Below, piece by piece: positions 1 to 43,115 of a DNA stretch of 43,115 bases. The number at the start of each line of letters is the position of its first letter. Position 1 is the stretch's first letter. The position numbers were made by a program, and so were the translations under genes. Where the stretch lies: contig JAKVBV010000020.1 of assembly GCA_022446965.1 (NCBI GenBank), forward strand, positions 1-43,115. The letters run 5' to 3'. Below the pieces are notes generated by a model that worked only from the letters and a program-made list of their open reading frames with translations, had not been told where the DNA came from and searched no databases. This DNA is from Phycisphaerales bacterium (GTDB lineage: Bacteria > Planctomycetota > Phycisphaerae > Phycisphaerales > SM1A02).

Positions 1-1125
1 TTTCGCGGCTTCCATCGCATCGACGAATCGGTCGAAAAGATGGACTGCATCATGCGGGCCCGGCGAGGCCTCTGGGTGAAACTGCACGCCACTGATCGGC
101 TTGGATCGATGACGGAATCCGGCCACGGTCTGGTCGTTGAGATGCCGGTGCGTGACCTCACAATCGACCGCCTCAAGGGAGTCCTCATCCACGCAGAATC
201 CATGGTTCTGGCTGGTGATTTCCACCCGCCCTGTGACCATGTCTCGTACGGGCTGGTTGGCTCCACGATGGCCAAATGGCAGCTTCCACGTGGTAGCACC
301 GAGGGCCAGCGACAACAATTGATGGCCCAGGCAGATCCCAAAGGTCGGCTTCTCGCCAGCCACCTCGCGGAGGGTGTCGATCAGGCCGGCCACTGCTGCA
401 GGGTCGCCAGGTCCGTTGGAGACGAAGATCCCGTCGGCCCCGATCGCTCGGATGTCATCGGCTGAGGCAGTGGGAGGCAACATGTGCACCTCACAGCCGC
501 GCGATCTTAAGTACCTGTAAATACTAGACTTCGCTCCGCAGTCGATGGCGGCCACCTTCAGCGTGAGCCCGCCAGCAGGCGGTTTGGGCCCCCATGCCTG
601 TGCGGGTTCGCTGAACTGGCCGGTGACCGCGGCACCTGCGGGCGAGGCCAGGTCCTGCCCTGCCATGGAGGGGGCCTGCTGGGCCTGCGTCACCAGATCA
701 GCGGCTTTGGTGTCAGCCGTGCCGGTGATCACGCCCCGCATGGCGCCACCCTGGCGGATTCGGCGGACCAGCGCCCGAGTATCAATGCCATCGAGCATCG
801 GCACCCCGGCCTTGGCGAGCCAACTGGCCAGCGATGCCTCGCTGCGGGCCCCAGAGGGGGTATCCGTGCACTCGTGCACCACGAAGCCGGCGATCTGGGG
901 GGCCAAGGACTCCACATCCTCAGCGGCCACGCCGTAGGTGCCGATGTGGGCGGCCGTGAGCACCAGAATCTGCCCTGAATAGGACGGATCGGTCAGTGCT
1001 TCCTGATAGCCCATCATGGCCGTGCAAAAGACGACCTCGCCGGTTGCCTGAACCGGTGCCCCGACACTGCGTCCTCGAAAGACCGCACCATCTTCAAGCA
1101 CCAACATGCCGTGTGCTGCTGTCAT
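1..1125 (-). CDS. carA: Carbamoyl-phosphate synthase small subunit (glutaminase), 3' end at window edge
   Basis: Small subunit of carbamoyl-phosphate synthase. It hydrolyses glutamine and passes ammonia to CarB for arginine and pyrimidine synthesis in the cytoplasm. Translating the minus strand from the ATG at 1125 gives 375 codons with no stop before the edge. The N-terminal half reads GEVVFCTAMMGYQEALTDPS, typical of the CarA N-terminal domain. The C-terminal half is a class I glutamine amidotransferase: the nucleophile elbow GICLGHQLL carries Cys265, and FHPEASPGP carries His350 and Glu352. The family is about 370-390 residues, so at most a few residues are missing. It is divergent from priA across 64 bp. 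carB is not in the window. Identity is near certain; only the C-terminus is unseen. Confidence 0.95.
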   Translation of the reverse strand, partial: MTAAHGMLVLEDGAVFRGRSVGAPVQATGEVVFCTAMMGYQEALTDPSYSGQILVLTAAHIGTYGVAAEDVESLAPQIAGFVVHECTDTPSGARSEASLASWLAKAGVPMLDGIDTRALVRRIRQGGAMRGVITGTADTKAADLVTQAQQAPSMAGQDLASPAGAAVTGQFSEPAQAWGPKPPAGGLTLKVAAIDCGAKSSIYRYLRSRGCEVHMLPPTASADDIRAIGADGIFVSNGPGDPAAVAGLIDTLREVAGEKPTFGICLGHQLLSLALGATTWKLPFGHRGANQPVRDMVTGRVEITSQNHGFCVDEDSLEAVDCEVTHRHLNDQTVAGFRHRSKPISGVQFHPEASPGPHDAVHLFDRFVDAMEAAK

Positions 1126-1189
1126 CGCCGACAGTGTATCGCCAGACGAATTCGCCAGATCCCCCACAGCAACTTGTCCACGACGCACA

Positions 1190-3469
1190 ATGCAGCACAT
1201 GGAGTTGTTCGCTCAAGAGATCAGTGGCTGGGTAGAGGTCGCGGTGGATGCGGCCTTCGATCCTGGCGGCAGCGGCGGCCTGCACTATGCCCTCGACAGC
1301 ACGCTGACCGACCTGGCCCCGGGCGACCCGGTCACGGTGCCGCTGGGCAAACGCAATCGCCCGGTCCGCGGATGGGTGGTAGATCGGCTCGACTCCGCCC
1401 CGCCGATGGACGCCACTCGAGTGAAGCACGTGCTCTCTCGCATCGAAGATGCGCCTGTGCTGCCTGCATCACTCATCGACCTCGCCCGATGGATCGCCGG
1501 CTACTACATCACGCCTCTGGGCACCACGCTGGCCTCGATGCAGCCGCCCAAGACGACATCCACCGGCGCCCCGCGGCAACACAGATGGATTGACCTTGCC
1601 ACCACACCTCCAGAGACCGGCGGAAGACTGGGCGCCAATCAGGCGGCCATTCTCGAATACCTCCGCAGCCTGCCGGCATCCAATCGTCCGGTGGAACGAC
1701 TGGCGTTGGTGCGATCGCTGGACCTCAACGATGCCTCGGGCATCGACCGACTGGTCACCCGTGGTCTGCTGCAGGAAGTCGCTGCACCAGTGCCAGAAGG
1801 CGTGTCGCCCATCGCACCGTCGCTCACCGATGACCAACGTCAGGTCATCGACGCCATCGACGCCACGGCTGGTGGCTTCAGCGTGCACATGCTGTTGGGC
1901 GTAACCGGCTCGGGCAAGACCGAGGTCTATCTGCAGTTGATCGAACGCACCTTGCACCGAGGCCACGCCGCCCTGGTGCTGGTGCCCGAGATCTTGCTCA
2001 CACCGCAGACGGCCGCACGATTGGAATCGCGATTCCCCGACCGAGGCATCGGCGTGTTGCACTCGGGCGTGTCCGTCGCACGGCGACGCAACACCTGGCG
2101 ACGCGTGCGTGAAGGCGAGATCGACATCGTGCTGGGCGCCCGAAGCGCGGTGTTTGCCCCGTTCAGTGACGAACGACTTGGTCTGATCGTGGTGGATGAG
2201 TCACATGACAGCTCCTACAAACAGGACACCGCCCCTCGGTATCACGGCCGAGATGTGGCCATGCGACGTGGGCAACAATCCAACTGCCCCGTAGTGCTGG
2301 GCAGCGCGACGCCGTCGATGGAATCGTGGTTCAACGCCACCGTCACGCACAAGTACACACTGCATCGCCTCAACAATCGCGCCCCGGGATTGACACGCCC
2401 CAAGGTGCGCATCGTCGACCGCATCGAAGAACGCAAGGCAGACCCCGGACCGCAGCGCAGCCTCGGCCCGACATTGCGTCGTGCCTTGACCAACACATTG
2501 CTCGACGGCGGCCAGGCGCTGCTACTGCTCAATCGCCGCGGCTGGGCCACCCACATCGCATGCCGCAGCCGAACCTGCGGCTGGGTGATGCGCTGCGATC
2601 AATGCGACGCCGCCCTGGTCTTTCACCGCAAACGCGACATCGCCGCGGGCGGCACGCTGCAGTGCCATCATTGTCTGTCGCAACTTCGCATGCCCCGTAC
2701 GTGCCCGGCCTGCGCCGGCGGGTTGTCCCGCCTGGGCGAAGGCAGCCAACGGCTCGAAGATGAGATTGCCCTGCTGCACCCTGATCTCGTGCAGGGTGAA
2801 CAACTCGTACGTCTTGATGTGGACACGCGAGGCAGCGGTGAACGAGTGCGCAGCACCATGAACGCGCTTCGCAGCGGCCAGATTCGCGTGCTGGTGGGCA
2901 CGCAGATGATCGCCAAGGGCCTGGATCTTCCCGGCGTCCATCTGGTCGGCGTGGTGGATGCCGACACCGCGCTGCACCAACCGGACTTCCGCGCTGCCGA
3001 ACGCACGTTTCAACTGGTGGCACAGGTGGCAGGACGATGCGGACGCGGCGACACGGCCGGCACCGTCATCATTCAAACCTGCTGTGCGGATGATCCCGCC
3101 ATCGCGCTGGCCGCGGCCGAGCGCTACGAGGCATTCGCGACGCTGGAGTTGGAGCAACGGCAACTTTCGGGCCTGCCGCCGGTCCGACGGATGGCCCGCA
3201 TGGTGGTGGACGACCCGGCGCTGCCCAAAGCCCGCGACGCTGCCCGTGCACTGGCCCAGCGGCTTCGGGCCGTGGATGTGCAGTGGGCCGTGTCACCCCC
3301 GGCCCCATGCCCGCTCGCCAGAGCGGCCAATCGGTTCCGATGGCAGGTGGACGTGATGGCGGACACGCCCGCCATCTTGCACCAGGGGCTCGTCGCCGCG
3401 CGGGCATCACGGGCCTTTGATGCACTGGGCTCGATCATGATCGACGTGGATCCGCTCTACCTGCAATAG
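1190..3469 (+). CDS. priA: Primosomal protein N' (PriA helicase)
   Basis: Replication-restart DNA helicase that recognises stalled forks and reloads the replisome. From the ATG at 1190 it is 759 residues; an in-frame ATG at 1199 is the alternative. Starting further upstream would overlap carA and adds nothing PriA-like. Walker A is GVTGSGKT (residues 237-244, Lys243). Walker B is DESH at 336-339, where most PriA proteins have DEEH or DEAH, followed by the family sequence DSSYKQ. A zinc-binding insertion with eight cysteines lies at 458-508 (Cx4C, CxxC, CxxC, CxxC). GTQMIAKGLDLPGV and the arginine-rich segment AGRCGRG are standard helicase lobe 2 motifs. An 87-bp gap separates it from sucA. 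Confidence 0.96.
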   Translation: MQHMELFAQEISGWVEVAVDAAFDPGGSGGLHYALDSTLTDLAPGDPVTVPLGKRNRPVRGWVVDRLDSAPPMDATRVKHVLSRIEDAPVLPASLIDLARWIAGYYITPLGTTLASMQPPKTTSTGAPRQHRWIDLATTPPETGGRLGANQAAILEYLRSLPASNRPVERLALVRSLDLNDASGIDRLVTRGLLQEVAAPVPEGVSPIAPSLTDDQRQVIDAIDATAGGFSVHMLLGVTGSGKTEVYLQLIERTLHRGHAALVLVPEILLTPQTAARLESRFPDRGIGVLHSGVSVARRRNTWRRVREGEIDIVLGARSAVFAPFSDERLGLIVVDESHDSSYKQDTAPRYHGRDVAMRRGQQSNCPVVLGSATPSMESWFNATVTHKYTLHRLNNRAPGLTRPKVRIVDRIEERKADPGPQRSLGPTLRRALTNTLLDGGQALLLLNRRGWATHIACRSRTCGWVMRCDQCDAALVFHRKRDIAAGGTLQCHHCLSQLRMPRTCPACAGGLSRLGEGSQRLEDEIALLHPDLVQGEQLVRLDVDTRGSGERVRSTMNALRSGQIRVLVGTQMIAKGLDLPGVHLVGVVDADTALHQPDFRAAERTFQLVAQVAGRCGRGDTAGTVIIQTCCADDPAIALAAAERYEAFATLELEQRQLSGLPPVRRMARMVVDDPALPKARDAARALAQRLRAVDVQWAVSPPAPCPLARAANRFRWQVDVMADTPAILHQGLVAARASRAFDALGSIMIDVDPLYLQ

Positions 3470-3481
3470 CGCCCCAAAAAG

Positions 3482-3512
3482 AGCACTGTCCCACTGACGC
3501 CAGTGCTACAAT
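3482..3512 (+). promoter_or_regulatory. Possible promoter with inverted repeat upstream of sucA
   Basis: The 87-bp gap between priA and sucA contains an inverted repeat, AGCACTG (3482-3488) and CAGTGCT (3501-3507). It is followed directly by TACAAT (3507-3512), a fair -10 hexamer about 45 bp before the sucA start. No convincing -35 sits 16-18 bp upstream. The repeat could be a weak priA terminator, an operator, or both. This is pattern evidence only. Confidence 0.25.
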
Positions 3513-3556
3513 GCTGATCTTGGCGCAGGTCGCGTCAAACGGCAGGAACCTCCCCA

Positions 3557-6346
3557 ATGGACGGTGTAGACGGCCAACCAACGGCCGGTCCGGGACTGAC
3601 CCGCGCGGCGGCATCACTCAACGGCTGGAATGCCCAGTACGTCGAGCAATTGCACCGCCAGTGGCAACAGGATCCAGCCTCCGTTCCAGGAACGTGGGCC
3701 GAGTTCTTCCGCGGCTTTGAACTCGGGGCCAGCGAACAACCATCCGGAGAAGGCAGTCACCTGCAGGCGCAAGCCGACGCGCTGATTCGTCGATTCCGCC
3801 AACTGGGCTGCTTTGGCGCCGACCTTGATCCCCTCGGGCTGCAGCCCCGCGACATGGCGGCCCTCACCCCGGAATCGGTGGGCATCGATCACGCCGCATT
3901 GGATACTCCGATCGACACCGGCGACCTGCCCTTGCCCGAGCAGATGCCCCTTCGCAGTGTGATCGACCATCTGCACAAGGCGTGGTGCGGATCACTGACT
4001 GCCGAAGTCGAGCACATTCGCGACCCCGCCAAACGCGGGTGGCTGCGTGAAGCGATCGAATCTCGCCCCCTACAGGCCGGGTTCGACACCGACACACGAC
4101 TGCGAATCCTTCGAGAGCTGCAGCAGGCCACCGGCCTGGAACGATTCCTGATGCGCCGCTACGTGGGCAAGAAGTGGTTCAGCCTTGAAGGTGGCGAGTC
4201 GCTCATCCCCATGCTCAACGAGTTGTTGGTGTCCGCCTCGCTCGACGGTGTGGAGGAGATCGCGTTCGGCATGGCCCATCGCGGTCGCATCAACGTGTTG
4301 GTGAACATCCTTGAGAAGGGATACGACCAACTCTTCACCGAATTCGACGAGTCATGGGGTGAAGACTTCATCGCCGGCGGCGGAGACGTCAAGTACCACC
4401 GTGGCTACAGCGCCGACATCGTGACCGACGCGGGCCAGCCGCTACACGTGACCATGTCGTCCAACCCCTCGCACCTGGAGTGGGGCCACCCGGTCGTGAT
4501 CGGTCGTGTTCGTGCCAAGCAACGGCTGCGTGGCGACGAGACGCGGCGTACCTGCCTGCCGCTGCTGGTGCATGGTGATGCCTCGCTCCCCGGACAAGGT
4601 GTGGTGCAAGAGTTGCTCAATCTCGGTCGCCTCGATGGCTACGACGTGGGCGGCACGCTGCATCTGGTCATCAACAATCAGGTGGGCTTCACCGCGGAGG
4701 CGCACGAGGCCACCAGCGGTCGCTTCTGCACGGACATCTTCCGCGCCTTCGACTTCCCAGTGCTGCACGTGAACGCGGATGACCCCGAGGCCTGCGTGCA
4801 GGCCATGGACATCGCCTTCAAATGGCGACAACGGTTCGGCGAAGACATCGTGATCGATCTGGTGGGCTACCGAAAGTACGGCCACAACGAGACCGACGAA
4901 CCCACCTTCACCAATCCGGTGATGTACGCGGCGGTCAAGCAACAACGCCCGGTTGTCGAGCAGTACGCCGAATCGCTGAGCCGCGACGGTCTCATCGGCG
5001 CTGACGAAGCTGATCAAGCCACCCGGCGCCTGCTCGAGATCATGGACGAGGCGCAGACACGCGTGAAAGAGACGCCTGTCACGCCGGTGCCGCCCGCATT
5101 CGACGACACGTCTACCTGGGCGGGCTTGTCCGATCGCTACCACGCCGACTGCCCAGAATCGAAGGTGGACCGCGCCACGCTGCAACGGATCACGGATGTG
5201 ATCGCGTCGCCGCCGGCGGGCTTCACCGTGCATCGCAAACTGCAACGACTGCTGGACAAACGAAGCAGTGCGGTCGCCGACGATGCGCCACTCGACTGGG
5301 CCATGGGTGAACTGCTCGCCTGGGGCTCGCTGCTGGTGGAGGGCATTCCCATCCGCCTCACCGGCGAAGACTGCGCCCGCGGCACGTTCAGCCATCGTCA
5401 TGCTGTCTTGTTCGACGCACAGAACGGCGATCAATGGATGCCACTGAATTGTCTCGGCCCGGGCCAGGCTCGCATGTGCGTGCACAACTCACCAGTGAGT
5501 GAGGCCGGGTGCATTGGATTCGAGTACGGCTATTCGCTTGGCGATCCCCACATGCTGGTGATCTGGGAAGCGCAGTTCGGCGATTTCGCCAACGCGGGCC
5601 AGGTGTACTTCGATCAGTTCCTCGCATCTGCCGAGAAGAAGTGGCAACGGCATTCGGGCCTGGTCTGCTTCCTGCCCCATGGCTACGAAGGACAGGGACC
5701 GGAACACTCCTCCGCCCGCATGGAACGCATGCTGCAGTTGTGTGCCGACAACAACATGGAAGTTGTGAACCCCACCACACCGGCGCAAGTGTTCCACATG
5801 CTCCGTCGCCAGATGTTGCGCGGGTTCCGCAAGCCCCTCATCGTGTTCACGCCCAAGAGCCTGCTCCGCCACCCCGCCGCCGTCAGCACCGTGTCGGACC
5901 TCACCGATGGCGAGTTTCAGTGTGTGATCGATGACGCGAATGCCGATCCCGCCCGCACCACTCGGTTGATCTTCTGCACCGGCAAGGTGTACTACGACCT
6001 CGTCGCCCATCGGGCCAAGTGCGACCATAGCTCGCAGACCGCCATCGTGCGGCTCGAACAGTTGCACCCCCTCCCCAAGGACGAGATCGAAGCCATCCTG
6101 AACCGCTATGACAAGGTGCACACCCGGTTGTGGGTACAGGAAGAACCACTCAACGCCGGCGCCTGGGAGTGGATGTCCGATCGATTCCGTGAGCACTGGC
6201 AACAGCCGTTGCAGGTGATCTCACGCCCGGCCAATGCGTCCCCCGCCGTCGCGTCTACGCATGTGCACGCCGATGAACAACACCACCTGCTTGTGGAGGC
6301 CCTCGGGCTTGAAACCACGAGCCCGCAGGGAGAGCCCTCCGCATGA
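3557..6346 (+). CDS. sucA: 2-oxoglutarate dehydrogenase E1 component
   Basis: Thiamine-diphosphate-dependent E1 of the 2-oxoglutarate dehydrogenase complex. It decarboxylates 2-oxoglutarate in the TCA cycle and passes the succinyl group to the E2 lipoyl arm. The product is 929 residues, close to the usual ~930. The N-terminus ([19 protein letters not shown]) is the classic E2-docking helix of E1o. [10 protein letters not shown] (about residue 240), [29 protein letters not shown] (about 340), NADDPEAC (about 407) and [13 protein letters not shown] are family signatures that include the cofactor site. The TGA at 6344-6346 overlaps the sucB ATG at 6343, so the two are translationally coupled. 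No E3 (lpd) gene is in the window. Confidence 0.97.
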
Positions 6347-7578
6347 CCGTCGACATCCACGTGCCGGAGATGGGCGAGTCGATCACCGAAGTTCGCCTTG
6401 GGCAATGGCTCAAGGTCGACGGTGACTGGATCGACCGTGACGACCTGCTCGTCGAGATCGAGTCCGACAAGGTGACGCAGGAACTGCCAGCCCCTGCTTC
6501 GGGCGTGTTGAAGATCACGCAACTGGAAGGCGCCGATCTGCCCGTGGGCGCCGTGATCGGCACCCTCGATCCTGACGGACAACGCCCCGCCGCCCCGAGC
6601 GATTCGGCAACCGCCGCGCCGGATGTTCCCACCACGCGGGTGGAGGTCGCCACCGAAACTGCAGCTTCGACTGACATTCGTGCCACGTCGATGGCCCGCA
6701 AGATTGCCGAGGAACAGGGCGTCGATCTGCAGGATGTATCCGGCTCGGGCCCGGCAGGTCGCATCATGAAATCGGACGTGATGTCGTCCACGCCACCGGC
6801 TGACCTGGCCCCCGTGGAGCACGCCACACCTGCACAGGACGCCGCGCCGGAACAGACCCATTCGTTGTCGCGCGATGTTCGTCGCGAGCGCATGAGTCCA
6901 CTGCGCAAGAAGATCGCCCAGCGTCTGGTGGAAGCCCAGCACAACGCCGCCATGTTGACCACGTTCAACGAGGCCGACATGACTGCGGTCATGCAGCTGC
7001 GCAACATGCACAAGGACGACTTCAACGATCGATACGGCGTGAAGTTGGGCTTCATGTCCTTCTTCGCCAAGGCGGTGGTGTCGGCCCTCAAGGCCTTCCC
7101 GGAAGTGAACGCCTACGTCGATGGTGACGAGGTCGAATACCACGATTACGTCGATCTTGCGATCGCGGTGGGAACGGACAAAGGGCTCGTGGTGCCGGTG
7201 GTCCGCAATGCCGACCGCATGGGCTTCGCCGATGTCGAGTCATCGATCGCCGACCTCGCCACCCGCGCCCGCACCGGCCGCATCGGAATGGACGAACTCA
7301 CCGGCGGCACCTTCACCATCAGCAATGGCGGCGTGTACGGGTCGATGATGAGCACGCCGATCCTCAATCCGCCCCAGTCGGGCATTCTGGGTCTGCATCG
7401 CATCGCCAAGCGGGCCGTGGAAGACCCCGACAACCCGGGTTCGATCGTGCTGCGACCGATGATGTATCTCGCCTTGAGTTACGACCATCGCATCGTGGAC
7501 GGCGCCGGCGCCGTGGGCTTCCTCGTGCATGTGAAGCAGTGCATCGAGCAGCCTGATCGACTGCTGCTTGGCCTGTAG
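6343..7578 (+). CDS. sucB: 2-oxoglutarate dehydrogenase E2 (dihydrolipoyl succinyltransferase)
   Basis: Core of the 2-oxoglutarate dehydrogenase complex; transfers succinyl from lipoate to CoA. The 411 residues have three parts. A lipoyl domain spans 1-77, with lipoylated Lys43 in [11 protein letters not shown] peripheral-subunit-binding domain lies near 110-147 ([19 protein letters not shown]). A catalytic domain from about 180 ends with [11 protein letters not shown], placing the active-site His at 382. The linkers are rich in Ala, Pro and Thr, as usual. The [23 protein letters not shown] segment marks E2o. Coupled to sucA by an ATGA overlap; rsmH starts 30 bp downstream. The YDHR wording and the partner sucA make this E2o rather than PDH E2, which is encoded separately at 22046-23359. 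Confidence 0.96.
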
Positions 7579-7608
7579 CCCCCCGGCGACCCGATAGCAC
7601 TACACGGC

Positions 7609-8517
7609 ATGACCGACGTCGGACACATCCCGGTCCTTCTCGACGAAGTGCTTGCGCATCTTCGCCCCGAGCCCGGTTCGGTCGTGCTTGACCTGACGCT
7701 TGGCCGTGGAGGGCACGCCCTGACGCTGGGAACTGCGGCCATGCCCGGGGGCCATGTGATCGGCGTGGACGCCGATCCTGGCAATGCCGAGTTTGCCCGT
7801 AAGCGACTTTCCGACAGCAACTTGCCGTGCACCATTCGGCATGAGAACTTCGCTCGTGTTGGCGAAGTCATGCGTGAACTCGACATGCAGGCCGATGTCG
7901 TCCTTGCTGATTTGGGCGTGGCGTCGGTGCATCTGGACCAGGCCGAGCGTGGCTTCTCGATGATGGCTGACGGCCCCCTCGACATGCGTCTGGATCCCAC
8001 CGGCCCGACCACCGCTGCGGACGTGCTCAATACGATGCCCGAAGCGGATCTGGCCCACCTCATTCGCACGGTCGGTGAAGAGCCTTTGGGCCGCCAGATC
8101 GCAGCGAAGATTGCACTTCAGAGGCAGCAGGGGCCGATGACAACCACTGAGCACCTTCGTTCGCTCGTGCTGGATGTCTACGGCCCTCGGGCTCGCGACT
8201 CCCGCCGTCACCCGGCCACCCGCACCTTCATGGCGCTTCGGATCGCGGTGAACGACGAGTTGGCGGCGCTGGACACGCTGCTGGCTCGCATCAGGCAGGC
8301 AGCACATGGTGGACAGTGGCTCGCCCCCAAGGCGCGTGTGGGCATCATCAGCTTCCACAGCCTTGAGGATCGCCCGGTGAAGCGATGCTTCGCCGAGCTC
8401 GCGGCGGATGGCCTTGGCCATGTGTCACAGCGTTCGGGATTCGTCCCGAGCGACGAGGAGATTGACCGAAATGGCCGAGCACGATCTGCCCGGCTGAGAA
8501 TCCTGGAGCTGGCTTGA
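7609..8517 (+). CDS. rsmH: 16S rRNA (cytosine-1402-N4)-methyltransferase RsmH
   Basis: SAM-dependent methyltransferase for N4 of C1402 in 16S rRNA (also known as MraW). The 302-residue product begins MTDVGHIPVLLDEVL, the family start. It has the SAM-binding motif VLDLTLGRGGHA (27-37), the middle segment DLGVASVHLDQAERGFSM, and the C-terminal signature SFHSLEDRPVKRCF (from about 246). In many bacteria this gene opens the division/cell-wall (dcw) cluster, followed by ftsL and ftsI. Here the same order holds, with a LysM gene inserted. No mraZ is present; sucB precedes it instead. Confidence 0.95.
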   Translation: MTDVGHIPVLLDEVLAHLRPEPGSVVLDLTLGRGGHALTLGTAAMPGGHVIGVDADPGNAEFARKRLSDSNLPCTIRHENFARVGEVMRELDMQADVVLADLGVASVHLDQAERGFSMMADGPLDMRLDPTGPTTAADVLNTMPEADLAHLIRTVGEEPLGRQIAAKIALQRQQGPMTTTEHLRSLVLDVYGPRARDSRRHPATRTFMALRIAVNDELAALDTLLARIRQAAHGGQWLAPKARVGIISFHSLEDRPVKRCFAELAADGLGHVSQRSGFVPSDEEIDRNGRARSARLRILELA

Positions 8518-8568
8518 CCCTGACACGGATGTCGGGAATGCCAACCGCAACGCACGGATGCGTCGCAC

Positions 8569-9234
8569 GTGACTCGTGAAAACAAGATAGCGCTGGTTGT
8601 CGGCTTCGCCATCGTGCTGGTGGTGGGCGTGTTGTTGTCTGACCATCTCGCACAGGCCGTGCGGGGCAATGCCGCGGATTTCGCGTCGATCCAAGATCCC
8701 CAGCAGCCCCCCACGGGCACAGGCGTGGTCTTTCTGCCGCTGGTCGCGGCGCCGCAGGCACCGGTCGTCACTGACGATGCACCACCAACTGAAGCCGTCA
8801 CCACTGACGCCCTCAGCGATCCATTGCACATCGTGGCCTCGGGCGAGACGCTCAGCGGTATCGCTCGCCGGTACTACGGCTCGTCCGCCTTGGCCGACAC
8901 GCTCGGTGCGTACAACGCCTTGCCCGCCCCGGATCGGCTTACCCCCGGCGTGCGGCTGCTCGTTCCCGATGCCCCAGCCTTGCAGGCGTGGGGCGGCACC
9001 GGCGCAACGACCACGACTCCCGACAACACGGTGCCTACCCTGTCGCCCCCCGCCACGGCGGACACAATGCAGACATACGTGGTCAAGTCGGGCGACACGC
9101 TGTCCGAGATCGCCATGCAACTGATGGGCACCATGCATCGCACGGAAGAACTCTGGGCGTTGAACAAGCAGACGCTGCCCACACCGCATGACCTCCGTGC
9201 CGGCATGGAACTGCGGTACCCCACCAGCCCATGA
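8569..9234 (+). CDS. Membrane-anchored protein with two LysM domains
   Basis: A 221-residue protein starting at GTG 8569; no in-frame ATG lies between rsmH and the membrane segment. Residues 7-24 form a single N-terminal transmembrane helix or uncleaved signal (IALVVGFAIVLVVGVLL). A Pro/Thr/Ala-rich linker follows, then two LysM domains at about 86-133 (HIVASGETLSGIARRYYG) and 168-217 (YVVKSGDTLSEIAMQLMG). LysM domains bind GlcNAc-containing glycans, usually peptidoglycan. It sits between rsmH and the ftsL-like gene, with an ATGA overlap to the latter. A periplasmic peptidoglycan-binding role linked to division is inferred from domain and position. No catalytic domain is visible. Confidence 0.85.
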   Translation: MTRENKIALVVGFAIVLVVGVLLSDHLAQAVRGNAADFASIQDPQQPPTGTGVVFLPLVAAPQAPVVTDDAPPTEAVTTDALSDPLHIVASGETLSGIARRYYGSSALADTLGAYNALPAPDRLTPGVRLLVPDAPALQAWGGTGATTTTPDNTVPTLSPPATADTMQTYVVKSGDTLSEIAMQLMGTMHRTEELWALNKQTLPTPHDLRAGMELRYPTSP

Positions 9235-9485
9235 AGCAGAAGCTGCTCGTATCCGTGTGCGTGCTGGTGCTCATCGCGCTCACGCTGTTGAGCTTTCGAC
9301 AGGCACGGATCATGCAGGTCAATCGTATGAACCGGGCTTGGAACACGCTGCAACACGAACGTGAACAATGGCAACAGCTGCGGCTGAAACTGGCTACCGC
9401 GGGCCGACCCGATGTCGCTCGTCCTGCTGGCGCCGACGAGTGGTCCTCCGCAACCGAACTGCACGCCGACTCCACCGCCCCATGA
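9231..9485 (+). CDS. Small bitopic coiled-coil protein, FtsL-like
   Basis: An 84-residue protein with a short basic N-terminus (MKQK), one transmembrane helix (about 5-22, LLVSVCVLVLIALTLLSF), then a polar helix rich in Gln, Arg and Leu (about 23-55) and a disordered tail. This is the architecture of FtsL/FtsB-type divisome proteins. The position between rsmH and a division-type penicillin-binding protein is where ftsL is normally found. FtsL sequences are too divergent to confirm by eye, so no symbol is given. It is joined by ATGA overlaps on both sides (start in the LysM gene stop; its own stop in the next gene's start). The tail after residue 56 is unlike the canonical heptad pattern. Confidence 0.7.
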   Translation: MKQKLLVSVCVLVLIALTLLSFRQARIMQVNRMNRAWNTLQHEREQWQQLRLKLATAGRPDVARPAGADEWSSATELHADSTAP

Positions 9486-11197
9486 CCGACCTGCACGACG
9501 CACAACGACAGCGCGTTGATGCGTGGGCCCTGGTGTTGCTCGGGCTGCTGATCATCGGGCTGCTGTGCATTCCGCTGCGTGTGCTCCATCTGCAGATGTC
9601 CCCGCCACCAGAACTCGCGGCCGCTGCCGGGCAGACTGAATCCACCGCCCGAGCCATGGGCAGGCGCGGTGATCTGCTCGATCGCCGCGGACGGGTGCTG
9701 GCCACGAGCACCGTGGGATGGCGGGTGTTCGTCGATCCGAAACTCGTGCAGGACCCCGCCACGCTCGGGAATCGACTCAGCGCGATGCTCGGTCTTGAAC
9801 CAGACGACATCGACAACACACTCGCAGGCCGACTCGATCGACGGTACGTGCCGGTGAGCGGCGATCTCTCCGACGCCGAAGTGCTCCCGCTCCGCACCTC
9901 GCCCATCACCGGTGTCGGGTTGGAACCGAGGCCCATTCGCCACTACCCCAACGGGGCCGATGCCACCGCACTGGTTGGCATGGTGGGATTCGAACACACC
10001 GGACTGGCCGGCATGGAACATGCAATGCAGCGTCGGCTGGAAGGTCGCCCCGGCTCGATCACAGCAGTGCGTGATCCTGGCCGACGAACACTGTGGGTCA
10101 CGCCCGACAACGTGGTGCCGGCCCAGCCCGGTGATGACGTCCGGCTGAGCATCGATCTTGCCGTGCAGTCGACGGTGACCTCACGATTGCAGACACAGGT
10201 AAACGAACTGAATGCTGCCGGCGGCCGTGCTGTCGTGCTCGATCCGATGTCCGGCGAAGTGCTCGCGGTCGTGGACGTGCGCGGCCTGCGAGCCACCGAC
10301 ACCGATGCCGACCCACGACTGGCCCGCAGCCGCTGTGTGACCGACCCCTACGAACCGGGATCCACATTCAAGCCTTTCGTGTGGGCTGCAGCGATCGAGT
10401 CCGCCGTGATCACCCAGCACGAAGTGTTGCCCACACCGGAAGATCGCCCGCACCGCACGTCCAAGGGCCGCCGCATTCGCGACAGTCACTACTACGGGCC
10501 GTCCTCCTTCCGCACCGTGCTCGTGAAGTCACTCAACAGTGGCATGGCCATCGCCGCTGAGCGACTCACCCATGGGCAGTTGCGGTCCTACGTGGATGAG
10601 CTGGGCTTTGGTCAACCGTCAGGCTGCGGCCTGCCAGGTGAGACGGGCGGCATTGTCACGGCACCCTCCGACTGGTCGCATTACACGCAGACTTCGGTGG
10701 CCATGGGACACGAGATCAGCGTGACCGTGTTGCAGATGGCCCGCGCATTCGCCGCCTTCGCACGCGATGGCACCATGCCGGACATCACGATCTTCGCTCG
10801 CGACGACCGCGGCCCGATGGTGCAACAGCGTGTGTACCAGCCTGCCACGGTGCTCGCCGCACGCGACGCCATGTGTGAAGTCATGACTGACGGCACGGGA
10901 CGACGCATTCAATCCGGGCTCTATTCGATGTTCGGCAAGTCAGGTACCGCCCAATTGCCAATCGCTGAAGGTGGGGGCTATCACGAAGACCGCTACATCT
11001 CGTCCTTCATCGCCGGTGCTCCGGTGGACGATCCTCAAGTGGTGGTGTTGTGCGTGATCGATGATCCCGATCGGTCACTTGGTCGGTGGTACGGCTCGTC
11101 GACGGCTGGACCGGTCGTCCGCGACATCATCGACGCCACCTTGCCGTATCTCGGTGTGCAGGCCGACCTGCAGCAGCAGGCGCAGATCGACAACTAG
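9482..11197 (+). CDS. ftsI: Class B penicillin-binding protein (FtsI/PBP3-type peptidoglycan transpeptidase)
   Basis: Septal-type peptidoglycan transpeptidase acting in the periplasm. The start at 9482 (ATGA overlap with the upstream peptide) gives 571 residues and a cytoplasmic tail before a transmembrane helix at about 18-38. A dimerisation/pedestal domain follows (GRRGDLLDRRGRVLATS). The transpeptidase domain carries all three active-site motifs: STFK (Ser294-Lys297), SLN (350-352) and KSGT (486-489). No PASTA repeats follow, unlike many Gram-positive homologues. Linkage to rsmH and the FtsL-like gene favours FtsI over PBP2. Its stop overlaps the stop of the convergent gene by two bases. 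An intact PBP is notable because other planctomycete lineages have lost division genes. Confidence 0.9.
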   Translation: MTDLHDAQRQRVDAWALVLLGLLIIGLLCIPLRVLHLQMSPPPELAAAAGQTESTARAMGRRGDLLDRRGRVLATSTVGWRVFVDPKLVQDPATLGNRLSAMLGLEPDDIDNTLAGRLDRRYVPVSGDLSDAEVLPLRTSPITGVGLEPRPIRHYPNGADATALVGMVGFEHTGLAGMEHAMQRRLEGRPGSITAVRDPGRRTLWVTPDNVVPAQPGDDVRLSIDLAVQSTVTSRLQTQVNELNAAGGRAVVLDPMSGEVLAVVDVRGLRATDTDADPRLARSRCVTDPYEPGSTFKPFVWAAAIESAVITQHEVLPTPEDRPHRTSKGRRIRDSHYYGPSSFRTVLVKSLNSGMAIAAERLTHGQLRSYVDELGFGQPSGCGLPGETGGIVTAPSDWSHYTQTSVAMGHEISVTVLQMARAFAAFARDGTMPDITIFARDDRGPMVQQRVYQPATVLAARDAMCEVMTDGTGRRIQSGLYSMFGKSGTAQLPIAEGGGYHEDRYISSFIAGAPVDDPQVVVLCVIDDPDRSLGRWYGSSTAGPVVRDIIDATLPYLGVQADLQQQAQIDN

Positions 11198-12123
11198 AGC
11201 CACTGATCCGATTCCGCCGCCTTGGGACGCAGATCCCGCAAGGCCATGATGGTGGCACCAATAACCACGGTCGCCACTGCAATCGTCACGGCCCACCACA
11301 TGGCGCCCACAGCCATGCACCACGCCGCGGCATGCAGCCCGCCCCACAACCCCACTGTTCTCACTAACTGCGTACCACGAACGACTGGACGCGCACGCAG
11401 CGCGAGCAACACGACAAGCAACACGATCGTTCCGATTGGCCACCACAGTGCGACATCGTGCTGCGGCGCCGTCATGGGAATCACGCCGAGCACACACGAC
11501 ACCACCACGCACTCGAGCGCCAACCCGACAGCCACTTTGGGACGCACCGCTGGTCGTTGTCCGGACGCGATGTAGATCACCAACACGACACTCATGGTGG
11601 CGGCGAGCACCATCCACGGCATCCACGCCGCCGCCGGAGGCCACCCGCCGAGCAATGTGGTGCCGGCCACGAGCAGACCGATCAGCACCATGCCCAGCGC
11701 CGGGATGAAGCGAGCCATGGCGTTGTACAGCAACACGCCTGTCGCCAACGCGGCCACGATCAGCATGGCGTCACGACCAAGCAGCCCCCCGCCGAGCATG
11801 GCCATGACCAGCCCACCGCTGGCGACGAGCGCCCCTTGTGCAGAACCGAGCTTCCCCACTGTCAGTGGATGATCAATCCGCCCTCGCGATCGTCGCTGGT
11901 CGAGGAGGTCATGTAGGGCCATCCCGTTGAGCCCCAGCCCCATGGCGACAAGCAGAGCGCCCACCACGGCCAGAGCCGGATCACCGATGCGATCGGGATG
12001 CACCGTGTGGGTAACCACCACGCCGGCCACCGTAAGGCTCATCAACCCCCACGCCAGCCCCGCACGAGCGAGGTTCGCCGACCCCTGCTCCGCACCGTGC
12101 TGCACCATGTGATTCGCATCCAT
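11194..12123 (-). CDS. UbiA-like polytopic membrane protein with degenerate prenyltransferase motif
   Basis: A hydrophobic protein of 309 residues with about nine transmembrane helices. The ATG at 12123 is preferred over an upstream GTG (12132) because GGGGGAG lies 8 bases before it. Part of the layout resembles UbiA prenyltransferases: NGMALHDLLDQRRSRGRIDHPLTVGKLG sits where the family has its first Asp motif and RPxxxG turn, although only Asn66, Asp72 and Asp75 remain in altered spacing. LLYNAMARFIPALGMVLIGLL resembles the helix after the second motif. The canonical NDxxDxxxD is not preserved, so prenyl transfer is doubtful. It is divergent from ribH over 35 bp and convergent with ftsI. It could also be an unrelated membrane protein. 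Confidence 0.5.
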   Translation of the reverse strand: MDANHMVQHGAEQGSANLARAGLAWGLMSLTVAGVVVTHTVHPDRIGDPALAVVGALLVAMGLGLNGMALHDLLDQRRSRGRIDHPLTVGKLGSAQGALVASGGLVMAMLGGGLLGRDAMLIVAALATGVLLYNAMARFIPALGMVLIGLLVAGTTLLGGWPPAAAWMPWMVLAATMSVVLVIYIASGQRPAVRPKVAVGLALECVVVSCVLGVIPMTAPQHDVALWWPIGTIVLLVVLLALRARPVVRGTQLVRTVGLWGGLHAAAWCMAVGAMWWAVTIAVATVVIGATIMALRDLRPKAAESDQWL

Positions 12124-12158
12124 CGAGGCCACTCCCCCAGTACGATACCCACCTTCAA

Positions 12159-12641
12159 ATGACCGAATCCACGCACACCGAACTTCACGCCGGAGGTCTG
12201 CGACTGGCCATTGTCACCAGTCGTTGGCACACCGACATCACCTCCGCCATGCGCGACGCGGCGACCGCCACGTTCGAACAGGCTGGCGGTGCCCCCGCCG
12301 ATCTGCTGCACGTCGACGCACCAGGCGCCTGGGAACTCGGTGTGTTGTGCGCTGGTTGCCTTGAGCGTGATGACATCGACGGCGTGCTTGCCATCGGCTG
12401 TGTCATCACCGGCGAAACGACGCATGACAAGTGGATCAACCACGGACTGTCTTCGGCGCTGGCATCGCTGGCCGTCATGCATGCCAAGCCTGTGGCACTG
12501 GGCGTGCTCACGTGCCCGACCAAGGCCCATGCCCAAGCCCGCAGCGGCGGTGCCAAAGGCAACAAGGGTGCAGAAGCGATGTCGGCACTGATCGAATCGT
12601 GCGCCACGTTGCAAACCCTGCACCACGGTGCTGACGCATGA
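12159..12641 (+). CDS. ribH: 6,7-dimethyl-8-ribityllumazine synthase
   Basis: Penultimate riboflavin-synthesis enzyme. It condenses 5-amino-6-ribitylaminouracil with dihydroxybutanone phosphate and normally assembles as pentamers or 60-mers. The 160 residues match the full family length. Visible sites are the SRWH turn (Trp23 at the aromatic substrate-stacking position), PGAWELGV (55-62), GETTHDKWI with the catalytic His89, and AQARSGGAKGNKGAEA with Arg128. Its TGA overlaps the nusB ATG (ATGA), the common ribH-nusB pairing. Other riboflavin genes are not in the window. Confidence 0.95.
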   Translation: MTESTHTELHAGGLRLAIVTSRWHTDITSAMRDAATATFEQAGGAPADLLHVDAPGAWELGVLCAGCLERDDIDGVLAIGCVITGETTHDKWINHGLSSALASLAVMHAKPVALGVLTCPTKAHAQARSGGAKGNKGAEAMSALIESCATLQTLHHGADA

Positions 12642-13060
12642 GTCGCCAAGGCCCCGCATCAGACGTGCGCCGTGCCGCGATCCTCGCGCTGTACCAACTC
12701 GACGCAGGACGAGGCGAAGATCCCGGCGCCATCACCGACGGCCTGCAGAGCGCAGAGCTGTCCGACGACGCGATCGAGACCGGCATGGTGACGGCCGATG
12801 CCGTCTGGTCGAGTCGATCACTGATCGATGAAGCCGTGGCCAGTGAAAGCACGCAGTGGCCGATGCATCGACAGCCTGCCGTGGACCGCGCGATCCTTCG
12901 CCTTGCGGCCTGGGAGCTGCTCCACAGCGACACCCCCCGCGGTGTCGTGATCGACGAAGCCGTGCGATTGGCGCATGAATTCGGCACGGAGAAATCGGCG
13001 GGCTTCGTCAATGCGGTGCTCGATACGATGCCTTTGGCCGACGTCGAGTCTTCGGACTGA
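12638..13060 (+). CDS. nusB: Transcription antitermination factor NusB
   Basis: RNA-binding helical protein that pairs with NusE (ribosomal protein S10) at boxA to promote rRNA antitermination. It has 140 residues, the usual size. The start SDVRRAAILALYQLDAG and the C-terminal half AVDRAILRLAAWELLHSD, GVVIDEAVRLAHEFGTEKS and GFVNAVLD are standard NusB sequence. It is coupled to ribH by ATGA and to ftsY by a one-base TGATG overlap, so the three form one transcription unit. Confidence 0.95.
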   Translation: MSRQGPASDVRRAAILALYQLDAGRGEDPGAITDGLQSAELSDDAIETGMVTADAVWSSRSLIDEAVASESTQWPMHRQPAVDRAILRLAAWELLHSDTPRGVVIDEAVRLAHEFGTEKSAGFVNAVLDTMPLADVESSD

Positions 13061-13971
13061 TGGGCCTGTTCTCCGCCACCAAGGGCATGTTGCGACGGTC
13101 GCTCGCTCGCACACGAGGGGCGCTCGAAGGGCTCGGCGGTCTGCTGCGTGGACGCACACTCGATGCAGCCACCATCAAGGATATCGAGTCGCGACTGGTG
13201 CAGGCCGACGTCGGCCTGCCTGCGACCGAAGCAATCATCGACAAACTGCAGCAGCGACTGCGGAGCGGCGCCCCGGAAGACGCACATGCGGCCTTGCAGC
13301 AGTGCCTCTGCGAGCTGCTCGGACCCGCCAGCCCATTGGCCACCACCGAGCAGGCGCCGATGGTGCTGCTCGTGGCGGGCGTCAATGGTGTGGGCAAGAC
13401 CACCTCGGTGGCCAAGATTGCACATGCCCTGCAAGGCCAAGGTCGAAGCGTGCTGCTGGCTGCTGCCGACACGTTCCGCGCGGGCGCCACTGAACAACTT
13501 CGGATCTGGGGCGAACGCATGGGGATCGATGTGATCGCCGGTGCCCCCGGGGCCGACCCGGCCGCCGTTACGTGGGACGCGCTGGATGCGGCCCTCGCTC
13601 GCAACATCGATGTGCTGGTGGTCGATACCTCCGGCCGCATGCACAACGACGCCTCGCTGATGCGTGAACTCACCAAGGTTCGAGACGTGATCACCAAGCG
13701 CGTGCCCGACGGGCCGCACGAGGTGCTGCTCGTCCTCGATGCCACCCAAGGCCAGAATGCGCTGGAACAAGCACGCGGCTTTGGTGCCGCCATCGATGTG
13801 ACAGGCCTGTTTCTGGCCAAACTCGACGGTTCCGCCCGCGGCGGTGTCGTGCTGTCCATCGCCCATGCCCTGAATCTGCCGGTCAAGTTGATCGGCGTCG
13901 GCGAGCGGGTCGAGGATGTCGAACCCTTTGACGGCCCCCTCTTTGTGGACGGTCTGCTGGCCGACGACTGA
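13060..13971 (+). CDS. ftsY: Signal recognition particle receptor FtsY (NG domains only)
   Basis: SRP-receptor GTPase that docks ribosome-nascent-chain complexes at the membrane. The 303-residue product is the compact form: an N helical bundle (about 1-95) directly followed by the G domain, with no acidic A domain. GTPase motifs are GVNGVGKTT (107-115, Lys113), DTFRAGATEQL, DTSGR (189-193; most homologues have DTAGR) and AKLDGSARGG. The C-terminal IGVGERVEDVEPF is the usual end. The start at 13060 overlaps the nusB stop by one base. The lptD-like gene begins 31 bp downstream. Confidence 0.95.
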   Translation: MGLFSATKGMLRRSLARTRGALEGLGGLLRGRTLDAATIKDIESRLVQADVGLPATEAIIDKLQQRLRSGAPEDAHAALQQCLCELLGPASPLATTEQAPMVLLVAGVNGVGKTTSVAKIAHALQGQGRSVLLAAADTFRAGATEQLRIWGERMGIDVIAGAPGADPAAVTWDALDAALARNIDVLVVDTSGRMHNDASLMRELTKVRDVITKRVPDGPHEVLLVLDATQGQNALEQARGFGAAIDVTGLFLAKLDGSARGGVVLSIAHALNLPVKLIGVGERVEDVEPFDGPLFVDGLLADD

Positions 13972-14002
13972 TGGACGGGCCGACAGGTACACTCCCCCCG
14001 TG

Positions 14003-17000
14003 ATGCCACACGCAGGACGCGCGCTTGGATTGGCATGTGCACTGGCACTGTGTGCGCCGGTCGTCGCTGCGCCCGAGGACATCGCCACGGTCCCCGCCGA
14101 CACCGGACGTAGTCTCGGTGGATTCGTCATTCCCGTGCAACCCCGTGATGGTGACATCAGCCTGCAGGCCTTGCGGTCGTGGCGATGGTCACATGGCGGC
14201 ACGAAACGGCTGTTGCTTGAAGGCGACGTCGTTCTGCAACTGGACACCTGGAGATTCGAATCCAACCGTGCGTTGTTGTGGATCGATCGTGTCAACACGA
14301 CCTCCGGTCCCGTCACGCAGGTGGCGGCCTTTCTTCCTCAGACGCGCCCTGGCACGCAGGCCAGCACGGGCTTCGCTCGCGGTCGCAATCTGCTGATCGT
14401 CGCCACCTTCAGAGGCGACACCACACTGGACTGCGCGCTGGCGACGGACGGCCCACCCCCGCCGGGCACACCAATTCTGGCCGCCGGCGAAGCACGGCTG
14501 GCTGCGTATGTCGCGTCCGTTCGTCACGATCCTCCACGCTTGGCACTGCACCCCACCGCGGTCCCACCGGAGGCACCACCGACTGATCAGAGTGACCTGC
14601 CACTAACAGGCACGTTGGCCCGAGGCACGAGTGCGCCGTGGCTACGGCAATCCGGTGCCACCATCGGGTTCAGTGCCGACGAAATTGTCATCTCTGGCGG
14701 AGATGAGCACGCCACCGTGGTTGCCGACGGCGCCGTAGCCATCGACTACAAGCCTGTTGGCGGCAGCGACGAGCTGGGCCGCCTGCGACTGACAGCCGAA
14801 CGCGCCGTGATCTTCATCACGCCCGGTTCGCTGGAAGACCTTGCTGGTCGCGATCTGTCCGCCGAAGACGTCAAGGGCGTGTATCTCGAGGGCGCCGTGA
14901 CCGCGGTGGCCGAGCGTGACGAATACGAAGTTCGTGCACCGCGCATGTACTACGACTTCGCCACGGATCGAGCAATCATGGTGGACGCGGTGCTCCGAAC
15001 CTACGACCGCAAGACACGATCGCCCGTGGTGGCACGAGCCGGTGAACTGCGACAACTGGCCCGCCATGAATGGACCATGTCCAACGCGAGCCTGTCGGCG
15101 TCGTCATTCGCCACGCCGACACTAGCGCTCGCCGCCGACACGGCACGTCTGATTCGTCAGCCTGCCACGATCGATGCCCAGGGCCAAGGTGTGGATGCCA
15201 TGGTGGTGATGGAGTCCACGGGCAACAGCATCCAGCTCGACGGCACACCGATCTTCTACTGGCCCCACTTCAAGGGCAGTCCAGGCGATGTGCCCATCGA
15301 AGGCGTACGGGCCGGCTGGCAGCGGTATCGCGGCGCGTACGTGGAGACCACGTGGGACGTGTACGCCCTGCTGGGCATGGTGCCATCGCAGGGCGAAGAA
15401 CTGGAGTTGGAACTCGACGGGTGGTCTGCCCGAGGCGTGGGCGCGGGCATCACCTGGACACAGGACACGCTCGATACGGTATCCCGCCTGCGGCTGTACG
15501 GCCTGCTCGACTCGGGCACCCAACGCACCGACGCCAATGTCGAACAACCGGTTCCCACGAATCACCGCTGGGAGGCGCTGTGGGAAAGCACTACGGCCTT
15601 GTCGCCCGAGTGGACAGTGCAGACACAGGTATCCAGCTTCTCCGACTCCACGTTCGTGAGCGCCTGGAGACAAGAGGCCTTCCGCAATCACCGCGAGTAT
15701 GAGACCAGCGCCTTTCTCCGCTGGCAGAATGACAACGCCGAGTTCTCGCTGCTCGCCAAGTACAACCTGAACAACTTCGTCTCCAACTCATGGCTGATGG
15801 GATCACAGGGCTTCACGCTCGATGAGTTCCCCCGCGCTGCGCTGCGGTTCTTCGGTGCCGACCTCTTTGAACGAGCCACATGGACGAGCGAATGGATCTT
15901 CAGTCGCTTCCGAGCCAACATCCCCGACGGCACGGCGTTCGACAACGGGGCTCCGGTCACCGCGTTCATCGATCCCATCACCGGCATGCCCATCGGCGCC
16001 GGCGACCCCATCGCGATGGCCATCAACAACGCCAACATCCATGGCGACTGGGCGATGCGGGGCATCAGCAGTCACCATCTCGCGGTGCCGCTGCAGTATG
16101 GCCCCGTGTCGGTGACCCCCTTCGCCCATGCACAGTTCCAGAGCTTTCTGCAGCAGGAAGCCAATATGCCCGCTGATGCCGATTCCACCCGCCTGATCGG
16201 CGGCGCCGGCGTCACCGTGAGCACCTCACTGCAACGAATCTGGAACGACGTGGAACACCGCGTGCTCGACCTGCATCGACTGCGGGCCGTGGTCGAACCC
16301 TCCGTGACTGCATGGTGGGCCGACAGCACGTTCGACCCGGGCAATGTGGCAGAGAACCCGCAGTACGACCCTTGGATCGACGGCACGTCGCGAGGCGGCG
16401 CCGTGCGATTCGCCGTGCGATCAACCTTGCAGACCATGCGCGGTGGCCCGGGCCAGTGGTTCGACGTCGACTGGCTCAAGGCCGAGTTTGGCGCCGTCAT
16501 CGCGCATGACGAATCCGCTCGCCGCTATCCCACTCCGCAGTGGTTCCAATCGAACCCGCTGTACTCGCAACTGGGAACGTTTGCCGACGGTCGCGTGCGA
16601 TGGCAGGTCGGCGAAGGGCTCGTCGCCATGTCCGAAGGCGTGTGGGACTTTGACGCCGAACAGTTCGCCCGTGGAATGATCGGTGTGCAACTGACACACA
16701 CCCCGCGATTCATGACGGCCGCGGAGTTCCGGCACATCGAAGTGCCCGATGCGTTCGTGGCAGCCAACGGCATCATCGCAGCCGATGCAGCACGCGGTCA
16801 GTTGTTGACCATGGCGGCGCAGTACGAGGTCGGCGACCTGTACAACGTCCGTATTCGTCCCACCTGGAACTTTGCCGAGAACGACTGGCAGTACCTGCGA
16901 GCAGACGTCACCCGCGCCTTCCCCGACTTCGACCTGGACATCTACGTGCGTTACGATCGCATCAACGGCGAGACAAGCGCCGGTGTGTCCATCGGCCAAC

Positions 17001-17011
17001 GTCACTTCTGA
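14003..17011 (+). CDS. lptD: LptD-like outer-membrane LPS-assembly protein
   Basis: A 1002-residue secreted protein. The start at 14003 follows ftsY and opens a signal peptide (ALGLACALALCAPVVAAPED). Residues of about 190-420 resemble the beta-jellyroll OstA/LptA-like domain, with repeats such as DEYEVRAPRMYYDF. GTPIFYWPHFKG (about 415-425) matches the conserved xPxFYxP turn that links the jellyroll to the LptD barrel. The rest alternates aromatic and polar residues like a large beta-barrel, and the chain ends in a terminal Phe (IGQRHF), the usual barrel insertion signal. Membership of the LptD family is well supported by layout, but planctomycete homologues are divergent. It would place lipopolysaccharide or a related glycolipid in the outer leaflet. 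It is convergent with rsmA, 4 bp apart. Confidence 0.75.
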   Translation: MPHAGRALGLACALALCAPVVAAPEDIATVPADTGRSLGGFVIPVQPRDGDISLQALRSWRWSHGGTKRLLLEGDVVLQLDTWRFESNRALLWIDRVNTTSGPVTQVAAFLPQTRPGTQASTGFARGRNLLIVATFRGDTTLDCALATDGPPPPGTPILAAGEARLAAYVASVRHDPPRLALHPTAVPPEAPPTDQSDLPLTGTLARGTSAPWLRQSGATIGFSADEIVISGGDEHATVVADGAVAIDYKPVGGSDELGRLRLTAERAVIFITPGSLEDLAGRDLSAEDVKGVYLEGAVTAVAERDEYEVRAPRMYYDFATDRAIMVDAVLRTYDRKTRSPVVARAGELRQLARHEWTMSNASLSASSFATPTLALAADTARLIRQPATIDAQGQGVDAMVVMESTGNSIQLDGTPIFYWPHFKGSPGDVPIEGVRAGWQRYRGAYVETTWDVYALLGMVPSQGEELELELDGWSARGVGAGITWTQDTLDTVSRLRLYGLLDSGTQRTDANVEQPVPTNHRWEALWESTTALSPEWTVQTQVSSFSDSTFVSAWRQEAFRNHREYETSAFLRWQNDNAEFSLLAKYNLNNFVSNSWLMGSQGFTLDEFPRAALRFFGADLFERATWTSEWIFSRFRANIPDGTAFDNGAPVTAFIDPITGMPIGAGDPIAMAINNANIHGDWAMRGISSHHLAVPLQYGPVSVTPFAHAQFQSFLQQEANMPADADSTRLIGGAGVTVSTSLQRIWNDVEHRVLDLHRLRAVVEPSVTAWWADSTFDPGNVAENPQYDPWIDGTSRGGAVRFAVRSTLQTMRGGPGQWFDVDWLKAEFGAVIAHDESARRYPTPQWFQSNPLYSQLGTFADGRVRWQVGEGLVAMSEGVWDFDAEQFARGMIGVQLTHTPRFMTAAEFRHIEVPDAFVAANGIIAADAARGQLLTMAAQYEVGDLYNVRIRPTWNFAENDWQYLRADVTRAFPDFDLDIYVRYDRINGETSAGVSIGQRHF

Positions 17012-17015
17012 TCGA

Positions 17016-17822
17016 TCACGGTGCCGCTGCGGCGAGCAATTCCAGTTCTTCGAGCGTGAGCGTATCGGCCCGGCGTTTGGGATCAATGCCGACTGATGTC
17101 ACCACCGCCCCTTCCAACATGCTGCCCAGTTGTTTGCGGCGAGCTGCAAACAACTGCTTCACGAAGGCGGCGAACGCATCGGCATCACCGGGCCAGTCAC
17201 CCCGTGGCGTGATACCGACCATGGCAGAATGCACCTTGGGCTGCGGCCAGAAGCACCCTGGCGGCAACACGGCCACTCGACGGACATCGCATGTCCGCCG
17301 CACCAGCACGCCCAGTGGTCCCCACGCTTTGGTGCCCGGCTCGGCGGTCAACCGATCGGCAACCTCCTTCTGGATGGTCACGAACTGCCCACGACAGGTT
17401 GGCCAGTGCATCGCCAATGACGCCATCAACGGGCTCGCAGCGTCGTAGGGCAGGTTTGCCACCAGTGTGAACGGGCGATCGCCCAGGACGTTGGCGATGT
17501 CCGCTGACACCGTGCGGCCCACGCCAAGGCAGTCGCCCTCGATCACGTGTACTCGATCACCGAGCCGATCACGAACCAACGCAGTCAGGTCGCGATCGAG
17601 TTCACACGTGACGACATCCGCACCACGATCAAGCAGCGCTTCGGTCAGTACGCCGGTCCCCGGCCCGACCTCGAGAACGAGATCGCCCTGCCCCACGCCA
17701 GATGCGTCGAGCAGGGATTGCACCTTGGTGTCGTCGATCAGGAAGTTCTGACCAAATCGGTGACGCGGCCGCAAGCCACGCGCGGCCAGCAGCGCCTTGA
17801 TGTCACCGACAGTCTGGCCCAC
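17016..17822 (-). CDS. rsmA: 16S rRNA (adenine1518-N6/adenine1519-N6)-dimethyltransferase
   Basis: KsgA-family enzyme that dimethylates two adjacent adenines near the 3' end of 16S rRNA during 30S maturation. The 268-residue product starts at GTG 17822, two bases after the efp stop. It has the family opener LRPRHRFGQNFLIDD, the SAM-binding loop EVGPGTGVLTEALL, the CELD acidic strand end, and the catalytic motif NLPYDAA (usual NLPYNIA). FWPQPKVHSAMVGI is the typical C-terminal-lobe entry. It is the last gene of a rny-efp-rsmA unit. Confidence 0.95.
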   Translation of the reverse strand: MGQTVGDIKALLAARGLRPRHRFGQNFLIDDTKVQSLLDASGVGQGDLVLEVGPGTGVLTEALLDRGADVVTCELDRDLTALVRDRLGDRVHVIEGDCLGVGRTVSADIANVLGDRPFTLVANLPYDAASPLMASLAMHWPTCRGQFVTIQKEVADRLTAEPGTKAWGPLGVLVRRTCDVRRVAVLPPGCFWPQPKVHSAMVGITPRGDWPGDADAFAAFVKQLFAARRKQLGSMLEGAVVTSVGIDPKRRADTLTLEELELLAAAAP

Positions 17823-17824
17823 GC

Positions 17825-18397
17825 TCAGGCCTTGCCCATGTAGTCGCCGGTTTCGGTACTGATCTTGACCCGCTGGCCGATGTCGATGAACGGCGGCACG
17901 CGAACGCGAGCACCGGTTTCGACCGTGGCTTCCTTGAGTTGGTTCGTGGCGGTGGCACCCTTGGGCTGCGGCGCCGTGTCCGTCACTTCCAGTTCAACCT
18001 GCGGCGGCAGTTCCACACCGAGCACGCGGCCGTCGTACACCATCACGGTGACTTCGAGATTCTCGAGCAGCCACTGCACGTCGTCACCGAGTGCGTCGGC
18101 ATCAATCTCGGTCTGGTCGAACGTCTCACCATCCATGAAGACATACGGGCCCTTGCCGTGCCCTGAACTGTCGTACAGGTAGGACATCGTGCGACGGTCG
18201 ATCGTGACATCGTCGAGCTTGTCGGACGAGTTCAGCCGGTTCGTCTTGATCGTGCCGGTGTCGACGTTCTTCATTTTCGCCTGCACGTAGGCCGGCCCCT
18301 TGCCGGGCTTGACGTGATCGGTGGAAATGACGACCTGAAGGTTGCCTTCGAAGACGAGGGCCTGGCCCTTACGCAGTTCACTTGCCTTGATCGGCAT
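17825..18397 (-). CDS. efp: Translation elongation factor P
   Basis: Ribosome-binding factor that relieves stalling at polyproline stretches. The 190-residue product begins MPIKASELRKG and has the three-barrel EF-P layout. The first domain loop PGKGPAYV exposes Lys33, the position modified by lysylation, hypusine-like or other chemistry in different bacteria. No modification gene (epmA, epmB, earP) is in the window. The C-terminal segment KEATVETGARVRVPPFIDIG is the family signature. An AAAGGA ribosome-binding site lies about 10 bases before the ATG. It lies 26 bp after rny and 2 bp before rsmA. Confidence 0.95.
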   Translation of the reverse strand: MPIKASELRKGQALVFEGNLQVVISTDHVKPGKGPAYVQAKMKNVDTGTIKTNRLNSSDKLDDVTIDRRTMSYLYDSSGHGKGPYVFMDGETFDQTEIDADALGDDVQWLLENLEVTVMVYDGRVLGVELPPQVELEVTDTAPQPKGATATNQLKEATVETGARVRVPPFIDIGQRVKISTETGDYMGKA

Positions 18398-18423
18398 TGC
18401 TCTTGAGTCCTTTCAGCACCGCA

Positions 18424-20046
18424 TCAGCGGGCTGTTGCTTCGGCCCGCGTTTCCCGCAGCACCGTCACTTTGATTTCACCTGGGAAGGTCATTTCTTCTT
18501 CCACGCGGACGGCGATCTTCTCCGCCAACGTGAAGGCATCATTGTCGCTGCATTTGCCCGAATCCACAATCACCCGCACCTCACGACCTGCCTGAACGGC
18601 GTAGGCCTCGCGTACGGACGGGTTTTCGGTCGCCAGCCCCTCCAATTGTCGCAGTCGCTGCACGTAGTGCTCCATCGACTCGCGTCGGGCGCCCGGGCGA
18701 GCACCGCTGAGGGCGTCTGCGGCCATCACGATGGGTGTGTAGGGCGTGGTCGCATCGATGTCACCATGGTGCCCACCGATGGCGTTGAGCACCGCTTCGT
18801 CCTTCTCGCCGTAGCGACGAGCGAACTCCATGCCGATGGCCGGGTGGCCACCCTCGACCTCATGGTCCATGGCCTTGCCGATGTCATGCAGGAAGCCGCA
18901 TCGACGAGCAAGCGCCCCATCAAGCCCCAGCTGATCGGCGATCACCTGCGACAACGAGGCCACTTCCACACTGTGCCGCAGCACATTCTGTCCGTATGAC
19001 GTTCGGAAGTGCAGCTTGCCCATGGCCTCGGCGATCTTGGGATGCAGACCACGGATGGAACACTCCACCACCGCTGCTTCGCCCGCTTCCTTGATTCGTT
19101 CTTCCACCGCCGCCTTGGTGGCTTCGACGATCTCTTCGATCCGACTGGGATGCACACGACCATCATCCACGAGTCGTTGCAGTGCTTCGCCAGCGATCGC
19201 ACGGCGGATCGGGTCGAAGCATGACACCGAGATCACACCCGGGGTGTCGTCCACGAGCACGTCGGCACCGGTCGCTCGTTCGATAGCACGGATGTTCCGG
19301 CCTTCACGGCCGATCACACGACCCTTCATGTCTTCCGAGGTGATCTTTACCGAACGCAGGGTGCTTTCAGCCACATGTTCACCCGCGAAGCGTTGAATCG
19401 CCATCAAGGTGATCTCGCGACTGTCCTTCTTGGCATCGTGCTCGGCTGCTTCGAGCATGGTGCGACGCAACGTGGTTGCCTCTTCCTGGCTCGCCTCTTC
19501 CACTCGCACCATGAATTGATCGCGTGCCTCGTCTTGCGACAGTCCCGACACTTCGGACAAGGTGGCGGTGATCTGGGCGTCTCGCGCTTCCACCTGTGCA
19601 GCGAGTGCATCGAGTTCGGAGCGACGTGTCTGCAGCGCGGCGACCTGCGATTCGTGATCGCGTCGGGCCTGATCGAGGTCGGCCGCCTTGGATTCGAGAC
19701 CGTCTTCACGCTTGTCCAGCCGCTGCTGATCGCGTTTCAAGTCCTGCCGCGACTGGGCCAGCTCCGCTTCCACCTTGACACGATGGGCATCGGCTGCATG
19801 CTGGCCGTCGATCTGAGCCTGCTTGGTGATGGCTTGCGATTCGGCCTGGGCCTTGTCGACAACCGATTGGGCGTGGTCCTTGGCCTTGTGTACAAGGCTG
19901 CGGGCGCCATAGCGCACCGCGAGCACGCCGATGGCCACGCCAACAAGCATCGTGGTCAATGCAATGAAGGCCACTTCCCAAACCGGCAAGCCGGTGGTTG
20001 CCGTGGCGATCGGCACAGTCGAGATGAATTCGGTGCCCATGGGCAT
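18424..20046 (-). CDS. rny: Ribonuclease Y
   Basis: Membrane-anchored endoribonuclease that initiates mRNA decay. The 540 residues show one N-terminal transmembrane helix (about 23-45), a long charged coiled coil (about 50-210, rich in Gln, Lys, Asp and Ala), a KH RNA-binding domain (KGRVIGREGRNIRAIE, from about 240) and an HD hydrolase domain with HDIGKAMDHE (His387-Asp388). The RNase Y C-terminal region closes the chain. The ATG at 20046 has AAGGAG about 8 bases upstream. It is first in the rny-efp-rsmA unit. Confidence 0.96.
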   Translation of the reverse strand: MPMGTEFISTVPIATATTGLPVWEVAFIALTTMLVGVAIGVLAVRYGARSLVHKAKDHAQSVVDKAQAESQAITKQAQIDGQHAADAHRVKVEAELAQSRQDLKRDQQRLDKREDGLESKAADLDQARRDHESQVAALQTRRSELDALAAQVEARDAQITATLSEVSGLSQDEARDQFMVRVEEASQEEATTLRRTMLEAAEHDAKKDSREITLMAIQRFAGEHVAESTLRSVKITSEDMKGRVIGREGRNIRAIERATGADVLVDDTPGVISVSCFDPIRRAIAGEALQRLVDDGRVHPSRIEEIVEATKAAVEERIKEAGEAAVVECSIRGLHPKIAEAMGKLHFRTSYGQNVLRHSVEVASLSQVIADQLGLDGALARRCGFLHDIGKAMDHEVEGGHPAIGMEFARRYGEKDEAVLNAIGGHHGDIDATTPYTPIVMAADALSGARPGARRESMEHYVQRLRQLEGLATENPSVREAYAVQAGREVRVIVDSGKCSDNDAFTLAEKIAVRVEEEMTFPGEIKVTVLRETRAEATAR

Positions 20047-20257
20047 CGGAAGGCTCCTTGCCGGCCCCGCCGACCAGCACGCACCTGCACAGGCAGGTGG
20101 GACACACAGCGCATGGCGCTGGACCGTTCATCGCGCAGCAGCAACTGCGGATGCCCCCGAGGAACCTGATTGTCTGTGGCACGAGGGTGCGGTGCACCGG
20201 GTGCCACGGAAGGATCAAGACTTGGTCCGCCTGTGTCATCATGGCGGGGCCGTGAAT
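20047..20257. other. Divergent intergenic region with hairpins, between rny and an ABC permease
   Basis: A 211-bp non-coding gap separating two divergent genes, so it should hold promoters for both. Two compact inverted repeats lie on the rny side: CACCTGC/GCAGGTG with a 4-base loop (20082-20099) and CAGCGC-ATG-GCGCTG (20107-20121). Either could fold in the rny leader RNA. A further GC-rich self-complementary stretch lies around 20190-20205. No convincing -35/-10 pair was found for either direction. Confidence 0.4.
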
Positions 20258-22036
20258 ATGGACCCAGCCGTCATCCGGCGTGCAGGTCCGTCACGTCAGT
20301 CCGTACTATCGCCCACAGACCCGATCGTGGTCAAGGAGTTCCTCGCGGTGTCCCTTCGCCAAGCCATGCCGATGCTCGAACGCTGCCTCGTGGTGGCCGG
20401 TCGGCGTGCATCGGGGCATCGCATCCGAATGGGCGTGTTGATCGCCACAGGCACCCTGGTCGTCTTCGGGCTGCTGCTGTTGCCAGGGCTGTCCGGATCG
20501 GTTGATCCCCGTGCGTTGGCCGCTGGCGGCGGTCGGTTGCTGGAATGGGTGGCCATGGTGCAGGTGGCTGCGGCATGCGTGCTGACGCCACTGGCGATGG
20601 CGGCTGCCCTGCAACGCGATGCCGACCCGACGGCCTGGGACGTGCAGCAAACCACCCCTGTGGGCGCCTGGGGCCTGGTCACCGGATTGGTCCTCGGTCG
20701 TCTGCTCCCTGTCATTGGTCTGGTGTTGTGCACCTTGCCGCTGCTGTTGCTGCTGCGTGTGGCCGGCGGCGTGCCCGTGTCGGCGATTCTCGCGTCGACG
20801 TGGGTCGCCATGATCGTGGCCTCGGTCGCGGCCACCACCGCGGTGATGCTGGCGGCGATGCGACTGGGCCCACGTGTGTCGATCATCTCCTATCTCACCA
20901 TCTGCGCCGCCACGCTGGCGGTGACCTTTGCGATGGACGCCGCCCTCGCTCAGCCACTGGATGCCGCGGGCCGCCATTCGCTGACGGTGGTGACACCACT
21001 CAACCCATTCCTAGTGTTGTCGGCTGAACTGCGACCTGGACAAATCGCGCCCACCGACGACTGGTGGACCGGCAACCCACTGCGCGCCTTCACGTTGGTC
21101 GCCTTCGCCGTGATGGTGTGCAGCTGGCTCGCCGCCGTGGTGCTGAGCATGCAACACACTCCAGCGGTGCGACGACAACACGATGGCGAACGAGCCCCAC
21201 GCCCCATCGGTCGCTCGCCCATCGCCTGGCGTGAGTCGCGGGGACGACCGCACGCATTCATGGCCGACCTGCTTCGCTGGTCGCTGGCGGCCGTCATGTT
21301 GGTGGGCGGACTTGTCTTGACCGCCATGGTGACCAGCGATTCGACCGCAAGGCTGCTGCTCAAGTCGCTGCTGTGCGCCGCCGCCATCGGCCTCATTACC
21401 ACAGGCACGATCCTGGCCGCCACCGCCGTGGCTCGGGAACGCGAGGACCGCACACTCGACCTGCTGCTCGCCACTCCCTTGAAACCCGGTCAGTACCTGC
21501 AGGGCAAGCTGATCGGGCTCATCCGGCTGCTGTGGCCACCGGCGGTGGCCGTCATCGTGGTGGCTGTATCCGCCGCGGTCGTCATCTCCGGAACCGACCT
21601 GAGTGAATCCGATGCCTTGTTGCCCATGGCATTGATCGGCATGGCAATCACTCTGCCGGGCCTGTTGTGCCTGTGCATCGCAATCGGGCTGGCCTGGAGC
21701 GTGCGGTCACGACAGTGGACATCCGCCGCCGCCATCAGCATGGGCATTGTGACCGTGGTTGCAGGCGGCTCGGCCCTGCTCATACTGGGCGTGTACGAAG
21801 ACGTCGGCCCATTGGGCGTGGCACTCGTGGGTGGTCACCCGCTGCTGGGCCCACTGGCGGCCATGTCGCCTGAGTCGTGGTGGCGTGGCGGGGGCGATCC
21901 GGTGGATCTGCCCACGAGCATGCTTGTAGGTGGGATTGTGGGCGGCACCTGCTGGTTCGTGGCGGCGTGGGTCGTGATAAAGACCACCGCACAGTCATTC
22001 ACCATGACGGTGCGGCGACTGGCCGGACTCGATTGA
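20258..22036 (+). CDS. ABC-2-type transporter permease, unknown substrate
   Basis: A polytopic membrane protein of 592 residues from the ATG at 20258; a GTG two codons upstream is possible. Near the N-terminus DPIVVKEF matches the NPxxxKE motif common at the start of ABC-2 permease subunits. About twelve hydrophobic segments appear as two six-helix blocks separated by a charged stretch (about 310-345). The second block contains AREREDRTLDLLLATPLKPGQYLQGKL, the usual ABC-2 cytoplasmic coupling segment. No ATPase subunit is adjacent, so the partner must be elsewhere. Substrate is unknown. It is convergent with pdhC (9 bp). Confidence 0.7.
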   Translation: MDPAVIRRAGPSRQSVLSPTDPIVVKEFLAVSLRQAMPMLERCLVVAGRRASGHRIRMGVLIATGTLVVFGLLLLPGLSGSVDPRALAAGGGRLLEWVAMVQVAAACVLTPLAMAAALQRDADPTAWDVQQTTPVGAWGLVTGLVLGRLLPVIGLVLCTLPLLLLLRVAGGVPVSAILASTWVAMIVASVAATTAVMLAAMRLGPRVSIISYLTICAATLAVTFAMDAALAQPLDAAGRHSLTVVTPLNPFLVLSAELRPGQIAPTDDWWTGNPLRAFTLVAFAVMVCSWLAAVVLSMQHTPAVRRQHDGERAPRPIGRSPIAWRESRGRPHAFMADLLRWSLAAVMLVGGLVLTAMVTSDSTARLLLKSLLCAAAIGLITTGTILAATAVAREREDRTLDLLLATPLKPGQYLQGKLIGLIRLLWPPAVAVIVVAVSAAVVISGTDLSESDALLPMALIGMAITLPGLLCLCIAIGLAWSVRSRQWTSAAAISMGIVTVVAGGSALLILGVYEDVGPLGVALVGGHPLLGPLAAMSPESWWRGGGDPVDLPTSMLVGGIVGGTCWFVAAWVVIKTTAQSFTMTVRRLAGLD

Positions 22037-22045
22037 CCGGCCCGG

Positions 22046-23359
22046 TCAGACGAGAATCGTTGACGGGTTCTCGATGAGTGACTTGAGTGTGCCCAACCAT
22101 CGGGCCGCGGTGGCGCCATCCACGACACGGTGATCGTTGCTCAATGTGGCCTGCATCTCCCAACCCACGGTGAGCTCGCCATCGCGGACCACCGGCTTCT
22201 GCGCGGTGGCACCCACGGCAAGAATCGCGCTGTTGGGTGGGTTGATGATGGCCGTGAAGTGCTCCACACCGAACATCCCGAGATTGGAGATGGTGAAGGT
22301 GGCGCCTTCCATGTCTTCCGGCGACAGACCACGCTCACGAGCCTTGGTGGCCAACGCACGAGTCTCGGCGGAGATCTGTCGCAGGGACTTGCGGTCAGCG
22401 TCGCGAATCACCGGCACCACCAAGCCACCGCCGCGTTCTTCGGGCAGTGCAACCGCAACGCCGATGTGCACGCGACCGTGCAGCACGATGGCGTCGCCGT
22501 CCCATGATGCGTTCATCAGTGGATTGCGGCTCATCGCCAGTGCACAAGCACGAACGAGCAGGTCGTTCATGCTGAGCTTCACTTCAACCTGCGCCAACTC
22601 CTCGTTGAGGCTGGTACGGAGGTCGGTGATGGCGTCCATGTCGAATGCCATGGACACCTGATAGTGCGGAATCTCCTGTTTGGACTGCACAAGACGCCGC
22701 GCGATGGTCTGCCGCATGCCACTGACAGGTTCGCGCCGATCATCGGCGTGCAGTGCAAGCTCACCGCTGGTGACGGGCGTTGCAGGTACGGCCTCCACAG
22801 GCGAGGGCGGTGCCAATGTGGTCGGGGCAGGCTCGGCGGGCGGTGTTGCCGAAGGCGGCACGGCCGCCTTCATTTCATCGCCAGCTTGTGCGGCGGCCAG
22901 CACGTCCTTCTTGGTGATCCGACCACTGGGACCTGAGCCCGTGAGTGCATCGAGATCAATGTCGTGTTGTTCGGCCAGGCGACGAGCCACGGGCGTGATG
23001 CGACGGCCTCCGGACCGACGGGCGGCCGGCGCTGGCGAGGCAGCCGGCGCGGACGCAGCGGGCGCCACGACCTCGGCAGCAACCTCCACTGGAGGCGGCG
23101 CGGGTGCTTCACCGTCGTCATCTTCATCAGCCAGCGTGGCACAGACGGTGCCGATATCGACGGGCTGACCCTCGGACACCAGAATGCCGGTCACGACGCC
23201 GTCGTCGTAGGCCTGCATTTCCATCGTGGCCTTGTCCGTTTCAACATCTGCGAGCACGTCACCGGCGGTGACTTCGTCACCCTCGGTCACGTGCCATTTG
23301 ATGATGGTGCCACGTTCCATCGTGTCGGACAGGCGCGGCATGGTGATCTCGATCGGCAT
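22046..23359 (-). CDS. pdhC: Pyruvate dehydrogenase E2 (dihydrolipoyl acetyltransferase)
   Basis: Core of the pyruvate dehydrogenase complex; transfers acetyl from lipoate to CoA. The open frame extends further upstream into pdhB, but the family start MPIEITMPRLSDTMERG fixes the start at 23359, giving 437 residues. There is a lipoyl domain at 1-78 (Lys43 in ETDKATME), an Ala/Pro/Glu-rich linker, a subunit-binding domain (RITPVARRLAEQHDIDLDAL, about 140-175), and a catalytic domain ending in SNDHRVVDGATAARWL with active-site His410. It lies 22 bp after pdhB. The MPRLSDTMxxG opener marks PDH rather than oxoglutarate E2. Confidence 0.95.
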   Translation of the reverse strand: MPIEITMPRLSDTMERGTIIKWHVTEGDEVTAGDVLADVETDKATMEMQAYDDGVVTGILVSEGQPVDIGTVCATLADEDDDGEAPAPPPVEVAAEVVAPAASAPAASPAPAARRSGGRRITPVARRLAEQHDIDLDALTGSGPSGRITKKDVLAAAQAGDEMKAAVPPSATPPAEPAPTTLAPPSPVEAVPATPVTSGELALHADDRREPVSGMRQTIARRLVQSKQEIPHYQVSMAFDMDAITDLRTSLNEELAQVEVKLSMNDLLVRACALAMSRNPLMNASWDGDAIVLHGRVHIGVAVALPEERGGGLVVPVIRDADRKSLRQISAETRALATKARERGLSPEDMEGATFTISNLGMFGVEHFTAIINPPNSAILAVGATAQKPVVRDGELTVGWEMQATLSNDHRVVDGATAARWLGTLKSLIENPSTILV

Positions 23360-23381
23360 CGGGGCGAATCCAGGTGTTGAG

Positions 23382-24365
23382 TCAGGCGTTGTACGTGCAG
23401 GCGCGGACCGCCTCGCAGATCTTGCGGGTATTGGGCAGCATTTCCTGCTCGAGATTCCAGGCATAGGGCGCAGGCACGTCGTCGTTGTGCACGCGATGCA
23501 CGTGGTTGTCCAGATCGTCGAAGCACAGTCGATGGACTTCAGCAGCGACCTCTGAACCCACACTGCTGAACGACCAGCTCTGATCGACCACGACGCAGTA
23601 GTTGGTCTTACGGACCGACGCGGCGATCGTTTCTCGGTCGAGCGGCTTGATGCTGCGGCCATCGATCACTTCACAGTCGATGCCTTCCGCGGCAAGCGTT
23701 TCAGCCGCCTCCATGGCGAAGTGCACGGGACGGCCGAAGCTCACGATCGTGCAATCGGTGCCGGGTCGTCGAACCACGGCCTTGCCGATGGGAATGTCGT
23801 AGGCCTCTTCGGGCACGTCGCCCTTGAGCGCCAGCATGCGTTCGGACTCTAGGCAAAAGACAGGGTTGTCGTCCTTGATCGCCGAGGACAGCAGCCCCTT
23901 GGCGTCGTAGGGATTCGACGGAATGATCATCTTCAAGCCCGGCACGTTGGCGTAAAGCGATTCAACACACCACGAGTGGGTAGAACCCAGCTGTCCACCT
24001 GCACCATCATTGCCGCGGAACACGATGGGACAGCCCAGTTGGCCGCCGCTCATGTACAGCATCTTCGGTGCGTTGTTGAGGATCGGATCGGCAGCGACAA
24101 GGCTGAATGACCAGCTCATGAACTCGACGATGGGTCGAAGCCCGAGCATCGCGGCTCCGATGGCCATGCCAGCGAAGCCACTTTCGGAGATGGGCGTGTC
24201 GATCACTCGACGCGGACCGAACTCCTCAAGCATGCCGCGTGACACCTTGTAGGCGCCGTTGTACTGCGCCACTTCTTCGCCACACAGGAAGACACGCTTG
24301 TCGTCACGCATGGCGTCGGACATGGCTTCTCGCAGGGCGTCTCTGAATTCGATTTCGCGAACCAT
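23382..24365 (-). CDS. pdhB: Pyruvate dehydrogenase E1 beta subunit
   Basis: Beta half of the alpha2beta2 E1, which with PdhA binds thiamine diphosphate and decarboxylates pyruvate. The 327 residues begin MVREIEFRDALREAMSDAM and carry EEVAQYNGAYKVSRGM, DTPISESGFAGMAIGAAM, GGQLGCPIVFRGNDG and STHSWCVESLYANVPGLK, all standard PdhB segments. The C-terminal VVVDQSWSFSSVGSEVAAEV is also typical. The ATG overlaps the pdhA stop by one base (TGATG), so subunit synthesis is probably coupled. Confidence 0.96.
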   Translation of the reverse strand: MVREIEFRDALREAMSDAMRDDKRVFLCGEEVAQYNGAYKVSRGMLEEFGPRRVIDTPISESGFAGMAIGAAMLGLRPIVEFMSWSFSLVAADPILNNAPKMLYMSGGQLGCPIVFRGNDGAGGQLGSTHSWCVESLYANVPGLKMIIPSNPYDAKGLLSSAIKDDNPVFCLESERMLALKGDVPEEAYDIPIGKAVVRRPGTDCTIVSFGRPVHFAMEAAETLAAEGIDCEVIDGRSIKPLDRETIAASVRKTNYCVVVDQSWSFSSVGSEVAAEVHRLCFDDLDNHVHRVHNDDVPAPYAWNLEQEMLPNTRKICEAVRACTYNA

Positions 24366-25573
24366 CAGCCGTTCCCCCGATCGCTGGCGCGACGCTGCAT
24401 GAATTCCGGCAGGCTGGTGCCGGTGTACGGCCCCCAGGTGTCGGTGTACACGTCGTGGTGGAGTTCTTCGATGCCTGGTTCAGGCGAGGCCTTGGCCCAG
24501 TCCACAGCGGCACGAATCTCGCCGCGGATGGTCTTGCCCATCGCCTTGATGTCGTCGGCGGTCATGGCACCGGTCTCGGTGAGGTGGTTGGCGAGACGCC
24601 CGATGGGATCTTCCGATTCCCACCCATGCTCCTCGTCATGTGAGCGGTACTTGCGGGGATCCGACATGGAGTGGCCCTTGAAGCGGTAGCACTGCATGTC
24701 GACGAGGGCTGGCTTGGAGTGCTCCCGGCACCAGTCGATCAGCGGCTTCATGGCCTGCCACACGGTGATGACATCCATGCCGTCGATCGTGGTGGAACAC
24801 ATGTCGTAGCCGATGGCCTTGTCTTCCAGATGGCCCGCTCCGGCGGTGCCTCGAGCGGTGGCTGTGCCCATTGAATAGCCGTTGTTTTCGATCACGAAGA
24901 TCACCGGCAGCGACAACACGCTGGCCAGATTCAACGCCTCGTGGAACGCACCCTGATTGATGGCACCATCACCCAGGAAGCACAGGGAGACACGGGTGTT
25001 GTCCCCGCCATTGATGACTTCATCTTCGTACTTGGTGGCAAAGGCCAGCCCTGCCCCCAACGGCGTTTGCGCCCCCACGATGCCGTGGCCGCCGTACATC
25101 TGGTTGTTGGCGTCGAAGAAGTGCATCGAGCCGCCCTTGCCCTTGGCACACCCGCCGATGCGGCCGAAGAGTTCAGCCATGCCCACCTTCGGATCCATCC
25201 CGCGAGCGAGGGCGTGTCCATGGTCGCGGTAGGCCGTCACCACAGGGTCTTTGTGCTTGGCCGCGCCGATGCAGCCCACAGCCACGGCCTCCTGCCCGTT
25301 GTACACGTGCAAGAAGCCGCCGGCGAGCTTGTTCTGATACGCCTGCATCGAGCGAATCTCGAACTCACGGATCAGCATCATGTCCCGCAGCCACTGCTTG
25401 AGCGTGTCCGGGGGCGGCGTACTGTTGAGTGGACGCGGTGCGACCACGCGGGGCTGCTGACCATAGGCTGCAGCCGAGGCCGGGCCATGCACGGTGTCCT
25501 GCGTATCAGGTGCAGCATCAGCTGCAGCTGGCGTTGAGTGGTCGCCCGGGGGCGTGGATGGGGCCATGGTCAT
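24365..25573 (-). CDS. pdhA: Pyruvate dehydrogenase E1 alpha subunit
   Basis: Alpha subunit of the alpha2beta2-type pyruvate dehydrogenase E1. From the ATG at 25573 it is 402 residues; an ATG two codons later has a similarly placed AGAGA. Residues 1-55 are a low-complexity Pro/Ala/Thr extension, longer than usual. The domain proper starts near TLKQWLRDMMLIREFE. The thiamine-diphosphate motif runs from GDG (201-203) to NN (230-231). YRFKGHSMSDPRKYR is the phosphorylation-loop region of the family. It is first of the three-gene pdh unit. Confidence 0.96.
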   Translation of the reverse strand: MTMAPSTPPGDHSTPAAADAAPDTQDTVHGPASAAAYGQQPRVVAPRPLNSTPPPDTLKQWLRDMMLIREFEIRSMQAYQNKLAGGFLHVYNGQEAVAVGCIGAAKHKDPVVTAYRDHGHALARGMDPKVGMAELFGRIGGCAKGKGGSMHFFDANNQMYGGHGIVGAQTPLGAGLAFATKYEDEVINGGDNTRVSLCFLGDGAINQGAFHEALNLASVLSLPVIFVIENNGYSMGTATARGTAGAGHLEDKAIGYDMCSTTIDGMDVITVWQAMKPLIDWCREHSKPALVDMQCYRFKGHSMSDPRKYRSHDEEHGWESEDPIGRLANHLTETGAMTADDIKAMGKTIRGEIRAAVDWAKASPEPGIEELHHDVYTDTWGPYTGTSLPEFMQRRASDRGNG

Positions 25574-25622
25574 GGTCTCTTGACGTCCAAATGTGGGCTC
25601 TTTCAATCGCGCCGAACCCGCC

Positions 25623-25628
25623 AGTATA
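25623..25628 (-). promoter_or_regulatory. Candidate -10 element of the pdhABC promoter
   Basis: On the minus strand TATACT lies about 50 bases upstream of the pdhA start, five of six bases matching a sigma-70-type -10. No good -35 sits at 16-18 bp. The location in the only sizeable gap before pdhA makes it a reasonable promoter candidate. Confidence 0.35.
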
Positions 25629-25693
25629 GCCATCGAGGGCCTGATCCTGACCACCCAGACGCGAAAGTCAGCCCATACGCCCCTCCTGAGGGG

Positions 25694-26128
25694 TCATCGC
25701 ACCTGAATCATGTACACCCGAACCTCGGCCGGCGGCTGTGTGCGCTCCCACGCCCGCTGATAGGCGAAGGCCACCCGGGCTGTGCCTGGAGCGGTTGCTG
25801 TGATGGTCCACCATCGCCGTCCAGGTGCCCCGACGAGTCCTGAATCAGTGCCGATAAAGCCCTCATCGCGGATGTGGACACACGACAGGCCCGACGAGGC
25901 CTCCTCGTCCACGGCCCACCCAAATCCGGTGCTCGGGGTGGATGCCAGACCGATTCGAGTGGTCTGCCCAACGGCCAGCGATCGTGTGGGTCCAAGCCCA
26001 TGGTCCACACCCGTGCCTGTGACGGCGGGGACCGCGGTGACGGTGCATCCACCGACCAGGAGGGTCAGACCCCACACGACAGCGATCCAGCAGAACATGG
26101 TTCCTGCAGAACGTGGAGGGTGCGACAT
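25694..26128 (-). CDS. Chagasin-like (I42) cysteine-protease inhibitor lipoprotein
   Basis: A 144-residue protein with an N-terminal hydrophobic segment ending in VGGC (Cys28), a plausible lipobox. The mature part matches the chagasin family by its three inhibitory loops in order: STPSTGFGW (63-71; family NPTTGY.W), GAPGRRWW (100-107; family GxGG region) and YQRAWE (123-128; family RPW). Known members block papain-type cysteine proteases by wedging these loops into the active site. A GAGG ribosome-binding site lies 8 bases before the ATG. It lies between the tRNA gene and pdhA on the same strand. The target, self or foreign, is unknown. Confidence 0.75.
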   Translation of the reverse strand: MSHPPRSAGTMFCWIAVVWGLTLLVGGCTVTAVPAVTGTGVDHGLGPTRSLAVGQTTRIGLASTPSTGFGWAVDEEASSGLSCVHIRDEGFIGTDSGLVGAPGRRWWTITATAPGTARVAFAYQRAWERTQPPAEVRVYMIQVR

Positions 26129-26193
26129 TGGGTGGACCTCATGGCCTCTGGATTCGCCCCAGTCAGTGCACAGGGCCGTCTTAAGGCGGGGAA

Positions 26194-26267
26194 CGCAGGT
26201 GGCAGGACTCGAACCTGCAACCTTCGGTTTCGTAGACCGATGCTCTATCCAATTGAGCTACACCTGC
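26194..26267 (-). tRNA. tRNA-Arg (anticodon ACG)
   Basis: Full cloverleaf on the minus strand. The acceptor stem GCAGGTG pairs with CACCTGC. The D stem is GCTC/GAGC, the anticodon stem TCGGT/ACCGA encloses loop CTACGAA, and the T arm is GCAGG-TTCGAGT-CCTGC. The discriminator base is G and the CCA end is not encoded. Anticodon ACG reads CGN arginine codons after A34-to-inosine editing (needs TadA, not in the window). Confidence 0.97.
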
Positions 26268-26329
26268 TTGGTGGGGCGGGAAGGATACCCGATCCCCGGT
26301 GCTGCTGCTTGCTTTCACCGGTCAAGGCC

Positions 26330-26358
26330 TTGACGTAGAGGCCGCCGGCCCCGATACT
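26330..26358 (+). promoter_or_regulatory. Sigma-70-type promoter of rpsT
   Basis: TTGACG (26330-26335) and GATACT (26353-26358) are separated by exactly 17 bases and sit 43 bases upstream of the rpsT start. This predicts a leader of about 36 bases that includes the AGGAGG ribosome-binding site. It is the clearest promoter in the window. Confidence 0.6.
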
Positions 26359-26400
26359 GCTCGATTCCCGGCCCCGGAAGGGCCACTCAGGAGGCTTCTC

Positions 26401-26673
26401 GTGCCCAACAAGGAATCAGCCAAGAAGCGCATTCGTCAGGATGCCCGCAAGCGCGCCCGCAACCGTTGGCGCAAGGGTGTGATCAAAGACGGCATCAAGA
26501 CGTTCCTTGACGCCATCACGGCCAAGGACGTGCCCGCTGCAGAAGAGGCATTCAAGGCCGTGCAGAAGCAGCTTGATCGCATTTCCACGACGAGCACGAT
26601 GCACAAGAACAAGGCTGCACGCAGCAAGTCACGTCTGTCTCGTCGCCTCAAGGCGCTCAAGACCGGCGCCTGA
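26401..26673 (+). CDS. rpsT: 30S ribosomal protein S20
   Basis: Small basic helical protein that binds 16S rRNA early in 30S assembly. The GTG at 26401 is chosen because AGGAGG ends 7 bases upstream and the protein then begins with the family sequence PNKESAKKRIRQDARKRARN. The result is 90 residues, the expected size. The frame runs further upstream, but that part has no S20 similarity. The C-terminal segment MHKNKAARSKSRLSRRLKAL is the other family signature. Monocistronic: it has its own promoter and a strong hairpin after the stop. Confidence 0.96.
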   Translation: MPNKESAKKRIRQDARKRARNRWRKGVIKDGIKTFLDAITAKDVPAAEEAFKAVQKQLDRISTTSTMHKNKAARSKSRLSRRLKALKTGA

Positions 26674-26696
26674 TCACTCAGCACACGCGTATCTTT

Positions 26697-26726
26697 CACG
26701 ACCGACAGGACCCCCTGTCGGTCGTG
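26697..26726 (+). terminator. Hairpin terminator after rpsT
   Basis: A perfect 13-bp stem (26697-26709 with 26714-26726) and a 4-base loop (ACCC), starting 23 bases after the rpsT stop. Only a short T-rich run (TTCGTTT) follows, so termination strength is uncertain, but the position and perfect stem support the call. Confidence 0.75.
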
Positions 26727-26776
26727 TTCGTTTGGGGGGCCACATTCGGCGCCACTTCTCCTGTTGATCCCCCGCA

Positions 26777-27514
26777 ATGGCCGACATTGACGGCGTGAAG
26801 ACACCCGACGCGAACCTGCAACAGCACTACTTCACACGCACTCGTACACCGTGGGTGATGTTTCTCGCGTTGCTGCCGGTCATCGTGCTGGTGGAATTGG
26901 GCTTTGCGTTGAGCCCCGATGCCGACGCCGCCGGCGTGCTCGCCCGCATTCAACTGCAGGACTTTCTCCGCTTCTTCACGCTTGCCCCGATCGTGGTGGT
27001 GCATGCGCTAGGCGCCCTGGTCGGCCTGGTCCTCATCATTCAACACCTGCTCGAACAGGGCTCATGGCGTGTGCGCGTGTGGGATGTGCCGCTGCTGTGG
27101 CTTGAAGGCTGCATTGCTGCAGTACCGCTGCTCGTGTTGGGGGCGGCTGTGCTTCCAGACACCACGCCACTGGTGGCCGGGCCGCCGTGGGCACCTGTGT
27201 CGCTATTCGAAGCGGTTCTCATCGGTGCCACGGCGGCCTTGTCGGAAGAGCTGATCTTCCGCATGGGTGGCATGTCATTGGTGCACTGGCTGTTCGTTGA
27301 CGTGTGCAAGGGCAAGGCGGCCCACGGCAGCGTGCTGGCGGTGGTCGTCACCGCGGTAGCGTTCATGCTGTATCACGACCCCGGGGCGATGTCAGCCCAG
27401 GCGGCATCGTTCATTCTGTTGTCTGGCTTGTATCTGGGCACCTTGTTCGTGCAACGCGGATTCGCGTGCGCGGTGTTGGCCCACTGTGCCTACGACGTCA
27501 TTGCCTTGTCATGA
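26777..27514 (+). CDS. CPBP-family intramembrane glutamic protease
   Basis: A 245-residue polytopic membrane protein with about seven hydrophobic helices. All conserved CPBP (Abi) motifs are present: SEELIFR (Glu157, Glu158, Arg162), a helix ending in FMLYH (His200), and AHCAYD (His236, Asp240). In characterised relatives (Rce1) these form the glutamate-based active site that cleaves within the membrane. Bacterial substrates are mostly unknown; some members give bacteriocin self-immunity. The start at 26777 has no obvious ribosome-binding site. It abuts the convergent Gfo/Idh gene: the two stops share TGATCA. Confidence 0.8.
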   Translation: MADIDGVKTPDANLQQHYFTRTRTPWVMFLALLPVIVLVELGFALSPDADAAGVLARIQLQDFLRFFTLAPIVVVHALGALVGLVLIIQHLLEQGSWRVRVWDVPLLWLEGCIAAVPLLVLGAAVLPDTTPLVAGPPWAPVSLFEAVLIGATAALSEELIFRMGGMSLVHWLFVDVCKGKAAHGSVLAVVVTAVAFMLYHDPGAMSAQAASFILLSGLYLGTLFVQRGFACAVLAHCAYDVIALS

Positions 27515-28588
27515 TCACGACGAGGCGTCGACTTCGGCGTTGGCGTCGATCGACCGGTACATCGCATCAAGCAGCTGCTGAATGCCGAGCCCTTCGGCGC
27601 CGCTGGGCCCCTTGGCAGTCCGGTCAGCACAGGATGCAGCGAAGCACTCGTGCTCACGCTTGAATGCCGTGCCCCACCCCTCACCTTCGGGGATGGGCAG
27701 TTTGCAGTCGGCCATCTCGCCCCCCACTTCGTTGCCCACGAGCACATGGTCGCCCCAGATGTCAAAGTGCATGGCGGCCTTGGTGCCGAACAGCGTGACG
27801 CCGTCGCTGAGCGTGCCGTCGGGCAAGTGTGAGGCCCAGCTTGCTTCCAACGTGACCGTGGCCCCATTGGCGCACCGAAGCATGGCCGAGGCGCCGTCTT
27901 CCACGTCGAAGGCGCCCGACACATCCGGGGGACCTGCCCACATGTTGGTGAACTTGTACGCCTCCGGCGGCTTGCCGAAGTTGCTCGACCCCGCAGCACT
28001 GACCCGTGCGACCTGAGGTCTGCCCATCAGATGCAGCACCAGGTCGGTGAGATGTGGCCCGAGATCGATGAGCACACCGCCGCCCGAATCAGCCTTGGTC
28101 GTGAACCATCGCCCCAATCCGGGAATGCCACGACGACGCAACATGATCGCCTTGGCGGCGTAGATGTCACCCAGCGTGCCCTTGTCGATCACACGCTTGG
28201 CCAGCTCGGATGTCGCTGCGAATCGACAGACAAACCCCACCTGCAAGATGGCGTTGGTCTTGGCATGCGCGTCGAGCACCTGCTGACACTGGCCGCTGTT
28301 GAGCGCCATGGGCTTTTCGAGCAGCACGTCCTTGCCGGCTTCGAGGGCGTCGATGGCCAGTGGCATGTGCAGTGCGTTGGGGACGGCGACCACCACACGG
28401 GTGATGTCTTCCCGGGCGAGCAATTCCGCGGTGGACCCCACGACCTTGGCATCCCAGGGGGCCGCGGCGGCCTTGGCCTTGTCCAGATCGGGATCACAGA
28501 ACACCGCCACAGGGCACCCCGCATCGGCGGCACCTTGTGCATGTACCTGCCCAATCCCACCAGCACCAATGATGCCCAGTCCACTCAT
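27515..28588 (-). CDS. Gfo/Idh/MocA-family NAD(P)-dependent oxidoreductase
   Basis: A 357-residue oxidoreductase. The N-terminal Rossmann fold opens with GIIGAGGIGQVHAQGA, and the family motif EKP occurs at 91-93 (LLEKPMAL). The C-terminal alpha/beta domain contains GGGVLIDLGPHLTDLVLHLMG, whose His lies where the catalytic His is in sugar dehydrogenases. AAGGAG precedes the ATG by about 10 bases. Substrate is not predictable; planctomycetes carry many paralogues that act on sugars, inositols or sugar nucleotides. It lies 55 bp after the saccharopine-dehydrogenase-like gene and may be co-transcribed. Confidence 0.85.
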   Translation of the reverse strand: MSGLGIIGAGGIGQVHAQGAADAGCPVAVFCDPDLDKAKAAAAPWDAKVVGSTAELLAREDITRVVVAVPNALHMPLAIDALEAGKDVLLEKPMALNSGQCQQVLDAHAKTNAILQVGFVCRFAATSELAKRVIDKGTLGDIYAAKAIMLRRRGIPGLGRWFTTKADSGGGVLIDLGPHLTDLVLHLMGRPQVARVSAAGSSNFGKPPEAYKFTNMWAGPPDVSGAFDVEDGASAMLRCANGATVTLEASWASHLPDGTLSDGVTLFGTKAAMHFDIWGDHVLVGNEVGGEMADCKLPIPEGEGWGTAFKREHECFAASCADRTAKGPSGAEGLGIQQLLDAMYRSIDANAEVDASS

Positions 28589-28643
28589 TGCCCGTGCGCT
28601 CCTTCAGCTGTCAAGGCCTTCGGCCAGTTGCCAGCGGCACACC

Positions 28644-29798
28644 CTAGCAGGCTTGCGAGGTGAACTCATACCGCACACCGCGAGCCTCAAGCGACGCAAG
28701 CAGCCACCGTACGACGTTCGGGTCGGACCCCAGAGTTTCTGGCGCATGCACGCCTGGTGTGGAGATGCGGCCCGACTCCAGTGCTCGCGCCACCAAGGTG
28801 GCGGGCAACGCCGTGGTCCGCGCCATGCTCGACCACCCTGTGACCGGGTCGTACTCGTCGTACAGATCCCATCGCAACCGTGAAGCCACACCATCAATGT
28901 CACCGTGCGCCTCTACACGCATCACGGTGCAGTCTCGATCACCGGGCCTGTATCGCCAGGCATCGAAGAGTTCGCCACAGGTGATCGCCCGACGAGTGGT
29001 CTGCACGCCGTCCACCACGATCGGGGTGTCGTCGAACGCACCGGCATCGCGAAGGGCCTGCAACCGTCTGCACGTGCCTGGCCAGCGAATGGTCTGTTCC
29101 ACCATGTCCGGCACCTCCAGCGTGGATGTCAGTGACCTCAGCCCGTCGGTGTTGAATGCCTCAACCGTGCCCACATGCGGCAGGTGGAGTTGGGCACACC
29201 CGCTCAAGGCAGGCTCGATCACCTCAACACCATCACGCACAAGACGTGCTGGTCGCAGGTACTCCTCGATCACGTCTCCCGGGCTAAATGGCGCGGCGTA
29301 GTTCCAGTCGCCATCCTTCAGGACGGGAATGCCGCCCACGCGAATGGAAATCGACCGACACGGGGACAACATCCGCGCCGCAGCCCCAGCAAGCAGGTGG
29401 CTCATGCCAGGGGCCACGCCACAGTCGAACACCACCGGGACATCCGCGGACACCGCCTGTGCATGGTGCGCACGGGCGTCTTGGGCCATGAATGAGATGT
29501 CGCACATGGGGCGGCCCACACGGACCACCGCCGCCATGGCCTCGAAGCCGAACTGACTGGGCAGCGCTCCCACCACCAGCTCGTGGCCATCGATGAGCGA
29601 TTCCAATGCAACCGTGTCCGTGCAATCCAGCTGGACGACGTCGAGGCGCTCGATCGAGGCCATCTGCCGCCCCACCGCCGGATCACGATCTGCCAGCGTG
29701 ACCCGTCTATCCGGATCTGCGGTGAGATCTTCGGCGATCACGCGACCCACCAATCCGCCCCCCAACACCAAGGTGTGTGCGAGTTGTGAAGGAGTCAT
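28644..29798 (-). CDS. Saccharopine dehydrogenase-like oxidoreductase
   Basis: A 384-residue protein from the ATG at 29798, directly ahead of the Rossmann motif VLGGGLVGRVIAEDL. The open frame continues upstream without family similarity. FDCGVAPGMSHLLAG (about 160) is the conserved catalytic-domain segment of the saccharopine dehydrogenase/lysine 6-dehydrogenase group. The C-terminal domain has WRLPG-like and dimerisation segments (EQTIRWPGTCRRLQALRDAG). The likely reaction is NAD(P)-dependent oxidation or reduction of an amino-acid-derived amine, but the substrate cannot be set. No good ribosome-binding site is visible; a 17-bp palindrome lies 22 bases upstream. Confidence 0.8.
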   Translation of the reverse strand: MTPSQLAHTLVLGGGLVGRVIAEDLTADPDRRVTLADRDPAVGRQMASIERLDVVQLDCTDTVALESLIDGHELVVGALPSQFGFEAMAAVVRVGRPMCDISFMAQDARAHHAQAVSADVPVVFDCGVAPGMSHLLAGAAARMLSPCRSISIRVGGIPVLKDGDWNYAAPFSPGDVIEEYLRPARLVRDGVEVIEPALSGCAQLHLPHVGTVEAFNTDGLRSLTSTLEVPDMVEQTIRWPGTCRRLQALRDAGAFDDTPIVVDGVQTTRRAITCGELFDAWRYRPGDRDCTVMRVEAHGDIDGVASRLRWDLYDEYDPVTGWSSMARTTALPATLVARALESGRISTPGVHAPETLGSDPNVVRWLLASLEARGVRYEFTSQAC

Positions 29799-30090
29799 GC
29801 CAAAAAAATCTGCCTTGAAATGGGGTCTGACCCCATGAGAACCCATGTTCTGATGGAACCGCTCGGGTGTCATGGCTCGAATTAGGAATTGGCGGCACAC
29901 ACGAGGCAGACGGTTCACATAGTTGGAAGAGTCCCGTCTTCTTGGCCTCCATGTGCCTCGATTCGGGGGGGTGTGGGCGGCAGTAAGCCGTCCATCACCG
30001 GTCGTTGCCATGTGCGCAACGGCGACTGCAATCCCATTGCCGGCCCGTGCCCATGACTGTCACGAGCCCGCCAGGAGGTCTTTCGGTCCC
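29799..30090. other. Divergent intergenic region
   Basis: A 292-bp gap between the divergent saccharopine-dehydrogenase-like and sigma-factor genes. It holds the GGGGTC palindrome (29820-29836) with a T-rich tract on the minus strand, and an AGGAGG 12 bases before the sigma-factor start. Open frames crossing it show no protein similarity. No clear promoter pair was seen. Confidence 0.4.
29820..29836. repeat. 17-bp palindrome ATGGGGTC-T-GACCCCAT
   Basis: A perfect inverted repeat with 8-base arms around a single central base, 22 bases upstream of the start at 29798. Read on the minus strand it contains TGGGGTCAGACCCCA and is followed by an A/T-rich stretch with seven T. I recall this GGGGTCAGACCCC core as a motif repeated in many bacterial genomes. 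It could be a mobile-element scar, an operator or an attenuator. Confidence 0.6.
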
Positions 30091-30609
30091 ATGCCAGTTC
30101 CAGCTTCTCGTGCCAACCGTGTCCTGCAGCTCTTTGAGGACTATTACACCCGCGTGTTCTGCTTCGCTCGCAAGTCTCTGCCAGCCGAGCAGGCCGAAGA
30201 CGTCGCGCAGGAAGTCTTCGCCCGGATGCTTCAACTTGAACATCTGGAGCAGATCGACATCTCCATCTCCTATCTGATCAAGACAGCTGACAATCTCATC
30301 AAGCGTCGTTGGAATCGTGGTCAACGCTTCAACCGTTGGGTGGACAGTGTGAAGACCGGTGAACGCCCTGCCCCCCGCATCCAACGGGAAGAACTCGCCC
30401 GTGAAACGCGGGACGATCTGGCATCACGCATGTCACGTCTGACAGATGCGGAACGCGCCACCGTTCGCATGGTGATCTGCGACGGGATGTCCTATCAGGA
30501 GGCTGCCGCCGCCTTGGGCGTGCCCGTGTCCACCATCAACAACTGGAAGTACCGCGGGCTGCAGAAGCTCAAGGAAGAAGCCGGCGACACGCTCGACGCA
30601 GCGCACTGA
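30091..30609 (+). CDS. ECF-type RNA polymerase sigma factor
   Basis: A 172-residue protein with only sigma regions 2 and 4. Region 2 is about 13-80 (YYTRVFCFARKSLPAEQAEDVAQEVFARML, the core-binding and -10-recognition helices). Region 4 is about 115-163 (LTDAERATVRMVICDGMSYQEAAAALGVP, then the recognition helix STINNWKYRGLQKLK). The ATG at 30091 follows AGGAGG at 12 bases, rather wide. No anti-sigma factor is adjacent, so its control is unclear. The next gene starts 24 bp downstream and may be co-transcribed. Confidence 0.85.
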   Translation: MPVPASRANRVLQLFEDYYTRVFCFARKSLPAEQAEDVAQEVFARMLQLEHLEQIDISISYLIKTADNLIKRRWNRGQRFNRWVDSVKTGERPAPRIQREELARETRDDLASRMSRLTDAERATVRMVICDGMSYQEAAAALGVPVSTINNWKYRGLQKLKEEAGDTLDAAH

Positions 30610-30633
30610 CCGCACCATCGCTAGCATCACCGT

Positions 30634-31542
30634 GTGCCAAAGCGAGTCGCCATCACGGGAGCTTCAGGATTCATCGGACGCCACATGTGCGCAGCACTTG
30701 CCAAGCGTGGCGATCAGGTCGTCAAGCTGGTTCGCCGGCCGACCGACGCCCCCGATGAGATCACGTGGATTCCCGGCCAGACGTTCGACGGCACCGACAA
30801 GCTCGAAGGTGTCGATGCCGTCGTGCATCTAGCCGGTGCCAACATCGCCGAAGCTCGATGGACCGACGAACGCATGCGCGTGATTCGCGATTCACGCACC
30901 GCGTCCACCTCGCACTTGGTGGATGCCCTGCACACACTGTCGTCTACGCCGGTGCTTCTACAGATCTCCGCCACCGGCTTCTATGGCAACCGCGGCGACG
31001 ACGTCCTCACCGAACAGGCTGAGCCGGGCGTTGGCGAGCTGGCCACGCTGACGCAGGCCTGGGAACTGGCCGGTGAAGCGTGGGAGACCAAAGGGCGACG
31101 ATGCGTGCTGCGACTGGGCGCTGTGCTCGGCCTGGATGGTGGCATGCTGCAGAAGGTGCTGCCGATCTTCCGCCGAGGTCTCGGCGGTCGTCTGGGCAAC
31201 GGCAAGCAATGGTTCCCCTGGATCACGATCGACGATGTATGCGACGTGTGTCTGTGGCTCATTGATGATGCCACGCATCAAGGCGTGTTCAACTGCGTGG
31301 CGCCACAACAGGTGACCAACGCAATCTTCACGCAAGCGCTCGGTACTGCGGTGAACCGCCCCACGTTCTGCCCGGTCCCCAAGTGGATACTTCGATCGAT
31401 GGTTGGTCCGATGGCCGACGAATTGCTGCTGGGAAGCCAACGTGTCCAGCCCGATCACCTCCTTGAAGCCGGATTCCAATTCAGTGATCCAGCGGTGAAA
31501 TCTGCATTGGCTCGCCTAATGGCCTCTTCCAAGCCGTCCTGA
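30634..31542 (+). CDS. TIGR01777-type NAD-dependent epimerase (SulA/YfcH-like)
   Basis: A 302-residue extended short-chain dehydrogenase, starting at GTG 30634. It has the dinucleotide motif ITGASGFIGRHM, then VVHLAGANIAEARWTDERM, the RDSRTASTSHLVDAL segment, SATGFYGNRGDDVLTE and RLGAVLGLDGGMLQKVLPIF, all diagnostic of the TIGR01777 subgroup. The YxxxK catalytic pair of classical epimerases is not obvious, as is usual here; the reaction of the subgroup is unknown. It ends with the C-terminal ELLLGSQRVQPDHLLEAGF, so it is complete. Confidence 0.88.
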   Translation: MPKRVAITGASGFIGRHMCAALAKRGDQVVKLVRRPTDAPDEITWIPGQTFDGTDKLEGVDAVVHLAGANIAEARWTDERMRVIRDSRTASTSHLVDALHTLSSTPVLLQISATGFYGNRGDDVLTEQAEPGVGELATLTQAWELAGEAWETKGRRCVLRLGAVLGLDGGMLQKVLPIFRRGLGGRLGNGKQWFPWITIDDVCDVCLWLIDDATHQGVFNCVAPQQVTNAIFTQALGTAVNRPTFCPVPKWILRSMVGPMADELLLGSQRVQPDHLLEAGFQFSDPAVKSALARLMASSKPS

Positions 31543-31576
31543 ACCGATTATGCACACCGCATCTTTGCAGGTTGGG

Positions 31577-31602
31577 CCTGATCCCCTATGGTGGAATCAG
31601 GT
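31577..31602 (+). terminator. Possible hairpin terminator after the epimerase gene
   Basis: CCTGAT (31577-31582) pairs with ATCAGG (31596-31601), with further partial pairing inside, 35 bases after the stop at 31542. A T-containing stretch follows at some distance. It could equally be an operator or leader structure for the gene starting at 31645. Confidence 0.35.
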
Positions 31603-31644
31603 TCGTGGGCATTTTGACTTCACGACCTACAGGGAGAGCATTGA

Positions 31645-33957
31645 ATGACTTCGAATCGAACAGCGGTACATCCATCACATCTGATCACCTCGATCCTCGC
31701 ACTGGGGATTGCGAGTACGGGCCTTGCCGACTCAATCACGCTTCTGGATCAGGTCGGCCCCATGGACGGCTCAGCCCTGACCGGCGGCTTGAGCGCGTCG
31801 CAGTACTTTGAGGAGGCCTATACGGCCTACGACATCGCGACCATCGACGACTTCATGAATGACGCCGGAGCGATTGCAACGCAGGTGTCAGGCGCTTTGG
31901 GTGGCTGGAACGGCTACGCCGGCATCGACGGCGTGACCGGCGTGCAGGTGAACTTCTACAACACGCTAATGGAAGCTGGCGAGAACCTCGTAGGCTATGT
32001 GAGTGAAGACTTCGCCGGCACACCAACAGGTGATCCTGAATGGACCCACGACTCGGATCTCCTCACATTCAACGGCAATTGGATCATCAACGGTGACCGA
32101 CAGTCCGTGGCGATCATTCCGGTCAATGAGTTTGCGGCCAATGGCCAGACGGGCATCGTGCAGTCGTCACTTGGCGACGGCATATCGTGGCAGGCCAATC
32201 CCAACGGCGGCTTCGGCTTCGGCCCGTATCAGGAATCGGCCACCAATGCGGCCCTCCGCGTGATGGGCAGCGAAGGCGATCCATGCAACGCCAACCTCCC
32301 CGAAAACTGCACGGCCGACGTGAACGCTGACAACGTAGTCAACGTGGATGACCTTCTGGCCGTCATCAGTACGTTCGGCGATGCTGGCGACGGCACCTAC
32401 CGCCCACTGGGCGACTGTGCCCCACTGCCCAACGGCGACTGTCTCGTGAATGTCGACGACGTTCTGGCCGTCATCAGTGGCTTCGGCGCTGACTGCACGC
32501 CCAGTGGCGCCTGCTGCGCCGGCTTCGACCCCTGCACTGTGCAAACACAGGCTGACTGTGACGCCATAGGTGGTACATACGCCGGTGATGACACCGATTG
32601 CGGTGTGTGCACCTGGGGTGCCTGCTGCGATGCGGCCGGCAACTGTGTGGAAGACAGCGGCGATAACTGCACCGCCTCAGGTGGCGTGTTCAACGACGGC
32701 ATGACCTGCGACGAAGCGAACTGCCAGCCAATCATCGGTGCCTGCTGCGTGGATGCGCAGACCTGCCTTGATGCGGTGGACCCGGTCACCTGCGACGCCT
32801 TCGGTGGCGAGTTCGTGGGCGACGGCTCCACGTGTGCAACCGCACCGTGCGGATGGCCCGGCTGTGACAATGATGACACCGCAGAGGGTATCCCCTGTCA
32901 AGGCGACACCGACGGTGACTTCTATGACGAGAATGGCGGCAACAACTCGGATCCCCCGTCCTTCGGCAACATCGCCGTGGATGAAACGATCTGCGGCACG
33001 ATGTCCACGTTCACGTGCATTGGATGCGGTACGGACGGCACCGACGTGACTTATCGCGACACCGACTGGTACGCCTTCAGCAATGCCGATGGCGGCACGT
33101 ACACCGTCAGCGGTGGCGGCCAGGGGCCACTGGTCATCGCCATCATTCGGTTGTCCACGGGTAGTTTCGAAGGCTACGTGTTCACCGAAACCTACGCCCA
33201 AGACAGCGTCACCGTCACCATCGGTGCCGGCGACGACTATGCGGTGTGGGTGGGCCACGACTGGAACTCCGGAATTGAAGTGCCTTGTGACAGTGGCCTG
33301 AACGAGTACACCGTCAACTTGACGCGTGTCGATGCCCCCGTTGCTGCGTGCTGTATGGGCCTCGAGTGCGTCGGCGACCTGAACCCGACCGACTGCCTAG
33401 CTGAAGGCGGCGAGTACGTGGCTGGCGAATCCTGCGCGACCTACGCCTGTCCTGAGGCCTACGAAGGCTGCACCACGGGCAACGGTCAGGATCCGACGCT
33501 CTCAGGTTGGTGGGCCGGCACGTCCGACACGGGCACCGGGTACATCCGGTACGAAGACATCGCCGCCGACACCGTGTCGAGCGTACGTGTCTGGGGCATC
33601 ACCGCCTTCTACAGCGGTGGCTGGAGCGCCTGTTCAGATACCGAGATGTCGTTCGATGCATCACTGCACGAAGACGACGGCACCGGCTACCCCGGCACCG
33701 TGACGGGCGAACTGATCGGCCATGTGGCCGACCAAGCCCCGCTCGATGTCGATCTGGGCGCCTACACCCTGCACCGATTCGACATGCCGCTGATGGCCAG
33801 TACGCCCAGCCGCTGGCTCAGAGTCACGTCCAATGGCAACAACTGCTGGTTCCTCTGGCTGAGCGCCAGCGCTGATGGCGAGGGTACAAGTCTGCTCGAC
33901 AACAACGGCACGTGGGAAACCGCAGCCCGTGATCTGGCGATCTGCATCTCGCCCTGA
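31645..33957 (+). CDS. Secreted dockerin-like protein with Cys-rich GACC repeats
   Basis: A 770-residue exported protein; signal peptide about 1-29 (ILALGIASTGLADS). Residues 30-210 form a beta-rich domain with no family recognised. Residues 222-284 contain two dockerin-type calcium loops (DVNADNVVNVDDLLAVISTFG and a second copy ending AVISGFG), a hallmark of Phycisphaerae proteins. Four Cys-rich repeats follow (about 288-322, 326-360, 365-402 and 568-602), each starting with (G/A)ACC and containing a GG-aromatic turn and spaced cysteines. Between the third and fourth, residues 440-565 look like a pre-peptidase C-terminal-type beta-sandwich (DTDWYAF). The C-terminal 160 residues form another beta-rich domain. 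GGGAGAG precedes the start. Role unknown; probably cell-surface or extracellular. Confidence 0.8.
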   Translation: MTSNRTAVHPSHLITSILALGIASTGLADSITLLDQVGPMDGSALTGGLSASQYFEEAYTAYDIATIDDFMNDAGAIATQVSGALGGWNGYAGIDGVTGVQVNFYNTLMEAGENLVGYVSEDFAGTPTGDPEWTHDSDLLTFNGNWIINGDRQSVAIIPVNEFAANGQTGIVQSSLGDGISWQANPNGGFGFGPYQESATNAALRVMGSEGDPCNANLPENCTADVNADNVVNVDDLLAVISTFGDAGDGTYRPLGDCAPLPNGDCLVNVDDVLAVISGFGADCTPSGACCAGFDPCTVQTQADCDAIGGTYAGDDTDCGVCTWGACCDAAGNCVEDSGDNCTASGGVFNDGMTCDEANCQPIIGACCVDAQTCLDAVDPVTCDAFGGEFVGDGSTCATAPCGWPGCDNDDTAEGIPCQGDTDGDFYDENGGNNSDPPSFGNIAVDETICGTMSTFTCIGCGTDGTDVTYRDTDWYAFSNADGGTYTVSGGGQGPLVIAIIRLSTGSFEGYVFTETYAQDSVTVTIGAGDDYAVWVGHDWNSGIEVPCDSGLNEYTVNLTRVDAPVAACCMGLECVGDLNPTDCLAEGGEYVAGESCATYACPEAYEGCTTGNGQDPTLSGWWAGTSDTGTGYIRYEDIAADTVSSVRVWGITAFYSGGWSACSDTEMSFDASLHEDDGTGYPGTVTGELIGHVADQAPLDVDLGAYTLHRFDMPLMASTPSRWLRVTSNGNNCWFLWLSASADGEGTSLLDNNGTWETAARDLAICISP

Positions 33958-33983
33958 TCGAGCAGTCGATTCTTGATTCACAC

Positions 33984-34013
33984 AGGGCCCTCGACCATCT
34001 GGTCGGGGGCCTT
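33984..34013. terminator. Bidirectional hairpin terminator
   Basis: A 13-pair stem (33984-33996 with 34001-34013, two G-T wobbles) and loop ATCT lie between two convergent genes, 27 bases after one stop and 5 bases after the other. It can serve both strands. T-richness on the plus side is modest (TTGTCGTTC). Confidence 0.65.
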
Positions 34014-34018
34014 GTCGT

Positions 34019-35335
34019 TCATTCGGACTCCGGTGGAATGGCTCGACCGTGTGGATCGATCGCAGCGTCACCCGTGGCATCCGCGAGCTTCTTGGCGAGC
34101 GCTTCGGTGGTGACATGCTCGAGCCGCTCAGCAGCCGTGTGCAGATGGCTCGCGGGCACGTCCACTGTGGCAGCGAGATAGGTTTCCCACAGACGGTGTG
34201 CACGCACAAGGCCGGCTGCGGCGGCGTGCCCTTCATGGGTGAGTGACCACACACCGTGCTCGACAACTGCTAGCCCGCGACGCGTGAGCGTCGACAACAC
34301 CCGCTGCACACGACGTGGTCCCACGCGAACATCTCGTGCCAGAAGCTGTGGAATCTGATTCGCGGTCTGTTCGACATTGCTTTCTTCCAAGCGATAGATC
34401 AGGCCTAGGGCATCTTCGATCGCCACGTCAAAGACGAGACGCCGAAGCGCCAGTCGGCGTGCGATCACACCTCGACGAGGTGCACACAACAACGCCATGA
34501 CAAACACGACGCCGGACACGAAGGCCATGGCACCACTCGACGAGGTGTCGAATCCCTCGCCCAGAAACAGTTCTGGCACGTGCAGCGCCGCCCAGTGCCC
34601 GGCGATGGCGGTGATGACACCCAAAACCAGCGCAATTCCCACCACCACCGACAATGACCGACTGAGCAGCAGCGCTGTGGCGGCCGGCGCCACGATGAAG
34701 GTCACCGTCATCACGCTACCGACAGCCTCGAAGCAGGCCACGCATGTTGCGGCGGTCAACACCATCACGATCTGATGCATGAGCTCCGGCCGCATGCCCA
34801 GAGTCTGCGCCAAGGCCGGATCAAAGCAGGCGATCCGAAGTTCCTTCCACAGCACGGCAATTGTGACGATCGAACAGGCCAACACAACACAGATGGGGCC
34901 CATCGCTCGAGGCAAGTGCATGCCGAAAATGGCAACCGTGTCTAGCGGGGTGAGTTCCAGTGCGCCGTACAACACGGTGTGCGGATCGATGTTCACGGTG
35001 TCCGCTAGCTGCACCATCAGCACCAATCCCAAGGCGAAGAACACCGTGAATGCCGTGCCCATGGCAGCGCCGCGATCCACATTGGCGATGCGATGGAGCA
35101 CCTGCGTGAGCATCGCCACCAGTATTCCCGCGATCGCGGCGCCAGCGAACATCCACACGCTGTCCCGCGTGCCACTGATGAGAAAACCCACAGCGATACC
35201 CGGCAGCACGGCGTGCGAGATGGCGTCGCCCATGAGCCCCATGCCCCGCACCACGAGAAACACACCCGGCAAGGCGCAGGCCATCGCCGCGACACAGGCC
35301 ACTAGGACCACGAGCGTGTCGTAGTCCAAACTCAT
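34019..35335 (-). CDS. Metal ABC importer permease fused to a C-terminal DtxR/MntR-like sensor module (second permease)
   Basis: 438 residues from the ATG at 35335, which overlaps the upstream permease stop (ATGA). Residues 1-287 are an ABC-3 (Mn/Zn/Fe) permease with about eight helices, including GMGLMGDAISHAVLPGIAVG near the N-terminus and KELRIACFDPALAQTLGM. Residues 300-370 form a winged-helix domain (RRVQRVLSTLTRRGLAVVEH, then WSLTHEGHAAA). Residues 376-435 match the DtxR dimerisation/metal-binding helices: RAHRLWE (His380, Glu384), HTAAERLEH (His399, Glu403, Glu406, His407) and DPHGRAIP. The spacing of these residues equals that of the DtxR ligands. The module should face the cytosol. 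Function inferred: metal-responsive control of transport. Confidence 0.88.
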   Translation of the reverse strand: MSLDYDTLVVLVACVAAMACALPGVFLVVRGMGLMGDAISHAVLPGIAVGFLISGTRDSVWMFAGAAIAGILVAMLTQVLHRIANVDRGAAMGTAFTVFFALGLVLMVQLADTVNIDPHTVLYGALELTPLDTVAIFGMHLPRAMGPICVVLACSIVTIAVLWKELRIACFDPALAQTLGMRPELMHQIVMVLTAATCVACFEAVGSVMTVTFIVAPAATALLLSRSLSVVVGIALVLGVITAIAGHWAALHVPELFLGEGFDTSSSGAMAFVSGVVFVMALLCAPRRGVIARRLALRRLVFDVAIEDALGLIYRLEESNVEQTANQIPQLLARDVRVGPRRVQRVLSTLTRRGLAVVEHGVWSLTHEGHAAAAGLVRAHRLWETYLAATVDVPASHLHTAAERLEHVTTEALAKKLADATGDAAIDPHGRAIPPESE

Positions 35336-36639
35336 GGTGCCCGTCGCTCCAGCGGATGGGGGCTGCTCGGCAGTGCTTCGCCTGGATCCAGCAGTGCTTC
35401 CAATTCCGCCACGAGCTCGGCGTCGAGCACGTGTTCGATGAGATCGGCGTCGCGGTCCACATGAGACGGTGCGATGTCGGCGTGGTGAATCAGGAACAAT
35501 TCCCACAATCGGTGATTGCGGACAACGCGTCGTGCGCCCACTTCACCCAATGGCGTCAGCACCCACCCCTCCGGATGCACGTCTAATTCGCCCGATCGCA
35601 CGGCGCGGCGCAGTTCTCGCTGCAGGGCCGAGGCACGCCATCGCCGATTCGCGTGCAACTGGTTCAAAGCGACATGTGTTCCGGGCGAACCGCATTCCAA
35701 CATGGCTCTCAACAGGTGCTGTCGTTCCACGCGGCGACGCAGAGCCATGCCCCGCCACCATCGTTGCGTAAGTCCATGTCGCCGCCCGCAGGCCATGCTC
35801 AACGCAAAGCAACAACCTGTGACAAGCACGATCACGGCACCGGCTGGAAGATCTGCGTGCATCGCACTGATCGTGGATCCCATCCAACCCGAGACGGCCC
35901 CGATGCCGCCGGCCCAACACATGGTGGCGATGAAGCCGTCTGTCCAGAATCGCGCCGCCGCTGCAGGAATGATGAGCAGGGCAATCATGAGGATCAGACC
36001 CACCGCCTGCAGGCCGATCACGATCACCGCCACGGCCAGCATCATGAGCACGGCATCGAGCAAGGCAACTGGTCGCCCGATCGACGCGGCAAACTGCTCG
36101 TCGAAGCACAGCAGACGAAAGTCCTTAGCCAAGGCCAGCGTCATAGCGATCACGACGGCAGCCCCCAACCCAATGATCAAGGCATCAACCCGCACCATCG
36201 ATGCGGTCTTGCCGAAGATGAACCCTTCGAGGCCCGCCTGATTTCCACTGGGCAGGTTGAGTGCGATGCCCAGTAGCGCAATACCCAATCCGAAGGAACT
36301 ACCCAGGACGACCCCCATGATGGCGTCGTCCTTCAATCCACTGGCCCGACGAAGCACCGGCACCAACCACGCCGCGAGCAGGCCGGTAACCGTGGCGCCC
36401 AGCAGCAATCCGGGCAGTGACTTTCCCGTGCCGCCGCACGCCTGCATCACGAGAAATGCGGCAACCACACCCGGCAAGGTGGCGTGTGACACCACGTCGC
36501 CGAGCAGCGATCGCTTTCGCAACAACAGCAACGTGCCGCATACGCCTGCAGCCACACCCAGCGTGGTCGTACCCAGCACCACGAGCGCCGTGTTGTAGTC
36601 CTGCAACAGCAGAACATCGAGCAGTCCCCGCTCACCCAT
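35332..36639 (-). CDS. Metal ABC importer permease fused to a C-terminal DtxR/MntR-like sensor module (first permease)
   Basis: 435 residues. Residues 1-285 are an ABC-3 permease, with RKRSLLGDVVSHATLPGVVA near the start and KDFRLLCFDEQFAASIGRP as the ATPase-coupling segment. The C-terminus parallels the neighbouring permease: a winged helix at about 305-368 (SALQRELRRAVRSGELDVH, then WVLTPLGEVGARR), followed by VVRNHRLWE (His376, Glu380) and VDRDADLIEH (Asp395, Asp399, Glu402, His403). Ligand spacing again matches DtxR, with Asp replacing two positions. It overlaps the ATPase gene by 8 bases and the second permease by 4. The two permeases probably form the heterodimeric channel. Confidence 0.88.
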   Translation of the reverse strand: MGERGLLDVLLLQDYNTALVVLGTTTLGVAAGVCGTLLLLRKRSLLGDVVSHATLPGVVAAFLVMQACGGTGKSLPGLLLGATVTGLLAAWLVPVLRRASGLKDDAIMGVVLGSSFGLGIALLGIALNLPSGNQAGLEGFIFGKTASMVRVDALIIGLGAAVVIAMTLALAKDFRLLCFDEQFAASIGRPVALLDAVLMMLAVAVIVIGLQAVGLILMIALLIIPAAAARFWTDGFIATMCWAGGIGAVSGWMGSTISAMHADLPAGAVIVLVTGCCFALSMACGRRHGLTQRWWRGMALRRRVERQHLLRAMLECGSPGTHVALNQLHANRRWRASALQRELRRAVRSGELDVHPEGWVLTPLGEVGARRVVRNHRLWELFLIHHADIAPSHVDRDADLIEHVLDAELVAELEALLDPGEALPSSPHPLERRAP

Positions 36640-37465
36640 TCGACGATCTCGTCGTCCCCGATGCCAACTGCCCCAGTGCCGAAGCCGCCTGCTCCAGGAG
36701 TGTCAGGCGACCGCCGTAGGTAGCACGAAGATGCTCGGCCGTGAACGCATCGCCCACCGGACCCGCAGCCACCACACGCATGTTCAAGAGCACGGTCCAG
36801 TCGAAGTACTCGGTCACGGTCTGCAGATCGTGATGCACCACGACGACAGTGCGGCCCTGGTCACGCAGTGCACGAAGGACATCCACGATGGCCTGCTCAG
36901 TGGCCGCGTCCACCGACGCGAATGGTTCGTCCATCAAGTACAGATCTGCATCCTGCACCAGCGCCCGGGCGAGGAACACCCGTTGCTGCTGGCCACCTGA
37001 CAATTGGCTGATCTGCCGGTGCGCAAAAGCCTCGAGCCCCACCCGCTCGAGTGCTTCCATCGCTTGTTCGCGTTGCGATCGCCCCACCGGTTTGCACCAT
37101 CCCAGTCGACGGTATGTACCCATGGCCACCACATCGAGCGCACTGACGGGAAAGGACCAGTCCACAGACTCACGCTGGGGCACATAGCCCACGCGGGCGT
37201 GTTGCTTGCGATAGGGCTGGCCGAACACCCGCACCTCGCCCGACACCGCGGGCACCAGATCGAGACACGCCTTGAGCAGCGTGCTCTTGCCGGCCCCGTT
37301 GGGTCCGACGATGCAGGCAAGCTTGCCCTGAGGGATGTCCAGATCGACATCCCACAGCACGGGCTTGCGATGCCACGCCACTGTGAGATCGTGGATCGAC
37401 AGCGGCGCGGCATCGTCATGCTCGCCCCCTCGCGGCACGCGGGAATCGGCGTGCGGGCGTGCCAC
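36632..37465 (-). CDS. Metal ABC importer ATP-binding subunit
   Basis: 277-residue ATPase of a Mn/Zn/Fe-type ABC importer. Walker A is GPNGAGKST (54-62, Lys60), the signature LSGGQQQR (155-162), Walker B DLYLMDEP (174-181) and the switch His211 in VVVVHHD. VDWSFPVSALDVVAMG is typical of the manganese/zinc/iron subgroup. It starts at GTG 37465, one base after the stop of the binding-protein gene. The first 20 residues are a charged extension. The TGA overlaps the next gene's start by 8 bases. Confidence 0.95.
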   Translation of the reverse strand: MARPHADSRVPRGGEHDDAAPLSIHDLTVAWHRKPVLWDVDLDIPQGKLACIVGPNGAGKSTLLKACLDLVPAVSGEVRVFGQPYRKQHARVGYVPQRESVDWSFPVSALDVVAMGTYRRLGWCKPVGRSQREQAMEALERVGLEAFAHRQISQLSGGQQQRVFLARALVQDADLYLMDEPFASVDAATEQAIVDVLRALRDQGRTVVVVHHDLQTVTEYFDWTVLLNMRVVAAGPVGDAFTAEHLRATYGGRLTLLEQAASALGQLASGTTRSSNG

Positions 37466-37466
37466 T

Positions 37467-38423
37467 TCAGTGCCCGGTGGCGTCGTGGTCGTTCACACCG
37501 GCAACGAACGGCACGATGCCGCCGAGCGCCTTGGTGATCGTCTCACCGTTGTGCGCCATCATGCCCATGTAGGTGCCTTCGCGCGTGCCAGGCTTGCCCA
37601 TCGCATCGGAGAACAGTTCACCACCGACGGTCACGGTATGACCACGGGCTGCTGCACCTTCGATGAGTGCACGCACGTACTTGTCCGACACACTCGACTC
37701 GACGAAGACGGCCGGAATCTTCTGCTCGACGAGGATGTCCACCAAACCGTTGACATCGGCGAGGCCGGCTTCGGACTCGGTGCTGATGCCCTGTACGCCG
37801 ATCACTTCGATGTTGTAGGCACGGCCGAAGTAGCTGAAGGCATCATGGGCGGTCACCAGCACGCGACGGTTACGAGGCACGCTGCGAAGGGAGTTGCGGA
37901 CGAAGTTGTCCAGCACGTCGAGCTTGCGCTTGTACACCTTGGCGTTGGCTTGGTACGCAGCGCAGTTGGCCGGATCGGCTTCGCACATTGATTTGGTGAT
38001 GCCGTCAGCCACCTGCATCCATGCCCGCACATCCATCCACACATGTGGATCGGGGTGGCCTTCATGTTCGGGGTCGGCAAGTAGGATCTCCTTCTTGAGC
38101 ACCTCCGCCACGGGGCGAACAAGCTTGCCCTGTTCGGCGGCTCGCTTGAAGACTTCATCCATGCGGCCTTCCAGCATCAGACCGTTGTAGAGCACCAGGT
38201 CGGCCGCCATGATGCGGCGGACATCCGAGGCTCGCGGGGTATACAGGTGGGGATCGACGCCTTCGCCACAGAGCGTGGTCACCGTGGCGTGCTCGCCGCC
38301 GATCTGTGCAGCGACATCACCAACCATGCCGGTGGTGGCGACAATCTTGAGCCCTGCCATGGCCGGCACTGCCGTGGCGAGCAGCATGAGGCAGGCGATG
38401 AATCGAAGAACGGAGGCAGACAT
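37467..38423 (-). CDS. Metal ABC importer periplasmic binding protein (TroA/ZnuA family)
   Basis: A 318-residue cluster A-I binding protein. The start at 38423 has AAGGAG upstream and opens a signal peptide (FIACLMLLATAVPAMA). Candidate metal ligands are His59 (VDPHLYTP), His127 (HPDPHVWMD), His193 (TAHDAFSYFG) and Asp273 (LFSDAMG), the TroA-type set. Dedicated Mn binders such as PsaA have Glu in place of the third His, so Mn, Zn or Fe all remain possible from this site. The short His/Asp-rich end (NDHDATGH) may also bind metal. First gene of the four-gene importer unit, divergent from mntR. Confidence 0.93.
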   Translation of the reverse strand: MSASVLRFIACLMLLATAVPAMAGLKIVATTGMVGDVAAQIGGEHATVTTLCGEGVDPHLYTPRASDVRRIMAADLVLYNGLMLEGRMDEVFKRAAEQGKLVRPVAEVLKKEILLADPEHEGHPDPHVWMDVRAWMQVADGITKSMCEADPANCAAYQANAKVYKRKLDVLDNFVRNSLRSVPRNRRVLVTAHDAFSYFGRAYNIEVIGVQGISTESEAGLADVNGLVDILVEQKIPAVFVESSVSDKYVRALIEGAAARGHTVTVGGELFSDAMGKPGTREGTYMGMMAHNGETITKALGGIVPFVAGVNDHDATGH

Positions 38424-38439
38424 CGGGCACAGGCTCCTT

Positions 38440-38480
38440 GAAGTGTGCAAAGTGAACATTAGTAACATATGCTACACTTC
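38440..38480. promoter_or_regulatory. Candidate MntR operator and divergent promoters
   Basis: The 86-bp region between the importer unit and mntR holds GTAACAT-ATGCTAC (38462-38475, 6 of 7 arm bases match). It is flanked by a wider inverted repeat, GAAGTGT (38440-38446) and ACACTTC (38474-38480). On the minus strand TTGCTG and TAGCAT are 17 bases apart, the latter inside the palindrome, a plausible importer promoter. Repressor binding here would block RNA polymerase. The match to known MntR boxes was not tested. Confidence 0.5.
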
Positions 38481-38509
38481 TCCCCTTCATTCAGCAACCG
38501 GAACAGGCC

Positions 38510-38911
38510 ATGGGCACCCAACCCACCCCATTCAGCAAGACCCGCGCCGATCACGCCTCGGAAACCGCCGAGGACTACGTGGAGGCGATTTCCGACATCC
38601 TGCAGCGTCAATCCGAGTGCCGAGTGAAGGACCTCGCGGCGCACATGGAAGTGAGTCACGTCACAGTGACACGCACCCTGCAGCGCCTGTGTGGCGAACG
38701 TCTGGTGGACAAGGACCCCTACGGCCCCTGCCGCCTGACTGAGTCAGGTCGACGCCTCGCCCGGCAGTCACGCGAGCGTCACGCCATCGTGCTGGCCTTC
38801 CTCAAGGCGATCGGCGTGCCCGAGCACGAGGCGATCGCCGATGCTGAAGGCATGGAGCATCACGTGGGCAAGGCCACGTTGATGGCGATGCGGCAGCACC
38901 TCGATCGCTGA
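38510..38911 (+). CDS. mntR: Manganese-type metal-dependent repressor MntR
   Basis: 133-residue DtxR-superfamily regulator without an SH3-like third domain, as in MntR. The winged helix spans about 20-85 (recognition helix near HVTVTRTLQRL). Metal ligands align with MntR: Asp22 and Glu25 in AEDYVEAI, His91 in ERHAIV, and Glu113, Glu116 and His117 in AEGMEHH. Asp22 rather than Met marks a manganese-type sensor. It should bind the 38462-38475 palindrome when metal is replete and repress the importer. It lies 86 bp from the divergent importer operon. Confidence 0.92.
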   Translation: MGTQPTPFSKTRADHASETAEDYVEAISDILQRQSECRVKDLAAHMEVSHVTVTRTLQRLCGERLVDKDPYGPCRLTESGRRLARQSRERHAIVLAFLKAIGVPEHEAIADAEGMEHHVGKATLMAMRQHLDR

Positions 38912-39259
38912 ACACAGTTGTGGCGGTGATCGGATCACCGTCCATGCATGTGACCACCCTCGTCGTTCTCCTCGCCACCGGACTGGTCTCCACACCACTT
39001 GCAGTTGATGACACATCGGCGCTGGCAACACCGGCCCCGGTGTTGATGCCCGATAGCCCTCACGCAAGGCCCCACTCCAGGGGCACTGCGGGCGGTTGCA
39101 GCCCCTCCAGTCCGCATAATCGGTCCGAAAACGCCAATCGCGCGGTTTTGACCAAACTGCAGCTTCTCCCAAACCGATGTGGATCCTATCGTCGTAGGGT
39201 TGTTGTGCCCGCGATGAGCCGCCCCAACTGTGGTGTGGCCAAGGATTTGCGTTCAGATT
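38912..39259 (+). other. Gene-poor stretch before the PEP-CTERM-type gene
   Basis: 348 bp without a convincing gene. It has a compact inverted repeat, CGGTGATC-G-GATCACCG (38924-38940), just after mntR, possibly its terminator, and AGGGGC/GCCCCT (39079-39084 with 39101-39106). A frame from the ATG at 38944 begins like a signal peptide (VVLLATGLVSTPLA) but soon turns into Pro/His/Arg-rich sequence and runs into the next gene, so it is at most a relic. TTGACC (39148-39153) lacks a good -10. Confidence 0.4.
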
Positions 39260-39925
39260 ATGTCGTTTTCAGCTGTGACTACTGCCCTGCCTGCGTGCCT
39301 TGCCCTGCTGATCGCCACTGTGGCGTCAGCCGGCTTTGAGGTGCTGGAGGCCCACGGCCTTGCGTCTGCCCAGATTGGCACCGACCCAGCCATTCTCGAC
39401 GAAGACTGGAGCATGCCGCTGGAGGTGTCAGCATTCCTCGGCGGTCCCACCGGCATGGTGGCTGGCACCGGTGCCACGTTCAACATCGGCACGGGCTTCA
39501 CTGGCAACACCTCGGCGCAGGTCAACGCGTTCTCGGCAAGCCCGATGCTCGCCGCGGGCACGCTGATGGACTTCAGCTTTGTGGTCGATTCAGATGTGTC
39601 CGCTGCGCTGGCCATCGACATGATGCTCATGAGTCATGGCGATGCCTTTGGCAGTGTCAGCGTGCTCATTCAGGATCTGACCGACGACCTCACGCTGCTG
39701 GCCTGGCAGCAGTCCTCCGGCCAAGCCTCGATCGAAAGCATGCTGGATCTCCAAGAGGGACACGAATACCAGTTCGTCGCATCCTCGCAGGCCGGCATTG
39801 CAGATGGTGGCACGGGCTCGATGTCGTCCAAGCTGTTCTTCCAGATGCTGCTGCCTGCACCAGGCGCCGCTGCCCTACTGACCGTGGCCGTGTGCATCCC
39901 CCGTGGCCGCCGCCGTCGGCGGTAG
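39260..39925 (+). CDS. Secreted protein with PEP-CTERM-type sorting signal
   Basis: 221 residues. The ATG at 39260 is preferred because it directly opens a signal peptide (ALPACLALLIATVASAGFE); a GTG at 39230 is also in frame. The middle is beta-rich, without Cys, and not a recognised family. The C-terminus LPAPGAAALLTVAVCIP followed by RGRRRRR has the PEP-CTERM layout: Pro-rich motif, hydrophobic helix, basic tail. Such proteins are cut by an exosortase and anchored or released at the cell surface; no exosortase is in the window. The sulfatase-modifying gene starts 10 bp downstream and is probably co-transcribed. Confidence 0.75.
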   Translation: MSFSAVTTALPACLALLIATVASAGFEVLEAHGLASAQIGTDPAILDEDWSMPLEVSAFLGGPTGMVAGTGATFNIGTGFTGNTSAQVNAFSASPMLAAGTLMDFSFVVDSDVSAALAIDMMLMSHGDAFGSVSVLIQDLTDDLTLLAWQQSSGQASIESMLDLQEGHEYQFVASSQAGIADGGTGSMSSKLFFQMLLPAPGAAALLTVAVCIPRGRRRRR

Positions 39926-39935
39926 AGTGCAGGCG

Positions 39936-40979
39936 ATGTGGAGCATCGCCACCGCCATCGTCGTGACCACAGCCTGCATCGCCCCTGAGGCGCTGCATGT
40001 CGTGTCGATTCCTGGCGGGACGTTCATGATGGGCAGTGAGGGCCCGCAGGCTCGCCCCGACGAATCACCCACCCACCGCGTGCATGTCGATGCGTTTCAC
40101 ATACAGCGGACCGAGGTGACCAACGCCATGTTCAAGGCTTTCGTCGATGCCACTGGATGGGTGACGACCGCGCAGCGACCGGTGGATTGGGAAATCCTCA
40201 AGCACCAGGTGCCACCGGGCACGCCCAAGCCCGATGATGAGCTTCTACACCCAGGCTCCATGGTGTTCGTGCAACCACAATCAGGCACGTCGCCGCATGA
40301 TGTCGCCGCACGCTGGACGTGGGTCACCGGTGCCAACTGGCAGAACCCGGAGGGCCCGGGCTCCAATCTGGACGACCGATGGAATCACCCTGTGGTGCAT
40401 GTGTCGCATGAAGATGCCCAAGCCTATGCCACATGGCTCGGAGGCAGCCTGCCAACCGAAGCCCAGTGGGAGCGTGCTGCCCGTGGCCCGGTGCAGGGCG
40501 CAACCCATGTCTGGGGGGAAGCGGCGATCGATCCCAGCCATGCCAATGTGTGGCAGGGCGTCTTTCCCAGCCGCAACACTGCCCAGGACGGCTTCACCGG
40601 CACGGCGCCCGTCGGTCGGTTTGAGCCCAATGGATACGGACTCTTCGACATGGCCGGCAACGTGTGGGAGTGGACGGCCGACCGCTATGACCACGACCTC
40701 TATGCCGGACGATCAGGCAAGGACGTGCGCAATCCAGCAGGCCCACCGATGAGCGATGACCCACGGCACCCCCCCGCTGCGGATGTCCGCACACATCGTG
40801 GGGGGTCATTCCTGTGCCATCCCAGTTACTGCAGCAGTTACCGGCCCAGTGCACGCATGGCCACCACGGCCGATTCGGCCATGTCGCACCTGGGCTTTCG
40901 TGTGGTATTCACCGAGGCGCAGTTGGCCACGGCTCGTGCACGGCATCAGGCCGACGGTGACCCGGCAAAGAGCGAGTAG
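39936..40979 (+). CDS. Formylglycine-generating enzyme (sulfatase modifying factor), apparently exported
   Basis: 347 residues. Oxidises the active-site Cys of sulfatases to formylglycine. IPGGTFMMGSEGPQARPDE, ANWQNPEGPGS, HPVVHVSHEDAQAYATW, LPTEAQWERAARG, ANVWQGVFPSRNT, DGFTGTAPVGRFEPNGYGL and GNVWEWTAD follow vertebrate/bacterial FGE in order. RGGSFLCHPSYC contains Cys294 and Cys299, matching the catalytic pair of human FGE, so this is a true FGE rather than a generic FGE-fold protein. The start at 39936 gives an N-terminal hydrophobic stretch (IATAIVVTTACIA) that looks like a signal peptide. It overlaps the convergent methyltransferase gene by 34 bp. Confidence 0.9.
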   Translation: MWSIATAIVVTTACIAPEALHVVSIPGGTFMMGSEGPQARPDESPTHRVHVDAFHIQRTEVTNAMFKAFVDATGWVTTAQRPVDWEILKHQVPPGTPKPDDELLHPGSMVFVQPQSGTSPHDVAARWTWVTGANWQNPEGPGSNLDDRWNHPVVHVSHEDAQAYATWLGGSLPTEAQWERAARGPVQGATHVWGEAAIDPSHANVWQGVFPSRNTAQDGFTGTAPVGRFEPNGYGLFDMAGNVWEWTADRYDHDLYAGRSGKDVRNPAGPPMSDDPRHPPAADVRTHRGGSFLCHPSYCSSYRPSARMATTADSAMSHLGFRVVFTEAQLATARARHQADGDPAKSE

Positions 40980-42109
40980 TGGGCAAAGCGACAGTCAATG
41001 TCGCCATTGGGATAGGGCGTGCGCTGTGAGGCCTTCAGGCCCACGGCGCCGATCAGCGATCGCTCGGTGAACACATACGCGTCCCACCCGGCACATGTCT
41101 GCTTGAACCAATCGCCCAAGCGCCCATAGGTGGCATTGAGATCACCCTCGGTATCCAATCGTTTGCCATATTCGCCGTGTGCGATCACGATGCCAGCCTC
41201 GGCAGGCACCGGTGTGGCGGCGAAGTCGCAACAGTGCAGGTCAATGAGATGATCCACGCCGGCGGTGACGGCGTTCTTGCGTGTGGCCTCGAGCATGTCC
41301 GGATCGATATCGCTGGCAATGATGGCCGCCGGAGATGGCGACGCACATGCACGTGCGGCTGTCTTGGCATCCGCTCGGGCCTGCGCCCAGGCCTGGGGAT
41401 CAAACGTGGCCAGGTGCCGAATGCCCATGTTGGGCCGCAGCAATCCAGGCGCACGCCCTGTGGCGATCAACGCGGCTTCGATGGCGATCGTGCCACTGCC
41501 ACAGAACGGCACCACCAGCGGCTGCGTGCCGTCGTACCCCGCCTCATGTAGCAAGGCCGCAACCAGCGACTCACGCAACGGCGCTTTGCCCGGCAGTCGT
41601 CGATAGCCTCGATCGCTGAGTTTGCGGCCCGAGAGGTTCAGCCACACGGTGGCCTCTTCGCCCCTCCAGAACAGGTGGACCACGGCACGTTCGATCGACG
41701 AGCCAGCATCCGGTCGCCGTCCACAGCAGTCCTTGATGCGATCGACGATGGCATCCTTGAGCCGCACATTGGCGAACATCGCATTGCGAATGGTCGGGTT
41801 GTCCACCACCGAAGTAACACAGACATACCCGTTGGCCGGGATCACACGTTCCCAAGGCAGCTTGGATGCCCCCTCATACAGGCCATCGGCGTCGGCCGCC
41901 CAGAGATCGCCGAATCGCTGCAGCACATGGAACGCGATGCGGGACCGCAGAAGGATCACCATGGCCTGTTCCATGGTGCACTGCAGCTCGACTCCAGTGT
42001 GGTCGCGGCCTGAAGCGGCAAAGCCCAGATCGGCGAGTTCGGCCTCAAGTGCGGGCGCAAGGCCCGGACTGCATGTGATCCTGTGCAGACGCTTCATTTC
42101 CTTGGCCAT
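40946..42109 (-). CDS. THUMP-domain RNA methyltransferase (RlmL/YpsC-like) with altered motif IV
   Basis: 387 residues. A THUMP-like RNA-binding region spans about 45-165 and a Rossmann methyltransferase follows. Motif I is PFCGSGTIAIEAA (201-213), preceded by LSGRKLSDRGYRRLPGKAPL, which is diagnostic of the RlmL/YpsC (UPF0020) group that makes N2-methylguanosine in 23S rRNA. ASDIDPDML is the SAM-ribose acidic motif. At motif IV, where the family has NPPYGxR, the protein reads AHGEYGKRL (310-318), lacking the catalytic Asn-Pro-Pro. It may be inactive or altered. The start at 42109 has no clear ribosome-binding site; an ATG at 42097 is possible. Confidence 0.8.
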   Translation of the reverse strand: MAKEMKRLHRITCSPGLAPALEAELADLGFAASGRDHTGVELQCTMEQAMVILLRSRIAFHVLQRFGDLWAADADGLYEGASKLPWERVIPANGYVCVTSVVDNPTIRNAMFANVRLKDAIVDRIKDCCGRRPDAGSSIERAVVHLFWRGEEATVWLNLSGRKLSDRGYRRLPGKAPLRESLVAALLHEAGYDGTQPLVVPFCGSGTIAIEAALIATGRAPGLLRPNMGIRHLATFDPQAWAQARADAKTAARACASPSPAAIIASDIDPDMLEATRKNAVTAGVDHLIDLHCCDFAATPVPAEAGIVIAHGEYGKRLDTEGDLNATYGRLGDWFKQTCAGWDAYVFTERSLIGAVGLKASQRTPYPNGDIDCRFAHYSLFAGSPSA

Positions 42110-42130
42110 TCGTGCATGGTAGCGCGAAGA

Positions 42131-42140
42131 TCAGACCCCA
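42131..42140. repeat. Half-site of the GGGGTCAGACCCC motif
   Basis: TCAGACCCCA here equals one arm plus centre of the 29820-29836 palindrome (minus-strand reading). It too lies in a divergent gap next to a start codon. The other arm is absent (GAAGA instead of TGGGG). A ten-base match can occur by chance in a GC-rich window. Confidence 0.3.
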
Positions 42141-42162
42141 GTCGCGTCGATACGATGAGATC

Positions 42163-43115
42163 ATGGCACAACGAAAGCCCAGATTCACCGCGGCCCCCAG
42201 CGTTGCGCGTACTCGCCAGATGGCACAGGAAAATCTCAAGCGGGGACTTGTCGGCATCGCCACGGAGATGGGCGAGCAGCTTGTCGAAGATCACCCCAAA
42301 CGTTTCGATGGGTACTTCATTCTGTCTGTGGTTGCCAAGGAGAACAGTGACTTCGGCGTGGGCCTGAAGATGGCGGTCAAGGCCTTGGAGCGTTGTCCTG
42401 TTGAAGAAGCGGAACTGTACCGACTCGCAGTCATGCATGCGACCTTGTGCGGAGACAACGAGGCCGAGGAGCATTGGATCGAACAGATGCGGACCAATGC
42501 GCCCAAGATGGCCACGTTGAATGAGAACCCCGGCTCGGTCGAAGAACTGCATGCTCGCTACCTCGAGCGAAACAGCCGCTTCGATGAAGCCCTGACGCTG
42601 ATCAAAGAGGCTCGTGCCAAGGGCACGAACGAACAGATCTGCGATCTGGTCGAAGGGCGCTGCCTGTACGGCCTCAAGCGGATGGGCGATGCGGTCGACG
42701 TGTTCACACGACTGAAAGACGCCGCGGGAGGTGCCAAGGAGGATCGGGCGGCCGGCGCCTTTGCGCTTGCCAAGTTGTACGACAAACAAGGTGACTACGA
42801 CCTGGCCTGGCAGGCCGCGCAGGATGGCCATGCCATCATGAATGTCACGCATCGCCCATCTCTGCTTGATGACGTCGTCAAGGCCGACACAGAGGGTTTC
42901 ACACCCGCCAACTTGAAGATGTGGCAGCGGCCGACCATGCCCGGGTCGGAGGCGATCATGATCTGCGCCATGGCCAGATCGGGCACGAGCCTCATGGAGC
43001 AGATCCTCAGTATGCATCCTGATATCGCCAATGGGGGCGAGATGTCTGTATCTGGGCGTATTCAGGCGCGGACACAGCAACTGTTAGATTCTTTTTTGCC
43101 GTGGCCCGAATGCAT
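42163..43115 (+). CDS. Sulfotransferase-family protein with N-terminal helical repeats, 3' end missing
   Basis: Translation from the ATG at 42163 stays open to the window edge: 317 complete codons. Residues of about 15-250 are helical, with pairs of amphipathic helices resembling tetratricopeptide repeats (FALAKLYDKQGDYDLAWQAA). Residues 266-285 (IMICAMARSGTSLMEQILSM) match the 5'-phosphosulfate-binding loop of sulfotransferases, with Arg272, Ser273, Gly274 and Thr275; family members usually have PRSGTT or PRSGTSL. The remaining sulfotransferase domain, including the 3'-phosphate-binding helix, lies outside the window. It would move sulfate from PAPS to an unknown acceptor. Confidence 0.82.
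   Translation, partial: MAQRKPRFTAAPSVARTRQMAQENLKRGLVGIATEMGEQLVEDHPKRFDGYFILSVVAKENSDFGVGLKMAVKALERCPVEEAELYRLAVMHATLCGDNEAEEHWIEQMRTNAPKMATLNENPGSVEELHARYLERNSRFDEALTLIKEARAKGTNEQICDLVEGRCLYGLKRMGDAVDVFTRLKDAAGGAKEDRAAGAFALAKLYDKQGDYDLAWQAAQDGHAIMNVTHRPSLLDDVVKADTEGFTPANLKMWQRPTMPGSEAIMICAMARSGTSLMEQILSMHPDIANGGEMSVSGRIQARTQQLLDSFLPWPEC

Follow-up and report, generated by a model that had tools for sequence, protein, structure and literature searches.

Both channel subunits of a metal importer encoded in a 43,115-nucleotide stretch of a Phycisphaerales bacterium genome (contig JAKVBV010000020.1, hereafter the window) end in a tail with the fold and ligand positions of DtxR/MntR regulators. 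Judged by their sequences, these tails have retained the metal-binding and dimerisation half of the domain and have lost a recognisable DNA-binding half. As the metal site is kept and the DNA-reading part has decayed, the tail is probably a sensor of imported metal located at the channel. We therefore favour, with somewhat more belief than doubt, the reading that the tails are cytosolic metal sensors that throttle the importer in place when metal is high.

Results

The importer operon (34,019–38,423, minus strand) consists of genes for a substrate-binding protein, an ATPase, and two ABC-3 permeases. The metal substrate-binding protein (37,467–38,423, minus strand) belongs to the ZnuA/TroA family (PF01297, 270 bits), its likely start being an ATG preceded by AAGGAG. 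The ATPase (36,632–37,465, minus strand; PF00005) has as its top NCBIfam model a manganese/iron ABC ATPase, at 234 bits below the cut-off of 393. Permease 1 (family A, 435 residues; 35,332–36,639, minus strand) and permease 2 (family B, 438 residues; 34,019–35,335, minus strand) match PF00950 with 181 and 136 bits, respectively (cut-off 20.1). The ATG of permease 2 at 35,335 overlaps the stop of permease 1 as ATGA, and its frame stays open upstream to a GTG at 35,506. In the AF2 models (pLDDT 92.4 and 90.1) the channels have a fold like that of PsaBC (7kyp; VIA-align Z 33.9 and 31.3), and the importer is of the PsaBC/MntBC type, probably for manganese or manganese/iron. At E 0.001, neither the Mn riboswitch RF00080 nor an Nramp importer had a match in the genome.

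A first-pass annotation, made from the letters alone, had both adjacent permeases ending in a winged helix and DtxR-type dimerisation helices, and Pfam and the AF2 models bear this out. PF02742 (cut-off 27) matches the tail of permease 1 with 52 bits (E 7e-14) and that of permease 2 with 65 bits (E 5e-18), far above chance in both, and both modelled tails run helix–helix–helix–wing and then into the dimer/metal helices. In permease 1, residues 290–361 (35,557–35,772, minus strand) cover helix 1, which leaves the membrane, and the winged helix (helices 290–316, 325–331, and 336–348; strands 352–355 and 358–361), and residues 362–418 (35,386–35,556, minus strand) form the metal-binding/dimerisation half; the modelled helix 1 begins five residues past the last membrane helix. 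The corresponding parts of permease 2 are residues 290–365 (34,241–34,468) and 366–434 (34,034–34,240), both on the minus strand. Compared with MntR and IdeR, the predicted C-termini gave clear matches: residues 292–418 of permease 1 to Escherichia coli MntR (2h09; VIA-align Z 13.8, 3.2 Å over 126 residues) and residues 297–438 of permease 2 to IdeR (1fx7; Z 18.5, 2.1 Å over 136 residues), the latter tail also fitting DNA-bound IdeR structures.

All twelve ligand residues named in the first-pass annotation are in place and keep the DtxR spacing, namely H376, E380, D395, D399, E402, and H403 in permease 1 and H380, E384, H399, E403, E406, and H407 in permease 2. The set agrees with that of DtxR in spacing and not in letters, since residue 102 of DtxR is Cys. 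The earlier list omits a candidate seventh ligand on helix 1, at position 308 of both permeases (H308 in the first, D308 in the second). The tail of permease 2 also matches chain 8pvt, Deinococcus DR2539 according to the structure title, at E 1e-13 with its six ligand residues in register.

These positions are conserved across relatives, twelve of whose tails were assigned to family A or B by similarity. Among 122 family-A tails, the equivalents of H376, E380, D/H395, D/E399, E402, and H403 occur in 121, 119, 122, 122, 122, and 120, and one or two fixed ligands are missing in 5 tails. Among 92 family-B tails, the equivalent of H380 occurs in 90, and the four further fixed positions are E/H/E/H in 87 each; five tails (L133–L137_B) have the winged helix and lack the metal half. 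After thinning, H376, E380, and E402 are invariant in 65 family-A rows, with H403 in 64, and H380, E384, H399, E406, and H407 are invariant in 37 family-B rows, of which 36 keep D308; the variable ligand positions are 308 in family A and 403 in family B. An alignment of family A alone (A1) covers 25 of 38 thinned tails. Raw counts in family A suggested a coupled exchange of H308/D395/D399 vs. N/H/E (67 and 26 of 122 tails); an independent-pairs test gave it no support, the changes lacking independence on the tree (6 and 3 pairs, starred branches; P = 1), and we dropped it as evidence.

PF01325, the model of the DNA-binding half, has no Pfam match in either window tail and matches the adjoining MntR. 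At E 0.01, it was found in 0 of 67 family-A proteins (alignment A2, the window and 66 of 75 eligible proteins of named loci) and 0 of 38 family-B proteins (A3, the window, all 36 listed proteins, and that of L215). In a second set of tails it reached 2 of 95 at E up to 0.1, the best being 0.0068, and among the stand-alone regulators serving as control it was found in 82 of 82 (A4, 82 of 84 rows, the contig-edge pieces of permease tails from L195 and L215 being left out; a third such piece, L132, had been left off that list beforehand). PF02742 was found in 67 of 67, 38 of 38, 92 of 95, and 82 of 82 proteins of the same four sets. In the 28 genomes having genes of family A, family B, and a short MntR, the mean pairwise identity of the turn and recognition helix is 0.68 in MntR, 0.24 in A, and 0.16 in B, and that of the metal helix is 0.65, 0.68, and 0.54, respectively. 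The recognition helix is thus not conserved in the tails, unlike in the MntR of the matching genomes, and the dimer/metal helices show about the same degree of conservation in tails and MntR.

The stretch from helix 1 to the end of the wing has a modal length of 51 residues in MntR, 54 in family A, and 52 in family B, and is shortened to 36–40 residues in a few lineages (L120_A, L121_A, L126_A, L226_A, and L098/L101/L103/L106_B); the shortened tails fill all seven ligand positions, except for Thr in place of E380 in L120_A. The winged-helix fold persists in both permease models (AF2, VIA-align). We considered whether the winged helix had become less positively charged and saw no such change, the net charge of the segment not being lowered (+2.9 and +2.6 vs. 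+2.3 and +1.9). Because the fold is kept, IdeR–DNA structures fit the permease-2 tail, and the charge is not lowered, the tails may contact nucleic acid or lipid.

Within the window's order, more fusion-bearing genomes have the double fusion than any other layout (27 of 39). Two permeases are seen at 72 named loci, those of L164, L175, L190, and L227 having a second permease that is contig-cut or broken and is called plain though incomplete. Where the second permease is whole, family A is the only one with a tail at 14 of 14 loci in Bacteroidota and at 15 of 17 in Verrucomicrobiota, and the dimer helices stay conserved where the operon has a single tail. As many operons have one tail, a tail–tail clamp within one transporter cannot be general. 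On the core tree, with L175 labelled plain, the fused/plain state switches at least 11 times, as expected of a regulatory add-on.

Divergent from the operon lies the gene of the stand-alone MntR (38,510–38,911, plus strand), which has a recognisable DNA-binding half (PF01325 and PF02742) and scores 154.5 bits against the NCBIfam MntR equivalog (cut-off 153). The region between the divergent genes holds a candidate MntR operator, AGTAACATATGCTACA (38,461–38,476), with two mismatches to TGTAGC-N4-GCTACA; 0.5% of shuffles of the same intergenic stretch were equally good, and window-wide the pattern is not exceptional (14 matches at ≤3 mismatches vs. 10 expected). The box was found in 21 of 27 stretches tested (shuffled mean 0.2, maximum 3) and not found in six. 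A genome-wide search for an MntR regulon was uninformative, giving 64 places at ≤2 mismatches vs. 511 for a control pattern. By our own reading of the matches at E 0.001, 37 of the 39 fusion-bearing genomes of the order have a free regulator, and the MntR gene often adjoins the fused-permease operon. Loci with A, B, and a regulator have a short MntR-type protein in 28 cases and a long IdeR-type one in 18; the L195, L215, and L132 pieces are counted in the regulator totals (41 short, 44 long) and not in these matched triples. The tails group apart from the stand-alone regulators.

The same DtxR-type domain occurs on FeoA proteins adjoining FeoB (10 of 10 loci), several of which have an N-terminal membrane-like segment, and on three ABC ATPases beside FtsX/MacB-like permeases. 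The domain of the Feo protein of L244 comes with what resembles the last transmembrane helix of the permease. Some DtxR-fold domains could conceivably have left transcription as one branch and become a general cytosolic metal gate for transporters, attached to one or both ABC-3 permeases, to FeoA proteins, and to ABC ATPases, a generalisation that we hold only tentatively; if it were true, YtgR of Chlamydia, which is cleaved, would either have gone back to binding DNA secondarily or preserve the state from which the branch started.

Discussion

The first-pass annotation had raised gating of transport as one role for the tails; with the ligands kept and the DNA-binding half decayed, a tail that would sense metal and gate the channel is the best-supported reading. 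The following scheme is inferred as regards the binding of metal, which metal it is, whether transport is lowered or raised, and how tail and channel are mechanically coupled. At high cytosolic metal, the tails would bind metal through the conserved H/E/D set, which would lock helix 1 against the dimer/metal helices and slow or stop transport. Helix 1, following the last transmembrane helix almost directly, would be the coupling point between tail and channel, and such in-place trans-inhibition would add to ordinary repression by the separate MntR.

The annotation knew of no functional work on such fusions, but YtgCR, a permease–DtxR fusion, has been studied in Chlamydia and is reported to yield an iron-dependent repressor upon cleavage (PMC5599777, PMC7755916, PMC6504234). 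This direct precedent, and the winged helix and dimer half of our models, would suit tails that are cut off and then repress genes from the cytosol in a metal-dependent manner. Against such release, which we consider highly improbable, PF01325 is found in 0 of 67 and 0 of 38 tails, the recognition helix is unconserved, a few lineages have a shorter helix-turn-helix, and helix 1 starts almost at the membrane. An internal translation start freeing the tail was rejected, M298 of permease 1 being unconserved and R the commonest residue at its position (29 of 67 rows). There is also a stand-alone MntR, usually with its box, whereas YtgR is described as the sole identified iron-dependent regulator of Chlamydia; as the window has its own MntR and a candidate operator, the tail would not be needed to repress the operon, though it might still do so. 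The lack of PF01325 and the drift of the recognition helix likewise led us to set aside the annotation's tether of the transporter to DNA.

The other tether that it proposed was to MntR. The tails might pair with the free MntR through the common dimer fold and keep it membrane-bound, the state of the transporter thereby setting transcription; the similar conservation of the dimer/metal helices in tails and MntR and the frequent neighbourhood of the MntR gene agree with this. The partner, however, comes from two subfamilies, we noticed no corresponding change in the tails, and the tails cluster separately from the regulators. Because the same tails adjoin both subfamilies, the tether is weakly disfavoured, and we give the pairing little credence. 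An unlikely reading, though one with more to recommend it, is that the tails buffer or accept metal where it leaves the channel, or serve in assembly, with no feedback on transport. Conserved ligands on a tail that comes and goes suit a local acceptor no less than a gate, and the winged-helix-only tails of L133–L137_B suit a structural role for those rows. The DtxR-type fold in regulators changes shape upon metal binding, and by argument a shape-changing fold fused at helix 1 exceeds the needs of a buffer.

The permease–DtxR fusion itself is not new, as YtgCR precedes it and fusions have been reported in 11 phyla (PMC5599777, PMC7755916, PMC6504234). New are the prevalence of the double fusion in the window's order, the tails without a recognisable DNA-binding half, the free MntR with its usual box, and the occurrence of the domain on FeoA proteins and on ATPases with FtsX/MacB-like permeases; our literature search found no paper on double fusions, gating by such tails, or membrane-anchored DtxR–FeoA proteins. 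The sole functional model that we found for permease–DtxR fusions is the cleaved repressor of Chlamydia. For the relatives examined, our comparisons predict a metal sensor that remains attached to the channel and regulates flux, and they supply exact residues and truncation points for testing gating. If the metal-sensing gate is true, transition-metal importers would join the small group of ABC importers in which a feedback domain is known to be built in.

Comparison with Known Systems

Like YtgCR of Chlamydia trachomatis (CT069), the window's fusions join an ABC-3-type permease and a C-terminal DtxR domain in one chain within a four-gene metal importer operon. As far as the consulted descriptions of YtgCR go, one permease is fused there and both are fused here; its tail is cleaved and represses genes, whereas Pfam does not recognise a DNA-binding half in the window tails; and YtgR is the only identified iron-dependent regulator of Chlamydia, whereas the window has a free MntR besides the tails. 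In fold and ligand positions the tails resemble MntR, IdeR, DtxR, and DR2539, which are soluble DNA-binding repressors, whereas the tails are without PF01325. The channel fold is that of the ABC-3 metal importers PsaBC, MntBC, and ZnuB, but each channel subunit of the window bears in addition a putative sensing tail of ~145 residues. Trans-inhibition by a regulatory domain is known for MetNI and ModABC, whose extra cytosolic domain, as described, senses the imported substrate and stops transport (PMC10710835); theirs sits on the ATPase and has another fold, whereas that of the window sits on the permease and is DtxR-like.

Importer Operon and Tail Structure

The window is the entire contig C26 of a 2.24-Mb genome that is 97% complete. 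A stand-alone MntR gene (38510-38911, forward strand) is separated by the intergenic stretch 38424-38509 from a divergent importer operon on the reverse strand, encoding an SBP (37467-38423), an ATPase (36632-37465), permease 1 (35332-36639), and permease 2 (34019-35335), the latter two each an ABC-3 permease with a C-terminal DtxR tail. The operon genes are contiguous or overlapping, and ATGA is common to the stop of permease 1 and the start of permease 2. MntR passed its NCBIfam equivalog cut-off (154.5 vs. 153). Since the top ATPase model, manganese/iron, scored under its cut-off and the SBP matched zinc and manganese models ambiguously, all under cut-off, we infer a manganese or manganese/iron substrate rather than assign one. 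The two permeases are the sole ABC-3 matches in their genome, the three PF02742 matches (the DtxR metal-binding half) are the two tails and MntR, and a search of the genome for an Nramp gene found none. On the forward strand at 31645-33957, a secreted-looking protein of 770 aa shows, by eye, two dockerin-like stretches and Cys-rich repeats, with no Pfam match at E 1e-5.

Pfam, PDB sequence search, AlphaFold2, and VIA-align all concur on the identity of the tails. The channel parts match PsaBC with Z 33.9 (permease 1) and 31.3 (permease 2). The first-pass annotation proposed comparing predicted structures of both C-termini with MntR and IdeR, and the AlphaFold2 models do match, with an intact winged-helix fold in both: the permease-1 tail aligns with Escherichia coli MntR (Z 13.8, 3.2 Å, 126 residues) and the permease-2 tail with IdeR (Z 18.5, 2.1 Å, 136 residues) and the manganese-bound repressor 5zr6 (Z 18.5, 1.6 Å, 127 residues). 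The six ligand residues that it had named per permease were each found at their positions in the sequence, and a further helix-1 position holds H308 in permease 1 and D308 in permease 2. Helix 1 starts at residue 290 in both models, the last membrane helix ending at 284, and itself ends at 316 or 318.

Distribution and Origin of the Fusions

We fetched 40 loci from the order of the window, 19 from the wider phylum (one extra region comprising 100 bases only), and 80 named loci. By our tally, 39 of 61 sampled genomes of the order have at least one fused permease, with 66 tails in total: 27 genomes have both permeases fused, 3 the first only, 3 the second only, and 6 a single permease frame, one of these loci ending at a contig end (L118) and another holding both permeases in one chain (L117). 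In this one-chain form (L117:58-2634, reverse strand), permease A, a DtxR tail, and permease B share a single 858-aa open frame, the candidate sensor domain lying in the middle.

Among the 72 named loci with two permeases, 37 had both fused and 35 the first only, although in 4 of the latter a truncated or disrupted second gene leaves its tail state unreadable. With these 4 excluded, both-fused and first-only loci numbered 31 and 0 in Planctomycetota, 2 and 15 in Verrucomicrobiota, and 0 and 14 in Bacteroidota; these proportions are biased because the named loci are the best 80 of at least 546, ranked by similarity to the permease-1 tail. On the tree of channel cores, families A (permease 1) and B (permease 2) separate with 2 label changes, and the fused or plain state changes at least 11 times, many forks being unsupported and the plain label of L175 unsure. 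A tree of 79 domains from tails, regulators, and other carriers puts the 20 stand-alone regulators on one side and the remaining 59 on the other, with weak support (73/96).

Retained Ligands and a Diverged DNA-Binding Half

The ligand positions are nearly invariant across tails. In family A (122 rows), the counts are H 121, E 119, D/H 122, D/E 122, E 122, and H 120, with 5 rows deviating at fixed positions; in family B (92 rows, 5 without the metal half), they are H 90, then E, H, E, and H 87 each, whereas position 403 varies (E 53, M 13, H 8, D 7, and a few others). Whole-protein alignments show no change at H376, E380, and E402 across 65 thinned rows of family A, nor at H380, E384, H399, E406, and H407 across 37 of family B.

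PF01325, the DtxR DNA-binding half, was found in 82 of 82 stand-alone regulators from the same loci and at E 0.01 in 0 of 67 family A and 0 of 38 family B proteins. At E 0.1 it matched 2 of 95 tails in a second, differently drawn set (best 0.0068), and by our tally none of the order's 66 tails from the 61 genomes matched at E 0.001. For the 28 genomes that have both A and B together with a short MntR, mean pairwise identity over the turn and recognition helix was 0.68 for the regulator, 0.24 for A, and 0.16 for B, against 0.65, 0.68, and 0.54 over the metal helix, giving ratios of 1.06, 0.35, and 0.30; across 200 half-samples, the regulator range overlapped neither tail range. The contrast is weaker in genomes with a long IdeR-type regulator (14 of 18, those with a metal half in the B tail), at 0.52, 0.30, and 0.22 for the recognition helix and 0.67, 0.69, and 0.51 for the metal helix.

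The stretch from helix 1 to the wing end, mostly 51 residues in MntR and most often 54 in A and 52 in B, is 36-40 residues in four A tails (L120, L121, L126, and L226) and four B tails of one genus (L098, L101, L103, and L106). All ligand positions remain filled in these shortened tails, the sole exception being Thr at E380 in L120_A. Permease B of L133-L137 shows the opposite decay, keeping the winged helix and stopping before the metal half, with A complete.

A Separate Repressor and Its Candidate Operator

The tailed operon already has a repressor: by our tally, 37 of the order's 39 fusion genomes have PF01325 in a protein other than the tailed permeases. The remaining two are G320, with a contig-edge locus, and G313, 78% complete. 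The conserved MntR-type palindrome TGTAGC-N4-GCTACA occurred with at most two mismatches in 21 of 27 intergenic stretches separating a short MntR from the SBP, which include two loci without tails (L096 and L097), and was not found at that threshold in the other 6; shuffled stretches gave a mean of 0.2 and a maximum of 3. The window candidate (38461-38476) has two mismatches and is unremarkable taken alone.

Other Carriers of the Domain

PF02742 matches in frames without ABC-3 revealed ten Feo-type carriers (L232-L240 and L244) of about 333-381 aa, such as L232:2592-3611 on the forward strand. Four scanned by Pfam gave 78-90 bits for PF02742 and 76-87 bits for FeoA, PF01325 being absent in three and under cut-off in L240. 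An N-terminal hydrophobic segment is evident by eye in 7 of the 10, and FeoB lies directly downstream in all 10, judged by similarity to the L232 genes (Pfam FeoB_N, Gate, and FeoB_C). The N terminus of L244 resembles the last membrane helix of the ABC-3 permeases and their FxPRxG junction, and L244 matches the profile of that helix plus tail at 119.5 bits from profile position 18 of 182.

Three ABC ATPases carry a C-terminal DtxR domain at 80-90 bits: L242 (2835-3938, reverse strand), L243 (2083-3171, forward), and L245 (2082-3179, forward). Their adjoining permeases match Pfam FtsX, with MacB_PCD in addition at L243 and L245. By eye, these ATPase tails have Cys at the DtxR-102 position (ACQFEH, ACVLEH), and an ApbE/FMN_bind gene lies downstream of the L245 ATPase. 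Since all of the Feo and ATPase carriers were reached via one shared profile, their kinship follows from the way they were searched for.

Possible Action of the Tails and Known Systems

We read the tails as candidate metal sensors acting on the transporter. In DtxR and MntR, bound metal ties helix 1 to the dimer and metal helices. Because helix 1 almost directly follows the last membrane helix, closure of the tail on metal could strain channel or ATPase contacts. Such gating has points against it: a tail-tail clamp within one heterodimer cannot operate in single-tail operons, both models show a whole winged-helix fold, and net charge is not altered. The missing PF01325 match could reflect divergence with function kept. 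If the tails do act on the transporter as metal sensors, the direction of the effect would be inhibition, given the precedent of MetNI and ModABC, importers halted by a substrate-bound cytosolic domain according to PMC10710835.

Permease-DtxR fusions are already known. The first-pass annotation knew of no functional work on them; a review (PMC5599777) reports function in Chlamydia and occurrence in 11 phyla and describes a DtxR-like helix-turn-helix in YtgCR, the Chlamydia fusion. Our literature search found no report of a double permease fusion, of a decayed DNA-reading half with ligands kept, of MntR and an operator coexisting beside tailed permeases, or of Feo or ATPase carriers of the domain, and these four features are apparently new. 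What is new about the Feo and ATPase carriers is where the DtxR domain sits.
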